52,239 nucleotides of DNA from positions 1 to 52,239 of the forward strand of contig JAJYMC010000013.1 in NCBI GenBank assembly GCA_021787335.1. Direction: 5' to 3'. A program made the position numbers and the translations under genes. Below the pieces are notes generated by a model. The model had not been told where the DNA came from. It saw nothing but the letters and a program-made list of their open reading frames with translations, and searched no databases. This document shows, one piece after another, positions 1 through 52,239 of the stretch (the stretch's first letter is position 1; each line of letters starts with the position of its first letter). The stretch is from Bacillota bacterium (lineage in GTDB: Bacteria; Bacillota; Sulfobacillia; JAJYWN01; JAJZPE01).

Positions 1-320
1 ATCTAGCTTCGCTGACGAACCTGAGAGGAACCAGGGTTGACCCGTTGATCGCCTTCGGAGGGACCTGAAGCAGCTTGGGCTGGCCATTGGCGGTCGCCTG
101 GGGGTTACTGAGCTGCAGTTTGACGAGCTTGTCGCCCTTGGTGGCAGATATCTCCTGGGTCTTTACGTCCTACGTGACGGTAGCGTCAAGAGCCTCGAAG
201 ATCGCCCTCAGGGGGACCAGGACCGTGCCCTTCTCGACCAGGGGTGGGACTGGGAAAGAGAGTTGCCGGCCATCGAGAAAGACCTTTATGTTACCGGCCC
301 CGGCCGCTTGGGCCGTCACG
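1..320 (-). pseudogene. Copper-amine-oxidase-N (stalk) domain protein, 3' part of IS-split gene
   Basis: Read on the minus strand, this is the continuation of the gene that starts at 3146 and is split by the IS21 element. It encodes a copper amine oxidase N-terminal (stalk) domain: KVFLDGRQL, then VPLRAIFEALDATVT, then a second copy of the VPLRFVSEA signature running off the window edge. Such domains occur in secreted or cell-surface proteins of Bacillota. Where the family normally has a Trp after ATVT, the codon is TAG (172-170), after which the frame stays open to the window edge. So the gene carries two lesions, the insertion and a nonsense codon. The domain assignment is from motif recognition; the full length is unknown because the 3' end lies outside. 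Confidence 0.8.
315..320. repeat. Target-site duplication, left copy (GTCACG)
   Basis: GTCACG directly abuts the TGCATATT left terminus and is repeated immediately after the right terminus. The size is within the usual IS21-family range. Confidence 0.85.
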
Positions 321-464
321 TGCATATTCCGGGGCAAGTCGACCACCCATTCCGGATAATCGCGACCACCCGTTCCGGTAAATCCCGACCGCTGGTTCCG
401 ATAAGTCCCGGCCACCGATTCCGGGAAGTCCCGACCACTCATTCCGATAAGTGCCGACCACTGG
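321..464. repeat. Left-end transposase-binding repeat array of the IS21 element
   Basis: About six degenerate units of ~23 bp, each approximating ATTCCGG-N-AARTCCCGACCAC, run inward from the left terminus. Multiple terminal repeats are typical of IS21 ends. Read on the minus strand they make a spurious open frame. Confidence 0.85.
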
Positions 465-623
465 GGCCGGGTTAGGGCACGGACCGGGCCGGACGATCAA
501 GACCGGCGAAGCGGCGCTGGACAACCGATGTCGCAGGGTTGACCCTTCCGCCACGGAATCCCTCGTGGAGCGTTCAAACCACGAGAGAGGTGGCGGAGGA
601 CTGTGGACAAGAGGAGGTTGTCT

Positions 624-2159
624 ATGCGCAAGGTGAAGGAGATTCTGAGGCTGCACTTTGAGCTGGGACTCCGGGTTCGCCAGATTGCCCGCAGTCTATC
701 GGTGTCCCACAGCACCGTCAGCGACCTTCTGGGCCGGGCCCAAGCGGCCGGCCTTACGTGGCCGTTGCCGGAGGGGCTTGACGAGGCGGCGCTCGAGGCC
801 CGGCTTTACACGGCGCCGGGGGGCCGCCCCCGCAACCCGGCCGAGCCGGACATGGAGTGGATCCACCGGGAGCTGCGCAGGAAGGGCGTCACGCTGCAGC
901 TCCTCTGGGCGGAGTACCGGCAGGCGTACCCAGACGGATACCAGTACAGCCAGTTCTGCGAGCGATACCGGAAATGGCGCGGCACGCTGGACATCGTGAT
1001 GCGTCAGACCCACCGGGCCGGCGAGAAGATGTTTGTGGACTATGCCGGCAAGACCGTCCCGGTGGTTGCCCCAACGACGGGTGAGGTCCGGGAGGCCCAG
1101 GTCTTCATCGCCGTCCTGGGGGCAAGCAATTACAGCTACGTCGAAGCCTCCTGGTCCCAGGAGCTCGGCCCGTGGATCGAGGCCCACTGTCGCGCCTTCG
1201 AGTTCTTCGGTGGCGTGCCGGAGATCCTGGTCCCCGATAACCTGAAGGGCGGCGTGGCCCGCGCCTGCCGCTACGAGCCGGACATCAACCCGACGTATCA
1301 AGAGATGGCCACCCACTATGGGACCGCGGTGATCCCGGCGCGGCCCAAGAAGCCGCGGGACAAGGCCAAGGTGGAAGTGGCCGTGCAGATCGTCGAGCGC
1401 TGGATCCTGGCGGTCTTCCGGAACCGGACCTTCTTCAGCCTGGACGAGCTGAACGAGGCCATTCGCCAGGAGCTCGATCGCCTCAACGACAAGCCCTTTC
1501 AAAAGCTGGAGGGGTCGCGGCGGTCGCTCTACCAGACCGTGGACAGGCCCGCCCTTAAGCCTCTTCCCCAGGAGCGCTTTGAACTGGCCGAGTGGAAGAA
1601 GGCCCGGGTGAACATCGATTACCACGTCGCCGTCGACGGCAACTACTATAGCGTTCCGTATCAGCTGGTACACAGGGAGGTTGACATCCGGCTCACGGCC
1701 TGGGTGGTGGAGGTGATTCACAAAGGGCGGCGGGTCGCGAGCCATGCGCGCACCTACGGCAAGGGCAAGTTCGTCACCGAGCCCGGGCACCGCCCGGCCT
1801 CGCACGCGAGGCACCTGGAGTGGACGCCCTCACGCCTCGTCACCTGGGCGGAGCGGGTCGGGCCGAACGCCGCCAGCCTGGTGCAGACCATCCTTGCCTC
1901 AAAGCCCCACCCGGAGCAGGGATATCGATCCTGCCTCGGCCTCATGCGCCTTGGATCGCGCTACAGCCCGGAGCGTTTGGAGGCCGCCGCCCAAAGGGCT
2001 CTGGCCCTTGGCGGCACCTCCTATCACAGCGTGAAATCCATCCTGGACAAGGGCCTCGATCAAGAGCCGCTCAGGCCACCGGTGAGCGCATCGCCCCTCC
2101 CCGGCCACGCCAACGTGCGCGGCCCCGGCTACTACGCCAAGAGGGAGGAAGCCATCTGA
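624..2159 (+). CDS. istA: IS21-family transposase IstA
   Basis: DDE transposase of 511 residues that cuts and joins the IS ends. An N-terminal helix-turn-helix is visible (LRVRQIARSLSVSHSTVSDL, residues ~14-33). The catalytic triad reads D139 (in MFVDYAG), D205 (in VPDN) and E251 (in KAKVEV), the IstA pattern. A C-terminal beta-rich region follows. The ATG at 624 is preferred over an upstream GTG at 603 because AGAGGAGG lies 7 nt before it. The stop overlaps the istB start by one base (TGATG), so the two are translationally coupled. The gene looks intact. Confidence 0.95.
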   Translation: MRKVKEILRLHFELGLRVRQIARSLSVSHSTVSDLLGRAQAAGLTWPLPEGLDEAALEARLYTAPGGRPRNPAEPDMEWIHRELRRKGVTLQLLWAEYRQAYPDGYQYSQFCERYRKWRGTLDIVMRQTHRAGEKMFVDYAGKTVPVVAPTTGEVREAQVFIAVLGASNYSYVEASWSQELGPWIEAHCRAFEFFGGVPEILVPDNLKGGVARACRYEPDINPTYQEMATHYGTAVIPARPKKPRDKAKVEVAVQIVERWILAVFRNRTFFSLDELNEAIRQELDRLNDKPFQKLEGSRRSLYQTVDRPALKPLPQERFELAEWKKARVNIDYHVAVDGNYYSVPYQLVHREVDIRLTAWVVEVIHKGRRVASHARTYGKGKFVTEPGHRPASHARHLEWTPSRLVTWAERVGPNAASLVQTILASKPHPEQGYRSCLGLMRLGSRYSPERLEAAAQRALALGGTSYHSVKSILDKGLDQEPLRPPVSASPLPGHANVRGPGYYAKREEAI

Positions 2160-2917
2160 TGCTCACCCAACCGATCCTTGAGAAGCTCCGTCAGATGAAA
2201 CTCTTGGGCCTGGCCGAGGCTTTCTCCTCTCAGTCCCAGCAGGTGGACGTCCAGGGCCTGTCCTTCGAGGAGCGCTTCGGCCTCCTGGTGGACCAGGAGT
2301 GGACCTACCGGCAGGACCGGCGGTTGGCCCGGCTGCTCAAGGAGGCTAGGCTCCGCCTCCCCGCCTGCCCGGAGGACATCGATTACCAACCGCCCCGCGG
2401 TTTGGACCGGGCCGTCATGCGCGCCCTGGCCGGGAGCCAGTGGCTCCGCGCACGGCAGAATGTGCTCATCGAGGGCCCCACGGGCGCCGGCAAGACCTTC
2501 ATCGCCTGCGCCCTGGCCAACGCGGCCTGCCGCCAGGGCTTCGCCGCCCGCTACTACCGGGTCCCGAGGCTGCTCTCGGACCTGGCCATCGCCAGAGGGG
2601 ACGGGTCCTACCCGAGGCTCCTGGCCAAGCTGGCCAGGACCGACCTCCTGGTGCTTGACGACTGGGCCCTCGCCCCATTCTCGCCGACCGACTGTCAGGA
2701 GATCCTCGAGGTTATCGAAGACCGGTGCCAGGCGAAGTCGACCATGATCGCCAGCCAGCTGCCGGTGGACGATTGGCACGCCGCCATCGGCGACCCCACC
2801 GTGGCCGACGCCATCCTCGACCGTCTGGTCCACAACGCTCACAAGATCAGCCTGAGGGGGGAGTCCATGCGGAAGGTGAAAAAGGGCCCACCGCCAATTG
2901 ATACCGGGGAGCAATGA
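2159..2917 (+). CDS. istB: IS21-family helper ATPase IstB
   Basis: AAA+ ATPase of 252 residues, related to DnaC/DnaA, that assists IstA in target selection and insertion. Walker A is GPTGAGKTF (residues ~105-113) and Walker B is LLVLDDW (~164-170). The N-terminal helical region begins LTQPILEKLRQMKLLGLAEA, as is typical for IstB. The start ATG overlaps the istA stop. The right-end repeat array begins ~26 bp after the stop. Length matches intact family members. Confidence 0.95.
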   Translation: MLTQPILEKLRQMKLLGLAEAFSSQSQQVDVQGLSFEERFGLLVDQEWTYRQDRRLARLLKEARLRLPACPEDIDYQPPRGLDRAVMRALAGSQWLRARQNVLIEGPTGAGKTFIACALANAACRQGFAARYYRVPRLLSDLAIARGDGSYPRLLAKLARTDLLVLDDWALAPFSPTDCQEILEVIEDRCQAKSTMIASQLPVDDWHAAIGDPTVADAILDRLVHNAHKISLRGESMRKVKKGPPPIDTGEQ

Positions 2918-2943
2918 CGAGAAGGTGCCAGCGTCGCTTCGCT

Positions 2944-3087
2944 CCGAGTGGTCGCGACTTTCCGGAACGAGTGGACGAGATTATCCGGAACAGATGGTCG
3001 CGATCGGCCGGACCAGGTGGACGAGATTACCCGGAATCACTGGACGACACTTTCCGGAATCACTGGTCGATTTCGCCGGAATACGCA
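2944..3087. repeat. Right-end transposase-binding repeat array of the IS21 element
   Basis: About six inverted versions of the left-end unit (GTGGTCGCGACTTTCCGGAA type), immediately after istB. The number and spacing of units mirror the left end. Confidence 0.85.
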
Positions 3088-3093
3088 GTCACG
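3088..3093. repeat. Target-site duplication, right copy (GTCACG)
   Basis: Second copy of GTCACG, directly after the ATACGCA right terminus. Removing the IS and one copy restores an open signal-peptide frame on the minus strand. Confidence 0.85.
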
Positions 3094-3146
3094 AGCGATA
3101 CAATTAGGCAGGCTAGTAGTAGGACGGCAAGGCTCCGATGGCGCAC
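3088..3146 (-). pseudogene. 5' end (signal peptide) of the IS-split stalk-domain gene
   Basis: Deleting the IS and one copy of the 6-bp duplication joins this piece in frame to the fragment at 1-320. It then reads as a GTG start at 3146, basic residues RHRS, a hydrophobic core AVLLLACLIVSLV and a TAQAAGA region like a signal-peptidase site, running straight into the stalk domain. A Shine-Dalgarno GGGAGG lies 8 nt upstream of the GTG. The clean in-frame rejoining supports both the gene call and the exact insertion point, which falls inside the signal peptide. Confidence 0.75.
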
Positions 3147-3477
3147 TGGATGCACCTCCCAGCACCCGACTTCTCCGGAGGTCGGCGAAGTCCTGCCCCA
3201 AGGTGGGCGGTTGAGCCCAGTTAGGTTTGATTTGGGACCCCGGATGTGGTATATTATGGTTTAGCTTGGTCCTCCAGCCGGGTTCGAATCCCGGAATCCC
3301 CATTACCGAAAACTGGCCGAGCTTGCTCCTTGTCCAGGCTCTGATCGCGGCCACTCATCAACTGGCCAACTGCCTAAAGGAGCTGATCGAAATGAAGAGC
3401 ATCATCTATGTCGTGGCCCTCATCACGGGGATACCAGGTGGGTGGAGTCAAGGTAGAGGGGCACGCACAAAATCGAA
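3147..3477. other. Intergenic stretch without a convincing gene
   Basis: Holds the upstream region of the split stalk gene and a tRNA 3'-half fragment (separate entry). On the plus strand an ATG at 3391 preceded by AAAGGAG could start a peptide MKSIIYVVALITGIPGGW, but that frame simply runs on through the downstream terminator, so I do not call it. Confidence 0.5.
3278..3302 (+). other. tRNA 3'-half fragment (T arm plus acceptor strand)
   Basis: CCGGG-TTCGAAT-CCCGG forms a perfect five-pair T arm with a canonical T loop, followed by AATCCCCA, a plausible 3' acceptor strand plus discriminator base. The expected 5' acceptor (GGGGATT) and D/anticodon arms are not present upstream, so this is not a complete tRNA. 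Such 3' ends are typical duplicated attachment sites left by integrases; that reading is an inference. Confidence 0.6.
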
Positions 3478-3500
3478 GGGGCCACCGTTAAGGTGGCCCC
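3478..3500 (-). terminator. Hairpin terminator downstream of the 73-aa hypothetical gene
   Basis: GGGGCCACC / GGTGGCCCC, a 9-bp stem with a five-base loop. On the minus strand it is followed by TTCGATTTT. Confidence 0.7.
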
Positions 3501-3526
3501 CTTCCTTTGGTCAAATATCACACCCG

Positions 3527-3748
3527 TCATTGCTGTTGGCACCAGCACCGATAACGGATGAGCAGTTTCTTGAGCTTCTGGAAAAGATCCGGATGGAAGC
3601 TGATGGAGGCGGGGTGGTCTGACACCAGGCTGTCAACGCCCAGCCCCTCGGGGCCAATAATGCGGATGACCTCAGCCGCTGGTTCATACCATACTTTGAC
3701 CGTGAACTCGATGGAGCATTCGTCCACGTTCTGCTGGGTGCTGGCCAA
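3527..3748 (-). CDS. Hypothetical 73-residue protein
   Basis: Not recognised. TTG start at 3748 with a strong GAGGGGGG ribosome-binding site 6 nt upstream. The sequence alternates polar and beta-like segments (IEFTVKVWYEPAAEVIRIIG) and ends in a basic, Cys-containing tail (LIRYRCWCQQQ). No signal peptide or membrane segment. A good terminator follows, supporting an independent transcription unit. It is island-borne and may belong to the Ubl or XRE/ImmA modules, but nothing proves that. Confidence 0.55.
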   Translation of the reverse strand: MASTQQNVDECSIEFTVKVWYEPAAEVIRIIGPEGLGVDSLVSDHPASISFHPDLFQKLKKLLIRYRCWCQQQ

Positions 3749-3957
3749 GGCTGCCCCCCCTCGCGGAATGGTATTGCTGGAATCTTCACTTCCTGCGCGC
3801 TAACCCCCTTCTAATGGTTTACAGAAGGGCCGCAAAACCGCGGCGACGAAAGGCCCAGTGAATGGACTTAGCGCCCTGAAGGGGCTGCCTGTCGTTAGCG
3901 GTGGCTTGTGGCTTTGGCGAGAGATGGGCTCCGGGTAGCCTCCCGAATCGTATGAAA

Positions 3958-3985
3958 GAAGCCCGTGACACCTGTCACGGGCTTC
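3958..3985 (-). terminator. Rho-independent terminator of the XRE/ImmA operon
   Basis: GAAGCCCGTGACA / TGTCACGGGCTTC, a perfect 13-bp stem with a two-base centre. On the minus strand it is followed by TTTCAT. It lies 30 nt past the immA-like stop codon. Confidence 0.85.
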
Positions 3986-4014
3986 CGCGTTTGAAGGGTT
4001 TGAAGAGCCGTCAT

Positions 4015-4539
4015 TCACGTGGAGAGGTGGTAACCGAGGTTCGTCAGTCGGAGTGTCATCGCCGTTTGGCTGACATCGTACTTGTCTGCCAGGTCCTCTA
4101 CGAGCTTGCGGGGATCGGCCTTCGACACGTCTCGGCTAATAAAAGAGTGAGGCATCAGGAGCTCAGCGGCGAATTTGTTGGCCTCAATCTCCTCAGGAAT
4201 CAGGCCTCTGGAGGAGGACTGGTCACGGGCAGCGACATTGTCGACGAAGATCGGTTTCCCGAGGGGTAGTGTCTTCCCCATGTGGAGTGTGAAGTGCCCC
4301 AGCTCATGGGCAATGGTGAACCGTTTCCGAACCGCGGCGTCAGTCTCATTCACCCCCAGAAAAACCTTCCCATCCTTTCGAACAATCAGACCCGATACGC
4401 CTGGGTCAAAACCCGACTCGACGATCTGGATCCCAAGCCGCTCCGCAATCTTCACAACGTCCACCGGTGGTCCTTTAAGACTGGGGCATCTGGCGAGTAG
4501 CTCCTCAGCTGTTTCCCGGATCCTCTTTGTCGGGATCAC
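4015..4539 (-). CDS. ImmA/IrrE-family zinc metallopeptidase
   Basis: 174-residue protein with the HEXXH zinc motif in FTIAHELGHFTLH (residues ~73-85), the ImmA/IrrE (COG2856) signature, and a downstream glutamate-rich segment EIEANKFAAELLMP that supplies the third ligand in this family. Relatives such as ImmA cleave or inactivate a partner XRE repressor, often in mobile elements and in response to DNA damage. Its ATG lies inside the 3' end of the upstream XRE gene (35-bp overlap), so the pair is translationally coupled. The likely substrate is the adjacent repressor (inference). Confidence 0.88.
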   Translation of the reverse strand: MIPTKRIRETAEELLARCPSLKGPPVDVVKIAERLGIQIVESGFDPGVSGLIVRKDGKVFLGVNETDAAVRKRFTIAHELGHFTLHMGKTLPLGKPIFVDNVAARDQSSSRGLIPEEIEANKFAAELLMPHSFISRDVSKADPRKLVEDLADKYDVSQTAMTLRLTNLGYHLST

Positions 4540-4858
4540 TTTGCGATGCCACTCCCTCCTTAATGGTAAGGCTGACCGCCCTCTTGAACTCGTAAGGTAG
4601 CTCCTTCAAGGCATCCTCGTAAACGCCCTTGCCCGAAGGCAGTAGGTCCTGAATGCTGACCGACAACACTCTGGCTATGGACCACAGCGTGAAGGCGAGG
4701 AACTTCTGGCGTCCCTTCTCAATGTTCGTTATGGACGTCCTTGTCAGGTTCACTCGGCCGGCTAAATCGCCTTGGCTTAACCGCGCCCGTTCCCTGTGAA
4801 AGCGGATGTGTTCCCCCACTTGATGGTAGAATTCCGCTTCGTCTGGTGCTTCCACCAA
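4505..4858 (-). CDS. XRE-family transcriptional repressor
   Basis: Cro/cI-type regulator of about 117 residues. The helix-turn-helix spans IRFHRERARLSQGDLAGRV through RTSITNIEKGRQK, followed by a helical stretch SIARVLSVSIQDLLP. An upstream in-frame ATG at 4888 lies before the -10 box, so it would not be transcribed. TTG 4858 (or GTG 4855) has an AAAGGGG ribosome site 5-8 nt upstream and fits the promoter. It overlaps the ImmA-like gene. A perfect 12-bp palindrome between its -35 and -10 boxes suggests autorepression. It may also control the divergent Ubl operon, although the same palindrome is not seen there. Confidence 0.88.
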   Translation of the reverse strand: MVEAPDEAEFYHQVGEHIRFHRERARLSQGDLAGRVNLTRTSITNIEKGRQKFLAFTLWSIARVLSVSIQDLLPSGKGVYEDALKELPYEFKRAVSLTIKEGVASQSDPDKEDPGNS

Positions 4859-4876
4859 GGCCACCCCTTTATTCAC

Positions 4877-4905
4877 ATTGTATTGCATGCAATGACATGT
4901 GTCAA
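4877..4905 (-). promoter_or_regulatory. SigA-type promoter of the XRE/ImmA operon
   Basis: Minus strand TTGACA (4905-4900), 17-bp spacer, TACAAT (4882-4877). Start of transcription would fall about 10-20 nt before the TTG/GTG start. Confidence 0.85.
4882..4893. promoter_or_regulatory. Palindromic operator candidate in the XRE promoter spacer
   Basis: ATTGCATGCAAT is a perfect 12-bp palindrome lying between the -35 and -10 elements, overlapping the last base of the -10. This is the classic place for an autoregulatory XRE binding site. Confidence 0.65.
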
Positions 4906-5134
4906 TAGGGCAAACATCTGCGACAGGGGATCAACGGCGCATCACCACGTTGTGGTCATAACTGCCCACTTTCTATCCTGCCACGCCCACACTGACGCCT
5001 ATTCGGTCCTTCGCCTGTCCGTGAGCAGAGCCAGTGTCAAACGGAGCCAAAACCTCATGAGACGCCTCTCCGACGGCGCGGACCTTCTCCCCGTTTGTTT
5101 GTGTCACTTACCGCTTTATCGGGTGGCCCGTTAT
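4906..5134. other. Divergent intergenic region, no gene seen
   Basis: Separates the XRE/ImmA and Ubl promoters. It holds one short inverted repeat, ACCAC-GTT-GTGGT (4944-4956), a possible regulator site. No convincing open frame with a ribosome site on either strand. Confidence 0.5.
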
Positions 5135-5163
5135 TTGACACCAATCGGGGCTACTGGTATAAT
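5135..5163 (+). promoter_or_regulatory. Perfect-consensus SigA promoter of the Ubl/JAB-E1 operon
   Basis: TTGACA (5135-5140), 17-bp spacer, TATAAT (5158-5163): both hexamers and the spacing match consensus exactly. It predicts a ~200-nt leader before the Ubl start codon. Confidence 0.9.
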
Positions 5164-5336
5164 TATAGCCAGAACCGGTTGTCGGCAAGCCGGGAGGTGT
5201 CGAAGATAGCCCGTCCACCACCAAGAGAGAAAGTTTGAAGGGGCAACCGCTGGCAGCAGTCACCCCTTCGCGAAAAGCCAAGCCCGGTCATTGGACTGGC
5301 CCTTGGAGGGTAGTTTTCTACCCTTGCGGGTCAAGT

Positions 5337-5359
5337 CCTCCTCGAAAAGAAAAAGGAGG
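5337..5359 (+). promoter_or_regulatory. Possible Shine-Dalgarno-sequestering hairpin in the Ubl leader
   Basis: CCTCCT (5337-5342) can pair fully with the Ubl ribosome site AGGAGG (5354-5359) across an A-rich 11-nt loop. If formed it would hide the ribosome site from initiation. Six G-C-rich pairs are seen; function is inferred. Confidence 0.45.
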
Positions 5360-5369
5360 CAAAGAACCG

Positions 5370-5666
5370 ATGGAAGAGCTTCATGGTAACTCGGCCGAGA
5401 TCAACCTTTTGGTGCTCCTCGTTGGGCGGCAGCCCGCACACCGCAAGGCCATGCCCCAGGACAGCATCAAGGACGTTGTCGATAGGGCTATAAGCGATCT
5501 GAGCTTCACTCCCCCGCAAGGGCAGCGGAGTGTCACCTGGGACCACCACGGCGACGGCAAGGTGGTCAGCAAGACCCTGGATAAGGAATCTTTCACTCTG
5601 GCGGAACTGGGCGTCAAGGATGGAGACCAGCTGGGTGTGGCCTGGCCGGCCGGGAACGGCCAGTAA
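5370..5666 (+). CDS. Ubiquitin-like beta-grasp protein (98 aa)
   Basis: Small protein with a beta-grasp pattern: strand INLLVLLVGRQ (residues ~11-21), an amphipathic helix DSIKDVVDRAISDL, a strand with RSVTWDH, and a terminal ELGVKDGDQLGVAW strand. This resembles YukD/TmoB-like bacterial ubiquitin relatives. The C-terminus is WPAGNGQ, not Gly-Gly, so it may need trimming (for example after Gly95) or deamidation of the last Gln before activation; this is inference. The ATG at 5370 is chosen over in-frame upstream starts because AGGAGG lies 10 nt before it. It is followed after a hairpin by the JAB-E1 gene, which would process and activate it. Confidence 0.7.
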   Translation: MEELHGNSAEINLLVLLVGRQPAHRKAMPQDSIKDVVDRAISDLSFTPPQGQRSVTWDHHGDGKVVSKTLDKESFTLAELGVKDGDQLGVAWPAGNGQ

Positions 5667-5672
5667 GTCTGG

Positions 5673-5700
5673 GCCGTGGGGGCCGCAAGGCCCCCACGGC
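5673..5700 (+). terminator. Strong hairpin between the Ubl and JAB-E1 genes
   Basis: GCCGTGGGGGCC-GCAA-GGCCCCCACGGC: 12 perfect pairs closed by a GNRA tetraloop and followed by TTTAACT. The short U run suggests partial termination or 3' end protection, giving more Ubl mRNA than enzyme mRNA. Confidence 0.6.
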
Positions 5701-5742
5701 TTTAACTAGAGGTGATGACCTACGTTATGCGATCGTTTCACG

Positions 5743-7452
5743 GTGCCGGTTGAGGTCCTCAAGCGCACCCAGGAGTTCTGCCTCGGGGCCGCCGGCCGCG
5801 GCGTTGAAGGCCAGGTCTTCTGGACTGGTGCGGCCGACGGTCAGGTCAAAGAATGCCGGGTTCCGCCGCAGAAGGCCACGGCCGCATACGTGCGGACCGA
5901 GCCTGAGGACCTCGCACGCATCGCCCTCGACGCCGCGGCTTCAGGAGACGTGGTCCTGGCCCAAGTCCATTCACACCTCGGCCCCGCCTTCCACTCGGGA
6001 ATCGACGATGCCGAGGCCGCATGCACCGATAAGGGGTTCTTGTCGGTTGTCCTCGCCGACGGCGGCGCAGGTGACCTTGTGGATCTCGAAGGGCTTCGCG
6101 TCTATGAGTGTCAGGCTCCGGGCAAGTGGCGGGAGGTGAGGGGAATAGAGCTGCAAAACCGGATCCGGGTCCTTGAGGACATGTACGACAGAACGACTGT
6201 ATTCGAACAGACCGTCAAGCCCAAAGGGGGGCCTCGCTGTTCACTCCTTGTCTCGCTCTCCGACAAGATGGCCGGCAGCGTCAATGGGCAAATGATCCTG
6301 CTACAGGCCCTTAACCTCCTTCCCCGGCTGGCAAGGCGGTACCTGGACATCGATGTCTCCGTGCCCCCGGGGATCCCCGCACTTCTGCGCCCTTACGCTG
6401 GTCAAGACCTCACGAGCGCGGCCATGGAGGTGCTGCGGACGGTTCAGCCTTACGGGACATACCACGCCCATCCAGACCCGGCGGCGAGATACGACCTCTG
6501 CCTAGCCATCGGCGACATCAGAGACAACGGTCGGCTGGGCAACGTCCTCTACATCAACAGCGATGGGTGGGTGGGGCATGTCGGGGAAAGCCCCCGGATT
6601 GGCGATCTGGTGGGTCGTGACAACGTGGTCGGGGCTCAAGGAGCGGCCGCCTTGGCCGTAGCACGACTTTACCTCACCCACGAAGGACTAGCTGGCCCAG
6701 ATGACCCCGACCTCAGCTTCAACTTCTTTGAGCTGCGGGCTCATGAGCCGTCGTTAGCCAACCCAGACCTGCCTGGCAAGGTGGATTTCGGGGACATCGA
6801 GCTTCTTGGGGCCGGAGCCCTAGCCAACAGCCTCATCAACGCCCTGCGTTTCCTGCCCAACGTAGTTGGTAGGTTCCGAGTCACCGACGAAGAAGCCGTC
6901 GACCTCACGAACAACAATCGGTACGTCCTTATGGGCTACCAGGACGGTGTCGCCCGGATCAACAAGGTGCCGCTGCTCAAGAAGGCGTGGGCGCACGAAC
7001 CTGAAATCTCGTTTGACCTGCGAGAGAAAGCTTTCGGACCCGACCTCTCGATGAACCCGGGTGTTGTTGTGACCGCTGTTGACCGGGTCTTCCCCCGGCT
7101 GGAGGCACAGCGGAGGATGCCCAAGGTCTTGATCAACGGGGGCACGAACGGCCGGATGTTCATGGTCAGTTGCCACCGCTCGGAGGATATACGGGCGGGA
7201 ATCACTGGTTGCGTAGGCTGCGCTTTGGGCTCCGATGAGCCTCAACGTAGGCAGCGTGAAGGGACTATATCCTTCGTTTCGTCGCTGGCGGGAATCTCTC
7301 TGGCTTCATTGGTTATTCGCCAAGCCGCATACCCCGGCGAGGCCACCGTACTGCGCGTCGATTTTGACTCCTTCTCGATGCGATGGCCCCACTGTTTTGA
7401 CCGATTCCCCCCTAACCCCGGGTGCCCTTTGGGAGCCCAGATTCACGTGTAG
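5743..7452 (+). CDS. JAB (deubiquitinase-like) / E1 (ThiF-like) fusion protein
   Basis: 569-residue protein uniting two ubiquitin-pathway activities. An N-terminal JAB/MPN domain (~1-130) shows Glu22 (GVEGQVFWTG) and the JAMM motif H76-x-H78...S85-x-x-D88. Residues ~130-345 form an uncharacterised middle region. From ~346 an E1/ThiF Rossmann domain reads LLGAGALANSL with DEEAVDLTNNNRY, the nucleotide-binding and Arg-finger region; C490-x2-C493 and C551-x9-C561 look like a zinc site; C477 is a possible catalytic Cys. It would adenylate the upstream Ubl and cleave Ubl precursors or conjugates. The GTG 5743 start has no nearby ribosome site: the good site at 5708-5716 points to ATG 5727, one base out of frame. 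Removing one T of the TTT following gives MRSFTVPVEVLKR, so a 1-bp insertion or sequencing error is possible. Confidence 0.85.
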   Translation: MPVEVLKRTQEFCLGAAGRGVEGQVFWTGAADGQVKECRVPPQKATAAYVRTEPEDLARIALDAAASGDVVLAQVHSHLGPAFHSGIDDAEAACTDKGFLSVVLADGGAGDLVDLEGLRVYECQAPGKWREVRGIELQNRIRVLEDMYDRTTVFEQTVKPKGGPRCSLLVSLSDKMAGSVNGQMILLQALNLLPRLARRYLDIDVSVPPGIPALLRPYAGQDLTSAAMEVLRTVQPYGTYHAHPDPAARYDLCLAIGDIRDNGRLGNVLYINSDGWVGHVGESPRIGDLVGRDNVVGAQGAAALAVARLYLTHEGLAGPDDPDLSFNFFELRAHEPSLANPDLPGKVDFGDIELLGAGALANSLINALRFLPNVVGRFRVTDEEAVDLTNNNRYVLMGYQDGVARINKVPLLKKAWAHEPEISFDLREKAFGPDLSMNPGVVVTAVDRVFPRLEAQRRMPKVLINGGTNGRMFMVSCHRSEDIRAGITGCVGCALGSDEPQRRQREGTISFVSSLAGISLASLVIRQAAYPGEATVLRVDFDSFSMRWPHCFDRFPPNPGCPLGAQIHV

Positions 7453-7500
7453 GAACGCTTGTACCCCCTCAGCAAGGCCCCGCCCCGCATGGCGCTGCAG

Positions 7501-7537
7501 AAAGACCCCGCCAGCTTCGTGGCCGGCGGGGTCTTTT
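7501..7537 (+). terminator. Rho-independent terminator after the JAB-E1 gene
   Basis: AAAGACCCCGCC / GGCGGGGTCTTT, a 12-bp stem ending in TTTT on the plus strand. Confidence 0.85.
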
Positions 7538-7619
7538 CGTCTTCGGAGTCACCGTGTGACCCGTCCTGACTGTTGCCGCCGAAATCGGGACATGCACTCC
7601 CACGTTCGGGTATTCCTTG

Positions 7620-7757
7620 CTAGAGCTTTAGCCCGTTCTGTCCCTCGACCACGCGGACGTCGTGGACGACGAACTCGTCGTCGAGGGTCACCGAGGCGAT
7701 GGCCTTCATCTTTCCTTCCGGAAGGACCTTCCGCACCCTGACATCGGTCACCTGCAA
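7620..7757 (-). pseudogene. spoVG: Truncated spoVG (septation/sporulation RNA-binding regulator)
   Basis: TTG start at 7757, then [18 protein letters not shown] and [18 protein letters not shown], an unmistakable SpoVG N-terminus. After QNGL the frame reads only Lys-Leu-stop, giving 45 residues where the family has about 90-97; the FVAMPSRK core and basic C-terminus are absent from the window. SpoVG is normally followed by glmU in this gene order; here the accessory island lies instead. The break therefore marks an island junction near 7628. A SigH-like promoter precedes it. Whether another spoVG copy exists elsewhere is unknown. Confidence 0.85.
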
Positions 7758-7805
7758 CGAAACCACCCGCCTTTGTCAAAATTTCCCATCTGGGTGGTCT
7801 GTTGG

Positions 7806-7830
7806 TTTCGCTCAGGGGAAACGGAATCCT
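7806..7830 (-). promoter_or_regulatory. SigH-like promoter upstream of spoVG
   Basis: Minus strand AGGATT (7830-7825), 15 bp, GAAA (7809-7806), the same spacing as the B. subtilis spoVG SigH promoter (AGGATT...GAAT). The -10 is imperfect. Confidence 0.5.
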
Positions 7831-7890
7831 TCAAGACCCGACGGGGGCCGACAGGTTTCGTTCGACACAGCGGGAGGGCGGGCCGCGCTC

Positions 7891-8715
7891 CTATGCTTGA
7901 CCGAGCCAGGCCGCCGGACGGACGCTGACCTTCCGTTCCTCCTCGTCCACCTGGTCGAGGACGGTCAGGGCGGTGTAGTTCTCGACCAGCTTCTTGCGCG
8001 GCTCGGTGGTGGCCATGAAGACCCCGACCCCGACCACCTCGGCCTCGAACTCGGCCATGAGGTCGTATGTCCCACGGGCCGTGCCCCCGGCGCGCATGAA
8101 ATCGTCGATGAAGATGACCCGGGCGCCGCGCGGCAGGGCCCGTTTGGCCAGGGACATGGACTGGATGCGGTGGTCCGAGCCGGACAGGTAATTGATGCTG
8201 ACCGCGGTGCCCTCGGTGACCCGCGCCCCGCGCCGCAGGGCGACCAGCGGGAGGCCGAGGAACCGGGCGGTCATCATGGCCATCGGGATGCCCTTGGTCT
8301 CGACGGTCAGGACGTAACCCGGTTCGAGGCCGCGGAAACGGGTGGCGAAGATCTCCCCGATCCTGGCGGCGACCGCCGGCGAGAAGATGAGGTCGGTCAT
8401 ATAGAGGAAACCGCCGGGGAGGATCCGGTCGGGAGCCTTCAGTTGCTCACAGAGCTGGACCACGAAGTCGCGGGCGGCGGCCATGGGCAGTTCGGGCAGG
8501 TACTTGACCCCCCCGGCCGCCCCGGCGAACGTCTCCACCCGGCCCAGGCCGAAACGCTCGAAGCTGTCCTTGACAATGCCCAGGTCCTCGCTGATGGTCG
8601 ACTTGGCGGCCCCGAACATCTCGGCGAACTGGGTCAGCGAGAAAAGGCCCGCGGGCTGGTCCACCAACGTCTTGACCATCGCCGCCAGCCGTTCACTGCG
8701 CCTCAGCTTCCCCAC
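7891..8715 (-). CDS. purR: Purine operon repressor PurR
   Basis: 274-residue regulator of purine genes in Bacillota. An N-terminal winged helix (LRRSERLAAMVKTLVDQP...SKSTISED-like region, here AAKSTISEDLGIVK) is followed by a phosphoribosyltransferase-like domain carrying the PRPP loop VIFIDDFMRAGGT (residues ~201-213). PRPP binding relieves repression. GTG 8715 is chosen because AAGGGGTGA lies just upstream and the family starts near LRRSERL. It sits directly upstream of spoVG as in B. subtilis, and a PurBox lies in its own promoter region. Confidence 0.95.
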   Translation of the reverse strand: MGKLRRSERLAAMVKTLVDQPAGLFSLTQFAEMFGAAKSTISEDLGIVKDSFERFGLGRVETFAGAAGGVKYLPELPMAAARDFVVQLCEQLKAPDRILPGGFLYMTDLIFSPAVAARIGEIFATRFRGLEPGYVLTVETKGIPMAMMTARFLGLPLVALRRGARVTEGTAVSINYLSGSDHRIQSMSLAKRALPRGARVIFIDDFMRAGGTARGTYDLMAEFEAEVVGVGVFMATTEPRKKLVENYTALTVLDQVDEEERKVSVRPAAWLGQA

Positions 8716-8761
8716 CGGGTCACCCCTTCTCTCTGTCGACCTCGCGGGCGCGGATGGCGCC

Positions 8762-8774
8762 CTTTCCGAACAAT
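8762..8774. promoter_or_regulatory. PurBox upstream of purR
   Basis: CTTTCCGAACAAT matches the PurR box consensus (AWWWCCGAACWWT) at 12 of 13 positions, ~47 bp before the purR start. A second inverted box was not found with confidence. Suggests autoregulation. Confidence 0.6.
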
Positions 8775-8874
8775 CTTTGGGTCTCCAAAGACTTTTATTC
8801 ATCCTTCGCGGGCCACGAGGTCAAATCCTGCTCCTCAGCAGGGGCCGTCACGGAGGCCTAGCGGCCATGACAAA

Positions 8875-8900
8875 GGCGGGGTCACCGCCGTGATCCCGCC
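8875..8900 (-). terminator. Terminator after the nucleotidyltransferase gene
   Basis: GGCGGGATCAC / GTGACCCCGCC on the minus strand (one G-T pair), then TTTGTCAT. It separates this unit from purR. Confidence 0.65.
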
Positions 8901-8935
8901 GACCTTGCCGGGCTATCAATCGGTCCGACTCGGTC

Positions 8936-9703
8936 TCAGGCCCCTGGTCGGTTCCCCAGCATACGCGCCGCCAGCTCGTGATCGCTGGGCTTGTCGACGT
9001 CGATGCCGATCTCGGCCTCACGACAGGCGACGGCCGCCCCGGCCAGGTTGAAGTTGCTGCAGATGGTGGCCTCCAGCTCCGCCACCGAGAGCATCTTCAA
9101 GAGGAGCCGGACGACGAAGCCGAAGCCCAGGATCTGCGCCAGTTTCAGCGGGCTCTTGCGGGCTTCGATAAAGCTCTCGGCCTTTTTGTAGTTCTCCAGG
9201 AGGAGCCGCGGGTGGACCAGGAGGACATTGCCGCCGGTGTAGGTCCCCTCGCGCAAGGTGGCGTAGGTCCGGTGCACGCCGGGGTACTTCGCCTCGATGA
9301 TCTCCTTCTGGATGATCGGGTAATAGAGGTCAGCCTTCTTCTCGGCGCACTGGGCCAGGTAGTCGTCGATGACGTGGCCCGTCAGGAGGGGGAGGTCCGA
9401 CGAGACGACGAGGACCATCTCCTCAGGCGGGAGAGCCCTGACCCCCCGCAGCATGTTCCCGACCATGCTCTCCCCGGGCTCGACGAAGACCGTGTCCTTT
9501 GGGTCGAGCGCCGCCCGGATGTCTTTCTCCGGGCCGACGACGACGATGCGCCCGATGCCCTCCGCCGTCCGCAGGGCCCCGAGGACCCATTCCAGCATGG
9601 GCCGGCCGGCGATGTCGATGAGGGCTTCGTAGGTAGCGTCGCTGACTTCTTTGAGTCGTCCTTCGTTGGTCCGGCCGGCCATGACCACCGCGTTGACCTT
9701 CAT
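8936..9703 (-). CDS. NTP transferase family protein (MobA/GlmU-like)
   Basis: 255-residue nucleotidyltransferase with the NTP_transf_3-like start VNAVVMAGR, then GRPMLEWVLGAL and a metal-binding VVSSDLPLLTG (residues ~103-113). Proteins of this type transfer NMP to a phosphorylated acceptor; substrate unknown. The canonical GxGTRM loop is altered (AGRTNEGRLKEVS), as in other members found between ispE and purR in Clostridia. ATG 9703 has GGAGGTG 8 nt upstream. Confidence 0.8.
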   Translation of the reverse strand: MKVNAVVMAGRTNEGRLKEVSDATYEALIDIAGRPMLEWVLGALRTAEGIGRIVVVGPEKDIRAALDPKDTVFVEPGESMVGNMLRGVRALPPEEMVLVVSSDLPLLTGHVIDDYLAQCAEKKADLYYPIIQKEIIEAKYPGVHRTYATLREGTYTGGNVLLVHPRLLLENYKKAESFIEARKSPLKLAQILGFGFVVRLLLKMLSVAELEATICSNFNLAGAAVACREAEIGIDVDKPSDHELAARMLGNRPGA

Positions 9704-9809
9704 CCGAGAGCACCTCCGTGCTTTCCTTTGCCGCGTGACCCGAAAGTCCGCGCGGCGGCCGGGCTTTTGACAAAGCCAGCTTCCGGCGCGGGAGAGTATT
9801 CGCTGGAAC

Positions 9810-10760
9810 TCAGCGCACTCCTGCCGCCGTCGCGAATTCGGCCAATGCCGCCCAGGCAAAGAGGGTGGCCGCCCGGTCGCGGGTCGAAGCGGCGACGTCG
9901 CCGTCCCTGAACAGCCCGTAGACGGTCGGTCCGGTGCCGGTCACCGCCACAGCTTCGGCTCCGTGGGCGGCCAGGAAGGCTTCCACGCGGCCGATCTCCG
10001 GGGCCAGGTGACGGGCCGCCGTCGCCAGATCGTTGCCGACCGCCGCCGCCAGGCCGGAGTGGTCGCCTTGACGGATGGCCTGCACGGCCGATGGCGTCCG
10101 GGCCCGCTCCTCGTGTGGGGCCAGCCGGTCGTGAGCGGCGTAGACCGAGGCCGTCGACTCCTTGCCGCCGGCTTTGACCAGGACCGCATGGAAACTGGGC
10201 GCGTCGGGCAGAGGCTCGATCGTCTCGCCTCGCCCGCGGCCCACGGCCGTGCCTCCGCGCAAAAAAAAAGGCACGTCCGATCCCAACCCCACGGCGAGGT
10301 CTTGCAGAGCGGCATCGTCCAGCGGTCCGCCCAGGAGACCGTTCAAGCCCCGCAGGACGGCGGCCGCATCCGAACTCCCGCCACCCAGTCCGGCGGCCGC
10401 CGGGATGGACTTGGCGATGGTCACTTCGACCTTCGGCGATACCACTCCACCCGACGTCGCCTGGCGCCGGGCCATCTTCCCCCGGTGTGCCTCAAGGACC
10501 GTCAGGGCGGCCCGGTGAGCGCTGTTCTCCGAACCCTCCGGGGTCGCGGGATCGTCGGCCCTGACGATGACCCCCGGTTCACCCGGCCCCCAGGCCAGAC
10601 GGACTTCGATCCGGTCGGCCAGGGTCAGCTCCTGGTAGATGGTGACGACCTCGTGGAAACCATCAGGACGCCGTCCGACCACATCCAGTGTCAGGTTGAG
10701 CTTCGCCGGGGCCCGGACGACCGTGGCCACCGGGGCCGGGGCCGGTCTCGAGGTTGGCAT
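9810..10760 (-). CDS. ispE: 4-diphosphocytidyl-2-C-methyl-D-erythritol kinase
   Basis: 316-residue GHMP kinase that phosphorylates CDP-ME in the MEP isoprenoid pathway (cytosol). Signatures: N-terminal RAPAKLNLTLDVVGRRPDGFHE (split here as PAKLNLTLDV and RPDGFHE) and the glycine-rich ATP loop AAGLGGGSSDAAA (residues ~120-132). The C-terminal GHMP motif AVTGTGPTVYGLF is also present. The ATG is preceded by GGGGGGA. Position next to purR is conserved in Bacillota. Confidence 0.95.
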   Translation of the reverse strand: MPTSRPAPAPVATVVRAPAKLNLTLDVVGRRPDGFHEVVTIYQELTLADRIEVRLAWGPGEPGVIVRADDPATPEGSENSAHRAALTVLEAHRGKMARRQATSGGVVSPKVEVTIAKSIPAAAGLGGGSSDAAAVLRGLNGLLGGPLDDAALQDLAVGLGSDVPFFLRGGTAVGRGRGETIEPLPDAPSFHAVLVKAGGKESTASVYAAHDRLAPHEERARTPSAVQAIRQGDHSGLAAAVGNDLATAARHLAPEIGRVEAFLAAHGAEAVAVTGTGPTVYGLFRDGDVAASTRDRAATLFAWAALAEFATAAGVR

Positions 10761-10842
10761 GCGCGTATCCCCCCAGGAGCCGTGATTCGCCGCGCGGGCG
10801 TCCTTCCCCTACGCCGGGCGCGGTCACCGGGGCCAAGAACAC

Positions 10843-10868
10843 TTCAACCGGCCCGAAGGCCGGTTGAA
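10843..10868 (-). terminator. Hairpin terminator downstream of cphA
   Basis: TTCAACCGGCC-CGAA-GGCCGGTTGAA: 11 perfect pairs with a tetraloop, 13 nt past the cphA stop. The following U run is poor (GTGTTCTT). Confidence 0.65.
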
Positions 10869-10881
10869 CTGGATCTGTCCC

Positions 10882-13569
10882 CTATTCACCGGGTCCGCCG
10901 GCCAACGTTCGGCCGGTGACCGCCACGACCGCCGCCAGAGTCCTCGGAGGAGCGGCCGCCCGCTCCTGCCATTCGGCCAGGGCCTTGCGGGCGATCTCCG
11001 CGACGCGGTCGTACTTCTCGTAGAAGACGACCACCACGTCTCCCCCGCGAGCCTGGCGACAGGCCGTCAGGATGGCTTCCTCCTCGTCCAGGATGACGGC
11101 CACCCCTTCGCGGCGCGCCCCGCCCTCCACGGCCCCGGCGAGGAGCAGCTCAGCCACCTCCCCTGGGCGCCGGCCTCGCTTGTCGTGGTCCTCTTTGATG
11201 AAGAGGGTCGAGAACCCCCGCGCGGCGATCCGTCCAAGCTCATGAAGGTCTTCGTCACGGCGGTCGCCCGGGGCCGCGATGACCCCGATGAGCCGCCCCG
11301 AGGAAAGGGTCCTGACCGCCCTCAGGGTGTTCTGGAAGGCGGCGGGGTTATGCCCGTAATCAACCACCAAGCGCAGGTCGCCCACTTCATAGACGTTCAG
11401 ACGACCGGGGTTGCACTCGGGCGAGTTGCTGAAGGCCCGGAACGCCTGGGACAGCACGCCCAGGTCGGCTCCCGTGGCCCAACCGGCGGCGGCCGCCGCC
11501 AGCAGGTTCTGGATGTTGTGCTGGGCCCGCCCGCCGACAGTCAACGGGAAGTCGCGGACATTGCCCAGTCTCACGTCGTTGCCCCCATGGGCCAGGATGA
11601 ACTGGCCCTTCCGGACGACAACGGCCCTACCGCGTCGATTGAGGTGTCGGCGGACGATGAGGTTGTCGTCCTGTTGGCTGAAGTAGATTATCTCTCCGTC
11701 GGTCCGGTTGCCCAGTTCGACCACGAAGGGATCGTCGGCGTTGAGAATGGCGAAGCCGTTGCGCGGCACCGATTCGACCAGCAGGGCCTTGACGTCGACC
11801 AGGTCCTCGATGGTCTCGATGCCGTCCTGGCCCAGGTGGTCAGAGGAGACATTGGTGACCACGGCCACGTCGCAGTGGTCGAAGGCCAGGCCCCCACGGA
11901 TGATACCGCCTCTGGCCGTCTCCAGGACGGCCACCTCGACCTTGGGGTCGCTCAAGACCACCTTGGCGCTCCACGGCCCGCTGGTATCGCCGTCGACCAC
12001 CCGGCGACCGTCGATCCAGATGCCGTCGGTCGTGGTCAGCCCGACCTTCTTCCCCTGTTCCTTGAAGATATGGGCGATGAGCCGGCTGACCGTCGTCTTC
12101 CCGTTGGTGCCGGTGACGGCGATGACCGGGATGCGCCCGTCCTCGCCGGCGGGGAACATCGAGCGGACGATGGCCTCAGCCACCGGGCGGGGCTGACCCT
12201 CGCTGGGATAGAGGTGCATGCGGATACCTGGGGCGGCGTTCACTTCGATGACCGCCGTCCGGCCGGGGTCGGGCGGAAGGGCGATGTCCGGCGTGACCAG
12301 GTCGATGCCCGCCACGTCGAGGCCGATCACGGCGGCCGCCCGGACCGCCAAGGCGATGATGTCCGGGTTGACCTCGTCGGTGACGTCCCTGGCCGTGCCC
12401 CCGGTGCTGAGGTTGGCCCCTTCCCGCAGGCGGACCACGGCTCCTCCGGCCGGCCGGAAGTCCAGTCCGAGCCCTTGCTTGGCCAGCGTGATGTGGACGA
12501 CTTCGTCCACTTTCATCTTGGTCAGCGGTTTCTCGTGCTCTTCGCCCCGGTTGGGGTCGGCGTTGACAAGCTCGATCAACTCCGCCACCGTGTGCTCTCC
12601 GTCGCCCGTGACGCTGGCCGGCTGCCGCTCGGCGGCGGCTTCGAGCCGGCCGTCGACGACCAGTAACCGGTAGTGCCGCCCCTCCATGAACTTCTCGACG
12701 ATGACCTCCTCGCCGTGCCGACGGGCGGCCCGGAACGCCGCCCGGACCTGCTCGTCGCCGGACAGGTTGAGGCTGACGCCGCGTCCCTGGTTGCCGTCGC
12801 GGGGCTTGACCACCACCGGTTCAGCGATGGTCCCGGCCGCCTCGACGGCTTCATCCTCGGTCTTGACCACGGTACCCGGCGGCACCGGGATGCCGGCCCG
12901 GGCGAGGACCAGTTTGGTCAGGCTCTTGTCGCCGGCGATGTCCACCCCGATGCAACTCGTGCCGGCCGTGACGGTCGCCCTGACCCTTTTCTGACGGCTC
13001 CCGTAGCCCAGTTGCAGCAGGCTCTCAGGACCGATGCGGGTGACCGGTATTCCGCGCCGGCGGGCGGCCTCCGCGATCGCCGCCGTGCTCGGCCCCAGTT
13101 CGGTCCGGGCGGCCGTCTCGATGATGACGGACAGGGCCGCGGCCGCATCCGGCGACTCTCCGGCCACCAACCGTTCGGTCAGTTCAACGGCCTGCCGGGC
13201 GGCCGCCATCCCGGCTTCACGGGCCCGGTACTCGAAGACGATCCGGTAGACCCCGGGACGCTCCGTCTTGCGCGTCTTCCCGTAGACCATCCCCAGACCA
13301 GCCCTCGTCTGCAACTCCAAGGCCACGTGTTCGACGACGTGGCCGACGTAGGTGCCTTCCCGGACTCGCTCGATGAAACCACCCGGCCGTCCGAGCGAGC
13401 AATGGTGCTGGCTCAGGCCGGGCAGAGCGGCCAGAAGCCGCTCGCTGAAATCCCCCAGATCCCGTGTCTGGCGGCCGTCGAGGTCGCCGAGGTCCAGGAG
13501 CATCTCGATCACCGGGTAGTGACTATGGATGTTCCTGCCCTCAAAGGCCTGGAGTTCGATTATCCGCAT
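10882..13569 (-). CDS. cphA: Cyanophycin synthetase
   Basis: 895-residue enzyme making the storage polymer multi-L-arginyl-poly-L-aspartate in an ATP-dependent reaction. Layout: an N-terminal domain (RIIELQAFEGRNIHSHYPV), an ATP-grasp domain (~200-480; VVKPRDGNQGRGVSLN, VIEVNAAPGIRMH), then a Mur-ligase-like domain with P-loop VTGTNGKTT near residue 485 and NVSSDHLGQDG. Length matches bacterial CphA1. ATG 13569 follows AGGAGGG. The cyanophycinase gene lies immediately upstream, so synthesis and degradation genes are paired. Stored N could support sporulation or germination (inference). Confidence 0.95.
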   Translation of the reverse strand: MRIIELQAFEGRNIHSHYPVIEMLLDLGDLDGRQTRDLGDFSERLLAALPGLSQHHCSLGRPGGFIERVREGTYVGHVVEHVALELQTRAGLGMVYGKTRKTERPGVYRIVFEYRAREAGMAAARQAVELTERLVAGESPDAAAALSVIIETAARTELGPSTAAIAEAARRRGIPVTRIGPESLLQLGYGSRQKRVRATVTAGTSCIGVDIAGDKSLTKLVLARAGIPVPPGTVVKTEDEAVEAAGTIAEPVVVKPRDGNQGRGVSLNLSGDEQVRAAFRAARRHGEEVIVEKFMEGRHYRLLVVDGRLEAAAERQPASVTGDGEHTVAELIELVNADPNRGEEHEKPLTKMKVDEVVHITLAKQGLGLDFRPAGGAVVRLREGANLSTGGTARDVTDEVNPDIIALAVRAAAVIGLDVAGIDLVTPDIALPPDPGRTAVIEVNAAPGIRMHLYPSEGQPRPVAEAIVRSMFPAGEDGRIPVIAVTGTNGKTTVSRLIAHIFKEQGKKVGLTTTDGIWIDGRRVVDGDTSGPWSAKVVLSDPKVEVAVLETARGGIIRGGLAFDHCDVAVVTNVSSDHLGQDGIETIEDLVDVKALLVESVPRNGFAILNADDPFVVELGNRTDGEIIYFSQQDDNLIVRRHLNRRGRAVVVRKGQFILAHGGNDVRLGNVRDFPLTVGGRAQHNIQNLLAAAAAGWATGADLGVLSQAFRAFSNSPECNPGRLNVYEVGDLRLVVDYGHNPAAFQNTLRAVRTLSSGRLIGVIAAPGDRRDEDLHELGRIAARGFSTLFIKEDHDKRGRRPGEVAELLLAGAVEGGARREGVAVILDEEEAILTACRQARGGDVVVVFYEKYDRVAEIARKALAEWQERAAAPPRTLAAVVAVTGRTLAGGPGE

Positions 13570-13697
13570 CAGAGACCCTCCTGCCGGGTCTTGTCGTCAA
13601 GTCTGGTGGAACTGCTTTGTCTAGGGCCACTCGAAGTCGCTACTTAGGTCCTATTGTCCCCGCTAAACCAGCCATCTATCGATGTGCGTCGGCCGGA

Positions 13698-14543
13698 CTA
13701 TTCCTCCTCCTCCAGGGCATCGGGCCCGATGGGTTGCCGGCGCTCGAGGTCGTAGCCGTGACCGGCCGGCAAGATGTGCAGCGTCACGCCGAAGAGGGCC
13801 AGGGGTTCGTCGGGCGCGGATTCGGAGGCGTTGGTATGGGCGACCCCTTGCCCGTCCAGGATGGTCACCGTCTGTGAACCGTGGACCTTGAAGAGCCCCC
13901 CCGGCCGGACGACGATGGCCGTGTCCTCATCGATGCCGACCCCGAGAACCAGCGGGTTCTGGGCCAGCGCGGACAGAAGCCGTCCGATCCGGCCCCGCTG
14001 GGCGAAGTGTTGGTCGATGACGACCTGACGGAGCAGGCCCATCCCCGGCGCCATGGCCGTCGTGCAGCGCTTAGGGGCGTCGTCATCCTCCCCGCCGACA
14101 ATCATCGTGTCGCTCATTGCCGACGCCCCGGCGCTGGTCCCGGCGATGACCGCGCCCCGTTCAGCAGCGGCGCGGAAGGCCTCGTAGAGGGGTGTCCCCC
14201 CGATGGCGCTGGTTATCCTGAGCTGGTCACCGCCGGTGAAGAAGATCCCCGTCGACCGGCTGACCCGGTCCACCTGCTCTCCGTGAAAGGCATCGTCCCG
14301 TCGGTCGACCCTGACGATGCAGGTCTCCCGGACCTTCAACCGAGAGAAGACGTCTCGGTAGGTGCGAAAGACCTTGTCCGGGTCCTCCGTGGCCGCGGTG
14401 ACCACGGCCACCACCGACTCGCTCCCCCCCGCGAGGCGCACGAACTCGCGCAGGATGACGCAACGTTCGCGCTTGTCCTCGGCCCCGCCGATGATCACCA
14501 GATGGCCGCGGACGCCGTCGTTCAGGCGCCTGCCGTCGCTCAT
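13698..14543 (-). CDS. cphB: Cyanophycinase
   Basis: 281-residue peptidase S51-family serine exopeptidase that releases beta-Asp-Arg dipeptides from cyanophycin. Start of fold GHLVIIGGAEDK (~9-20) and nucleophile motif IAGTSAGASAM (~137-147) are clear. The ATG at 14543 has GGGGGGA 6 nt upstream; an in-frame upstream extension lacks a ribosome site. It precedes cphA by ~128 bp in the same direction. No signal peptide, so intracellular. Confidence 0.93.
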   Translation of the reverse strand: MSDGRRLNDGVRGHLVIIGGAEDKRERCVILREFVRLAGGSESVVAVVTAATEDPDKVFRTYRDVFSRLKVRETCIVRVDRRDDAFHGEQVDRVSRSTGIFFTGGDQLRITSAIGGTPLYEAFRAAAERGAVIAGTSAGASAMSDTMIVGGEDDDAPKRCTTAMAPGMGLLRQVVIDQHFAQRGRIGRLLSALAQNPLVLGVGIDEDTAIVVRPGGLFKVHGSQTVTILDGQGVAHTNASESAPDEPLALFGVTLHILPAGHGYDLERRQPIGPDALEEEE

Positions 14544-14626
14544 CGTTCGTCCCCCCTGCCGCCCTAGTTTGGCCGCCGTCGCTGGCATTATGCTCGACAG
14601 CGCGGCCCCGCGGCCGGCCGCCGGCG

Positions 14627-14676
14627 CAAAAAGACCGGCCCCCGCAGGCTCGACGCCCGGCGGTGACCGGTCTCTT
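14627..14676 (-). terminator. Terminator of the cytochrome operon
   Basis: Minus strand AAGAGACCGG ... CCGGTCTTTTTG with an internal GC-rich loop, directly after the multihaem gene. Confidence 0.7.
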
Positions 14677-14708
14677 TCTTATCGTTCATCCTGGTCCTCT
14701 TGACGGTC

Positions 14709-15554
14709 CTACTTGGTTGAGAATTTGTGGCAGGCGGTACACGGCATCCCGGCCATGTGTTCCTTCCGGTCGCCGTGGCAGGTCAGACAGGTGTTCCTGA
14801 CCGATGCGTCGGCCGCGACCTTCCACGAGTGCGGCTGATGGCAGGTCTGGCACGTCTGGTGCGCCGGCTGGGAGTGCAGCGCCACTTTGGTCTGATCGGC
14901 GTGGCAGCTCAGGCAGGACACCGGCTGGTTCCCGATGTGCGGCTTGTGGCACGACTGGCAGGTGAAGTTCATCGGGGCGTTGGCCGAGAAGGTCCCCTTG
15001 GCCGGCCCCTGGTCGGCGTGGCACTTCAGGCAGGCCTCGCGGGTCGGCTCGAAGGTCTTGACCCCTTTGAGGTAGGAGTGGCACGACGAGCAGTGCACGC
15101 CCTTCATGCCGTCGATGTTGACGCTGCCCGCGGCCAGAGTCGTCTTGACCCCCGACCCGGCCATGTAGAGGGCGGCCACGGTGGCGACGATGAAGAACGT
15201 CAGGGCCACCGGCCGTTGGATCGGTTTGCGCCGCGGGTTCTGGTCGATGAATGGCACCGCGAAGAGCATGGCCAGGATGAGAAAGGCGATGGTCATCGTC
15301 AGGGCCGTGGAGACCCTGTTCGAGCCCAGGTACAGGTAGAACAGGTACCACTGGGGCTGGAAGCTGACCTGCGGGGCGGCGGCCGGGTTCGGCAGCCCGA
15401 TGAACCCGGCGGCTGGGCGGAGGGCGGCGATGACGAGCAGCACTATCGCGCCGATCACCATCACCAGGACTTCCTTGAAGAAGTGGTCGGGGAAAAACGG
15501 ATGCCCGCTCTTGTGGGCCGCTGGAGCCTCTTTCGCCGGCGCCATGTTAGCCAT
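14709..15554 (-). CDS. Cytochrome b C-terminal (PetD-like) domain fused to heptahaem cytochrome c
   Basis: 281-residue membrane protein. The N-terminal half has three transmembrane segments (VLVMVIGAIVLLVIAAL; LTMTIAFLILAMLFAVPFID; LTFFIVATVAALYMAG) with AVPFIDQNPRRKP, resembling subunit IV/cytochrome b C-terminal regions. The second half carries seven CXXCH haem-attachment motifs: CSSCH, CLKCH, CQSCH, CLSCH, CQTCH, CLTCH, CTACH. In Bacillus QcrC the same fold carries a single haem c, so seven is unusual. It should pass quinol electrons to extracytoplasmic acceptors. ATG 15554 follows GAGGGTG. It is downstream of the cytochrome b gene; no Rieske gene is in the operon. Confidence 0.85.
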   Translation of the reverse strand: MANMAPAKEAPAAHKSGHPFFPDHFFKEVLVMVIGAIVLLVIAALRPAAGFIGLPNPAAAPQVSFQPQWYLFYLYLGSNRVSTALTMTIAFLILAMLFAVPFIDQNPRRKPIQRPVALTFFIVATVAALYMAGSGVKTTLAAGSVNIDGMKGVHCSSCHSYLKGVKTFEPTREACLKCHADQGPAKGTFSANAPMNFTCQSCHKPHIGNQPVSCLSCHADQTKVALHSQPAHQTCQTCHQPHSWKVAADASVRNTCLTCHGDRKEHMAGMPCTACHKFSTK

Positions 15555-15615
15555 GTGATTCACCCTCGTTCCGTGGGGATGACGGTGCGCCTGAGGCGGT
15601 CTCGCGGTTCGCTGA

Positions 15616-16299
15616 TCATAGCGGTCCCGAGATGCCCTGACGGCGGACGACCACGAAGTGAATTCCAAGGAGGATGATGATCGACGCCGGGAGGGCCCAC
15701 ACATGAAGGGCGAAGAACCGCCGGAGGGTGACGGCCCCGACCATCGCGCCGCCCCTGAGGATCCCGGCCAGCACCGGCCCGATGAGGGGGGTGCCCTGAA
15801 CGACTTTCAGGAGTTCGGACGTCCCCCAGTAGGCCTGCTGATCCCAAGGCAGGAGGAACCCGGTGATGGCGAAGGCGAAGGTGATGACGAAGAGGAACAC
15901 GCCGACGACCCAGTTAAGCTGGCGTGGCTTCTTGTAGGACCCGGTGAAGAAGACCCTCAGCATGTGCAGGATGACCATCAGGACCATCCCGTTGGCCGCC
16001 CAGCGGTGCATCGTCCGGATGAGCCAGCCGAGAGGCAGCTTGTAGACGATGAACTGCACGCTCTGGTAGGCCAGCTCCGGATGCGGCTTGTAGTAGAAAG
16101 CCATGATGATCCCGGTGATGGCCTGCACCCCGAACAGGAAGAAGGTGATCCCGCCGAGGCAGTACATCCAGTTGACGTGGGCCGGGACCTCGTGCTCGGC
16201 GATGCTCTTCCAGAGGGCCCGGACGCGGAACCGTTCATCCAGGCGGTCCACCACTCGGACGAGGGGTGACCGGCCGGGGCGGTTTACGCGCTCTTCCAT
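15616..16299 (-). CDS. Cytochrome b6-type subunit
   Basis: 227-residue di-haem cytochrome b N-terminal domain with four transmembrane helices. Haem-ligand histidines lie in IRTMHRWAANGMVLMVILHM and in FFALHVWALPAS...LGIHF. The quinone-site region AFAITGFLLPWDQQAYW and GTPLIGPVLAGILRGG follow the b6 pattern. Start ATG has GGGGAGGAG upstream. It pairs with the PetD-haem c fusion downstream to make a quinol oxidising module. Confidence 0.93.
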   Translation of the reverse strand: MEERVNRPGRSPLVRVVDRLDERFRVRALWKSIAEHEVPAHVNWMYCLGGITFFLFGVQAITGIIMAFYYKPHPELAYQSVQFIVYKLPLGWLIRTMHRWAANGMVLMVILHMLRVFFTGSYKKPRQLNWVVGVFLFVITFAFAITGFLLPWDQQAYWGTSELLKVVQGTPLIGPVLAGILRGGAMVGAVTLRRFFALHVWALPASIIILLGIHFVVVRRQGISGPL

Positions 16300-16368
16300 T
16301 GTGTCTCCTCCCCAGTAGGCTGGCGCGAAGGCAACCCTCCGCAGCTTAGGCGCTGTGTATGGACGTGA

Positions 16369-17127
16369 CTAGTTGCGGACCGGGACGGCGGGCTCGGCCT
16401 CGGCCGAAGGACCCATTGCCTTGGCCAGGAAGAGCGGGCCGAGCAGCAGGTAGGCGCCGATGGTGGCCGCCGCCGCGACGAGGAGCAGCCCCTGGAGGGC
16501 CGTCCAACCGATGAGCTGAGTGGCCGAGACGACCAGGCCGATGACCGCGCCTCCGGCGAGGAGATACTTGACGGCCGCTTCCGCCGTGGCGCCGGTGGTC
16601 AGCGCGCTGGCGAAACAGATGGCCATCAGCGCGAACAGCAGATTGACCGGGACGTCGAGACCGTAGGTCACCGAGTACGGATGCCCCTGGGCCCAGATGG
16701 CCAGGTTCTTGAGGGCGATCGCCTGCTCAGTGCCACTGATGGTCAGGAACCGTCCGGCGATGTCGCTGAAGACGACCGTCTTGAGCAGCGCCGCGAACAG
16801 CCCCGAGAGGACGAACAGCCCACCGAAGGTGGCTCCCAGGACGGACATCAGCCGGTTACGCCCGATGGTCATGGCCGTCAGGGCCATCACTACCGGGACC
16901 TGGAGCAGGGCCAGACCGACCAGGTTGAAGCGGCCCCACCCATTGATGAACGGGAAGATCTTGGTCACTCCGCTCGCGGCGGGGTCTTGCCCGACCCTCG
17001 TCAGGAAGCACAGCCCGGCCAGGACGATCCAGAGCGCGGTGCTCAGGGCGACCGTGAAAGCGGCATACCCGGCGATCCGGTACACCGACTTGCGGTTGTC
17101 GCGCTCCACTACCACGTTATCCTTCAT
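16369..17127 (-). CDS. Hypothetical polytopic membrane protein of the cytochrome operon
   Basis: 252 residues with about seven hydrophobic helices (for example VALSTALWIVLAGLCFLTRV and GLLLVAAAATIGAYLLLGPL). Family not recognised. It is first in the cytochrome b operon, directly behind the promoter, so a role as a membrane anchor or quinone-interacting subunit is plausible but unproven. No haem c or iron-sulfur motif is visible. The ATG at 17127 has AGGAGGGG 6 nt upstream. Confidence 0.8.
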   Translation of the reverse strand: MKDNVVVERDNRKSVYRIAGYAAFTVALSTALWIVLAGLCFLTRVGQDPAASGVTKIFPFINGWGRFNLVGLALLQVPVVMALTAMTIGRNRLMSVLGATFGGLFVLSGLFAALLKTVVFSDIAGRFLTISGTEQAIALKNLAIWAQGHPYSVTYGLDVPVNLLFALMAICFASALTTGATAEAAVKYLLAGGAVIGLVVSATQLIGWTALQGLLLVAAAATIGAYLLLGPLFLAKAMGPSAEAEPAVPVRN

Positions 17128-17329
17128 CTTAACCCCTCCTTCTCTTGGCTTATTGTGCCAGCGTTTCATTGCACCATTCTTCACAATTCCCGCCCCTATA
17201 AACGGGCTGTTCGCCCGCTATGGCCCAAATCGTCGGGGGCCGCATCCCAAGGGGTCACCCCCGACCCCTTTCTAAAGTTATAATAACTTATAGTTTATAA
17301 TGTATATATTTGCTTTAACTTGCACTTTC

Positions 17330-17358
17330 ATTATAGGGGATACTGTCTTTTCTGGCAA
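17330..17358 (-). promoter_or_regulatory. SigA-type promoter of the cytochrome operon
   Basis: Minus strand TTGCCA (17358-17353), 17-bp spacer, TATAAT (17335-17330). A ~200-nt leader follows. Confidence 0.75.
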
Positions 17359-17410
17359 GGGGGGAGGAAGGGAAACTGGGCCTGATTGTGAGGCCGATTC
17401 CGGTCTGGGG

Positions 17411-17455
17411 CATAAAAAAACGAGCCGGCCATGGTGGCGGCACGTTCCTGCGCTC
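17411..17455 (-). terminator. Terminator downstream of ykuK-like gene
   Basis: Minus strand GCCG...CGGC hairpin with a bulge, followed by CTCGTTTTTTTATG. The stem is modest, the U run is strong. Confidence 0.6.
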
Positions 17456-17485
17456 ACTTACCCTCTGAATTGGGGGTCGTCCCCT

Positions 17486-17956
17486 CTACTTGGTATGCTT
17501 GTCGGCCACTTTTGAAGCCCCGTAGGCGTTGGGCTTGATCTTGGCGTCGAAGCCGCTGCCGGTGACCATCCCGACGACCTCGCGGATGAGGTCCCGGGTC
17601 TCGCCGCCCTGGCCGACGTCCAGATGGATCTCCACGTCCAGCTTGGACTGGCCGTTCCTGGCCAGTCGCTCGGCGATCCGGCTGCCCAGCCCGAGGCTGA
17701 GCGAGGTCTCGTAGTAGATCTTCTGGCGCAGCGAGGCCATTCGCTTGTGCCGACGACGGTTATAGTAGTACCTGGCTCCCTGACCCAACCGGTGGATGAC
17801 CACCGCGGTGACGAATAGAAGGTCGTCGCGGGTCTGGGAGTCGGTACCCACGATCAATCGATGAGTGGCCATCGGTTCTTGGGCCACGAAGTCGACGATG
17901 TCGTCAAACATCGCCTCAAAGGACATCGGGCCCTTGGTAGGGCTGATGAAGTGCAT
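17486..17956 (-). CDS. YkuK-like ribonuclease H-fold protein (DUF458)
   Basis: 156-residue protein matching the YkuK/DUF458 family: MHFISPTKGPMSFEAM at the N-terminus, then LIVGTDSQTRDDLLFVTAVV, an RNase H-like first strand with an acidic residue. In clostridial genomes it is a common single-domain protein of unknown substrate. ATG 17956 has AGGTGA 5 nt upstream; an upstream in-frame start lies before the promoter and is rejected. Confidence 0.85.
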   Translation of the reverse strand: MHFISPTKGPMSFEAMFDDIVDFVAQEPMATHRLIVGTDSQTRDDLLFVTAVVIHRLGQGARYYYNRRRHKRMASLRQKIYYETSLSLGLGSRIAERLARNGQSKLDVEIHLDVGQGGETRDLIREVVGMVTGSGFDAKIKPNAYGASKVADKHTK

Positions 17957-17974
17957 GTCGTTCACCTGATAAGG

Positions 17975-18003
17975 ATTATACCACTCATGCCTTCCACGAC
18001 CAA
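17975..18003 (-). promoter_or_regulatory. SigA-type promoter of ykuK-like gene
   Basis: Minus strand TTGGTC (18003-17998), 17-bp spacer, TATAAT (17980-17975). The -35 directly abuts the ksgA terminator hairpin. Confidence 0.75.
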
Positions 18004-18004
18004 A

Positions 18005-18027
18005 CCGGGGCGCCAAAGGCGCCCCGG
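18005..18027 (-). terminator. Terminator of ksgA
   Basis: CCGGGGCGCC-AAA-GGCGCCCCGG, 10 perfect GC pairs, immediately after the ksgA stop. The plus strand reading also ends in CTCATTTTT. Confidence 0.75.
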
Positions 18028-18028
18028 C

Positions 18029-18955
18029 TCATTTTTCGACGATATGGGCCCGTTCGACGACCAGGGCCAAGGTGGCGAATTCCTCGAGTGAGAGGGTCTC
18101 CGCCCGCCGCCGCGGGTCGATGCTGGCCTCACGCAGGACTTCAGACCACGCCGGCGGCGGTCCGCCATCGCCCTTGGTCAGTGTTGAAAGGGCGTTGGCG
18201 ATGGTCTTCCGGCGTTGTCCAAACCCCGCGCGGACGAGCCTGAAGAGCAACTCTCGGTCCGCCTCAACGGGCGGGCGCTCTCGGCGTATGAAAGTGACCA
18301 CTCGCGACGAGACCTTGGGCGCGGGTCGGAAGGCCCCCGGCGGGATGACCCGGCCCCCACGGACCTTGGCGTAATAGTTGACAGCCAGGGTGATGGCCCC
18401 ATACTCCTTGCCTCCCGGCCCGGCCAGCAGCCGGTCCGCTACTTCGCGCTGGATGGTCACCGTCATACTGGTCCACGGCAGGCGGTACGTCGGGGCCTCC
18501 TCGAGGAACTTCATTATGACCGGACTGGTGATGTAGTAAGGGAGATTGGCGACGACCCGACGGACACCCGCCGGCGGCCCGGCCTTTTCGGCCAGCGCCG
18601 CGAAGACCTCATCCGGATCGGTCTTGAGGATGTCGCCGCGGATGACCCTCACGTTGCCAAAGCCCGCCAGCACCTGGGCCAGGATCTCCATCAGGCGACG
18701 GTCCAGTTCGACCGCGGCCACGGCGGCGGCCCGCCGGGCCAGCTCGACGGTGAGCATACCGGCCCCCGCGCCGACCTCGAGGATGTGGTCGCCGGGACCG
18801 ACCTCCGCCTCCCCGGCGATGTCGGCAAGGACCTTGGGGTCGACGAGGAAGTTCTGCCCCAGACGGTGGTTGAAAGAGAAGCGACGCCGCTCCAGGAGGG
18901 CGGCGATGTCCCTTGGGGATTCCGGCCGGAGCGAGCGGTTCTTCGGTTCGGTCAC
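18029..18955 (-). CDS. ksgA: 16S rRNA dimethyladenosine transferase KsgA (RsmA)
   Basis: 308-residue SAM-dependent methyltransferase that dimethylates the two adjacent adenines in 16S helix 45. Motifs: RLGQNFLVDP, SAM loop ILEVGAGAGMLT and catalytic VVANLPYYITSP. A GTG at 18955 is taken as start because the family begins shortly before the LGQNFL motif; the ribosome site (AGGTGGTGGATAGG) is moderate. In Bacillus, rnmV lies between yabE and this gene; here it does not. Confidence 0.93.
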   Translation of the reverse strand: MTEPKNRSLRPESPRDIAALLERRRFSFNHRLGQNFLVDPKVLADIAGEAEVGPGDHILEVGAGAGMLTVELARRAAAVAAVELDRRLMEILAQVLAGFGNVRVIRGDILKTDPDEVFAALAEKAGPPAGVRRVVANLPYYITSPVIMKFLEEAPTYRLPWTSMTVTIQREVADRLLAGPGGKEYGAITLAVNYYAKVRGGRVIPPGAFRPAPKVSSRVVTFIRRERPPVEADRELLFRLVRAGFGQRRKTIANALSTLTKGDGGPPPAWSEVLREASIDPRRRAETLSLEEFATLALVVERAHIVEK

Positions 18956-19019
18956 CCTATCCACCACCTGGTCCTGAATGAGGAAGGGACGGGCGGCCCG
19001 TCCCTGAGGAAACCATCCG

Positions 19020-20087
19020 CTATTTGATGAGGAAAACCATGACCGACCGTTTGCCCCAGTCGAGGGCCTCCTGCTTGGTGTCGTAGCAGAGGTCGATCCG
19101 GTTCCCCTTGATGGCGCTCCCGACGTCGCCGGCGATGGCGTAGCCATAGCCGTCAATATAGAGCAGCGAGTGCAACGGGATGACCTTCGGGTCGACGGCC
19201 ACCACCCCGTAGGTCGCCTTCATCCCCGTCGAGGTGTAGCCGGTGGCGTAGGGCCCGGTGCTGTCAGGGCCGGGGTAGTAGGCCGTGGCCACCATCTGAA
19301 AGGCCTTCTTGAAGGTTATGTCCCGATCGCCCCTGGTGACCCGGCCGGAGGTCCCCTTGAGGACCACTTTCATCTCCGGTTCCCGCATCACCTGGCGGCT
19401 GATCTCCTTACTGGCGACGCGGCGGCCGTTCTCGAGAGTGACCTCGAGGGTCACCTGGGCCACGCCGTCCTTGCCGGCCTGGGCGACCTGCGTGATGCCC
19501 AGCGGGAGGCTCTCCTCGTCGCGGTAGACCACGGGGGCCGGGATGACCCACTGCTCGGTCACCGTCTTGACGTCCCGCCGGAAGACCTCGATGGTGACGC
19601 CGGCCACCAGCGGGGCATCGGCCTTCAACCTCTTCTTGTCCCTTGTCACCACGACGCGGTCGCTCTGTCCCACCGTCAGTCCGGCTTCCGTCAGCGCCTC
19701 GGCCGCGGTCGCGTGGGTCGTGAAGGCCTGCAGCGTCTTCCCGTCGGCCTTGATGGTCACCGGGATCGCCCGGATGATGGTGATCGTCGCCTGGCGAAGC
19801 AGTCTCGCCTCGGGCGCCGGATCGACGCGGTCATGCGGACCGACTTCGATCCCGCCCTTCCGCAGAGCGGCTTCGACGGTGCGGGCCATGGTCCGGACGG
19901 TCACCGTCTTCCCGTCCACGGCCACCTGGACGGTCTTCTGCGCCATGGCCAGGGAACTGACGGTCAGGGCCAGGGCGATGGCGATGAGGACACCCACCGC
20001 GACCAGCGGACGTCGGCGGGCCCTCTTGGTCAAGTCTCTGATCACACGGGCCAGTCGTTCGCGTATGGCTGTCAGAATGGCATCCAC
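19020..20087 (-). CDS. yabE: YabE-like cell-wall protein (DUF348, G5, 3D domains)
   Basis: About 355 residues. A basic N-terminus and one transmembrane segment (LVAVGVLIAIALALTVSSLAM split as AVGVLIAIALALTVSSLA) are followed by two DUF348 repeats (VQVAVDGKTVTVRT; IPVTIKADGKTLQAF), a G5 domain, and a C-terminal 3D domain with its aspartates (GVVAVDPKVIPL, AGDVGSAIKG, IDLCYD). Rpf/MltA-like enzymes of this type cleave peptidoglycan during growth or germination. The GTG start at 20087 is inferred since the upstream GGDEF stop is at 20128; its ribosome site is not strong. Confidence 0.9.
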   Translation of the reverse strand: MDAILTAIRERLARVIRDLTKRARRRPLVAVGVLIAIALALTVSSLAMAQKTVQVAVDGKTVTVRTMARTVEAALRKGGIEVGPHDRVDPAPEARLLRQATITIIRAIPVTIKADGKTLQAFTTHATAAEALTEAGLTVGQSDRVVVTRDKKRLKADAPLVAGVTIEVFRRDVKTVTEQWVIPAPVVYRDEESLPLGITQVAQAGKDGVAQVTLEVTLENGRRVASKEISRQVMREPEMKVVLKGTSGRVTRGDRDITFKKAFQMVATAYYPGPDSTGPYATGYTSTGMKATYGVVAVDPKVIPLHSLLYIDGYGYAIAGDVGSAIKGNRIDLCYDTKQEALDWGKRSVMVFLIK

Positions 20088-20127
20088 CGCCTTCTTGGCT
20101 TGGCCTCCAGGGCTTGCCTGGTCTTGC

Positions 20128-21258
20128 TCAGTTTCTCTTGCCGGGCTGGTCTTTCCTCTCGTCCGCCGGTGGTACTTCCTGGGTCGGCAGGTCCGTCCCA
20201 CTATGAAGGGCGACGCGGTTCCGGCCGTCTCGCTTGGCCGCATACATGGCCTGGTCGGCCCGTTCGATGAGTTCGTTGCGGTTGCTGGCGGCTGACGGGT
20301 AACCGGCCGCCCCGATGGAGACCGTCACCCGGGCCGCCGCGAGCCGCGCCTCTCCGACGAAAGGATGCTCCTCGACCCGTCGCCGGATGCGCTGAGCGAC
20401 GGTGAGCGCGGCGGATCCGTCGGTCTCCGGGAGGATGATGGTGAACTCCTCGCCCCCGTACCGGGCGACGATGTCGACCTCCCGGACGGCGCCCTTCAGA
20501 ATGTCAGCCAGCTCCTTGAGCAGCCCGTTGCCGGCCACATGCCCGAGGGTGTCGTTGTACTCCTTGAAATTGTCGATATCGACCATCAGGACGGCCAGCG
20601 GGAACGAGTATCGCTCGGCTCGCTTGACCTCCTCATCCAACCGCTGCTGGAAGTAGGTGTGATTGTAGAGGTTGGTCAGCCCGTCGGTGACCGCGAGGCG
20701 GCCGATCTCCTCGGCGTAGGCGCGCAGGTTCTCATGGGCCACCCGTAGCTCCTCGAGCAGCTCGGTGCTGGTTTCGCGCTCCAGGCGCTCGTGCTTCACC
20801 GCGTCGGCGAGGTACCCGGCCATGGCCCCGACCAGGATGAAGAAGCCGACCCGGAGACCCAATATCGGCCAGGCGACGGGCCCGAACGCCGCGGCCAAGA
20901 CGTAGAGCAAGCCCGCGGTCACGCTGGTGACCATGCTCTCGCGCCAGCTGAAGAGCACCGCGGCCTGGACGATGGCCAGGTAGTAGAGATTGTACAGGTC
21001 GGTCAGCCCGCCCCCGCGGGCATAGATCAGGGCGCTGATGACGGCCAGGTCGGCGCCGAGGACGTAATACCCCGACCGCCCCGAGACCGGGCGCCGGCAG
21101 ACCCACTGCATGTAGCCCGTATAGGCCAGGAGAGCCGCGGCCAGGGCCAGCGAGAGCGGGTCGTGGCGGTTCCACAGGAGGGTTCCGACGCCCACGCCCA
21201 CCAGGGTCCAGCGGAGCCAGAGCATGAGATGTTCGTAGGTACCCGGTCGGCGGGTCAT
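20128..21258 (-). CDS. Membrane diguanylate cyclase (GGDEF)
   Basis: 376 residues: about five N-terminal membrane helices, a linker coiled coil (LLEELRVAHENLRAYAEEIG), then a GGDEF domain with active-site RYGGEEF and an upstream I-site REVD five residues before it. It should make cyclic di-GMP with product inhibition. ATG 21258 has GGGGGG 6 nt upstream. The sensor part resembles 5TM histidine-kinase-like membrane modules; signal unknown. Confidence 0.92.
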   Translation of the reverse strand: MTRRPGTYEHLMLWLRWTLVGVGVGTLLWNRHDPLSLALAAALLAYTGYMQWVCRRPVSGRSGYYVLGADLAVISALIYARGGGLTDLYNLYYLAIVQAAVLFSWRESMVTSVTAGLLYVLAAAFGPVAWPILGLRVGFFILVGAMAGYLADAVKHERLERETSTELLEELRVAHENLRAYAEEIGRLAVTDGLTNLYNHTYFQQRLDEEVKRAERYSFPLAVLMVDIDNFKEYNDTLGHVAGNGLLKELADILKGAVREVDIVARYGGEEFTIILPETDGSAALTVAQRIRRRVEEHPFVGEARLAAARVTVSIGAAGYPSAASNRNELIERADQAMYAAKRDGRNRVALHSGTDLPTQEVPPADERKDQPGKRN

Positions 21259-21356
21259 CGCCAGCCCCCCTGTCGTCGTGACCCCTGAGCTCATCCCGCC
21301 TCAATCTTTCTTCGCGACCCGGCCCCATCCCTCCAGCCGCCGGGCTTCGGCGGGAC

Positions 21357-22163
21357 CTAGCTTGGTCCCCCGGCGGTCAGGCCGGTCAGCCCCATGGCCC
21401 TGATCGCCGTCCTGGTCGTCTCGCGGGCGATCACGGCGACGTCGACCCCCTTCACCTCGGCCACCTTCTCGGCCACCAGGGCGACCCGGGCAGGCTCGTT
21501 GCGGCGCCCGCGGTACGGGTCAGGGGAGAGGTAGGGCGAGTCGGTCTCCAGGAGCAGGCGGTCCAGGGGCATCATCCGCGCCACTTCGCGGGCCCGCCCT
21601 CCGTTGCTGAAGGTGACCGCCCCGCCCAGGGCCAGGAAATATCCCTCCTCCAGGCACCGCGCGGCCATGACGGCGTCCCCGGAGAAACAGTGGAGGATGA
21701 CCGTCAGACCCGCGGCCTCCTCCCCGAGGATCCTCAGGACTTCGTCATGGGCGTCCCGGTCATGGATGATGACCGGCTTGCGAAGCTCCCTGGCCAGCCT
21801 GAGCTGGCGGCGGAAGGCCTCGCGCTGGTCGGAACGGGGCGACAGGTCGCGGTAATAATCAAGCCCGATTTCGCCGATGGCCACGACCCTCGGTTCGGAG
21901 CCGAGGTCGCGCAGCGTCGCCAGCGCTTTGGGCCCGACCTCCCGGGCGTCGTGCGGGTGGATGCCCACGGACGCCCAGAAGTCCCCGTTCTCCCGGGCCA
22001 GGGCGACCGACCTCTCGGAGCTCTCCAGGTTGAAGCCGACGTTGACAAAGCCGGCCACCCCGGCCTGACGGGCCCGCCGGATGGTCTCCCGGCGGTCGCC
22101 GTCATAGGCCTCGAGGTCAAGGTGGCAATGGGTCTCGACGAGCGCCGGCGCGCCGGGGCTCAC
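21357..22163 (-). CDS. tatD: TatD-family metal-dependent hydrolase/DNase
   Basis: 268-residue TIM-barrel hydrolase. Metal ligands and signatures: ETHCHLDLEAYDGD, AIGEIGLDYYRD, VIIHDRDA, ILHCFSGD, LLLETDSPYLSPDP. Family members are 3'-5' DNases. The GTG start overlaps the metG stop (GTGA), so it is coupled to metG, the conserved B. subtilis order (yabD). Confidence 0.95.
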   Translation of the reverse strand: MSPGAPALVETHCHLDLEAYDGDRRETIRRARQAGVAGFVNVGFNLESSERSVALARENGDFWASVGIHPHDAREVGPKALATLRDLGSEPRVVAIGEIGLDYYRDLSPRSDQREAFRRQLRLARELRKPVIIHDRDAHDEVLRILGEEAAGLTVILHCFSGDAVMAARCLEEGYFLALGGAVTFSNGGRAREVARMMPLDRLLLETDSPYLSPDPYRGRRNEPARVALVAEKVAEVKGVDVAVIARETTRTAIRAMGLTGLTAGGPS

Positions 22164-24112
22164 TTGACGCGGCTCCCCGGCGGGATCGGCCTCTCCGGCG
22201 CGACCAGGCCGAGCTGCGTCCCGTCCTCGGTCGAGGCGGCCAGCAGCATGCCGTTGGACTCCAGGCCGCGGATCTTGGCCGGCTGCAGATTGGCGACGAC
22301 GACGATCTGCTTGCCGGCGAGTTCTTCGGGGGCATAGTGCTTGGCGATCCCGGCGACGATCTGCCGTTTCTCCTCGCCCACCTGGATCTCCAGGCGGAGG
22401 AGCTTGTCGGCCCCGGCGACCCGTTCGGCCGTCAGGACCCGGGCCACGCGCAGGTCGAGCTTCCGGAACTCGTCGATGGAGATGAGCGCCGGGGCAGCCG
22501 GCGCCGCCGGGACCTCCGGCTTCGGCTCTTCCTTCCCGGCCTCGGTCTTGGTGTCGATGCGTGGGAACAGCGGAGCCCCGCGGCGCACGTTGGTCCCGGG
22601 CGGCAGCTTCCCCCACTCCACGGCATCAGCCCAGGTGCTCTTGGTGACGTCGCCGTCGAGACCGAGTTGCTTCCAGATCTCGCGCGGCGCCTCGAGCAGG
22701 AACGGCGTCAGGGCCACGCCCAGGATGCGCAAGGTCTCCGCCAGGTTGTAGAGGACCGTGCCGGCGCGCCCCCGCGTCTTCTCGTCACGGGCGAGGGCCC
22801 ACGGGCTGGTCTCGTCGATGTACTTGTTGGACCGGTCGATGAGCTTCCACAGAGCCGCCAGAGCCGTGCTTATCTCCAGATCGTCGATGGCCTTCTGGAC
22901 CTCGTCCAGGACGATCTTGGCCAGGTCCGGGAGCTCCCGGTCGATGGCCTCGACCGGCCCGGGCTCGGGGATGCGCCCGCCGAAGGCCTGGTTGATCATG
23001 GCCGTCGTCCGGCTGAGGAGGTTCCCCAAATCGTTCGCCAGGTCGACGTTGGTCCTCAGGACGAGGGCGTCTTCGGTGTAGTAGCCGTCGGCGCCGAAGG
23101 GGACCTCCCGCAGGAGGTAATAGCGGACCGCGTCCACGCCGTACTTGTCGATCAGGACCAGCGGGTCGACGACGTTCCCCCGCGATTTGGACATCTTGCC
23201 GCTCTCCAGCTGGAGCCAGCCGTGGCCGAAGACCTTCTTCGGCAGCGGCAGGTCGAGAGCCATCAGGATGATCGGCCAGATGATGCAATGGAACCGGGTG
23301 ATCTCCTTGCCGATGAGGTGCACGTCGGCCGGCCAGTACCGGCGGAACTTCTCCTCGTCGGTCAGGTAGCCGATGGCCGTGATGTAGTTCGAGAGGGCGT
23401 CGAACCAGACGTAGATGACGTGCTTCGGGTCGGACGGAATGGGGATGCCCCAGGAGAAAGTGGTCCGCGAGACGCACAGGTCCTCCAACCCTTGTTTGAT
23501 GAAGCTGACGATCTCGTTCCGGCGCGAGACCGGTTGGATGAAGTCGGGATGGGTCTCGATGTGCCTGAGGAGCCGGTCAGCGTACTTGCCCAGGCGGAAG
23601 AAGTAGCTCTCCTCGCGCAACCGCTCGAAGGGGGTATCGTGGTCCGGGCAGCGGCCGCCGAGGTCCTTGTACTGCGTCTCGGTGAAGAAGGCCTCGCAGC
23701 CGGTACAGTACCAGCCCTCGTACTCGGCCTTATAGATATCCCCCTTGGCCAGTATCTTCTCGAAGATCTGCTGGACGACTCGTTCGTGGGTCGGGTCGGT
23801 GGTCCGGATGAAGTCGTCATAGGAGATGCCCAACTTGGCCCACAGATCCTTGATCCGGACGACGATGGCGTCGACGAAAGCTTTCGGGTCCTTGCCACTT
23901 GCTTCGGCGCGACGCTGCACTTTTTGGCCGTGCTCGTCGGTCCCGGTGAGGAAGAAGGTGTCCAGGCCCTGCAACCGCCGGAACCGGGCGATGGCGTCGG
24001 CGGCCACCGTCGTGTAGGTGTGTCCGATGTGCAGGTTGTCGTTGGTGTAGTAGATGGGCGTGGTGATATAGAAGCTGTCCCGCCGGCCGTTTCCAGTCTG
24101 CTCTTTCTTCAT
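22160..24112 (-). CDS. metG: Methionyl-tRNA synthetase
   Basis: 650-residue class I synthetase that charges tRNA-Met. Signatures: ITTPIYYTNDNLHIGHTY (HIGH), a zinc-binding segment with GWYCTGC and GGRCPDHD, KMSKSRGN, and a C-terminal EMAP/Trbp111-like tRNA-binding domain (DLRVARVLTAERV; NLQPAKIRGLESNGM). Expression is governed by the T-box leader upstream. Coupled to tatD downstream. Confidence 0.97.
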   Translation of the reverse strand: MKKEQTGNGRRDSFYITTPIYYTNDNLHIGHTYTTVAADAIARFRRLQGLDTFFLTGTDEHGQKVQRRAEASGKDPKAFVDAIVVRIKDLWAKLGISYDDFIRTTDPTHERVVQQIFEKILAKGDIYKAEYEGWYCTGCEAFFTETQYKDLGGRCPDHDTPFERLREESYFFRLGKYADRLLRHIETHPDFIQPVSRRNEIVSFIKQGLEDLCVSRTTFSWGIPIPSDPKHVIYVWFDALSNYITAIGYLTDEEKFRRYWPADVHLIGKEITRFHCIIWPIILMALDLPLPKKVFGHGWLQLESGKMSKSRGNVVDPLVLIDKYGVDAVRYYLLREVPFGADGYYTEDALVLRTNVDLANDLGNLLSRTTAMINQAFGGRIPEPGPVEAIDRELPDLAKIVLDEVQKAIDDLEISTALAALWKLIDRSNKYIDETSPWALARDEKTRGRAGTVLYNLAETLRILGVALTPFLLEAPREIWKQLGLDGDVTKSTWADAVEWGKLPPGTNVRRGAPLFPRIDTKTEAGKEEPKPEVPAAPAAPALISIDEFRKLDLRVARVLTAERVAGADKLLRLEIQVGEEKRQIVAGIAKHYAPEELAGKQIVVVANLQPAKIRGLESNGMLLAASTEDGTQLGLVAPERPIPPGSRVK

Positions 24113-24177
24113 CGTCGATTCCTCCTGTCGCCTAGCTTTCCGCCCAGTCGAAGGGGTTCGGACCGCCGGGCGCCGGA

Positions 24178-24492
24178 ATGCATAAAAATCCCGCGCCCTC
24201 CAAGGGGCGTGGGATTTCCCTACGCGTTACCACCCAATGCGGTCGCGCCTCACGACGCGACCCTCGACGAGTACCCGCCTGGCGGCGGAGACCCTGGCCG
24301 GTTAACGACGGCCGATCGGTCGGGCCTACTTGGACGCCTCTTTATCCAGGGGCGGCCGTTCAGCCGACGACTCGGGGGCCATGTTCGCCTCGCTTCTCGG
24401 GACCGGCTCGCACCTTGCCCGGCTCTCTGCGACCCGTTCAGCGGGGCTACTCTTCCCCTTCACGGTCTTTCAAGCTTATTCGCTGGGGTATT
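24178..24492 (-). ncRNA. T-box riboswitch, methionine specific, metG leader
   Basis: On the minus strand the leader contains the Stem I AG-bulge/GGTGCGAGCCGG element, a specifier loop GCGAACATGGCC with the Met codon ATG at 24382-24380, and the antiterminator T-box sequence TGGGTGGTAACGCG (24236-24223). Then comes a terminator, AAATCCCRCGCCC-type 13-bp stem (24186-24217), followed by TTTTT. Uncharged tRNA-Met binding should stabilise the antiterminator and allow metG transcription. Confidence 0.9.
24186..24217 (-). terminator. T-box-controlled terminator
   Basis: AAATCCCACGCCC / GGGCGCGGGATTT with a six-base loop and TTTTT on the minus strand; 13 pairs with one G-T. Confidence 0.88.
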
Positions 24493-24498
24493 ATCACC

Positions 24499-24527
24499 AA
24501 TATAGGCCAGGAGTGGACCGGTGTCAA
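24499..24527 (-). promoter_or_regulatory. SigA-type promoter of metG
   Basis: Minus strand TTGACA (24527-24522), 17-bp spacer, TATATT (24504-24499), just upstream of the T-box leader. Confidence 0.85.
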
Positions 24528-24764
24528 GGGCACCACCTCCAGAAATGGGCTGACCCTCCCGAAAGCAGTAGCGTCCAGGGTCAGAAATGTCGAACCGTGT
24601 CGAACCTTATCCTACCTCTCGCTGGGTCGCCGCCTGCCTAGGGTTTACCGGAAATGACATTGGCGACAGTCTACAGCGGCTTCATGCGGCCATCGATGGC
24701 CGTAGCAATCAGGGTTTTCGATGTAGCCGGGGTCACCCAGGGGTTAAGAAAAAGGAGAGGTAAG
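24528..24764. other. metG-abrB intergenic region, no gene seen
   Basis: Holds an inverted repeat CTGACCCT / AGGGTCAG (24550-24557, 24577-24584) and a direct repeat GTCGAACC twice near 24589-24606. An open frame of 40 codons on the plus strand lacks a ribosome site and is not called. Confidence 0.45.
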
Positions 24765-24779
24765 ACCTCATTTTGAGGT
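24765..24779. promoter_or_regulatory. Inverted repeat overlapping the abrB -35 region
   Basis: ACCTCA-TTT-TGAGGT, a perfect 6-bp-arm palindrome ending on the first base of the -35 box. Possible operator, perhaps for AbrB itself. Confidence 0.45.
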
Positions 24780-24807
24780 TGACTTTTTCTGGCATTATTG
24801 GTATAGT
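24779..24807 (+). promoter_or_regulatory. SigA-type promoter of abrB
   Basis: TTGACT (24779-24784), 17-bp spacer, TATAGT (24802-24807), ~47 nt before the start codon. Confidence 0.75.
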
Positions 24808-24854
24808 CTATACAGGCACTGTCGAAACTTGTAGAAGAGGGAGGGAAGCCGGGC

Positions 24855-25106
24855 ATGATGAAGTCCACCGGTATTGTCCGCAAGGTCGACGAACTAGGAC
24901 GGGTTGTCATCCCCATCGAACTACGCCGCACCCTCGACATCGAGGAAAAAGACGCCCTCGAGATTTACGTCGATTCGGACAAGATCATTCTTCGGAAGTA
25001 CGAGCCGGCTTGCATCTTTTGCGGCAACGCCCAGAACGTGGAGAACTTCCGCGGTAAGCGCGTCTGCCGTAATTGCATCGAGGCCATGCAAAGCCGGGCG
25101 GTCTGA
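24855..25106 (+). CDS. abrB: AbrB-family transition-state regulator
   Basis: 83-residue DNA-binding protein. The N-terminal swapped-hairpin domain is nearly identical to B. subtilis AbrB (KSTGIVRKVDELGRVVIPIE, then RRTLDIEEKDALEIYVD). The C-terminus differs: it has two CxxC pairs (CIFC, CRNC), a zinc-ribbon-like end common in clostridial AbrB proteins. Represses stationary-phase and sporulation genes in relatives. GAGGGAGG lies upstream of tandem ATGs. It is divergent from metG, as in the Bacillus locus. Confidence 0.95.
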   Translation: MMKSTGIVRKVDELGRVVIPIELRRTLDIEEKDALEIYVDSDKIILRKYEPACIFCGNAQNVENFRGKRVCRNCIEAMQSRAV

Positions 25107-25157
25107 CGGAACGAAGGTGAGTTTTGCCGCCCGCCGAACACGGTAGGCGGATCGGAC

Positions 25158-25185
25158 AAGGGAGGCGTCCCTGGGCGCCTCCCTT
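25158..25185 (+). terminator. Terminator of abrB
   Basis: AAGGGAGGCG-TCCCTGGG-CGCCTCCCTT, 10-bp stem, followed by GCTTCGTTC. Confidence 0.75.
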
Positions 25186-25219
25186 GCTTCGTTCACCGAG
25201 CCTCGGTGCGCGGTTCAGT

Positions 25220-25366
25220 TCAGGCCAGTACTAGGAGCCGCGCGGCACCGGTCAGAAGGACCGGCGCGGCTACGAGGACGAGCGCGGGAGAAAGCGCGGC
25301 GGTGACCACGGTCAGGGCCACCTTGCCGGCTTGATAACATGTGAAATCCTTCACAAGTTTAGGCAC
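25220..25366 (-). CDS. Possible small hydrophobic protein (48 aa)
   Basis: GTG start at 25366 (alternative GTG 25354). After PKLVKDFTCYQAGK comes a single long hydrophobic helix (VALTVVTAALSPALVLVAAP, then VLLTGAARLLVLA). The ribosome site is weak (AAGGGA 12 nt upstream). Composition and frame usage look like a membrane peptide, but its size and weak start make it tentative. No family recognised. Confidence 0.35.
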   Translation of the reverse strand: MPKLVKDFTCYQAGKVALTVVTAALSPALVLVAAPVLLTGAARLLVLA

Positions 25367-25460
25367 TAAAGGATGCTTTCCCTTCTGTTTTGCGAAGTTT
25401 TCTTCGGTTCATCTCTAGACAAGCCTCATTTTTCCGTGGTCTTTCCGGCTCGAATTGTAT

Positions 25461-26132
25461 TCACATCCCGAGGACTTCCGCAGCCACCCTGCCGAGGATT
25501 GTTTGGGGGACCACGGCCGGCCGGTTGAGGATTTTCCTTGCCCGCTGCCCGTCCTCGGGAGTGAACCCCAGGCAGTCCAGGACGACCAGGTCAGGGGCGA
25601 AGGCACGAAGTCCACGGGCGGCCTCGTCAATCTGGGCCGCCTGCCCGTAGGGTAGGGCCGCCCGGATCGAAACCGTCCAATCGGACGACCATCTCTCGGT
25701 CGCCTGCGTCACCTGCTCAGGCAGGGGAATGACGACGCCCAGACGTCCTGACGGCAGAAGCCCGCGAACGAGGTTCAGGACCACTCGGTCTGGCTCGATA
25801 AGTGGTACGCCGGCCCTCAGTTCCGGGAAGGTCCCGGTGCAGAGGACGACGACCATCTTCACCCGGGCCCGCTCGACCTTGCTGATAGCCGCCTGAAGCA
25901 AGGGAAGGAGGCCTTCCCGGCCGACCACCACGGGGTGCCCGTCTCGCATCCGGGTGACCAGGACCTGATCCCCAGGTCGCGGGGCCATGGCGGCAACTCG
26001 TTCGGCGACCAAGTCGTCCAGAGCTCCGACCTGCACCAGTTCGGCGCGGCCGCCGAAGCCGTGGAGGAAGCCGGGAACGATGTCGTCCCGCGGGGACTGG
26101 CCGATGGTCACCAGGCCGATCCGCTCAGGCAT
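25461..26132 (-). CDS. AroM family protein
   Basis: 223 residues starting PERIGLVTIGQSPRDDIVPG, the AroM signature, with VLCTGTFPEL mid-way and LVVLDCLGFT near the C-terminus. This racemase-fold family is often next to DUF1177, DUF917 and D-aminoacylase genes; biochemical role unknown. The ATG overlaps the stop of the upstream DUF1177 gene, indicating translational coupling in the operon. Confidence 0.85.
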   Translation of the reverse strand: MPERIGLVTIGQSPRDDIVPGFLHGFGGRAELVQVGALDDLVAERVAAMAPRPGDQVLVTRMRDGHPVVVGREGLLPLLQAAISKVERARVKMVVVLCTGTFPELRAGVPLIEPDRVVLNLVRGLLPSGRLGVVIPLPEQVTQATERWSSDWTVSIRAALPYGQAAQIDEAARGLRAFAPDLVVLDCLGFTPEDGQRARKILNRPAVVPQTILGRVAAEVLGM

Positions 26133-27066
26133 GGCGGGGGTCACCCTTTCGCTGCAGACGGTCAAGGCGCCCGTACAGCGCCACCAGCCGCTCGTACTCG
26201 GCCGGGTCGTAGAACTGGGCCTGACCTGCGGTGTAGGCCTTGGCCACCTCGATGACAAAGCGGGCCGCCTGCTCGATGTCGACCGGCTGGCTGGCCCCGC
26301 TGGCTGAGCCCGGGACGGCGCTCTCCGCCGTCAACGCCACGCCGATCACCGGGGCCGCCGTCACCGTCGCCGGCTGCAGGATGCTGTTGATGTGGTACAC
26401 GTCGTTCCCGTAGGGGGTCAGGTCCTGGGTCGTCACCGGCAGGACCATCGGCGGGCGCCCGGTGGTCTCCACCATCAGGCTCAGCAGGTCTTCGGCGACC
26501 CTGAGAATGTAACCTTCTTTGACCGTCGGGGTGATGGCGAAGCCGCGGTGATTGAGAAGGCGATTGCCGCGGGTGGTGTCCACCGAGAGGACGGCGTCCA
26601 TCGCCGGGGACACGAGGTGCTTCAGGGAGGTGTCCATGTCGACGGGCGAACCCATGAACGGCACGGGGTCGTGGGGGATGGTCGGAGCGTCCGGGCAGAT
26701 GTGCGTGGTCACCAGGACGTCTCCTTCGAGGACGTCCCCTCGCTTCCCCATCGCGACGAGCTTGAGGGCGACGGCCAGGGCGACGAGGGCCCCGTCGGCG
26801 TCGGAGACGAGGCCCAGCCGAGCCGGGCGGGCGCCGATGCCGCCCAGTTGGCCGATGACGCCGAGGGTCGGCCGGCTGCCGCCGTGGCTCCGACCGGACC
26901 GCCCCGAAATGACGAAGGAGATGAAGTCGGTCTTCCCCGCCTCGCCTTTGACGCGGGTGACCGATGCCGGCGGGAGGCCCGCGGCGGTGAAGAAGGTGGC
27001 CACCGCCGTCCCGTCGACGCCCGGGTCATCGAGCAACTCCCAGATGTCCATCACTTGCTTGAGCAC
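26125..27066 (-). CDS. DUF1177 family protein
   Basis: 313-residue protein resembling DUF1177: LGVIGQLGGIGARPARLGLV, a VTTHICPDAPTIPHDPVPFM metal-ligand-like segment and MDAVLSVDTTRGNRLLNHRG. No transmembrane segments. Function unknown; the conserved His, Asp and Cys residues suggest a hydrolase or a metal-dependent enzyme. Sits between DUF917 and AroM genes in the same operon. Confidence 0.8.
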   Translation of the reverse strand: MLKQVMDIWELLDDPGVDGTAVATFFTAAGLPPASVTRVKGEAGKTDFISFVISGRSGRSHGGSRPTLGVIGQLGGIGARPARLGLVSDADGALVALAVALKLVAMGKRGDVLEGDVLVTTHICPDAPTIPHDPVPFMGSPVDMDTSLKHLVSPAMDAVLSVDTTRGNRLLNHRGFAITPTVKEGYILRVAEDLLSLMVETTGRPPMVLPVTTQDLTPYGNDVYHINSILQPATVTAAPVIGVALTAESAVPGSASGASQPVDIEQAARFVIEVAKAYTAGQAQFYDPAEYERLVALYGRLDRLQRKGDPRHA

Positions 27067-27070
27067 GGTC

Positions 27071-28159
27071 TCACCCCCTGATGGCCTTCCCCAGCGCCTG
27101 CTCCATGGCCCGCAGGAGAAGCGGGTCGAGGACGGCCGCGCCGACTCTGATCTCTTCCCGGTGAACGCCCATGATCAGCGCGTCCTGACCCGACCTGATA
27201 TCGCCACTCGTCATCGGGCGACCCGTCGAAAGGTCGAAGACGACGATGAGGTCGGGGAACGTGAACAGGCGCCGGCCGGCCGTGTCCTCAAGGAGGGCGT
27301 ACTCGTTCCAAAAGTCGATCCGCCAGGTCGCCCCGGCTTCGCCGTCGATGCTCAGGGAGCCGATGTCAAAACCGCCCTCCGTCCTCAGCTCGAGGCCGCG
27401 CACCCGCCCGGTCAGAACGACCGGGGCCGCGAAGAGCGCGGCCACGCCTGAAGGTCCCTGCCCAAGGAAGGCCCGGCCGACCTCGATGGCCTGACTGATG
27501 GCCCCGGGTGAGCCGTGGGTGATGGCCCGGGAGACCGGGACGGGGTTGCGGGCCACCGCCACCAGCCCTCCCGCCTGCACCGCGGCCTGGCGGACAGCCG
27601 CCGAGGCGCGGTCCAGGCTCCCCTGGACGGTCAACTCGACATACAGGCCGGTGGACCTGTCTCCGCCCGCCGCCGCCTGGCGTGAGCGATATGACGGTTC
27701 GAGGTGCAGGCCGAGGGCCCCCATGAGGGCCGTCGGGTGAGCCCGCCCGTCGCACGGGGCGTCGACCACGGGCAGACCGGTGGCCGCGGCCTGCAGCCAA
27801 CCATTGACCGAGGCCACGGCCCCGTTCTCATTGGCGATGAAGCCCTTGGCGGCCGGAAGCCCATCCCTCGCCAGGTCGGCCTCGAGGAGCCGCGCCGCTC
27901 GGACGTAGTCGGCGGGGACGACGCGCGCCCCCAGCGAGGCCGGCGAACCGACCAGTCCGACGGTGACCACCTGGTCGTCGGGAGCGATGTCCGCAGGCGA
28001 GACCAGCCGGGGTCGGCCGGCCGCGAAGGCCGCCCGGACCATCTCCAGCCCGGCCTCGATGCTCCCCCCGCCGCCGCCGCCGAGGATCGCTCCGCCATAG
28101 ACGGCGGCCTGCCCGTCATCCGGGCTGAGAGGCTGTCCGGCGAGATAGGCCGCGGTCAT
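27071..28159 (-). CDS. DUF917 family protein
   Basis: 362 residues, matching the DUF917/hydantoinase-associated family: GGAILGGGGGGSIEAGLEM near the N-terminus, ENGAVASVNGWLQAAATGLP and VVDAPCDGRAHPTALMG. The ATG overlaps the upstream deacylase stop (ATGA), so it is translationally coupled. Members accompany amidohydrolases in catabolic operons; reaction unknown. Confidence 0.85.
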   Translation of the reverse strand: MTAAYLAGQPLSPDDGQAAVYGGAILGGGGGGSIEAGLEMVRAAFAAGRPRLVSPADIAPDDQVVTVGLVGSPASLGARVVPADYVRAARLLEADLARDGLPAAKGFIANENGAVASVNGWLQAAATGLPVVDAPCDGRAHPTALMGALGLHLEPSYRSRQAAAGGDRSTGLYVELTVQGSLDRASAAVRQAAVQAGGLVAVARNPVPVSRAITHGSPGAISQAIEVGRAFLGQGPSGVAALFAAPVVLTGRVRGLELRTEGGFDIGSLSIDGEAGATWRIDFWNEYALLEDTAGRRLFTFPDLIVVFDLSTGRPMTSGDIRSGQDALIMGVHREEIRVGAAVLDPLLLRAMEQALGKAIRG

Positions 28160-29739
28160 GCCGGGCGCCGCAGGATCTGCCCGGCGAGGGCTCCGGTGTG
28201 TCCGTTCGGGTCGACGGCCACCCGTCCGTTGACGATGACGTGATCGATACCCGCCGGATACTGGTGCGGATAGGCGAAGGTGGCCCGCTCGGCCACCGTG
28301 TCCGGGTCGAAGACGACAAGGTCGGCGGCCATCCCCGGCCGGACGAGGCCCCGGTCCCACAGCCCGAAGCGGGCCGCGGGCAGACCGGTCATCTTGCGGA
28401 CAGCCTCCGTAAGGGTCAGGACGCCCTCCTCCCGGGCGTACTTCCCCAGCACGCGGACGAACGTACCGTAGTTGCGCGGGTGCGGCTTGCTCTCTCCCAG
28501 ACGGCCGTAGGGGGCGAGGCAGCTCCCATCGCTGCCGATCATCACCACCGGGTGGGCCATGACCGTCTTGACGTCCTCCTCGGACATGGCGAAGCGGACC
28601 ATCCCGACGTACCCGCCCTCACTGATGATGAGCTCGCAGGCCGTCTCCCAGGGGTCGAGGCCGCGGTCGCGGGCGATGGCGTCCAGGGCCCACCCCTGAT
28701 ACCGCCGATTGCCCTCGGCCCGCAGGGAGGAGATGAGAATCTTGTCCCAACCGCCCCGACGTTCTGTGGCCGGCGTCACCTGGGCGCCGAGTTCGGCCCG
28801 AATGGGCCCGTCCTTCAACCGTTCGAGCATGGCGGCCGTCCCGCCGGCGTGGGCCCAGTCGGGGATGAGCGAGTCGAGGCCGGTGCTGGTGGCCACGTAC
28901 GGGTACTGATCGGCGGTCACGTCGAGGCCGCGGGCTCGGGCCGCTTCGATCATGGCCAGCGAATCCCTGACCCGCCCCCAGTTGGCCGGCCCGACCGCCT
29001 TGTGGTGCGAGATCTGGACCGGCAGGCCGCCCTTCTCGCCGATCTCGATGGCCTCGGCCACTGAGTCGAGGAGATGGTCACCCTCGTCGCGCATGTGGCT
29101 CATGTAGATGCCACCGTACTCGGCGGCCACCCTGGCCAGCTCGATCAGCTCCTCGGTCTTGGCGTACGAGCCGGGCGGATAAATCAGACCGGTGGTCAGG
29201 GCCCGGGCCCCGGCCCGCATGGACTCGGCGACGAGTCCCTTCATCCGGCGCATCTCGTCGGTCGTCGGGGGGCGGTCGTCGTAACCGACGACGGCCTCCC
29301 GGATGGTCCCGTGACCGACCGTCGGCACGACGTTCACGGCCACCCCGCGGCTCTCCAGGACGGCCAGATACTCAGCCAGGCTGCGCCAGCTGATCTCCAT
29401 CTCCTCGCCAAGGAGGGAGTGCTTGGCCTCTTCCAAGGATAGCTCAGACAGAGGAGCGGCGGACGAGCCGCACTGACCGATGACCTCGGTGGTGACCCCT
29501 TGCCTGATCTTGCTCTCGGCCTTGGGGTTGATCAAGAGGGCGCTGTCTGAGTGAGAGTGGGCGTCGATGAAGCCCGGGGCCACGGCCCGGTCGACCGCGT
29601 CGATGACCAGTCTCGCTTCGGTCTCCAGGCGGCGGGCCACGGCCCGGATCCGGCCGCCGGCCACAGCCACGTCGGCGCGGTACCACGGCGCTCCGGTGCC
29701 GTCGATGACCTTGCCCCCGCGGATCAGGATGTCGTCCAA
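28156..29739 (-). CDS. N-acyl-D-amino-acid deacylase (D-aminoacylase family)
   Basis: 527-residue amidohydrolase-superfamily enzyme that removes acyl groups from D-amino acids. Zinc-site motifs: FIDAHSHSD (~58-66), IGQCGSSAAPLS, MSHMRDEGD and VQISHHKAVG, with a distal GSDGSCLAPYG. The TTG start at 29739 has GGAGG 8 nt upstream and fits DDILIRGGKVIDGTG as the first strand. First gene of the DUF917/DUF1177/AroM operon, which suggests use of D-amino-acid derivatives, possibly from cell wall turnover (inference). Confidence 0.9.
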   Translation of the reverse strand: MDDILIRGGKVIDGTGAPWYRADVAVAGGRIRAVARRLETEARLVIDAVDRAVAPGFIDAHSHSDSALLINPKAESKIRQGVTTEVIGQCGSSAAPLSELSLEEAKHSLLGEEMEISWRSLAEYLAVLESRGVAVNVVPTVGHGTIREAVVGYDDRPPTTDEMRRMKGLVAESMRAGARALTTGLIYPPGSYAKTEELIELARVAAEYGGIYMSHMRDEGDHLLDSVAEAIEIGEKGGLPVQISHHKAVGPANWGRVRDSLAMIEAARARGLDVTADQYPYVATSTGLDSLIPDWAHAGGTAAMLERLKDGPIRAELGAQVTPATERRGGWDKILISSLRAEGNRRYQGWALDAIARDRGLDPWETACELIISEGGYVGMVRFAMSEEDVKTVMAHPVVMIGSDGSCLAPYGRLGESKPHPRNYGTFVRVLGKYAREEGVLTLTEAVRKMTGLPAARFGLWDRGLVRPGMAADLVVFDPDTVAERATFAYPHQYPAGIDHVIVNGRVAVDPNGHTGALAGQILRRPA

Positions 29740-29794
29740 TGCGCTCGCCTCCGTTTGTCTCACTTCGGAGCCGTCTTCGGGCAATGGTACGTAA

Positions 29795-29840
29795 CCAAAA
29801 AGATTCGCCCCGAGGTGCGCAACTCCTGCGCCTCGGGGCG
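29795..29840 (-). terminator. Terminator of the tmk-rsmI operon
   Basis: CGCCCCGAGG / CCTCGGGGCG 10-bp stem with a 15-nt loop; on the minus strand it is followed by AATCTTTTTGG. Confidence 0.8.
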
Positions 29841-29919
29841 TTTCGCCGTTCAGGCGGCGGACCTCCGGACTGAAGTCGACGTAGGCGATGCACGTTGATC
29901 AGTCGACTGGTCCTGGTCC

Positions 29920-31215
29920 TCATGGTCCGTTCTTATCTCCCTTCTGGCGCGGCCTGGCCGATTCTCCTCCGGCAGCGGCGCCCTTGGCCTCGAGGACAGC
30001 TTGATACACTTGGCGACGGGACAGCCCAAGGCGGACGGCGACGTTCTTCCTGGCCTCCTTGCGGTCGGCCCCCCTGGCCTCCTCTTCCTTGACGAGGCGC
30101 CAGATGGTCGGCGCGCTGAGGTCCGCCGGCTCCCGCGTGGTTTCGGGCCCGGCGCCCTTCCCGGAGAGGCCCTTGCCTTCCCCACCGCCGAACCCCGAGC
30201 CGGCCACGATCAGGCAGACTTCGCCTTTGATCTCGCCCGATGGGAAGAGCCGTTCGATCTCCGCCAGGACTTCCGCGGCGGTCCCCCGATGGAAGCTCTC
30301 ATACCGCTTCGTCAGCTCCCTGGCGACGACCACGGGCCGCGACCCAAGGGAGGCCTGCACGTCTCTCAGGGTGGCCGCCAGTCGGTACGGGGCTTCGTAG
30401 TAGACCGTCGTCCAGGGGCTGTCTACTAGACGTACAAAGACCGCCCGGCGTTCCCGGGAATTGCGGGGCACGAACCCGCTGAAGGTGAAAGGCGTGGCCG
30501 GCAACCCGGAAGCGACCAAAGCGGCCAGCATCGCGCTGGGTCCTGGGATGGGCACGACCTCCAGGCCTTCGGCGACGGCCTCGCGGACGAGGTCCTCGCC
30601 GGGGTCGGAGATCCCGGGCATCCCCGCGTCCGTCACCAGGGCGACCTTCTTTCCCCGTTTGAGGTCGTCGATGATGACCGGACCCCGGGTCCGCTTGTTG
30701 TGCTCATGGTAGCTGACCATCGGCCTGGAGATCCCCTCGTGGGACAACAGGGCTCGGGTCCGGCGGGTGTCCTCGGCCACCACGTAATCCACGGAGGCCA
30801 GGACCTGAAGGACGCGGCGGGTCAGGTCGTCGAGGTTGCCGATGGGCGTCCCACAAAGGTAGAGACAGCCGGCGGCGGGGCCGCCCGCGCCGTCGTCGGG
30901 CTTCGTTCCGGCGGTGCCGGCAGTCTGAGGACGGTCGGGGTCAGAAGAGTGGGTCTCACCCAAGGCGGCCTTCTCCTCCTTGCTCAACGCTTTCCAAGCT
31001 CGCTCCAGTCTGGCGGCAGCCGAACGGCTCAACCCGCCGCGGCTGGCGACCAGTTCGACCGGGGCTCGGCCGCGGGTGTAGCGGGCTCCTTCCCCGCGGT
31101 TGTGCTCGCCGAGGCGCCGGTCGAGGTCGCGGGTCATCCCCGTGTAGTAGGTCCCGTCGGCGCACCTCACCAGGTAGATATGATAGTCCCCGGAGCGTTC
31201 AGGGTTAGTGGTCAT
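29920..31215 (-). CDS. rsmI: Fusion of GIY-YIG domain (YazA-like) with 16S rRNA methyltransferase RsmI
   Basis: 431 residues. Residues ~1-85 are a GIY-YIG nuclease-like domain (IYLVRCADGTYYTGMTRDLD). After a linker (~85-112), residues ~113-420 are RsmI, the 2'-O-methylase of 16S C1402 (LYLCGTPIGNLDDLTRRVLQ; VALVTDAGMPGISDPGE; VPIPGPSAMLAAL). In B. subtilis these are adjacent separate genes (yazA, yabC), so this is a natural gene fusion. No stop or frame break separates them. Overlaps the upstream methyltransferase gene by 11 bp. Confidence 0.9.
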   Translation of the reverse strand: MTTNPERSGDYHIYLVRCADGTYYTGMTRDLDRRLGEHNRGEGARYTRGRAPVELVASRGGLSRSAAARLERAWKALSKEEKAALGETHSSDPDRPQTAGTAGTKPDDGAGGPAAGCLYLCGTPIGNLDDLTRRVLQVLASVDYVVAEDTRRTRALLSHEGISRPMVSYHEHNKRTRGPVIIDDLKRGKKVALVTDAGMPGISDPGEDLVREAVAEGLEVVPIPGPSAMLAALVASGLPATPFTFSGFVPRNSRERRAVFVRLVDSPWTTVYYEAPYRLAATLRDVQASLGSRPVVVARELTKRYESFHRGTAAEVLAEIERLFPSGEIKGEVCLIVAGSGFGGGEGKGLSGKGAGPETTREPADLSAPTIWRLVKEEEARGADRKEARKNVAVRLGLSRRQVYQAVLEAKGAAAGGESARPRQKGDKNGP

Positions 31216-31927
31216 AGATCGCCTTCATCTCCGCGGTGTAGTCGCCATCCTTGTCGCGGACCACGAGGTCCGGCTCGACCGTGAGGCCCCCGTGGCCGCC
31301 GGCCCTGGCCTCTACCAGCACGAGCTTGGCACGCCCTCCGGGTCTGGCCCTGACCACGCGCATCCGCTTCGGCTCCAGCCCCTCACCTCGCAGCGCGGAC
31401 AGCACGTCCACCAACCGCTCGGCCAGATGGACCAGGCCGACCCGTCCCCCCGAACGGACCAGCCGGTGGGCCGCCTGGGCCACGTCTTCGAGGGTGCAGT
31501 CGAGTTCGTGCCGGGCCGCCGCCCGGCTTTCGACCGGGGACACGCGCCCGGTCCCCGGCTGGCGGAAGGGCGGGTTGGCCGTGACGACGTCGAAGGGCCC
31601 CCGCCGTCCGAGGTCGCTCCACGTGACGGTGCGAAGATCGGCCCGGAACACCCGGATGGCCCCCTCGACCTTGTTCAGGCGGGCGTTCCGGTCGGCCAGT
31701 TCGGCCAGGTCGGCCCGGATCTCGACGCCGGCGGCCGTGCTGACCTTACCCCTCGCGACCATCAGCAGGGGGATGACGCCCACGCCGGTCCCCAGGTCAC
31801 AGAGGGCGTCCCCGGCGCCGGTCCGCACGAAATGGGCGAGGAGCACCGCGTCCAATGAGAAGGTCGCTTCCCCGGGGAGTTGGATGATCTTGAAGCCCGC
31901 TCGGCCGAGGTCGTCTAGGCGTTCCAC
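31205..31927 (-). CDS. TrmN6/YabB-like adenine methyltransferase
   Basis: 240-residue class I methyltransferase: SAM loop ALCDLGTGVGVIPLLM and the adenine-specific NPPF motif in DVVTANPPF (~113-121). N-terminal LDDLGRAGFKIIQLPGEATF fits the YabB family acting on tRNA1(Val) A37. Lies between ricT and rsmI as in B. subtilis (yabB). Confidence 0.9.
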   Translation of the reverse strand: MERLDDLGRAGFKIIQLPGEATFSLDAVLLAHFVRTGAGDALCDLGTGVGVIPLLMVARGKVSTAAGVEIRADLAELADRNARLNKVEGAIRVFRADLRTVTWSDLGRRGPFDVVTANPPFRQPGTGRVSPVESRAAARHELDCTLEDVAQAAHRLVRSGGRVGLVHLAERLVDVLSALRGEGLEPKRMRVVRARPGGRAKLVLVEARAGGHGGLTVEPDLVVRDKDGDYTAEMKAIYDH

Positions 31928-31943
31928 GTCGCACCTACCGAAA

Positions 31944-31965
31944 GGACGTGGCCGCGGCCACGTCC
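31944..31965 (-). terminator. Palindromic hairpin after ricT
   Basis: GGACGTGGCCGCGGCCACGT-CC is a perfect 22-bp palindrome followed by TTTCGG on the minus strand. Possible weak terminator between ricT and the methyltransferase gene. Confidence 0.5.
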
Positions 31966-31984
31966 CGTCTTGAAGCTTCTCCTG

Positions 31985-33406
31985 CTAGACCTGAGGGTTC
32001 TCGCGCGGCGGCGGTGGCCCCGGGGGCCTGTTCCCGCGATTCTCCCGGCCTTCCCCACGGCGGCCGCGGCCGCCTCGGTGACCGCTCGGGCGGCCGTTCC
32101 CGTTCCTCGGCCCGTTGGGCTGACCGGCCTGGTGACCGGCCTGACGGCCCGCCTGCCCGCCCCCCTGAGCGCCGGCCTGACCACCGGCCTGGCCGCCGCC
32201 CTGACTTTCCCCGCGACCATTGGAACCGTTACGAGACCCGCTCTGCGGGCCGCCCTGGGCACCGCCCTGGGCGTTGTCCCGCTGGCCGGGGCGACGACCG
32301 CCGCGCCGGCCATGCTGGCGCGCATTGTCGTGGGGGCCCGGAGGCCCTTCGCGTCGCTCGTCCCTGCGGCCGTCCCGAGGCTCCTCCCGGCGAGACTCTC
32401 GCGGCGCGTCATGGCGTCCCTCCCGGGGTCCGTTCCGCGGCCCCTCGGGGCGCCTTTCGCGAGGTTCTGCCGGGCGGGCTTCTGCCGGGCGGGCTTCGGG
32501 AATCTCTTCCGGCCGGCCGACCACGGCTTCTTCCCGGGCCCCTTCAGTTGGTTCGGTCCCGATCTCTTCCATGGCCCTCGCTCGGCAGCACTTTTCGCCC
32601 GGGCGGGCGATCTCCTCCAGGGCGAACAGGACGGGCTTCCCGTTGATCTCCACGGAGACGCTGTTCCGGAGGAGGTTCTGGGCGACGACGCGGCCTTCCC
32701 CGTCGGGGGTGGCCACCGTGGACCCGACCTCCGGAAGCCCGGCGCGAGTCTGCTCATAATGGTCGCACTCGTAGCGCAGGCAGCACATCAAGCGCCCGCA
32801 GAGGCCCGATATCTTCGTCGGGTTGAGGGACAGGTTCTGCTCTTTGGCCATCTTGATCGAAACGGGGGCAAAATCGCCCAGGAACGAAGCGCAGCAGACC
32901 GGGCGGCCGCACGGTCCCAGGCCGCCGAGCATCTTGGCTTCGTCCCGCACGCCGATCTGGCGAAGCTCGATGCGGGCGTGGAAGGTGGCGGCCAGGTCGC
33001 GGACCAGCTCTCGGAAGTCCACCCGGCCTTCGGACGTGAAATAGAAGATGATCTTGCTGCCGTCGAAGGTGTACTCGCAATCGATGAGGTTCATCTCCAG
33101 GCCGTGCTCGGCGATCTTCCGAGCGCAGACGACCATGGCTTCCTGCTCCCGCTTGCGGTTCTCCGTCATCTCCGCGGTGTCTTTCTCGGTGGCCAGTCGG
33201 AGGACTTTCTTCAGCGGTGCGACGACCTCTTCATCTTTGACCGGCTTGGGGGGCACGACGACGTCCCCATACTCCACCCCGCGGGCCGTTTCGACGATGA
33301 CCGCGTCCCCCTGGGAGAGCGGGGTCTCCCCGGGATCGAAGTAGTAGACTTTACCGGCTTTCTTGAAACGGACTCCAACCACGTTCTGCAAGGCCTTTCC
33401 TCCCAA
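31985..33406 (-). CDS. ricT: RicT (YaaT)/PSP1-family protein with long disordered tail
   Basis: 473 residues, about 200 more than B. subtilis RicT. The first ~270 carry the PSP1 domain and the cysteine set that binds Fe-S clusters in the RicAFT complex (GPCGRPVCCASF; GLCGRLMCCLRYECDHYE). RicT works with RicA and RicF in RNase Y maturation and competence/biofilm control. From ~285 the protein turns into a low-complexity tail rich in Arg, Gly, Gln, Pro and Glu (PRNGPREGRHDAPRES; GGQAGGQAGAQGGGQAG), likely disordered and RNA-binding. Neighbour holB is conserved. Confidence 0.93.
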   Translation of the reverse strand: MGGKALQNVVGVRFKKAGKVYYFDPGETPLSQGDAVIVETARGVEYGDVVVPPKPVKDEEVVAPLKKVLRLATEKDTAEMTENRKREQEAMVVCARKIAEHGLEMNLIDCEYTFDGSKIIFYFTSEGRVDFRELVRDLAATFHARIELRQIGVRDEAKMLGGLGPCGRPVCCASFLGDFAPVSIKMAKEQNLSLNPTKISGLCGRLMCCLRYECDHYEQTRAGLPEVGSTVATPDGEGRVVAQNLLRNSVSVEINGKPVLFALEEIARPGEKCCRARAMEEIGTEPTEGAREEAVVGRPEEIPEARPAEARPAEPRERRPEGPRNGPREGRHDAPRESRREEPRDGRRDERREGPPGPHDNARQHGRRGGRRPGQRDNAQGGAQGGPQSGSRNGSNGRGESQGGGQAGGQAGAQGGGQAGRQAGHQAGQPNGPRNGNGRPSGHRGGRGRRGEGRENRGNRPPGPPPPRENPQV

Positions 33407-33410
33407 TAGG

Positions 33411-34397
33411 TCAAACGTTCAAGACGACGTATTCAATGGCCAGACGGGGCTGTACGTTGCGCCGCAGCCCGTCCATGGCGCGGCCGACGCGCTCGACGGC
33501 CCGGGTCAGCCGGGCGACCCCGTAATCGGCCGCGGCGCCGGCCAGAAGGTCCCTGTCGGGGCGCCCCGACAGCGCGCGATGCTCCGGATGGACCGCCATC
33601 AACAAGGCATCGCGGTACAGGGAAGCCATGTCGCCCAAGAGTTCGGCGAGTCGCTCCCGGTCTTCTCCATATTGTGCCATTCTTTCAACAAAGTCAACCC
33701 GCTCTAGGACGTCAGCCCGCCCGAGCCCGACCAGAGAGCTGCGGGCCAGCTCCAGCCGCTCATTCAGGCGCCCCGAGGTCAGCAGCTCGAGGGCTTGTCC
33801 GATGACGCCGCCGCTCATCGAGGCGGCCTGGGCGGCCTGTTCGGCCGGAGCCCCGGTCAGCCTGACGATGATTTCGGCCACTTCGGGAAGAGGAGCCGGC
33901 TTGAAGGGGACCGTCTGGCAGCGGGATAGGACCGTGCCCGGCAGCGTCGCCGGGTTGTCGGTGGTCAAGATGAGCACGCCGTATGACGGCGGCTCCTCCA
34001 GCGCTTTCAGGAGGTTGTTGGCGGCGTTCGGAGTGAGCCGGTCCGCCTCGCGGATGACGTAGACCTTGCGGCGGTCGCCGTCCGGCCGGAGGGCCAGGTC
34101 GGCCACAAGGGCTCTGGTCTGTTCGATCTTGATCCGCGGCCCTTCGCCGGTGACGACCCGGAAAGCGGGGTCGCTGCCTCTCTCGATGGCCCGGCACGAC
34201 GGGCAGCGGTCGCAGGCGTCACCCTCGGCCGAGGGCGACTCGCAGTTGAGGGCCTTGGCCAGGTTGCGGGCGGCATACAGCTTCCCGGAGCCCCGCGGCC
34301 CGACGAACAGGTAGCCGTGGCTGACCGCTCCGCGTTGGATGGTCTTGAAGAACAGGCGCTTGGCCAGGGGCTGGCCCACCAGCGACGATAGGCTCAT
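33411..34397 (-). CDS. holB: DNA polymerase III delta-prime subunit
   Basis: 328-residue clamp-loader subunit. N-terminal GQPLAKRLFFKTIQRG, Walker A GPRGSGKL (residues ~33-40), zinc module CDRCPSC with an upstream Cys, VYVIREADRLT and NNLLKALEEPP. Begins four bases after the ricT-side stop region in the conserved tmk-darA-holB-ricT order. Confidence 0.95.
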   Translation of the reverse strand: MSLSSLVGQPLAKRLFFKTIQRGAVSHGYLFVGPRGSGKLYAARNLAKALNCESPSAEGDACDRCPSCRAIERGSDPAFRVVTGEGPRIKIEQTRALVADLALRPDGDRRKVYVIREADRLTPNAANNLLKALEEPPSYGVLILTTDNPATLPGTVLSRCQTVPFKPAPLPEVAEIIVRLTGAPAEQAAQAASMSGGVIGQALELLTSGRLNERLELARSSLVGLGRADVLERVDFVERMAQYGEDRERLAELLGDMASLYRDALLMAVHPEHRALSGRPDRDLLAGAAADYGVARLTRAVERVGRAMDGLRRNVQPRLAIEYVVLNV

Positions 34398-34424
34398 CAG
34401 GACACCGCCCGGTCTTGATTCATC

Positions 34425-34754
34425 CTAGACCCGGTCGAACCGCTCGACATTGAGGACGAAGATGGCCGCCCCACCCACCAGGACCTCGACCGGGTATGGG
34501 ACGTAGGAGTCGACCGGGCCGCCGACCGGAGTCAGCGGCGTGACCAGCTGCTCTCGAGATCGGCAGGTCTTCTTGACGACCGAGACCACCTCGTTGACCT
34601 GGTTGTCCTCGACGCCAAGGAGCAAGGTGGTGTTCCCCTCCTTGAGAAACCCGCCGGTGCTGGCCAGCTTGGTGGCCCGAAAGCCCTTCTCCACTAGGGA
34701 CTCAAGGAGCCTGACCGCGTCTTTGTCCTGGACGACCGCGACAACCAGCTTCAA
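34425..34754 (-). CDS. darA: Cyclic di-AMP receptor DarA (YaaQ)
   Basis: 109-residue PII-like protein (KLVVAVVQDKDAVRLLESLV, TKLASTGGFLKEGNTTLLLG). The TGGF segment is the conserved T-loop/ligand region that binds c-di-AMP in this family. Start overlaps the tmk stop by 4 bp. Length matches B. subtilis DarA. Confidence 0.95.
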   Translation of the reverse strand: MKLVVAVVQDKDAVRLLESLVEKGFRATKLASTGGFLKEGNTTLLLGVEDNQVNEVVSVVKKTCRSREQLVTPLTPVGGPVDSYVPYPVEVLVGGAAIFVLNVERFDRV

Positions 34755-35410
34755 GCGCGGACACCCCTTCCTCGGGTCTTAAGGAATTCAAGGACGGCCG
34801 AAAGGACGTCCTGGTGCACCTCGTCAATCCCGCGACCGGCGTCGATGACCTTGAGCCGGTCGGGGTCGGCCTCGGCCAACGCCAGGTACTCCCGCCGCAC
34901 GTCGCGTCGGTAGTCCGGCCCCCGGCGTTCGATGCGGTCGCTGGACCGGGCGGAGGTCAGGTGGTCCATGGCCCGGTCGGGGTCGGCATCCAGCAGGAGG
35001 GTGAGGTCGGGCAGCAGGCCGCCGGTGGCGAACCCGTTGACCTCCCGGACGGCCCCGACGCCCAGGCCCAGGCCGCGGCCCTGATAGGCCAGGCTGGAGT
35101 CGACGTATCGGTCGGCCAGCACCAGTTTCCCCTGGGCCAACGCCGGCCTGATCCGCTCTTCGACCAGTTGGGCCCGGGAGGCCGCGTAAAGAAGGGCTTC
35201 GGCGGCCGGAGCCATCTCGTGATTGGCCGGGTCGAGGACGATGGACCGCACCTTCTCGCCGATGGCCGTGCCGCCGGGCTCACGGACCGTGAAGACCGGC
35301 CAACCACGGGCCTCGAGGGCCCGGCACAGCCGATCGAACTGAGTGCTCTTGCCGACCCCATCAAGCCCTTCGAGGCTGATGAAGACACCCTGCTTGCGTC
35401 GGTCGGGCAC
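34751..35410 (-). CDS. tmk: Thymidylate kinase
   Basis: 219 residues; phosphorylates dTMP to dTDP. P-loop FISLEGLDGVGKSTQ, DR motif VREPGGTAIGE, and LADRYVDSSLAYQG. First gene of the conserved replication block; overlaps darA. Confidence 0.96.
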   Translation of the reverse strand: MPDRRKQGVFISLEGLDGVGKSTQFDRLCRALEARGWPVFTVREPGGTAIGEKVRSIVLDPANHEMAPAAEALLYAASRAQLVEERIRPALAQGKLVLADRYVDSSLAYQGRGLGLGVGAVREVNGFATGGLLPDLTLLLDADPDRAMDHLTSARSSDRIERRGPDYRRDVRREYLALAEADPDRLKVIDAGRGIDEVHQDVLSAVLEFLKTRGRGVRA

Positions 35411-35423
35411 GGATTCAGCCCTC

Positions 35424-36920
35424 CTAAGCCAGGACCCTGATCCAGCCCAGTCCCGGGCCTCCGCCCTGGCAATGGGCGCCCGCCCGGGCCAGCCGGTTGA
35501 GTAGTTCGATGGTCTCTCGGTCGAGGCGTTCCCCGGGCATGACCGCGGGGATTCCCGGCGGGGCTGGGACGACGGCCTCGGCCGCGATTCGCCCCAGGGC
35601 GTCGGCGATGGTCACCCGCTCGGAGCGCGCGAAGAAGGCTTCCCGCGGGGTGGTCGCCGGCGGCGGAAGGTGGCGGAGGAGGACGGCGAGGTCACGACCA
35701 TCCCGTTCGTCCTGTGCCCCTCTTGCCGGCCGTCCGGCGGGTGTCCGCCGGAGGTAGTCCTCCACGCCGGCCTCCAGCCGGTCGAGGTCGCCCGCCGTGG
35801 TCCCCGGCCCGGCGATGAACAGGATGGCCCTCTCGTCGGCCAGTTCGGCGTGGACGCCATGGCGCTCGGCCAGGTCCCTCGCCAGGTCGCGGGCGTCACC
35901 GGGAGCCTCGACCACGAGGGTCAGCTTGAGCGGGTCGCGCCCGCGCGGCGAGGCCGGACCCTCAAAGACGCGTAGCCCGGGGAGAGCCGACAGCCGGGCG
36001 GCCGTCGCCCTCATCGACCGGGCAAGGCCGGCGAAGACGGCGGGCCCGGACGTGGCCATGAAGCGCCGGGCCAGGTCCAATGAAGCCATGAGGACGTATG
36101 AAGGACTCGAGGTCTGAACGGCGGCCAGGGCCGCCCGCACCCGTTCCGGGTCGAGGTCGTCCGCGGCCAGGTGGAGCAGGGCTCCCTGGGTCAGGGCGGT
36201 CCCCATCTTGTGCAGGCTCTGCGTGGCGGCCGCCACCTTCCCCGAGGCGAGGGCCCGGGAAGGCAGGTCCGGGGCGAATCCGAAGTGGGCCCCATGCGCT
36301 TCGTCCACACACACGCGGACGCCGGCGGCCGCGGCTTCCTCGCCCAGACGATCCAGGTCGGCGCAGAGTCCGTGGTAGGTCGGGTCGACCAGAAAGACGA
36401 CCCGGCCGCCCGGATGCCGGCGCACGGCCGCGGCGAGGTCCCCGGGGTCCTGCGGCAATGGCAGGCCGTAGGTCTCGTCGACGCGCGGTTCGAGGTAGAC
36501 CGGGTCGGCGCCGGTCAGCACGAGGGCGCTCAGCAACGAGCGGTGCATCGCCCTCGGCACATAGGCCTTCTCCCCTGGGCACACCGACGCCAGCATCATC
36601 GCCAGCACGCCGGCCGTGGACCCGTTGACCAGGAAGAAGGTCCTCGCCGCCCCGAAGGCCTCGGCGGCCAGGGCCTCCGCGTCGGCGATGGGTCCGGTCG
36701 GCGAATGCAGGTCGTCGAGGCCCGGCAACTCGGTCAAATCCAGGCGGACCGCTTCTCGGCCGAGGGCCTCGGACAGGAACTCGGCCGCCCCTCGCCCGCC
36801 CTTATGCCCCGGGACATGCAGGCGAATGTCCTCGTCCCGCAGGTGGGCCAGGATGGCCTCGAAAAGAGGCGCCCTCTCTTGTCCCGACGCCGATTGCCCG
36901 TGTCCTTTCATATTTAGCAT
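35424..36920 (-). CDS. Orn/Lys/Arg decarboxylase-family protein (YaaO/SpeA-like)
   Basis: About 498 residues, PLP-dependent fold type I. Motifs: IRLHVPGHKGGRG near the N-terminus, DLTELPGLDDLHSPTGPI, FLVNGSTAGVLAM, VDEAHGAHFGF and the Schiff-base lysine in SLHKMGTALTQ. Amino-acid specificity cannot be told. ATG 36920 or 36911 are both possible; ribosome sites are weak. Adjacent to tmk as yaaO is in B. subtilis. Confidence 0.92.
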   Translation of the reverse strand: MLNMKGHGQSASGQERAPLFEAILAHLRDEDIRLHVPGHKGGRGAAEFLSEALGREAVRLDLTELPGLDDLHSPTGPIADAEALAAEAFGAARTFFLVNGSTAGVLAMMLASVCPGEKAYVPRAMHRSLLSALVLTGADPVYLEPRVDETYGLPLPQDPGDLAAAVRRHPGGRVVFLVDPTYHGLCADLDRLGEEAAAAGVRVCVDEAHGAHFGFAPDLPSRALASGKVAAATQSLHKMGTALTQGALLHLAADDLDPERVRAALAAVQTSSPSYVLMASLDLARRFMATSGPAVFAGLARSMRATAARLSALPGLRVFEGPASPRGRDPLKLTLVVEAPGDARDLARDLAERHGVHAELADERAILFIAGPGTTAGDLDRLEAGVEDYLRRTPAGRPARGAQDERDGRDLAVLLRHLPPPATTPREAFFARSERVTIADALGRIAAEAVVPAPPGIPAVMPGERLDRETIELLNRLARAGAHCQGGGPGLGWIRVLA

Positions 36921-36983
36921 TTCGACGGGCGAGGTTACATTCCCTTGTTTCGGGCCTCTTGCGTGAAGGCCGACACAAGCAGC

Positions 36984-37009
36984 GACGGGGGCTTTCGGCA
37001 GCCCCCGTC
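36984..37009 (-). terminator. Hairpin after the gin gene
   Basis: GACGGGGGCT-TTCGGC-AGCCCCCGTC, 10-bp stem, right after the gin stop; the U run is weak (GCTGCTTGT). Confidence 0.6.
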
Positions 37010-37011
37010 GG

Positions 37012-37212
37012 TCATTGATAGAGTAGTCGCTTGACTTGTCGCTGCAGTCGCTCATAGCCGAGGTCGCCCGGAAACAGGGTGACGAGCCGGCGTTCGCAGC
37101 GCCGGCAGATGCTGCGCCCGCCGACCAAGAGCGGGCTGCGGGTCAGTCGTCCGCAGAGCCCGCACCGCTCCAACCTTCTATTGCCGTCCGTTCCGGCGTC
37201 GCCCGAGTTCAT
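37012..37212 (-). CDS. Sigma factor G inhibitor Gin (CsfB-like)
   Basis: 66 residues with a treble-clef-like zinc site: CGLCGR (~17-22) and ICRRCERRLV (~35-44), then GYERLQRQVKRLLY. This matches the Gin/CsfB family that restrains SigG (and other sigmas) in sporulation. Start at ATG 37212 is a guess: an upstream AGGAGGGGG at ~37250 has no start codon at proper spacing in this frame. In B. subtilis csfB also lies near yaaO/tmk. Confidence 0.8.
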   Translation of the reverse strand: MNSGDAGTDGNRRLERCGLCGRLTRSPLLVGGRSICRRCERRLVTLFPGDLGYERLQRQVKRLLYQ

Positions 37213-37296
37213 GTCGTTCACGGAGACCGCCGTAGAAGAACAGGTCCGGCCCCCTCCTAGTGTATTCATCGCCGCCCAGGTCGACACCTTTGGGGG

Positions 37297-40128
37297 TCAC
37301 TTCCCCCGGCGGCGCTTGGCGGCCAACAGCCGAGCGGTCAGGTCATCGCCCCCGTCCGTGTCACCGGTCTTCGGGGCGGGCTCCGCCGGCTTGGCCCGAG
37401 CCGTCCTTGGCGGCCCGCCGGGGGTCACGGTCGGAGCCTTGGCCGCGGTCGGAGCCGACGCCTGCTTCTGGCGCGAACGTTCGACATCGGTCTTCCTCGA
37501 CCGTAGCCTGGTCATGGTCTCCGTTGACTCCTCGATGACGGGCCGCTTGCGCGAGGCGAAGATTCGGTCCCGCCAGGCTTCGAGGTCGGCCCGGGAGACG
37601 AAGAGCCTTCTCGCGGCCACGTCGAAGGGCATCAGTAACGCGGCCAGGGCCAGCAGGAAAGGCCAGGCCTCGGTGCGACCGCGCCCCGGCGGCAGGTTCC
37701 GGGCGAAGGCCTCGCCCGGCTCTTTCAGGCTGGTCCCCCCGGCCGCCGCGGCCAGACGATCGAGGAACGCCGGGTCGACGGGAGACGGCCGGTACTCAGG
37801 CGAATAGGGCACGGCCAGTCCGGACAGGCCCAAAGCCTGGACCGCCCCGGCCTCTTGCTGCACCGCTTGGATCAGGTAGACCCCGGGCATGGCGGCTTCG
37901 AAGCGACCCTCGTAGCGACCCGGGGAGACGGGCGCCAGTTCGACCTGGTGCGACCCCAGGGCCGGGTCGACGACCGTGGCCCGGGTCGGTCTCGTCCGGG
38001 TCAATTCGAAGGGCGTCTCGAGGACGATCCGCCCCTCGCCACCGGAGGCGGTGGTCTCCAGGCGCAGCGCGCCGTCATCCGTCTCCGGCAGGGTCCAGGC
38101 GACCAGGTTAGACCAGAAACGGGCGAAGCCGTCCCAGGCCACCCACCGACCGCTCCACTGGCCCTTGACGTCGCTGGTGTAGGCGACCGCCCGGCCCAGT
38201 CCGTACCGCCACTGGGCCAGCACGGGGTCAGCCTTGTGGCTGACCAGGACGACCTCGGCCGCGCTTTTCGGGGATGTCGCCACGTAGCCACCCAGTTGGG
38301 GCAGCCCGTTCAAGCCGTTCAGGATGGGGCTCGACCCGGTGACCGCCGGGGTGAAGGGCTCCTCCACATAGAAGGACCTGGTGGCCAGGATGGTCTCCTT
38401 GGTGAAGATCTTGGGGATGCTCGGCAGGTCGTCGGTGTAGTAGTAGCGTCCGTTGCCCAGGCGCGCGAGAGTCTGGAGGAAGGTGATGTCGGAGTCGTTG
38501 CCGACGGCCACCGTCGACAGGGTGATGTTCTTCTTGGCCATCTTTTTGGCCAGGTCTTCATAGTTGCCGCCGGCCCCGGACATGCCGTCGGTCATCACGA
38601 TGATGTGTTTGAGCTTGGTCTGGGCCTTGGCCAGAGCCTGGTAGGCCAGGTCCACGGCCGGGTAGATGTCGGTCCCCCCGCCGGCCCGGATGGTCCCGAT
38701 GTCGTCCTGGATCTGCCCCAGGTCGGTCGGGGCTTGAAGACCGACGACCCACTTGGCACTGTCATCGAAGGCCACCACGCCGACCTGGTCCTTCGGCGAG
38801 AGGACCTCGGACGCCCGCATGGCCGCCTCCTTGGCCAGGTCGACCTTGGTGAAGCCGCCTGCGCCCTCGCTCATCGAGCCGGACTTGTCGATCACCAGAA
38901 CCAGCCCGAGGCTCGGGAGTTCGCCCTTGCCGTGGAGGTCCATCGTCACCGGCAGGGCCTCTTCGACCGGGGTGCGGTAGTAACCGCCGGGTCCGAAGGA
39001 ATCCGGACCGCCGGCCATCACCAGCCCCTGGCCGAGGTCACGGACGTAGCTCCTGATCATCTCCATGGTCTTGGGGGCCAGGTCGGTCGCCGGCACATCC
39101 ACCAGGACCACGCTGGCGAACTGTCTCAGCTCGGTCAAGCTGGGCGGGAACAGGGCGGGCTGGCGGACGGTCACCTTCATTCCTCGGGAACGCAAGGCCG
39201 CCGTGAGGTTAGCGGCCGCCCCGGGCCCGCCCTCGACCAGGAGGACCTCGGGCGGACCGAGGACGTTGACCAGTATCGCGCCCTCGTTGTTGACGGCCAT
39301 CGTGTCGTCGACCGGGTCGATGGTCGCGGTCAGGCTGTGCAGGCCCACGGCCAGGCCGGGCACCGACAGGACGATCCGGTTGGTGCCCTTGGCGATGGTC
39401 ACGTTCCGTTCAGCGACCTGCTCCCGGTCCCGGAAGAGACGCAGGATCCCCGCGGTCGTGACGTTGCTGCTGACCTCCACGGTGAGGTCGACGACGTCGC
39501 CCTGGCGGGCCACGTTCGGCCCGACGACCCGCTCGACGAGGACCTCCGGCCCCTGCCCCGGGTCGAGGGTGACGACATCCAGCCGGATACCCCGCGCCTT
39601 CAGGGCCCGGGCCTCTTCCATCGCGTCCTCGACGTTCTGGCGTCCATCGGACAGAAGGACGAGACGCTTGAGCGTGTCCCGCGGATAGAGCGCTTCGGCC
39701 AAGCGGAGGCCGGCGGCCAGGTCGGTGAAGTGCGAGTCGGGCGTGGCCTCGACTCGGTCGAAGGAGGCCGTGCTGTCGACGGGCAGGTCGACCATGGCCT
39801 CGCGGCCGACGGCGATGACCGCCGCCCAGATGCGGGGGCCTTTGTTGGCCAGGGCCTGACGGATGAAGTCCTCGGCGGCTTTGCGGCTGTGCCCGACGCT
39901 ATCGGAGACGTCGACGACAAAGACCACCGTCTCATCCCGCAAGGTCTGCCGCCACTGGGCCCCCGCCAGGGCGGCGACCACGGCGATGATGACCGCGACG
40001 CGTAGGCCCAGGACCAGGCGGTGCCGCGCTCGAGCGAGGAACCACGGGTTGGGGCGCCACAGCCAGATGGTCGGGACGAGAAGGGCCAGGAGCAAGAGCC
40101 AGCGCGGATCGGCGAACTCAAGAACCAC
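37297..40128 (-). CDS. Two-VWA-domain membrane protein with GATase-like region
   Basis: 943 residues. N-terminal membrane helices (LEFADPRWLLLLALLVPTIW; VAVIIAVVAALAGA), a first VWA-like domain with VVFVVDVSDSVG (MIDAS DxSxS), beta-rich repeats, a glutamine-amidotransferase-like segment (VVLVDVPATDL; GLVMAGGPDSFGPGGYY), and a second VWA domain with LVLVIDKSGSMSEG. Then a C-terminal helix and a charged, likely disordered tail (~870-943). VWA domains bind metal and protein partners outside the cell. The 11-bp overlap with the BatA-like gene shows coupling. Confidence 0.85.
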   Translation of the reverse strand: MVLEFADPRWLLLLALLVPTIWLWRPNPWFLARARHRLVLGLRVAVIIAVVAALAGAQWRQTLRDETVVFVVDVSDSVGHSRKAAEDFIRQALANKGPRIWAAVIAVGREAMVDLPVDSTASFDRVEATPDSHFTDLAAGLRLAEALYPRDTLKRLVLLSDGRQNVEDAMEEARALKARGIRLDVVTLDPGQGPEVLVERVVGPNVARQGDVVDLTVEVSSNVTTAGILRLFRDREQVAERNVTIAKGTNRIVLSVPGLAVGLHSLTATIDPVDDTMAVNNEGAILVNVLGPPEVLLVEGGPGAAANLTAALRSRGMKVTVRQPALFPPSLTELRQFASVVLVDVPATDLAPKTMEMIRSYVRDLGQGLVMAGGPDSFGPGGYYRTPVEEALPVTMDLHGKGELPSLGLVLVIDKSGSMSEGAGGFTKVDLAKEAAMRASEVLSPKDQVGVVAFDDSAKWVVGLQAPTDLGQIQDDIGTIRAGGGTDIYPAVDLAYQALAKAQTKLKHIIVMTDGMSGAGGNYEDLAKKMAKKNITLSTVAVGNDSDITFLQTLARLGNGRYYYTDDLPSIPKIFTKETILATRSFYVEEPFTPAVTGSSPILNGLNGLPQLGGYVATSPKSAAEVVLVSHKADPVLAQWRYGLGRAVAYTSDVKGQWSGRWVAWDGFARFWSNLVAWTLPETDDGALRLETTASGGEGRIVLETPFELTRTRPTRATVVDPALGSHQVELAPVSPGRYEGRFEAAMPGVYLIQAVQQEAGAVQALGLSGLAVPYSPEYRPSPVDPAFLDRLAAAAGGTSLKEPGEAFARNLPPGRGRTEAWPFLLALAALLMPFDVAARRLFVSRADLEAWRDRIFASRKRPVIEESTETMTRLRSRKTDVERSRQKQASAPTAAKAPTVTPGGPPRTARAKPAEPAPKTGDTDGGDDLTARLLAAKRRRGK

Positions 40129-41947
40129 GGTGATACACCCACCATTCCAGGGACAGGACGCCCAGGGCGACCACCGCCGCCGCCGGCCACACCTCGCGGC
40201 TCTCGACCGGGCTCTTGGCCTGGCCGCGGAGTTCCTTCGAGCCGACCGTCAGGTGTTCGGGGACATCGAGGGCCGACTCCGTGGCCGCCGGGAAGTTGAC
40301 GGCCACGTAACTCTCGGCCTGTTTCTGCTGCCACTTCTGCGTCACGCGATAGATGCCGGGGCGCGGGGACTCCAGGAAACTCGGTGGGAAGGGCGGGGCG
40401 ACCCTGGTCGTCCGTCCGCCGGGGTCGGTCACCTCGACCGTCTCCGCCTGGGGAAGGGCGGTCACGCGCAGACGTCCATCGATCTCCTCAGCCACCGCCC
40501 CGCCCCGCGCCGGGAGTTCCCAGGCCAGAAGGTTCTGGACGAGGATGGGGAAGGCCGTCCGCAACGGCAGGTCGCTCTGGTGGAGGTCGAAGGCGAAGAC
40601 GGCCGTCCTCCGTCCGCCATCCTCGCCGGCCACCAACAGCGGCCCGGCGTCGGCCTCGATCACCGCCCGGCCCCAGGTCGGCACGGCCAGTTGTTTCGCC
40701 TTGGCCACGTGCACCTGGTTGAGGTCGACATAGCTCAAGAGTTGCTCGGACGCTTTCGCCGGCCTGACGGCGCCGGCCGCGACGGCCGGGCCCACCTGGG
40801 CCGGCCAGGCTCCGACCGGCGGGTCGAAACAGATGATGTTGCCCTTGGGCAAGGTCGGCGGCACGAATCCATCAAACACATAGAGATCGTAGTCCTGCGC
40901 CCGGTATTCCTCCGGGGTCACCTTGTACAACTCGCCGCCCGGGTAGAGGGTGAGGGCCTTCTCGAGGAAGAGGTTGCCCTTGGTCACCAGCAGGACCTTG
41001 GCCGCACCGTCCTGAGCGATGACGGCGAAGGCGTCGTCATCGGCCTTCAGGGCGCCGCCGCCCGTGATGTGCGCCTGGAGGGTCCGTGCGCCCGGGGGGA
41101 TGTCCTCCCAGAAGACGTCCTTCTCCTCCCCGGCCGCCAACGCAAGCTGGCGCGCGGCGCGCAGAGACCCGTCGACATTCAGGGTCAGGTCCACCTGGGC
41201 CGGCCGATGGCCGTGGTTGATGACTCGGACCATGGCCACCGTGTGCGACCCCACGGACCGCGCCGACAACCCGGTCAGGGCGACGTTCTCGGCCGTCCCG
41301 CCGATGGGCACATAGGTCACGGGCAGGGTCAGAGGGAAGTCCGGGCCGAGGTCCGCGTAGCCGCCGTCCCCGACGAGGATGACGTTGACATCCGCCTTCC
41401 CACGGGCCATCGAGTCGGCCAGCGACAGGGCTTTACCCAGATCGGCCGGACCGCTGACGGCGGCCACGCCCCCGATCGCCGCGCCGAGCGCCCGGCGGTC
41501 GCGGCTGCCGGCGATGAGCACTCGCGGGAGCGGCCCCATCCCGATGATGGACATCGTGTCCCTGGGCCCCATCCGGGCGATGAGTTGCTCGACGGCCCCT
41601 TGTGCTCGGGCCAACCGGCTGGGGGTCAGGTCGTCAGCCTCCATGCTGGCCGAAAGATCAACGATGACGATGGTGTCGCCGGCTCCGGCCCGGGCGGTCA
41701 GGATGTACGGCCGGGCCAGGGCCAGGGTCAGCAAGACGACGATGAGGATCTGAAGGAACAGGGGAAGACTCCGGCGTAGGCGCTGCCATGGGGCGTTGGC
41801 CTGGAAGTCCCGGACGAGCTGCCGCCAGAGGAGGGTGCTGGAGAGGCGGACCTCCTTCCGACGGAGCTTCAGCACATATAGCAGGATTATCGGCAGGACC
41901 GCCGCCGCGAAGCCCAGGGCGGCCGGTGAGAAGAACCGCACCCCCAC
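40118..41947 (-). CDS. BatA-like VWA membrane protein
   Basis: 609 residues. N-terminal BatA segment FFSPAALGFAAAVLPIILLY with L-K-L-R-R-K-E-V-R after it, a second helix (LFLQILIVVLLTLALARPY), then a VWA domain with IVIVDLSASM (~91-100). The C-terminal part is beta-rich with a GATase-like stretch and a final hydrophobic segment. Family partners MoxR and DUF58 genes lie immediately upstream. Confidence 0.88.
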   Translation of the reverse strand: MGVRFFSPAALGFAAAVLPIILLYVLKLRRKEVRLSSTLLWRQLVRDFQANAPWQRLRRSLPLFLQILIVVLLTLALARPYILTARAGAGDTIVIVDLSASMEADDLTPSRLARAQGAVEQLIARMGPRDTMSIIGMGPLPRVLIAGSRDRRALGAAIGGVAAVSGPADLGKALSLADSMARGKADVNVILVGDGGYADLGPDFPLTLPVTYVPIGGTAENVALTGLSARSVGSHTVAMVRVINHGHRPAQVDLTLNVDGSLRAARQLALAAGEEKDVFWEDIPPGARTLQAHITGGGALKADDDAFAVIAQDGAAKVLLVTKGNLFLEKALTLYPGGELYKVTPEEYRAQDYDLYVFDGFVPPTLPKGNIICFDPPVGAWPAQVGPAVAAGAVRPAKASEQLLSYVDLNQVHVAKAKQLAVPTWGRAVIEADAGPLLVAGEDGGRRTAVFAFDLHQSDLPLRTAFPILVQNLLAWELPARGGAVAEEIDGRLRVTALPQAETVEVTDPGGRTTRVAPPFPPSFLESPRPGIYRVTQKWQQKQAESYVAVNFPAATESALDVPEHLTVGSKELRGQAKSPVESREVWPAAAVVALGVLSLEWWVYHRGS

Positions 41948-41965
41948 ACCTCCCCTCGATCGTGA

Positions 41966-42862
41966 CTAGCGGACGATGCCCGCCCGGCGCAACGACCGGG
42001 CGACGACCTCGTCCGCCTTATCTGACGAAAGCACCTGGAGGAACGCCGACTCCCGGCGCCGGCAGAAGTCCTCGATCTCGCCGGTGTATGCCGCGAGCCG
42101 CTCCCGGTACGCCCGAAGGAGTCCGGGGGTCACCGAGACGTCCTGGGCCAGACCCGACTCCACATCGACCAGGCGCAGGTCCCCGGCCATCTCCGGGGCG
42201 ACCTCGTCGGCCGACAGGACCTGGATGGCGATGACCTCCTGGCCCATGGCCCGGAGATGGCTCAGGCCCTCGCGGTAGCCGCCGGGGGCCAGGAAATCGC
42301 TGATGACGAAGACGATGCCGGGGCCCCGCCGATAGCGGCCGAAGTCCCGCAGGGAGCGGTTGAGGTCGGTCTCGTCGGCCACCGGCAACCCTTCGAGGAA
42401 CTCGAAGATCCGCCAGATCTCCCCGCGCCTGCGGACCGGCGGGTAGTAGCGCTCCAGCCCGGCCCCAAGCGAGCCCAGCCCGACGTTGTCGAAGCTGGTC
42501 AGGCCCAGATAGGCCAGGGCTCCGGCGAGCTGGCGGGCGAGGCGGGCCTTGGACGGCGTGCCCCACTCCATCGACCGGCTGGTGTCGACGAAGGCGTGGA
42601 CCGTGGTGTCCTGTTCTTCCATGAAGAGCTTCAGGTAGAGCCGCTCGAAGCGGGCGTAGGCGTTCCAGTCGATCTGACGGAAGTCGTCCCCGCTCGTGTA
42701 GTTGCGGTAGTCGGCGAACTCGACGGAGCTGCCCCGGCGGGGCGAGCGGCGTTTGCCCGCGCTGCGTCCGGCCAGGCTCTTGCGGGCCACGATGGACAAA
42801 CGCTCGATCTTCTTCAGCAGTTCAGCGTCGAAGAGCCCGTCCGTCTCGGACAGGACCGCCAC
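41966..42862 (-). CDS. DUF58 family protein
   Basis: 298 residues with the DUF58 signature GSSVEFADYRNYTSGDDFRQ and IDWNAYARFERLYLKLF, and a VWA-like core with AFVDTSRSMEWG. Typical partner of MoxR ATPases. GTG 42862 is chosen for its strong GGGAGAGAGGGG site; an ATG at 42898 lacks one. Confidence 0.92.
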   Translation of the reverse strand: MAVLSETDGLFDAELLKKIERLSIVARKSLAGRSAGKRRSPRRGSSVEFADYRNYTSGDDFRQIDWNAYARFERLYLKLFMEEQDTTVHAFVDTSRSMEWGTPSKARLARQLAGALAYLGLTSFDNVGLGSLGAGLERYYPPVRRRGEIWRIFEFLEGLPVADETDLNRSLRDFGRYRRGPGIVFVISDFLAPGGYREGLSHLRAMGQEVIAIQVLSADEVAPEMAGDLRLVDVESGLAQDVSVTPGLLRAYRERLAAYTGEIEDFCRRRESAFLQVLSSDKADEVVARSLRRAGIVR

Positions 42863-42911
42863 CCCCTCTCTCCCGAAGTCGCACCCCGAACGATTCATCC
42901 AGGCCGGTCCG

Positions 42912-43907
<996 letters not shown>

Positions 43908-43933
43908 CGGATCCACCCTTTCCGTTTCGCCCC

Positions 43934-45778
43934 TCATTGGCCCGCGCCAGGGTCGAGGGAGCTGAAGTACTGCTTGATCAGGTCGCGCAGGCTCGCCGGC
44001 ACATAGGCGCTGTCGATGGCCGTCATGGCCTCCTGGTTGTAGGCCGCGTAGATCTCGTCATAAGGCCTCAGGCTGCCCGGTCCGGCCGCGTGCTGCTCGG
44101 AATCCACCGTCTCGCTGGCACCCTCGCCGGTCTTGCCGCCCACGACCGAGGTCTGGCCGGTCCCACCCAGGCGGGTCGGATCGTACAGACTCTCATACGT
44201 CCCGGTCTTGTTCCCCGAGGGGCCGCCGGGGTTGGTCGAACCAGGCTGGTTGGGCGCCTGGTTGCCCTGGCCGGCATCGGTATTGGTCGAACCGCTGCCC
44301 GCGCCGGAGCTTCCCGCACCGGACCCGCTTTGACCCGACTGGCCTGAGTCACCCTGACCCGATTGCCCGGACCCGCTCTGGCCCGATTGCCCGGACCCGC
44401 TCTGGCCCGATTGCCCGGACCCGCTCTGGCCCGATTGCCCGGACCCGCTCTGGCCAGACTGACCGGACCCGCTCTGCCCAGACTGACCGGAGTTGCCCTG
44501 GGCGACTGAAGAAGCGCTCTGGCCAGCGGTGACCACGGCCGCTTGGGAAGCCTGCAAAGCCGATTGGGCGCCGGCGACGGCCTTCCCCGCAGCCGCCGAG
44601 TTCATGGCCGCTTGGACCGCCGAGTTCAGCGCTTGCAGGGACGAGCCCGCGGCGCCCGACCCGTCGTTGGCGGCCAGGTCCTTCGCCGCCTGTCCGGCTG
44701 CCTCGGCCACCTGTCCCTGCCCCGACCCGGACTTGGCCGCCCGGTCGAGGGCCTCCGCCAGGTCACGGCGGTCGCCCTGACTCATTCCCGCCACGGCCTT
44801 GGCCAGCTTGCTAAGTTCCTCCTTGGCCCCCGCGCGGTCACCGGCGGCGATCTTCTCTCCCGCGGCCTTCCCGGCCTGGCTGCCCTTCATCTGCGAAGCC
44901 AGGTCGGCCAACGCCCGACCGTCACCGGCCGTATCGGCCCGCTCGGCGGCCGCCGCCTGCTCGGTCAGCTTCTCCTGGGCTTTGCTGAGCGCCTTGAGGG
45001 CTTCCTCAGCTGTGCCCGCCTTCTTCAGTTCCTTCAGGAGTTCCTCGAGGGTCTTCTGCAGCTCGGCAGCGGCCTTCGGGGGCAGGTCGGCGCTCTTGCT
45101 CTGGACGTCTTTCCTGACCTTCTCGACCGCCTTGGCCTGATCGGCGATGGCCTTGCGGACGGCCTCCCGCTGCTCGGCCACGGCGGCCATGGGGTTCGGC
45201 CAGACCGCCAGGATCAGAAAGGCCACCAGACCGGCGGCCAACGGGCGCCAGACGCGGGTCGGCCATCTCAGGGGGATACTCCTGGCCGGATCGAAGTCTT
45301 TCAGGCGCCGGAGGGCGTCTCTCCGCTCAGCGTCGATGAACGCCCGCGCCGTCTCGTTGGCCTGCGCCGTCCGGCCCACATCGCCCGACCAGAGGGCGGT
45401 CACCGTCCGTTCAGCCAACCCGGTCGCGTCGATGGCCCCCGCGACCCGCGCCCAACCAGGCCGCCGTCCCAGAGCCGCGGCGGCGGCCCCGGCCAAAATG
45501 GCTACGGCCGTCAGGCCGCACCAGAGCCAGAGGTCCATCACCGGTCGGAAGCGCGCCAAGAACAGGACGCCCGCCGGCGCGAACACGGCGACGACCGCCC
45601 CGACCGCGACCCGGTCGATGAGGCCCTGGCGGATGAGTTGGTTCCTGGCCGGTAGCATGGCCAGCCGCAGCTCATCGTCGGGGCGCGGGGCCGCTCGGCC
45701 CGCGTCGTTCCGGGAGGGAACCCTCGGACGCCACGGCCTCGCCTTTTCGGCCATCATCTTGAGTTTCAGAAGGCCCAT
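43934..45778 (-). CDS. Repeat-rich membrane protein with coiled coil (DUF4175-like)
   Basis: 614 residues. Two N-terminal helix pairs (VAVGAVVAVFAPAGVLFLA; WCGLTAVAILAGAAAAALG) and a third helix (LAAGLVAFLILAVWPNPMA). Then a long Ala/Lys/Glu coiled coil (~165-420), then six tandem (SGQSGQSG)-type octapeptides encoded by a 24-bp DNA repeat, a Gly/Ser/Asn linker, and a short C-terminal domain (YDEIYAAYNQEAMTAID). ATG 45778 has GAGGAGG 8 nt upstream. The layout is like DUF4175 proteins in MoxR clusters; function unknown. Confidence 0.78.
   Translation of the reverse strand: MGLLKLKMMAEKARPWRPRVPSRNDAGRAAPRPDDELRLAMLPARNQLIRQGLIDRVAVGAVVAVFAPAGVLFLARFRPVMDLWLWCGLTAVAILAGAAAAALGRRPGWARVAGAIDATGLAERTVTALWSGDVGRTAQANETARAFIDAERRDALRRLKDFDPARSIPLRWPTRVWRPLAAGLVAFLILAVWPNPMAAVAEQREAVRKAIADQAKAVEKVRKDVQSKSADLPPKAAAELQKTLEELLKELKKAGTAEEALKALSKAQEKLTEQAAAAERADTAGDGRALADLASQMKGSQAGKAAGEKIAAGDRAGAKEELSKLAKAVAGMSQGDRRDLAEALDRAAKSGSGQGQVAEAAGQAAKDLAANDGSGAAGSSLQALNSAVQAAMNSAAAGKAVAGAQSALQASQAAVVTAGQSASSVAQGNSGQSGQSGSGQSGQSGSGQSGQSGSGQSGQSGSGQSGQSGSGQSGQGDSGQSGQSGSGAGSSGAGSGSTNTDAGQGNQAPNQPGSTNPGGPSGNKTGTYESLYDPTRLGGTGQTSVVGGKTGEGASETVDSEQHAAGPGSLRPYDEIYAAYNQEAMTAIDSAYVPASLRDLIKQYFSSLDPGAGQ
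44331..44495. repeat. 24-bp coding tandem repeat array
   Basis: About six to seven copies of GACCCGCTCTGGCCCGATTG-CCCG, encoding the SGQSGQSG octads on the minus strand. Middle copies are identical, outer ones diverge, consistent with recent repeat expansion. Prone to length change. Confidence 0.9.
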
Positions 45779-45792
45779 GCCGCCAGCCTCCT

Positions 45793-46758
45793 CTAAGTTC
45801 CGTGTCCGCCGGCCGGCTCGCCGCCGGCCTGAGCGGCGCTCGACCGTCCGCGTCGCTTGAACCACTGCCGCCAGGTGAGCAGTCGCTTCAGGCTCATGGT
45901 CCGGACGGGTTTGACCAGGTGGATCGAGGCCAGGACCATCAGGATCACGAGGACGCCGCTGGCGATGACATACAGGACCCACGCGGAGACCGCGGACTGC
46001 GGCGCTCCGTAGCCGCCCCCGAGGATGGATATCGGGAAGAAGGGGATGTAGAACGAGTTCGACTGAGGCATCACCGACAGCAGAGCGACGAGCGGGTTGA
46101 GGCCCACGATGGCCGGTAACTGCGGCCCGCCGTACGGCCCGGGCCGTGGCTTGGCCACCGAGACGGCCATCTGCAGGCCGGCCACCATCAGGGTGCCGAA
46201 GACCAGACTGAAGATGATGGCGTAGGTGACAAGGGTCGAGATCTGGGTCCGCCGGAAGAGGGCCGAACTGAACAGACCGATGGCCGCGTAAGTCAGCGCC
46301 GTGACGACGTAGATGAGCAGAGTCATCAGCAGTTCGCGGGGCGACACGCCCCCGAACAGGAAGACCAGGCTGTACACGGGCACCGCGGCGACGATGAGGA
46401 GCAGGACGTAGCTCACCGCCGACAGGAGTTTGCCGAGCACGATGGACGAGGCCGAGAGGCGGGTGCAGAGGAGTAGGTCGAGGGTCTGCCGCTCGCGCTC
46501 GCCGCTGATGAGGCCGGAGGTCAACGACGGCGTGACGAAGGCCACCAGGATGAGCTGGAAGACCCCGAGGACGTAGAAGATCTGTAGGCCCACCTGAGGG
46601 TTCAGGTACCCGCCGTAAAGCAGGCTGGAGCTGAAGATGCGGAAGTAGGCGAAGCCGATCAATCCCAGCAGCAGGACGTAAGCCCCAAGGGTCACCGGGG
46701 CCCGCCATGTCCGCATGCGCGAGCGGAATTCCTTGGCCAGGATGGGGTTGATGATCAT
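45793..46758 (-). CDS. ABC-2 type transporter permease
   Basis: 321 residues with six membrane segments (VTLGAYVLLLGLIGFAYFRI; VLGVFQLILVAFVTPSLTSG) and the ABC-2 motif LISGERERQTLDLLLCTRLS. The ATG overlaps the stop of the ATPase gene (ATGA). With the ATPase it forms an exporter, probably for a product of this cluster (inference). Confidence 0.93.
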   Translation of the reverse strand: MIINPILAKEFRSRMRTWRAPVTLGAYVLLLGLIGFAYFRIFSSSLLYGGYLNPQVGLQIFYVLGVFQLILVAFVTPSLTSGLISGERERQTLDLLLCTRLSASSIVLGKLLSAVSYVLLLIVAAVPVYSLVFLFGGVSPRELLMTLLIYVVTALTYAAIGLFSSALFRRTQISTLVTYAIIFSLVFGTLMVAGLQMAVSVAKPRPGPYGGPQLPAIVGLNPLVALLSVMPQSNSFYIPFFPISILGGGYGAPQSAVSAWVLYVIASGVLVILMVLASIHLVKPVRTMSLKRLLTWRQWFKRRGRSSAAQAGGEPAGGHGT

Positions 46759-47681
46759 CCTTGGTCCCCCCTTGTGACCTGAAGGAAGACGTCCTCCAGG
46801 CGGTGATTGCCCTCGGCCAGGGTGACCACCCTGACCCCGGCCCGCACCAGGTGGGCCAGGAAGGCGGCGGCCTCCTCGTCGTCTCCGCCGAAGACGACCT
46901 TCAGCTCGCCGGCGGATGCGGTCACCGACCTGACGCCCGGGGCCTGAGCGGCGATGGTCGCCGCGCGCTCCGGGTCGTCCAGGACCTTGACCGTGAAGAC
47001 CCGGCCTCCCTGAGTCCGCCCCATGACCTCGTCGACCGGCCCGCTGACGGCGATCCGCCCGGCATCGATGATGGCCAGGTGGGTGCACATCTCGGCCAGT
47101 TCGGCCAGGATGTGGGAGCTGATGAGGATGGTCTTGCCCATCGCCCGCAGCTCCTTGACCAGTTCCCGCAGCTCCACCCGGGCCCGGGGGTCCAGCCCCG
47201 AGGCCGGTTCGTCGAGGAGGAGCACGGCCGGGTCGTGGATGAGGGCCTGGGCCAAGCAGAGACGCTGCTTCATGCCGCGCGACAGGGTATCGACGTACTC
47301 GCCCTTCTTCCCGCCCAGGTCGACCAGCTCCAGGAGGTCGTCGGCCGTCTTCCGGCGACGCGCCGGCGGCAGACCGTGGCTGGCCCCGTAGAAGTCAAGG
47401 TATTCCTCGACCCGCAGGTCGTCGTAGACCCCGAAGAAGTCGGGCATGTAGCCGATGAGCTGCCGGACCTTGGCCGGGTTGCGGTTGACCGAGGCACCGC
47501 CGACGTAGGCCTCGCCCCCGGTCGGGCCGAGGAGCGTGGCCAGGATCTTGATGGTCGTCGTCTTGCCAGCCCCGTTCGGGCCGACGAAGCCGAAGACGCT
47601 TCCTTCCGGGACGTTCAGATCGACCCCATCGAGGGCGCGGGTCCGTCGATACTGTTTGGTCAGGCGTTCGGTGCGGATCAT
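46755..47681 (-). CDS. ABC transporter ATP-binding protein
   Basis: 308 residues: Walker A VGPNGAGKTTT, signature LSRGMKQRLCLAQAL, Walker B LLLDEPASGLDPRA, plus a C-terminal accessory region with EVMGRTQGG. Starts at ATG 47681 directly after the stop of the upstream secreted/membrane protein gene; coupled to the permease. Confidence 0.95.
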   Translation of the reverse strand: MIRTERLTKQYRRTRALDGVDLNVPEGSVFGFVGPNGAGKTTTIKILATLLGPTGGEAYVGGASVNRNPAKVRQLIGYMPDFFGVYDDLRVEEYLDFYGASHGLPPARRRKTADDLLELVDLGGKKGEYVDTLSRGMKQRLCLAQALIHDPAVLLLDEPASGLDPRARVELRELVKELRAMGKTILISSHILAELAEMCTHLAIIDAGRIAVSGPVDEVMGRTQGGRVFTVKVLDDPERAATIAAQAPGVRSVTASAGELKVVFGGDDEEAAAFLAHLVRAGVRVVTLAEGNHRLEDVFLQVTRGDQG

Positions 47682-50153
47682 CTATTTCACGCTCCCGCCG
47701 ACCGAGATCATCGGGTCACCGATGTTGATCCAGGCCCCGCCGGGGTTGGTGACCCTCAGCCGGACGGAGCCGCCGGACGAGACGAAGGCCGCGTTGTCTC
47801 CCAGGTCGATGGTCCCGGCGTCGACCGGCGATTCCACCCACTTCTCCTTGGCCCAGTCGTAGACCTCGGCCTTCCAGTTGACCGCCGGACCGCCCTGGAT
47901 GTTGGGCATGAAGATGAACAGCTTCGATAGGCGTCGCGGGGCCGCCGGCAGCCTGAACTCGAAGGTCATCGTGCCGTCGGAGAAGGCGTAGCCATCCGGG
48001 TTTCGACTGACCGTGTTGCTCTTGGAGTCAATCATCGTCGCCTGCACGAGGCCGTAGGGGATCGAGACGTCCTTTCCACTGACCACGGTGACCTCCGCCG
48101 GGGCCCCGACCATGGCCAGGTAGTAGTCCTGGCCGTGCTTGCCGCCCACGACGGCCTGGTCTATCGGCTGGTCGACCCAGCCGGCCACGACGACCTTGTC
48201 GCCGTCCCAGCGCCCGTCGCGCTCCCATCCGAAGGCGCCTTCGAGGATCGACCGGCGACGGTTGATCTCGCGGTCGTCCTTCCCCTGGCCGGTGCCGACG
48301 TAGTGGGACATGATCTGATTGAGCAAGGCGTTGCCGCCATAGTAGCCCTTGTTGTTGACCGACAGCGTGAGGTCGACCTTGACCGTCTGGCCGGGCGGGA
48401 TGTCCCCGAGGCCCTGATAGCCGAAGCTGCTCAGGGCGAAGGCGTCCTTCAGGACCAGATTGGTGTGGTTGGTCACCGTCCCGACGATGTGATCGTCCTC
48501 GGTATGTAGATTCGAGTCGATCGTCCCGGGAGCGGTCACCCCACGGTCGACCATGAAGCTCTGCATGGACCACATCCGCATGTCGACGAAGTCGATGGTC
48601 GTCGACTGGCTGCCCGTTTTAATCCGGCAGGCCAGGGGGCCCTTGGGGCCGGACCCGCCGGTGCCGCCCGGGACCGGGGCAGGCATGCCCCCGTCATCGG
48701 CGGCCAGCGGGCTGATCAGGGCGGAGCCTTCCAATGTGACTCGATATGAACGACGGCTCGGCGCGAAGACGCCCACGTAAGTCTGCGCTCTCGCGACGCC
48801 GGACGTCGGATCCAACCGGACGATGGCCATCGAGTTGGTGATGACGTCCCGACCCTTGCCTTTGAAGGCGAAGACATAGGCGCTGCCGGCAAAGAGGAGG
48901 ACCAGGAGAGGCACCGTCAACCAGGCCAACTCCCGGCGGTCCAACCGTCGGAGAACGAGGTAGTTCAATGGCCCGATGAGCAGGACGTACCCGAGGAGGA
49001 GGGCGCCCAGGACCTTGAGTGACGGAAGATCCAGCATGGGCAGGTTACGCAAACCATAGGCCAGGCTCGAGGACACCCGGAGGCCGCCCGTCATGGGCGG
49101 TCCGCCTTTCATCACGACGGCGTTCGTCGTCAGGGCCTGGATAGGCAGGTTCTGGCTGGCCAGTTTGGCCCACAGGGCGATGTTGCCGGCCCAATCGGCC
49201 ATCGGGGCCAGGGTCAGGTCGGCGGCGAAGAAGAGCACATGCCCGGAACCGAGGCCCTTCTCGACCAGGAGCGGTTGCCCGTCCTGGGCCGCCTGGACGG
49301 TTGCCCCGAACTTCGCCTTCACCCGCGAGATGGTCGCCGTGCCGGACGGACCATCCTTGCCGGCGAAGGCCCCCAGGGCCGCAAGGCTGGACGTGGCGGT
49401 CCCGTCGACCTCGACCGGCAGCAGCGAGGCCGGCACTCCCGCCAGGGTCTTCCTGGAGTTCGGGCCGCCGGCGAAGACGAGGATGCCGCCAGAACTGGCC
49501 CAGCCCTCGATGGCCCGCCATTGGGCCTCGGTGATCTCGGCCGAATTGACATTGTCCAGGATGAGAAGATCGAAGTTATCGAGAACGGCCACGTGCTCCG
49601 GAAGCTGCCGGGGCTGGAAATGAACCGGGGTCAGCCGGCGCTTCTGGGTGTCCAGGACGACCGCGCCCAATTGGACAAGCGCGGCGGGGTCGTCGGAAAG
49701 GACGCCGGCGGTGACGTCGGTGGCCCCAATCACGTCAAGCTGGCCACGCCCGCCGGCCAACTCCTCCTGACCGCGGACCAGCCGGACCTCCACCGAGTGG
49801 AGAAGGTCGGTGAACGGCACATATATGAGGAAGGACTTCTTCGAACCGCTGGGGACCACGGCGTCGACGGCGTATTCAGTGCGGTAGCCGTTGTTCTCGT
49901 TGCGGTCATAGACCAGTTCGCCGGCCACGTCCGGGCCCGCGTTCTCGACGACCACCTCGACCGGGATCCAGTGCGACAGCTTGGCCTGGCCGCCGAAGCC
50001 GGGCACCACCGTCAGCTTGATGGCCTGGGCGCCGCCGGGGGCGGGCGACCCGCTCTGAGCGGTGACCAAGACCGGCGCACCGACCGTCACGATGACGGCC
50101 AGGACCAGCCAGACGAGAAGATGGGCGAAAGCCCGAGAGCGGTGAAAAGACAA
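47682..50153 (-). CDS. Large exported/membrane protein of the ABC-MoxR cluster
   Basis: 823 residues. TTG 50153 with GGAGGG 8 nt upstream begins a signal peptide (AHLLVWLVLAVIVTVGAPVL, then AQS). Then beta domains, a GATase-like segment (GGILVFAGGPNSRKTLAG), two membrane helices around residues ~380-430 (LGYVLLIGPLNYLVLRR; LTVPLLVLLFAGSAYVFAF), and a further beta-rich part probably cytosolic or surface. Family not recognised; similar architecture occurs upstream of ABC-2 exporters in Bacillota. Ends one base before the ABC ATPase start. Confidence 0.75.
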   Translation of the reverse strand: MSFHRSRAFAHLLVWLVLAVIVTVGAPVLVTAQSGSPAPGGAQAIKLTVVPGFGGQAKLSHWIPVEVVVENAGPDVAGELVYDRNENNGYRTEYAVDAVVPSGSKKSFLIYVPFTDLLHSVEVRLVRGQEELAGGRGQLDVIGATDVTAGVLSDDPAALVQLGAVVLDTQKRRLTPVHFQPRQLPEHVAVLDNFDLLILDNVNSAEITEAQWRAIEGWASSGGILVFAGGPNSRKTLAGVPASLLPVEVDGTATSSLAALGAFAGKDGPSGTATISRVKAKFGATVQAAQDGQPLLVEKGLGSGHVLFFAADLTLAPMADWAGNIALWAKLASQNLPIQALTTNAVVMKGGPPMTGGLRVSSSLAYGLRNLPMLDLPSLKVLGALLLGYVLLIGPLNYLVLRRLDRRELAWLTVPLLVLLFAGSAYVFAFKGKGRDVITNSMAIVRLDPTSGVARAQTYVGVFAPSRRSYRVTLEGSALISPLAADDGGMPAPVPGGTGGSGPKGPLACRIKTGSQSTTIDFVDMRMWSMQSFMVDRGVTAPGTIDSNLHTEDDHIVGTVTNHTNLVLKDAFALSSFGYQGLGDIPPGQTVKVDLTLSVNNKGYYGGNALLNQIMSHYVGTGQGKDDREINRRRSILEGAFGWERDGRWDGDKVVVAGWVDQPIDQAVVGGKHGQDYYLAMVGAPAEVTVVSGKDVSIPYGLVQATMIDSKSNTVSRNPDGYAFSDGTMTFEFRLPAAPRRLSKLFIFMPNIQGGPAVNWKAEVYDWAKEKWVESPVDAGTIDLGDNAAFVSSGGSVRLRVTNPGGAWINIGDPMISVGGSVK

Positions 50154-50249
50154 ATAAGATCCCTCCGTAGGGCTTGGGGTCAATAGCTAAGACGCCAGAC
50201 CCGTGAAAAAGGTTCCCTCTCGGCCCCGGCGGCACCTCCTGGCAAACGA

Positions 50250-50276
50250 AAAACCCCTGCGTAAAGCAGGGGTTTT
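50250..50276 (-). terminator. Terminator of the ferredoxin gene
   Basis: AAAACCCCTGC-GTAAA-GCAGGGGTTTT, 11-bp stem, then TTTCG on the minus strand. Confidence 0.85.
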
Positions 50277-50306
50277 GGCGCTCTGAGCTAGCGTGAAGGC
50301 CGGCCC

Positions 50307-50555
50307 TTATTTGCCGTGGAGCTTGATCTTCTTCTGCATCAGTTCGTCCTTGCTCTCGGCGTGCTCCGGGTCCTTGACGCAGGAGTCGACCGGGCACACC
50401 AGGGCGCATTGCTGCTCGTCGAAGAAGCCCACGCATTCCGTGCAACGCTCGGGATCGATAACGTAGTTCTCGTCCCCCGGGCTGATGGCGTTGTTCGGAC
50501 ATTCAGGTTCGCAGGCCCCGCAGGCAATGCAATCGGTGGTGATCTTGAAGGCCAA
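50307..50555 (-). CDS. YfhL-like 2[4Fe-4S] ferredoxin
   Basis: 82 residues with two cluster motifs, [12 protein letters not shown] (~9-20) and [18 protein letters not shown] (~38-55), the second with the spaced Cys seen in YfhL ferredoxins. Basic C-terminal tail [12 protein letters not shown] 50555 with GGGAGGAG upstream. Electron carrier; partner unknown. Confidence 0.92.
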
Positions 50556-50792
50556 GACTTTCTCCTCCCTTCTATAGGTCAAGCGGATGACTAGCTATAT
50601 CTTTTTCTGTTTGAAAGGGATAATTCCTTTTGACCGTGGGATAAAATTCACGAACTGTTCCTGGTCGGCCCGGACCAACAATCCATGTCTTGCGGCCATC
50701 GTCCGGCAGGGGACTCGGTTTCGACGCGGAATTACACCAATCGGCAGGCGCAGCCCCTCCGCAGACGCGCGCCCTGCCCGGGAGTGGTCGAT

Positions 50793-51989
50793 TTGGTTTA
50801 CTTCGGAGGCTTGATTGGGCTGATGACCGGTCTGGCGGTCGGCTTCGTCCTTGGACGGCGAAACAGCCGCAACGGCGCCGGAGTCGGCGGCCGCGAGGCT
50901 TCCGCGCCGCCGGCGGCGGGCTTGCCCGTTGGCCAGGCCTCGGGGCCTGCGGCCACGACGGCCGCCGCCCGGCAAGAGGCGGACGCCGTCCTGGACCAAG
51001 TGGACCAAGCCGCCGATCGCCTGACCGAAGGGTTGGCGGAACTGCGTGGCCAGTTGACCCAGGTCAGCCAGGACGCCGGAAAGCTTCGTGAGCAGGTGGC
51101 GACCGTCGTCAGGCTGGTCGGCGAGGTCAACTCGGCGCTCCAGCAGGTGGGTGCGGGGGCCCAGGAACAGATGGCTCAGTATGAGGCGACATCGGCGCTG
51201 GCCAATCAGATGTCCGAGCGGATGAGCCAGGTCGAGTCCACCGCCAGAGGGCTCGGCGAGGCCGCGGCGGAGACACTGTCCGCGGCCGGCCAGGGCGGGG
51301 CCGCCATCAAGGCCACCGGCCAAGGGATGGGGCACCTGAAGACCACCGTCTACTCAGGGGCCGAGAGGCTCGGGCAGTTGGCCAAGGATTCGCGGCGGAT
51401 CGGCGAGATCATCGAAGTCATCGGGGACATCGCCGGGCAGACCAATCTCCTTGCCCTCAACGCCGCCATCGAGGCAGCCAGAGCCGGCGAACACGGCCGT
51501 GGCTTCGCCGTCGTCGCTGACGAAGTGCGCAAGCTGGCCGACCGCTCTGCCCAGGCGGCGAAGGAGATCGCCGAGTTGATCACGGCGATGGTCACAGGCA
51601 CGCGGGAGGCGGCCGAGTCGATGGACCACGTGACCGCCGAGGTTGATGACCAGCTCGCGCTGATGGACGGAGCCAGCGGCGCTCTGGTCACGATTCAGTC
51701 CACCGCCGGCCGGACCAGCGGCCGAGCGTCGAGCATCGTCGAAGATGTCGCTTTGAACTCGCGGGACATCGACGGGCTGCGGCGGGCCATCGAGGATCTG
51801 ACCGCGATAACTTCGAGCAATGCCGCCAAGGCTGAGGAGCTGGCCCGGGCCAACTGGTTCTCAACCGCCTGCCGGACCCTCGAGTCGGCGGCCGACGCGA
51901 CCACAGACCAGGTGAACGAGGTCGTGAAGCTCACCGACACCCTGTCACGAGTGGCCGGAGAGCTCCGGAAGCTGGCCGGACAGTCATGA
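50793..51989 (+). CDS. Minimal methyl-accepting chemotaxis-type signalling protein
   Basis: About 398 residues. One N-terminal membrane helix ([20 protein letters not shown]), a long coiled coil, and the MCP signalling tip ([20 protein letters not shown], then [18 protein letters not shown]). There is no periplasmic ligand domain and no HAMP motif that I can see. TTG 50793 is chosen for a GGGAG 8 nt upstream and since it starts just before the helix; the upstream extension is not needed. May sense through an unknown partner. Confidence 0.85.
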
Positions 51990-52086
51990 CCCGGGTCCGT
52001 CTGGTCATCGCCGGCTTTGACGTGGTCGACTGTAGGCGCAGGCTCAACACGACAAGCCCGCCGAGCGCGGGTTGCTGATGACAGGG

Positions 52087-52119
52087 AAAGACCCCTTGCC
52101 TTTGCGGCAAGGGGTCTTT
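52087..52119. terminator. Bidirectional hairpin terminator
   Basis: AAAGACCCCTTGCC-TTTGC-GGCAAGGGGTCTTT, 14 perfect pairs with A/U runs on both sides. It can end both the plus-strand MCP gene and the minus-strand rRNA operon. Confidence 0.85.
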
Positions 52120-52126
52120 AATGATT

Positions 52127-52239
<113 letters not shown>

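Follow-up and report, generated by a model that had tools for sequence, protein, structure and literature searches.

A Rieske-less cytochrome b6/PetD pair with a heptahaem arm: a probable non-bifurcating menaquinone:cytochrome c oxidoreductase of uncultured Bacillota

Introduction

To our knowledge, the Rieske protein is regarded throughout the bc1/b6f complexes as a partner that cytochrome b cannot do without. What, then, could a cytochrome b6/PetD core do that stands without one? This question is raised by an operon in the window studied here (the whole stretch of DNA that was analysed, 52,239 nucleotides from the genome of a Bacillota bacterium), in which a cytochrome b6 gene with no adjacent Rieske gene is followed by a PetD gene fused to a heptahaem c domain. 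Our reading of the sequence is that this b6/PetD-c7 pair is probably a derived, non-bifurcating menaquinone:multihaem cytochrome c oxidoreductase. We also advance, more tentatively, the possibility that throughout the order this Rieske-free complex has a silenced Qo site and would act as an electrogenic wire between n-side menaquinone and the attached heptahaem chain.

Results

The operon lies on the minus strand (17184-14709) and consists of three genes, encoding a membrane protein, cytochrome b6 and the PetD-heptahaem fusion. Gene 1 (16369..17184, minus strand) encodes a protein of 271 aa with about six hydrophobic helices, gene 2 (15616..16299, minus strand) the cytochrome b6 (PetB) of 227 aa, and gene 3 (14709..15554, minus strand) the PetD (subunit IV) fused to a heptahaem c domain, identified by profile and PDB matches. 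We placed the start of gene 3 at the ATG at 15554; called in its longer form, up to 15704, the ORF runs into b6. Upstream of gene 1 there is a sigma-70-like promoter (TTGCCA-17-TATAAT, 17330..17358, minus strand), which is a consensus match only (11/12), and 3' of gene 3 a GC-rich hairpin with a U-run resembles an intrinsic terminator (14628..14677, minus strand; 13-bp outer stem, z -2.7). No promoter-like sites were found between the three genes. By this layout, the b6/PetD-c7 genes and gene 1 are predicted to be one transcription unit, and in the window's genome the contig continues on both sides of the operon.

The original prediction had described the middle gene as a normal b6. Indeed, it encodes a full b6, which aligns nearly end to end with cyanobacterial b6f b6 (PDB, E 8e-67) and matches PF00033 at E 5e-54. 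The b-haem ligands His 86, 100, 187 and 202 (b6 numbering) are present in all four genomes of the order, and would bind the two bis-His b haems that mark the core of the family. The b6f-type subclass is indicated by Cys35, for haem c_n/c_i, and by the split into b6 and PetD; this Cys and the n-side Arg207 are invariant in the four-genome clade. Near the n-side site, Asp20 is replaced by Ser in three of these b6 proteins. However, the word "normal" does not hold for seven otherwise conserved positions, which differ. The ExtP model NF040969 is among the best NCBIfam matches of b6, with 248.9 bits against a cut-off of 290, which is not reached, and no match was reported to PF01292, the mark of the VhtC-type (hydrogenase) cytochrome b of Mco, discussed below.

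The N-terminal part of gene 3 (15126..15554, minus strand), with three helices and the PFIDQNP segment, is a PetD/subunit IV, i.e. the C-terminal half of cytochrome b in bc1/b6f complexes. It matches PF00032 above the Pfam cut-off, b6f subunit 4 in the PDB (E 4e-10), and NCBIfam TIGR01156 at E 1e-10, below the cut-off of that model. As had been noticed at the outset, seven CXXCH sites follow (CSSCH, CLKCH, CQSCH, CLSCH, CQTCH, CLTCH and CTACH; 14727..15092, minus strand), 3' of the three hydrophobic helices with 'AVPFIDQNPRRK'. They are packed within about 120 residues, in a domain assigned by Pfam to Cytochrom_c3_2/paired CXXCH. All seven are invariant in 4/4 genomes, one of which, from the order's other family, is at 45% identity, so that PetD-c7 is neither a chance arrangement nor a frameshift artefact. 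Six further His of the domain, candidate distal ligands, are also invariant in the four genomes, which suggests that the c7 haems are mostly bis-His and low-potential. PF03264, the single-helix NapC/NirT N-terminal domain characteristic of the NapC/NirT/NrfH quinol dehydrogenases, was not reported for gene 3. AlphaFold models of genes 1 and 3, with 3-4 homologues each, reached a pLDDT of 40-42 and were not used for fold searches.

PetD-c7 was not found outside the window's order, either among 154 genomes of the class, where the next best match (E 1e-20) covered the PetD part only, or in a phylum sample of 398 genomes, and no homologues were found on plasmids. Beyond Bacillota, the search was a single short-peptide scan, sensitive to close relatives only, which returned one.

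That the operon has no Rieske gene was also part of the original prediction, and a profile search extends this statement to the whole genome and to all four genomes of the order. The Rieske profile PF00355 had no match in the genome that contains the window, which is 3.55 Mb long and 96.9% complete; the other three of the order, with a completeness of 95-97%, likewise gave none. A gene for a Rieske 2Fe-2S protein, whether beside the complex or elsewhere, is thus found in 0/4. As a control, the same profile matched in 92/154 genomes of the class, in which cytochrome b (PF00033) matched in 94/154. When a bc-type cytochrome b was counted as clear at a PF00033 score of at least 100 bits, class-wide over the 154 genomes, 60 genomes had one, and Rieske was absent from only four of these 60, exactly those of the order.

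Could a Rieske protein or another FeS subunit, encoded away from the operon, have been missed, either in an unassembled part of the genome or because it has diverged beyond the reach of the profile? We consider this very unlikely. The genomes are indeed 95-97% complete drafts and gene 1 is of no recognised family. However, the absence recurs in four independent assemblies, for which incompleteness would have to cause four independent 3-5% misses, with an estimated chance of about 1e-6; the window's operon does not sit at a contig end, and the profile does match in the 92 class genomes of the control.

Gene 1 was considered as a hidden Rieske or a substitute redox subunit, and was rejected as such. 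It has no Rieske motif and, in agreement with its first description as an unrecognised membrane protein, no Pfam or NCBIfam family match; even at E 10 its members gave only DUF7315 (E 8) and DUF6041 (E 0.11), in one member each. The gene accompanies the operon in all three f1 genomes (the window's family) and is missing from G400, the genome of the order's other family, so that it is an accessory rather than an essential component of the core.

Elsewhere in Bacillota, the b6/PetD loci examined have the Rieske gene directly upstream of b6 or, in two small groups, downstream of PetD, the sole exception being L040, a small contig fragment. This locus (G002:C121, 2761-4191, minus strand), located amid succinate dehydrogenase-like genes, encodes a b-PetD fusion of full length that has PEWY and a single haem c; there is no Rieske on its 9.6 kb contig, and it is possibly another Rieske-less case. 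The apparent Rieske-less state of two f2-family loci (L097 and L098) proved to be an artefact of short flank, as Rieske sits downstream of PetD. Additional cytochromes b were also observed. G400, which is without any Rieske, has a second, long-branch one of 391 aa, a fused b6-PetD-like protein (L062, G400:C20, 7429-8604, minus strand). The window's genome has a second, b6-like one of 204 aa (L035, G000:C30, 7177-8668; PF00033 about 50 bits), with no adjacent Rieske, a haem-less two-helix partner and adjoining two-component regulators. Weak PF00033 matches of 210-250 aa, like that of L035, occur in many genomes of the class.

The b6 and PetD-c7 pair is found at the same chromosomal site in 4/4 genomes of the order. 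On one flank there is a small conserved gene, preceded by ksgA in the f1 genomes, and on the other, where the contig reaches, are cyanophycinase and cyanophycin synthetase genes. In the window the latter lie just downstream of the operon (10882-14588), and their linkage is kept across both families of the order. The b6 tree unites the four sequences without Rieske in a single clade (100/99), placed among Rieske-bearing ones, the deep branching order lacking resolution. One clade at one conserved site implies that the Rieske-less state is old and has been kept. Furthermore, because nearly all relatives of the b6/PetD core carry a Rieske, its loss is the simpler reading.

We then compared, residue by residue, the four Rieske-less sequences with 39 Rieske-bearing relatives. 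All four Rieske-less b6 are changed at seven positions whose conservation elsewhere is at least 80%, and five of these seven lie in residues 130-155, the cd1 helix lining the quinol-oxidation (Qo) site (hypergeometric p 0.004). This clustering was the strongest among the 14 clades tested, the nearest of the 13 control clades giving p 0.096. In particular Tyr136, invariant in 39/39 relatives, is Phe in 4/4 Rieske-less b6 (Phe148 in the window's protein, 15856..15858, minus strand). In PetD, the Qo-site motif PEWY is replaced by PQWY (15345..15356, minus strand), or by TQWY in G400, so that Glu/Asp78 is Gln in 4/4, and Tyr/His74, located four residues before and present in 33/39 relatives, is Val or Lys in 4/4. 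None of the four genomes therefore has the Qo-site signature, i.e. a PEWY-type motif with the cd1 Tyr136.

The acid of PEWY is not universal, since PAWY or PLWF is found in some Rieske-bearing relatives. The Glu change alone thus proves nothing; what sets the Rieske-less clade apart is the combination. By our own residue mapping, b6 Tyr136 would correspond to Y147 and the PEWY Glu to E295 of Rhodobacter capsulatus, both of which belong to the Qo proton network, where alternative proton routes have also been noted (PMC10583091). The cd1 loop of the Rieske-less b6 retains LPWDQ, and given this the Qo pocket may still be present. The apparent erosion of this pocket independently fits the loss of normal bifurcation.

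Two other explanations bear on these changes. The first is that menaquinol is still oxidised at a modified Qo site and bifurcation persists there, with the nearest c7 haem replacing the Rieske cluster as first acceptor: one electron would go to c7, and the other would reach the n-side via the b haems. In its favour, haem c_n, the chain of b haems and a good part of the cd1 loop have been retained and, as the C-terminus of PetD is outside in the known b6f topology, c7 would sit outside, beside Qo. However, Y136F, E78Q and the loss of Tyr/His74 are common to 4/4 genomes, the potential of bis-His multihaem cytochromes c is usually too low to pull bifurcation, and gating normally requires a mobile acceptor; we regard this explanation as unlikely. 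The second is that an ancestral bc complex has lost its function and is decaying, so that the operon would be a relic, with one core subunit gone and a changing Qo site. This is hardly credible: the frames are open, the haem ligands are invariant in both genes and synteny is conserved. Moreover, a conserved heptahaem domain has been added, and promoter- and terminator-like sites are present.

Besides PetD-c7, the only multihaem genes found in the genome are on contigs C17, C23 and C11. On C17, a NapC/NrfH-like decahaem protein (102085-102924), which carries PF03264 (NapC/NirT N-terminal domain), has the c7 module as its C-terminal half (35-39%, E about 1e-24). The occurrence of one heptahaem module on both PetD-c7 and this decahaem protein supports a shared outer redox partner. 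The decahaem gene follows one for a TPR protein (L034, 8067-10425, plus strand), a pair conserved in G399 (L137); it has counterparts in G399 and, as an 11-haem form, in G400 (35-39% identity with the C17 copy). On C23 (L053, 8622-10898, minus strand), a protein of about 750 aa combines an S-layer homology domain with ten CXXCH sites. It has MtrC/MtrF-like and C552-like matches and is a probable surface electron-transfer cytochrome; its gene is close to ATP synthase genes. On C11 (L054, 8259-10731, plus strand), a decahaem protein with weak ExtN/ExtM matches is followed by a two-domain rhodanese lipoprotein, a pair reminiscent of the Geobacter Ext (selenite/tellurite) cluster. The organism has a short outward multihaem inventory.

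O2 as terminal acceptor via a haem-copper oxidase was considered and rejected. The sole PF00115 matches, on C18 (L135, 8272-10238) and C44 (L136, 7715-10117), resemble nitric oxide reductases: one is a COX1-family gene with a small c-type cytochrome before it (NorC/NorB-like), and the other, a frame of 800 aa, contains a NorB cytochrome c-like domain (qNOR-like). No oxygen-reducing haem-copper oxidase was found in the genome.

The module common to PetD-c7 and the NapC-like protein also favours a different mechanism, in which menaquinol would be oxidised at an outer site and both electrons would pass straight to c7 in an electroneutral, NapC/ImcH-like manner, the b haems being structural or vestigial. 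Outward flow of this kind would also fit the S-layer decahaem protein. However, the four b-haem ligands and the c_n Cys are invariant across a family-level split, which would be hard to explain if they were unused, and we consider this mechanism decidedly unlikely.

Discussion

The evidence points to a bc/b6f-family complex that would have lost its Rieske protein and, with it, electron bifurcation at the Qo site. With gene order, family membership, Rieske absence and residue changes read directly in the sequences, we infer complex formation, haem loading, site usage and the possible directions of flow. The b6 subunit would keep both b haems and haem c_n; its core would be closed by PetD, whose C-terminus would lie on the outer side and bear the heptahaem wire in the place of cytochrome f/c1. 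In a more tentative version of this reading, the quinone site used would be mainly the n-side (Qi) one, and electrons would follow a simple transmembrane wire, from n-side menaquinone to haem c_n, b_n, b_p and c7, or in the opposite direction. This wire model is the most economical because no high-potential mobile first acceptor is known, the Qo site is altered, and the b ligands and the n-side Cys are kept.

On physical reasoning, the two directions should differ in their energy balance. Inward flow, from c7 to menaquinone with proton uptake from the cytoplasm, would conserve energy if only the n-side site is used. In outward flow, menaquinol would feed surface or periplasmic cytochromes, and this would consume pmf unless the acceptor is favourable. 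The original prediction was of a non-bifurcating quinol oxidase/reductase. Its non-bifurcating part is strengthened by the lack of Rieske in the order and by the Qo erosion, but "quinol oxidase" describes only one of the two directions. Similarly, its proposal that electrons go to multihaem carriers or extracellular acceptors gains from the S-layer decahaem protein, which makes the outward route plausible, but both direction and acceptor are putative.

How does the pair compare with known systems? With the b6f-type complexes (the Bacillota b6-SUIV-c operons, Heliobacteria and cyanobacterial b6f), it shares homologous b6 and PetD, the order b6-PetD-c, the haem c_n Cys and a PetD-attached haem c on the outer face. 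It differs from them by the lack of Rieske in locus and genome, by its seven c haems and by the changed Qo residues. Bacillota operons of the type Rieske-b6-PetD(3 haem)-multihaem (L036 and L043) likewise have a CXXCH-extended PetD and multihaem neighbours; however, Rieske is directly upstream, PEWY is intact, and the PetD protein has about 500 aa with five predicted helices. The Geobacter Ext cluster, in which the ExtO Rieske lies beside the ExtP cytochrome b, with ExtQ (PMC5877670), shares an ExtP-like b and a multihaem electron chain but has a Rieske. In the Rieske/cytochrome b complexes of anammox bacteria (Kuenenia), with b6-like and SUIV-like subunits, a hexa- or octahaem c replaces cytochrome f, but Rieske proteins are kept and an NAD(P) oxidoreductase is added (PMC12954380).

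Two functional analogues are also known. Mco of ANME-2a/b, a methanophenazine:cytochrome c oxidoreductase, combines a cytochrome b with a 7-11-haem c, but uses, in place of b6/PetD, a hydrogenase cytochrome b of the VhtC type (PMC9012536). CbcBA of Geobacter, a quinone:cytochrome c oxidoreductase, is made of a cytochrome b and a 7-haem c (PMC10989804; PMC10553843), and we liken it to b6/PetD-c7 by its description. Our literature search, which took in few subscription papers, met no previous account of Rieske loss from a b6/PetD core. The b6/PetD-c7 pair appears to share ancestry with the Rieske/cytochrome b complexes, but lacks their defining feature, and in terms of function it should not be classed with them.

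A plain transmembrane wire has been proposed as the working of the b core in early, pre-Rieske ancestors of the family. A lineage without Rieske, with the b-core ligands kept and the Qo site changed, would be a natural experiment on the requirements of bifurcation, and would make the plain-wire working of the b core testable. If our reading is true, a bc complex has been turned into a Q-loop-type cytochrome c:menaquinone oxidoreductase. Few links between menaquinone and surface cytochromes are known in Gram-positive-type anaerobes, and this fused quinone-to-multihaem module would be one more. Its carriers, a small group of uncultured Bacillota, probably transfer electrons between their menaquinone and the surface of the cell with no two-way split.
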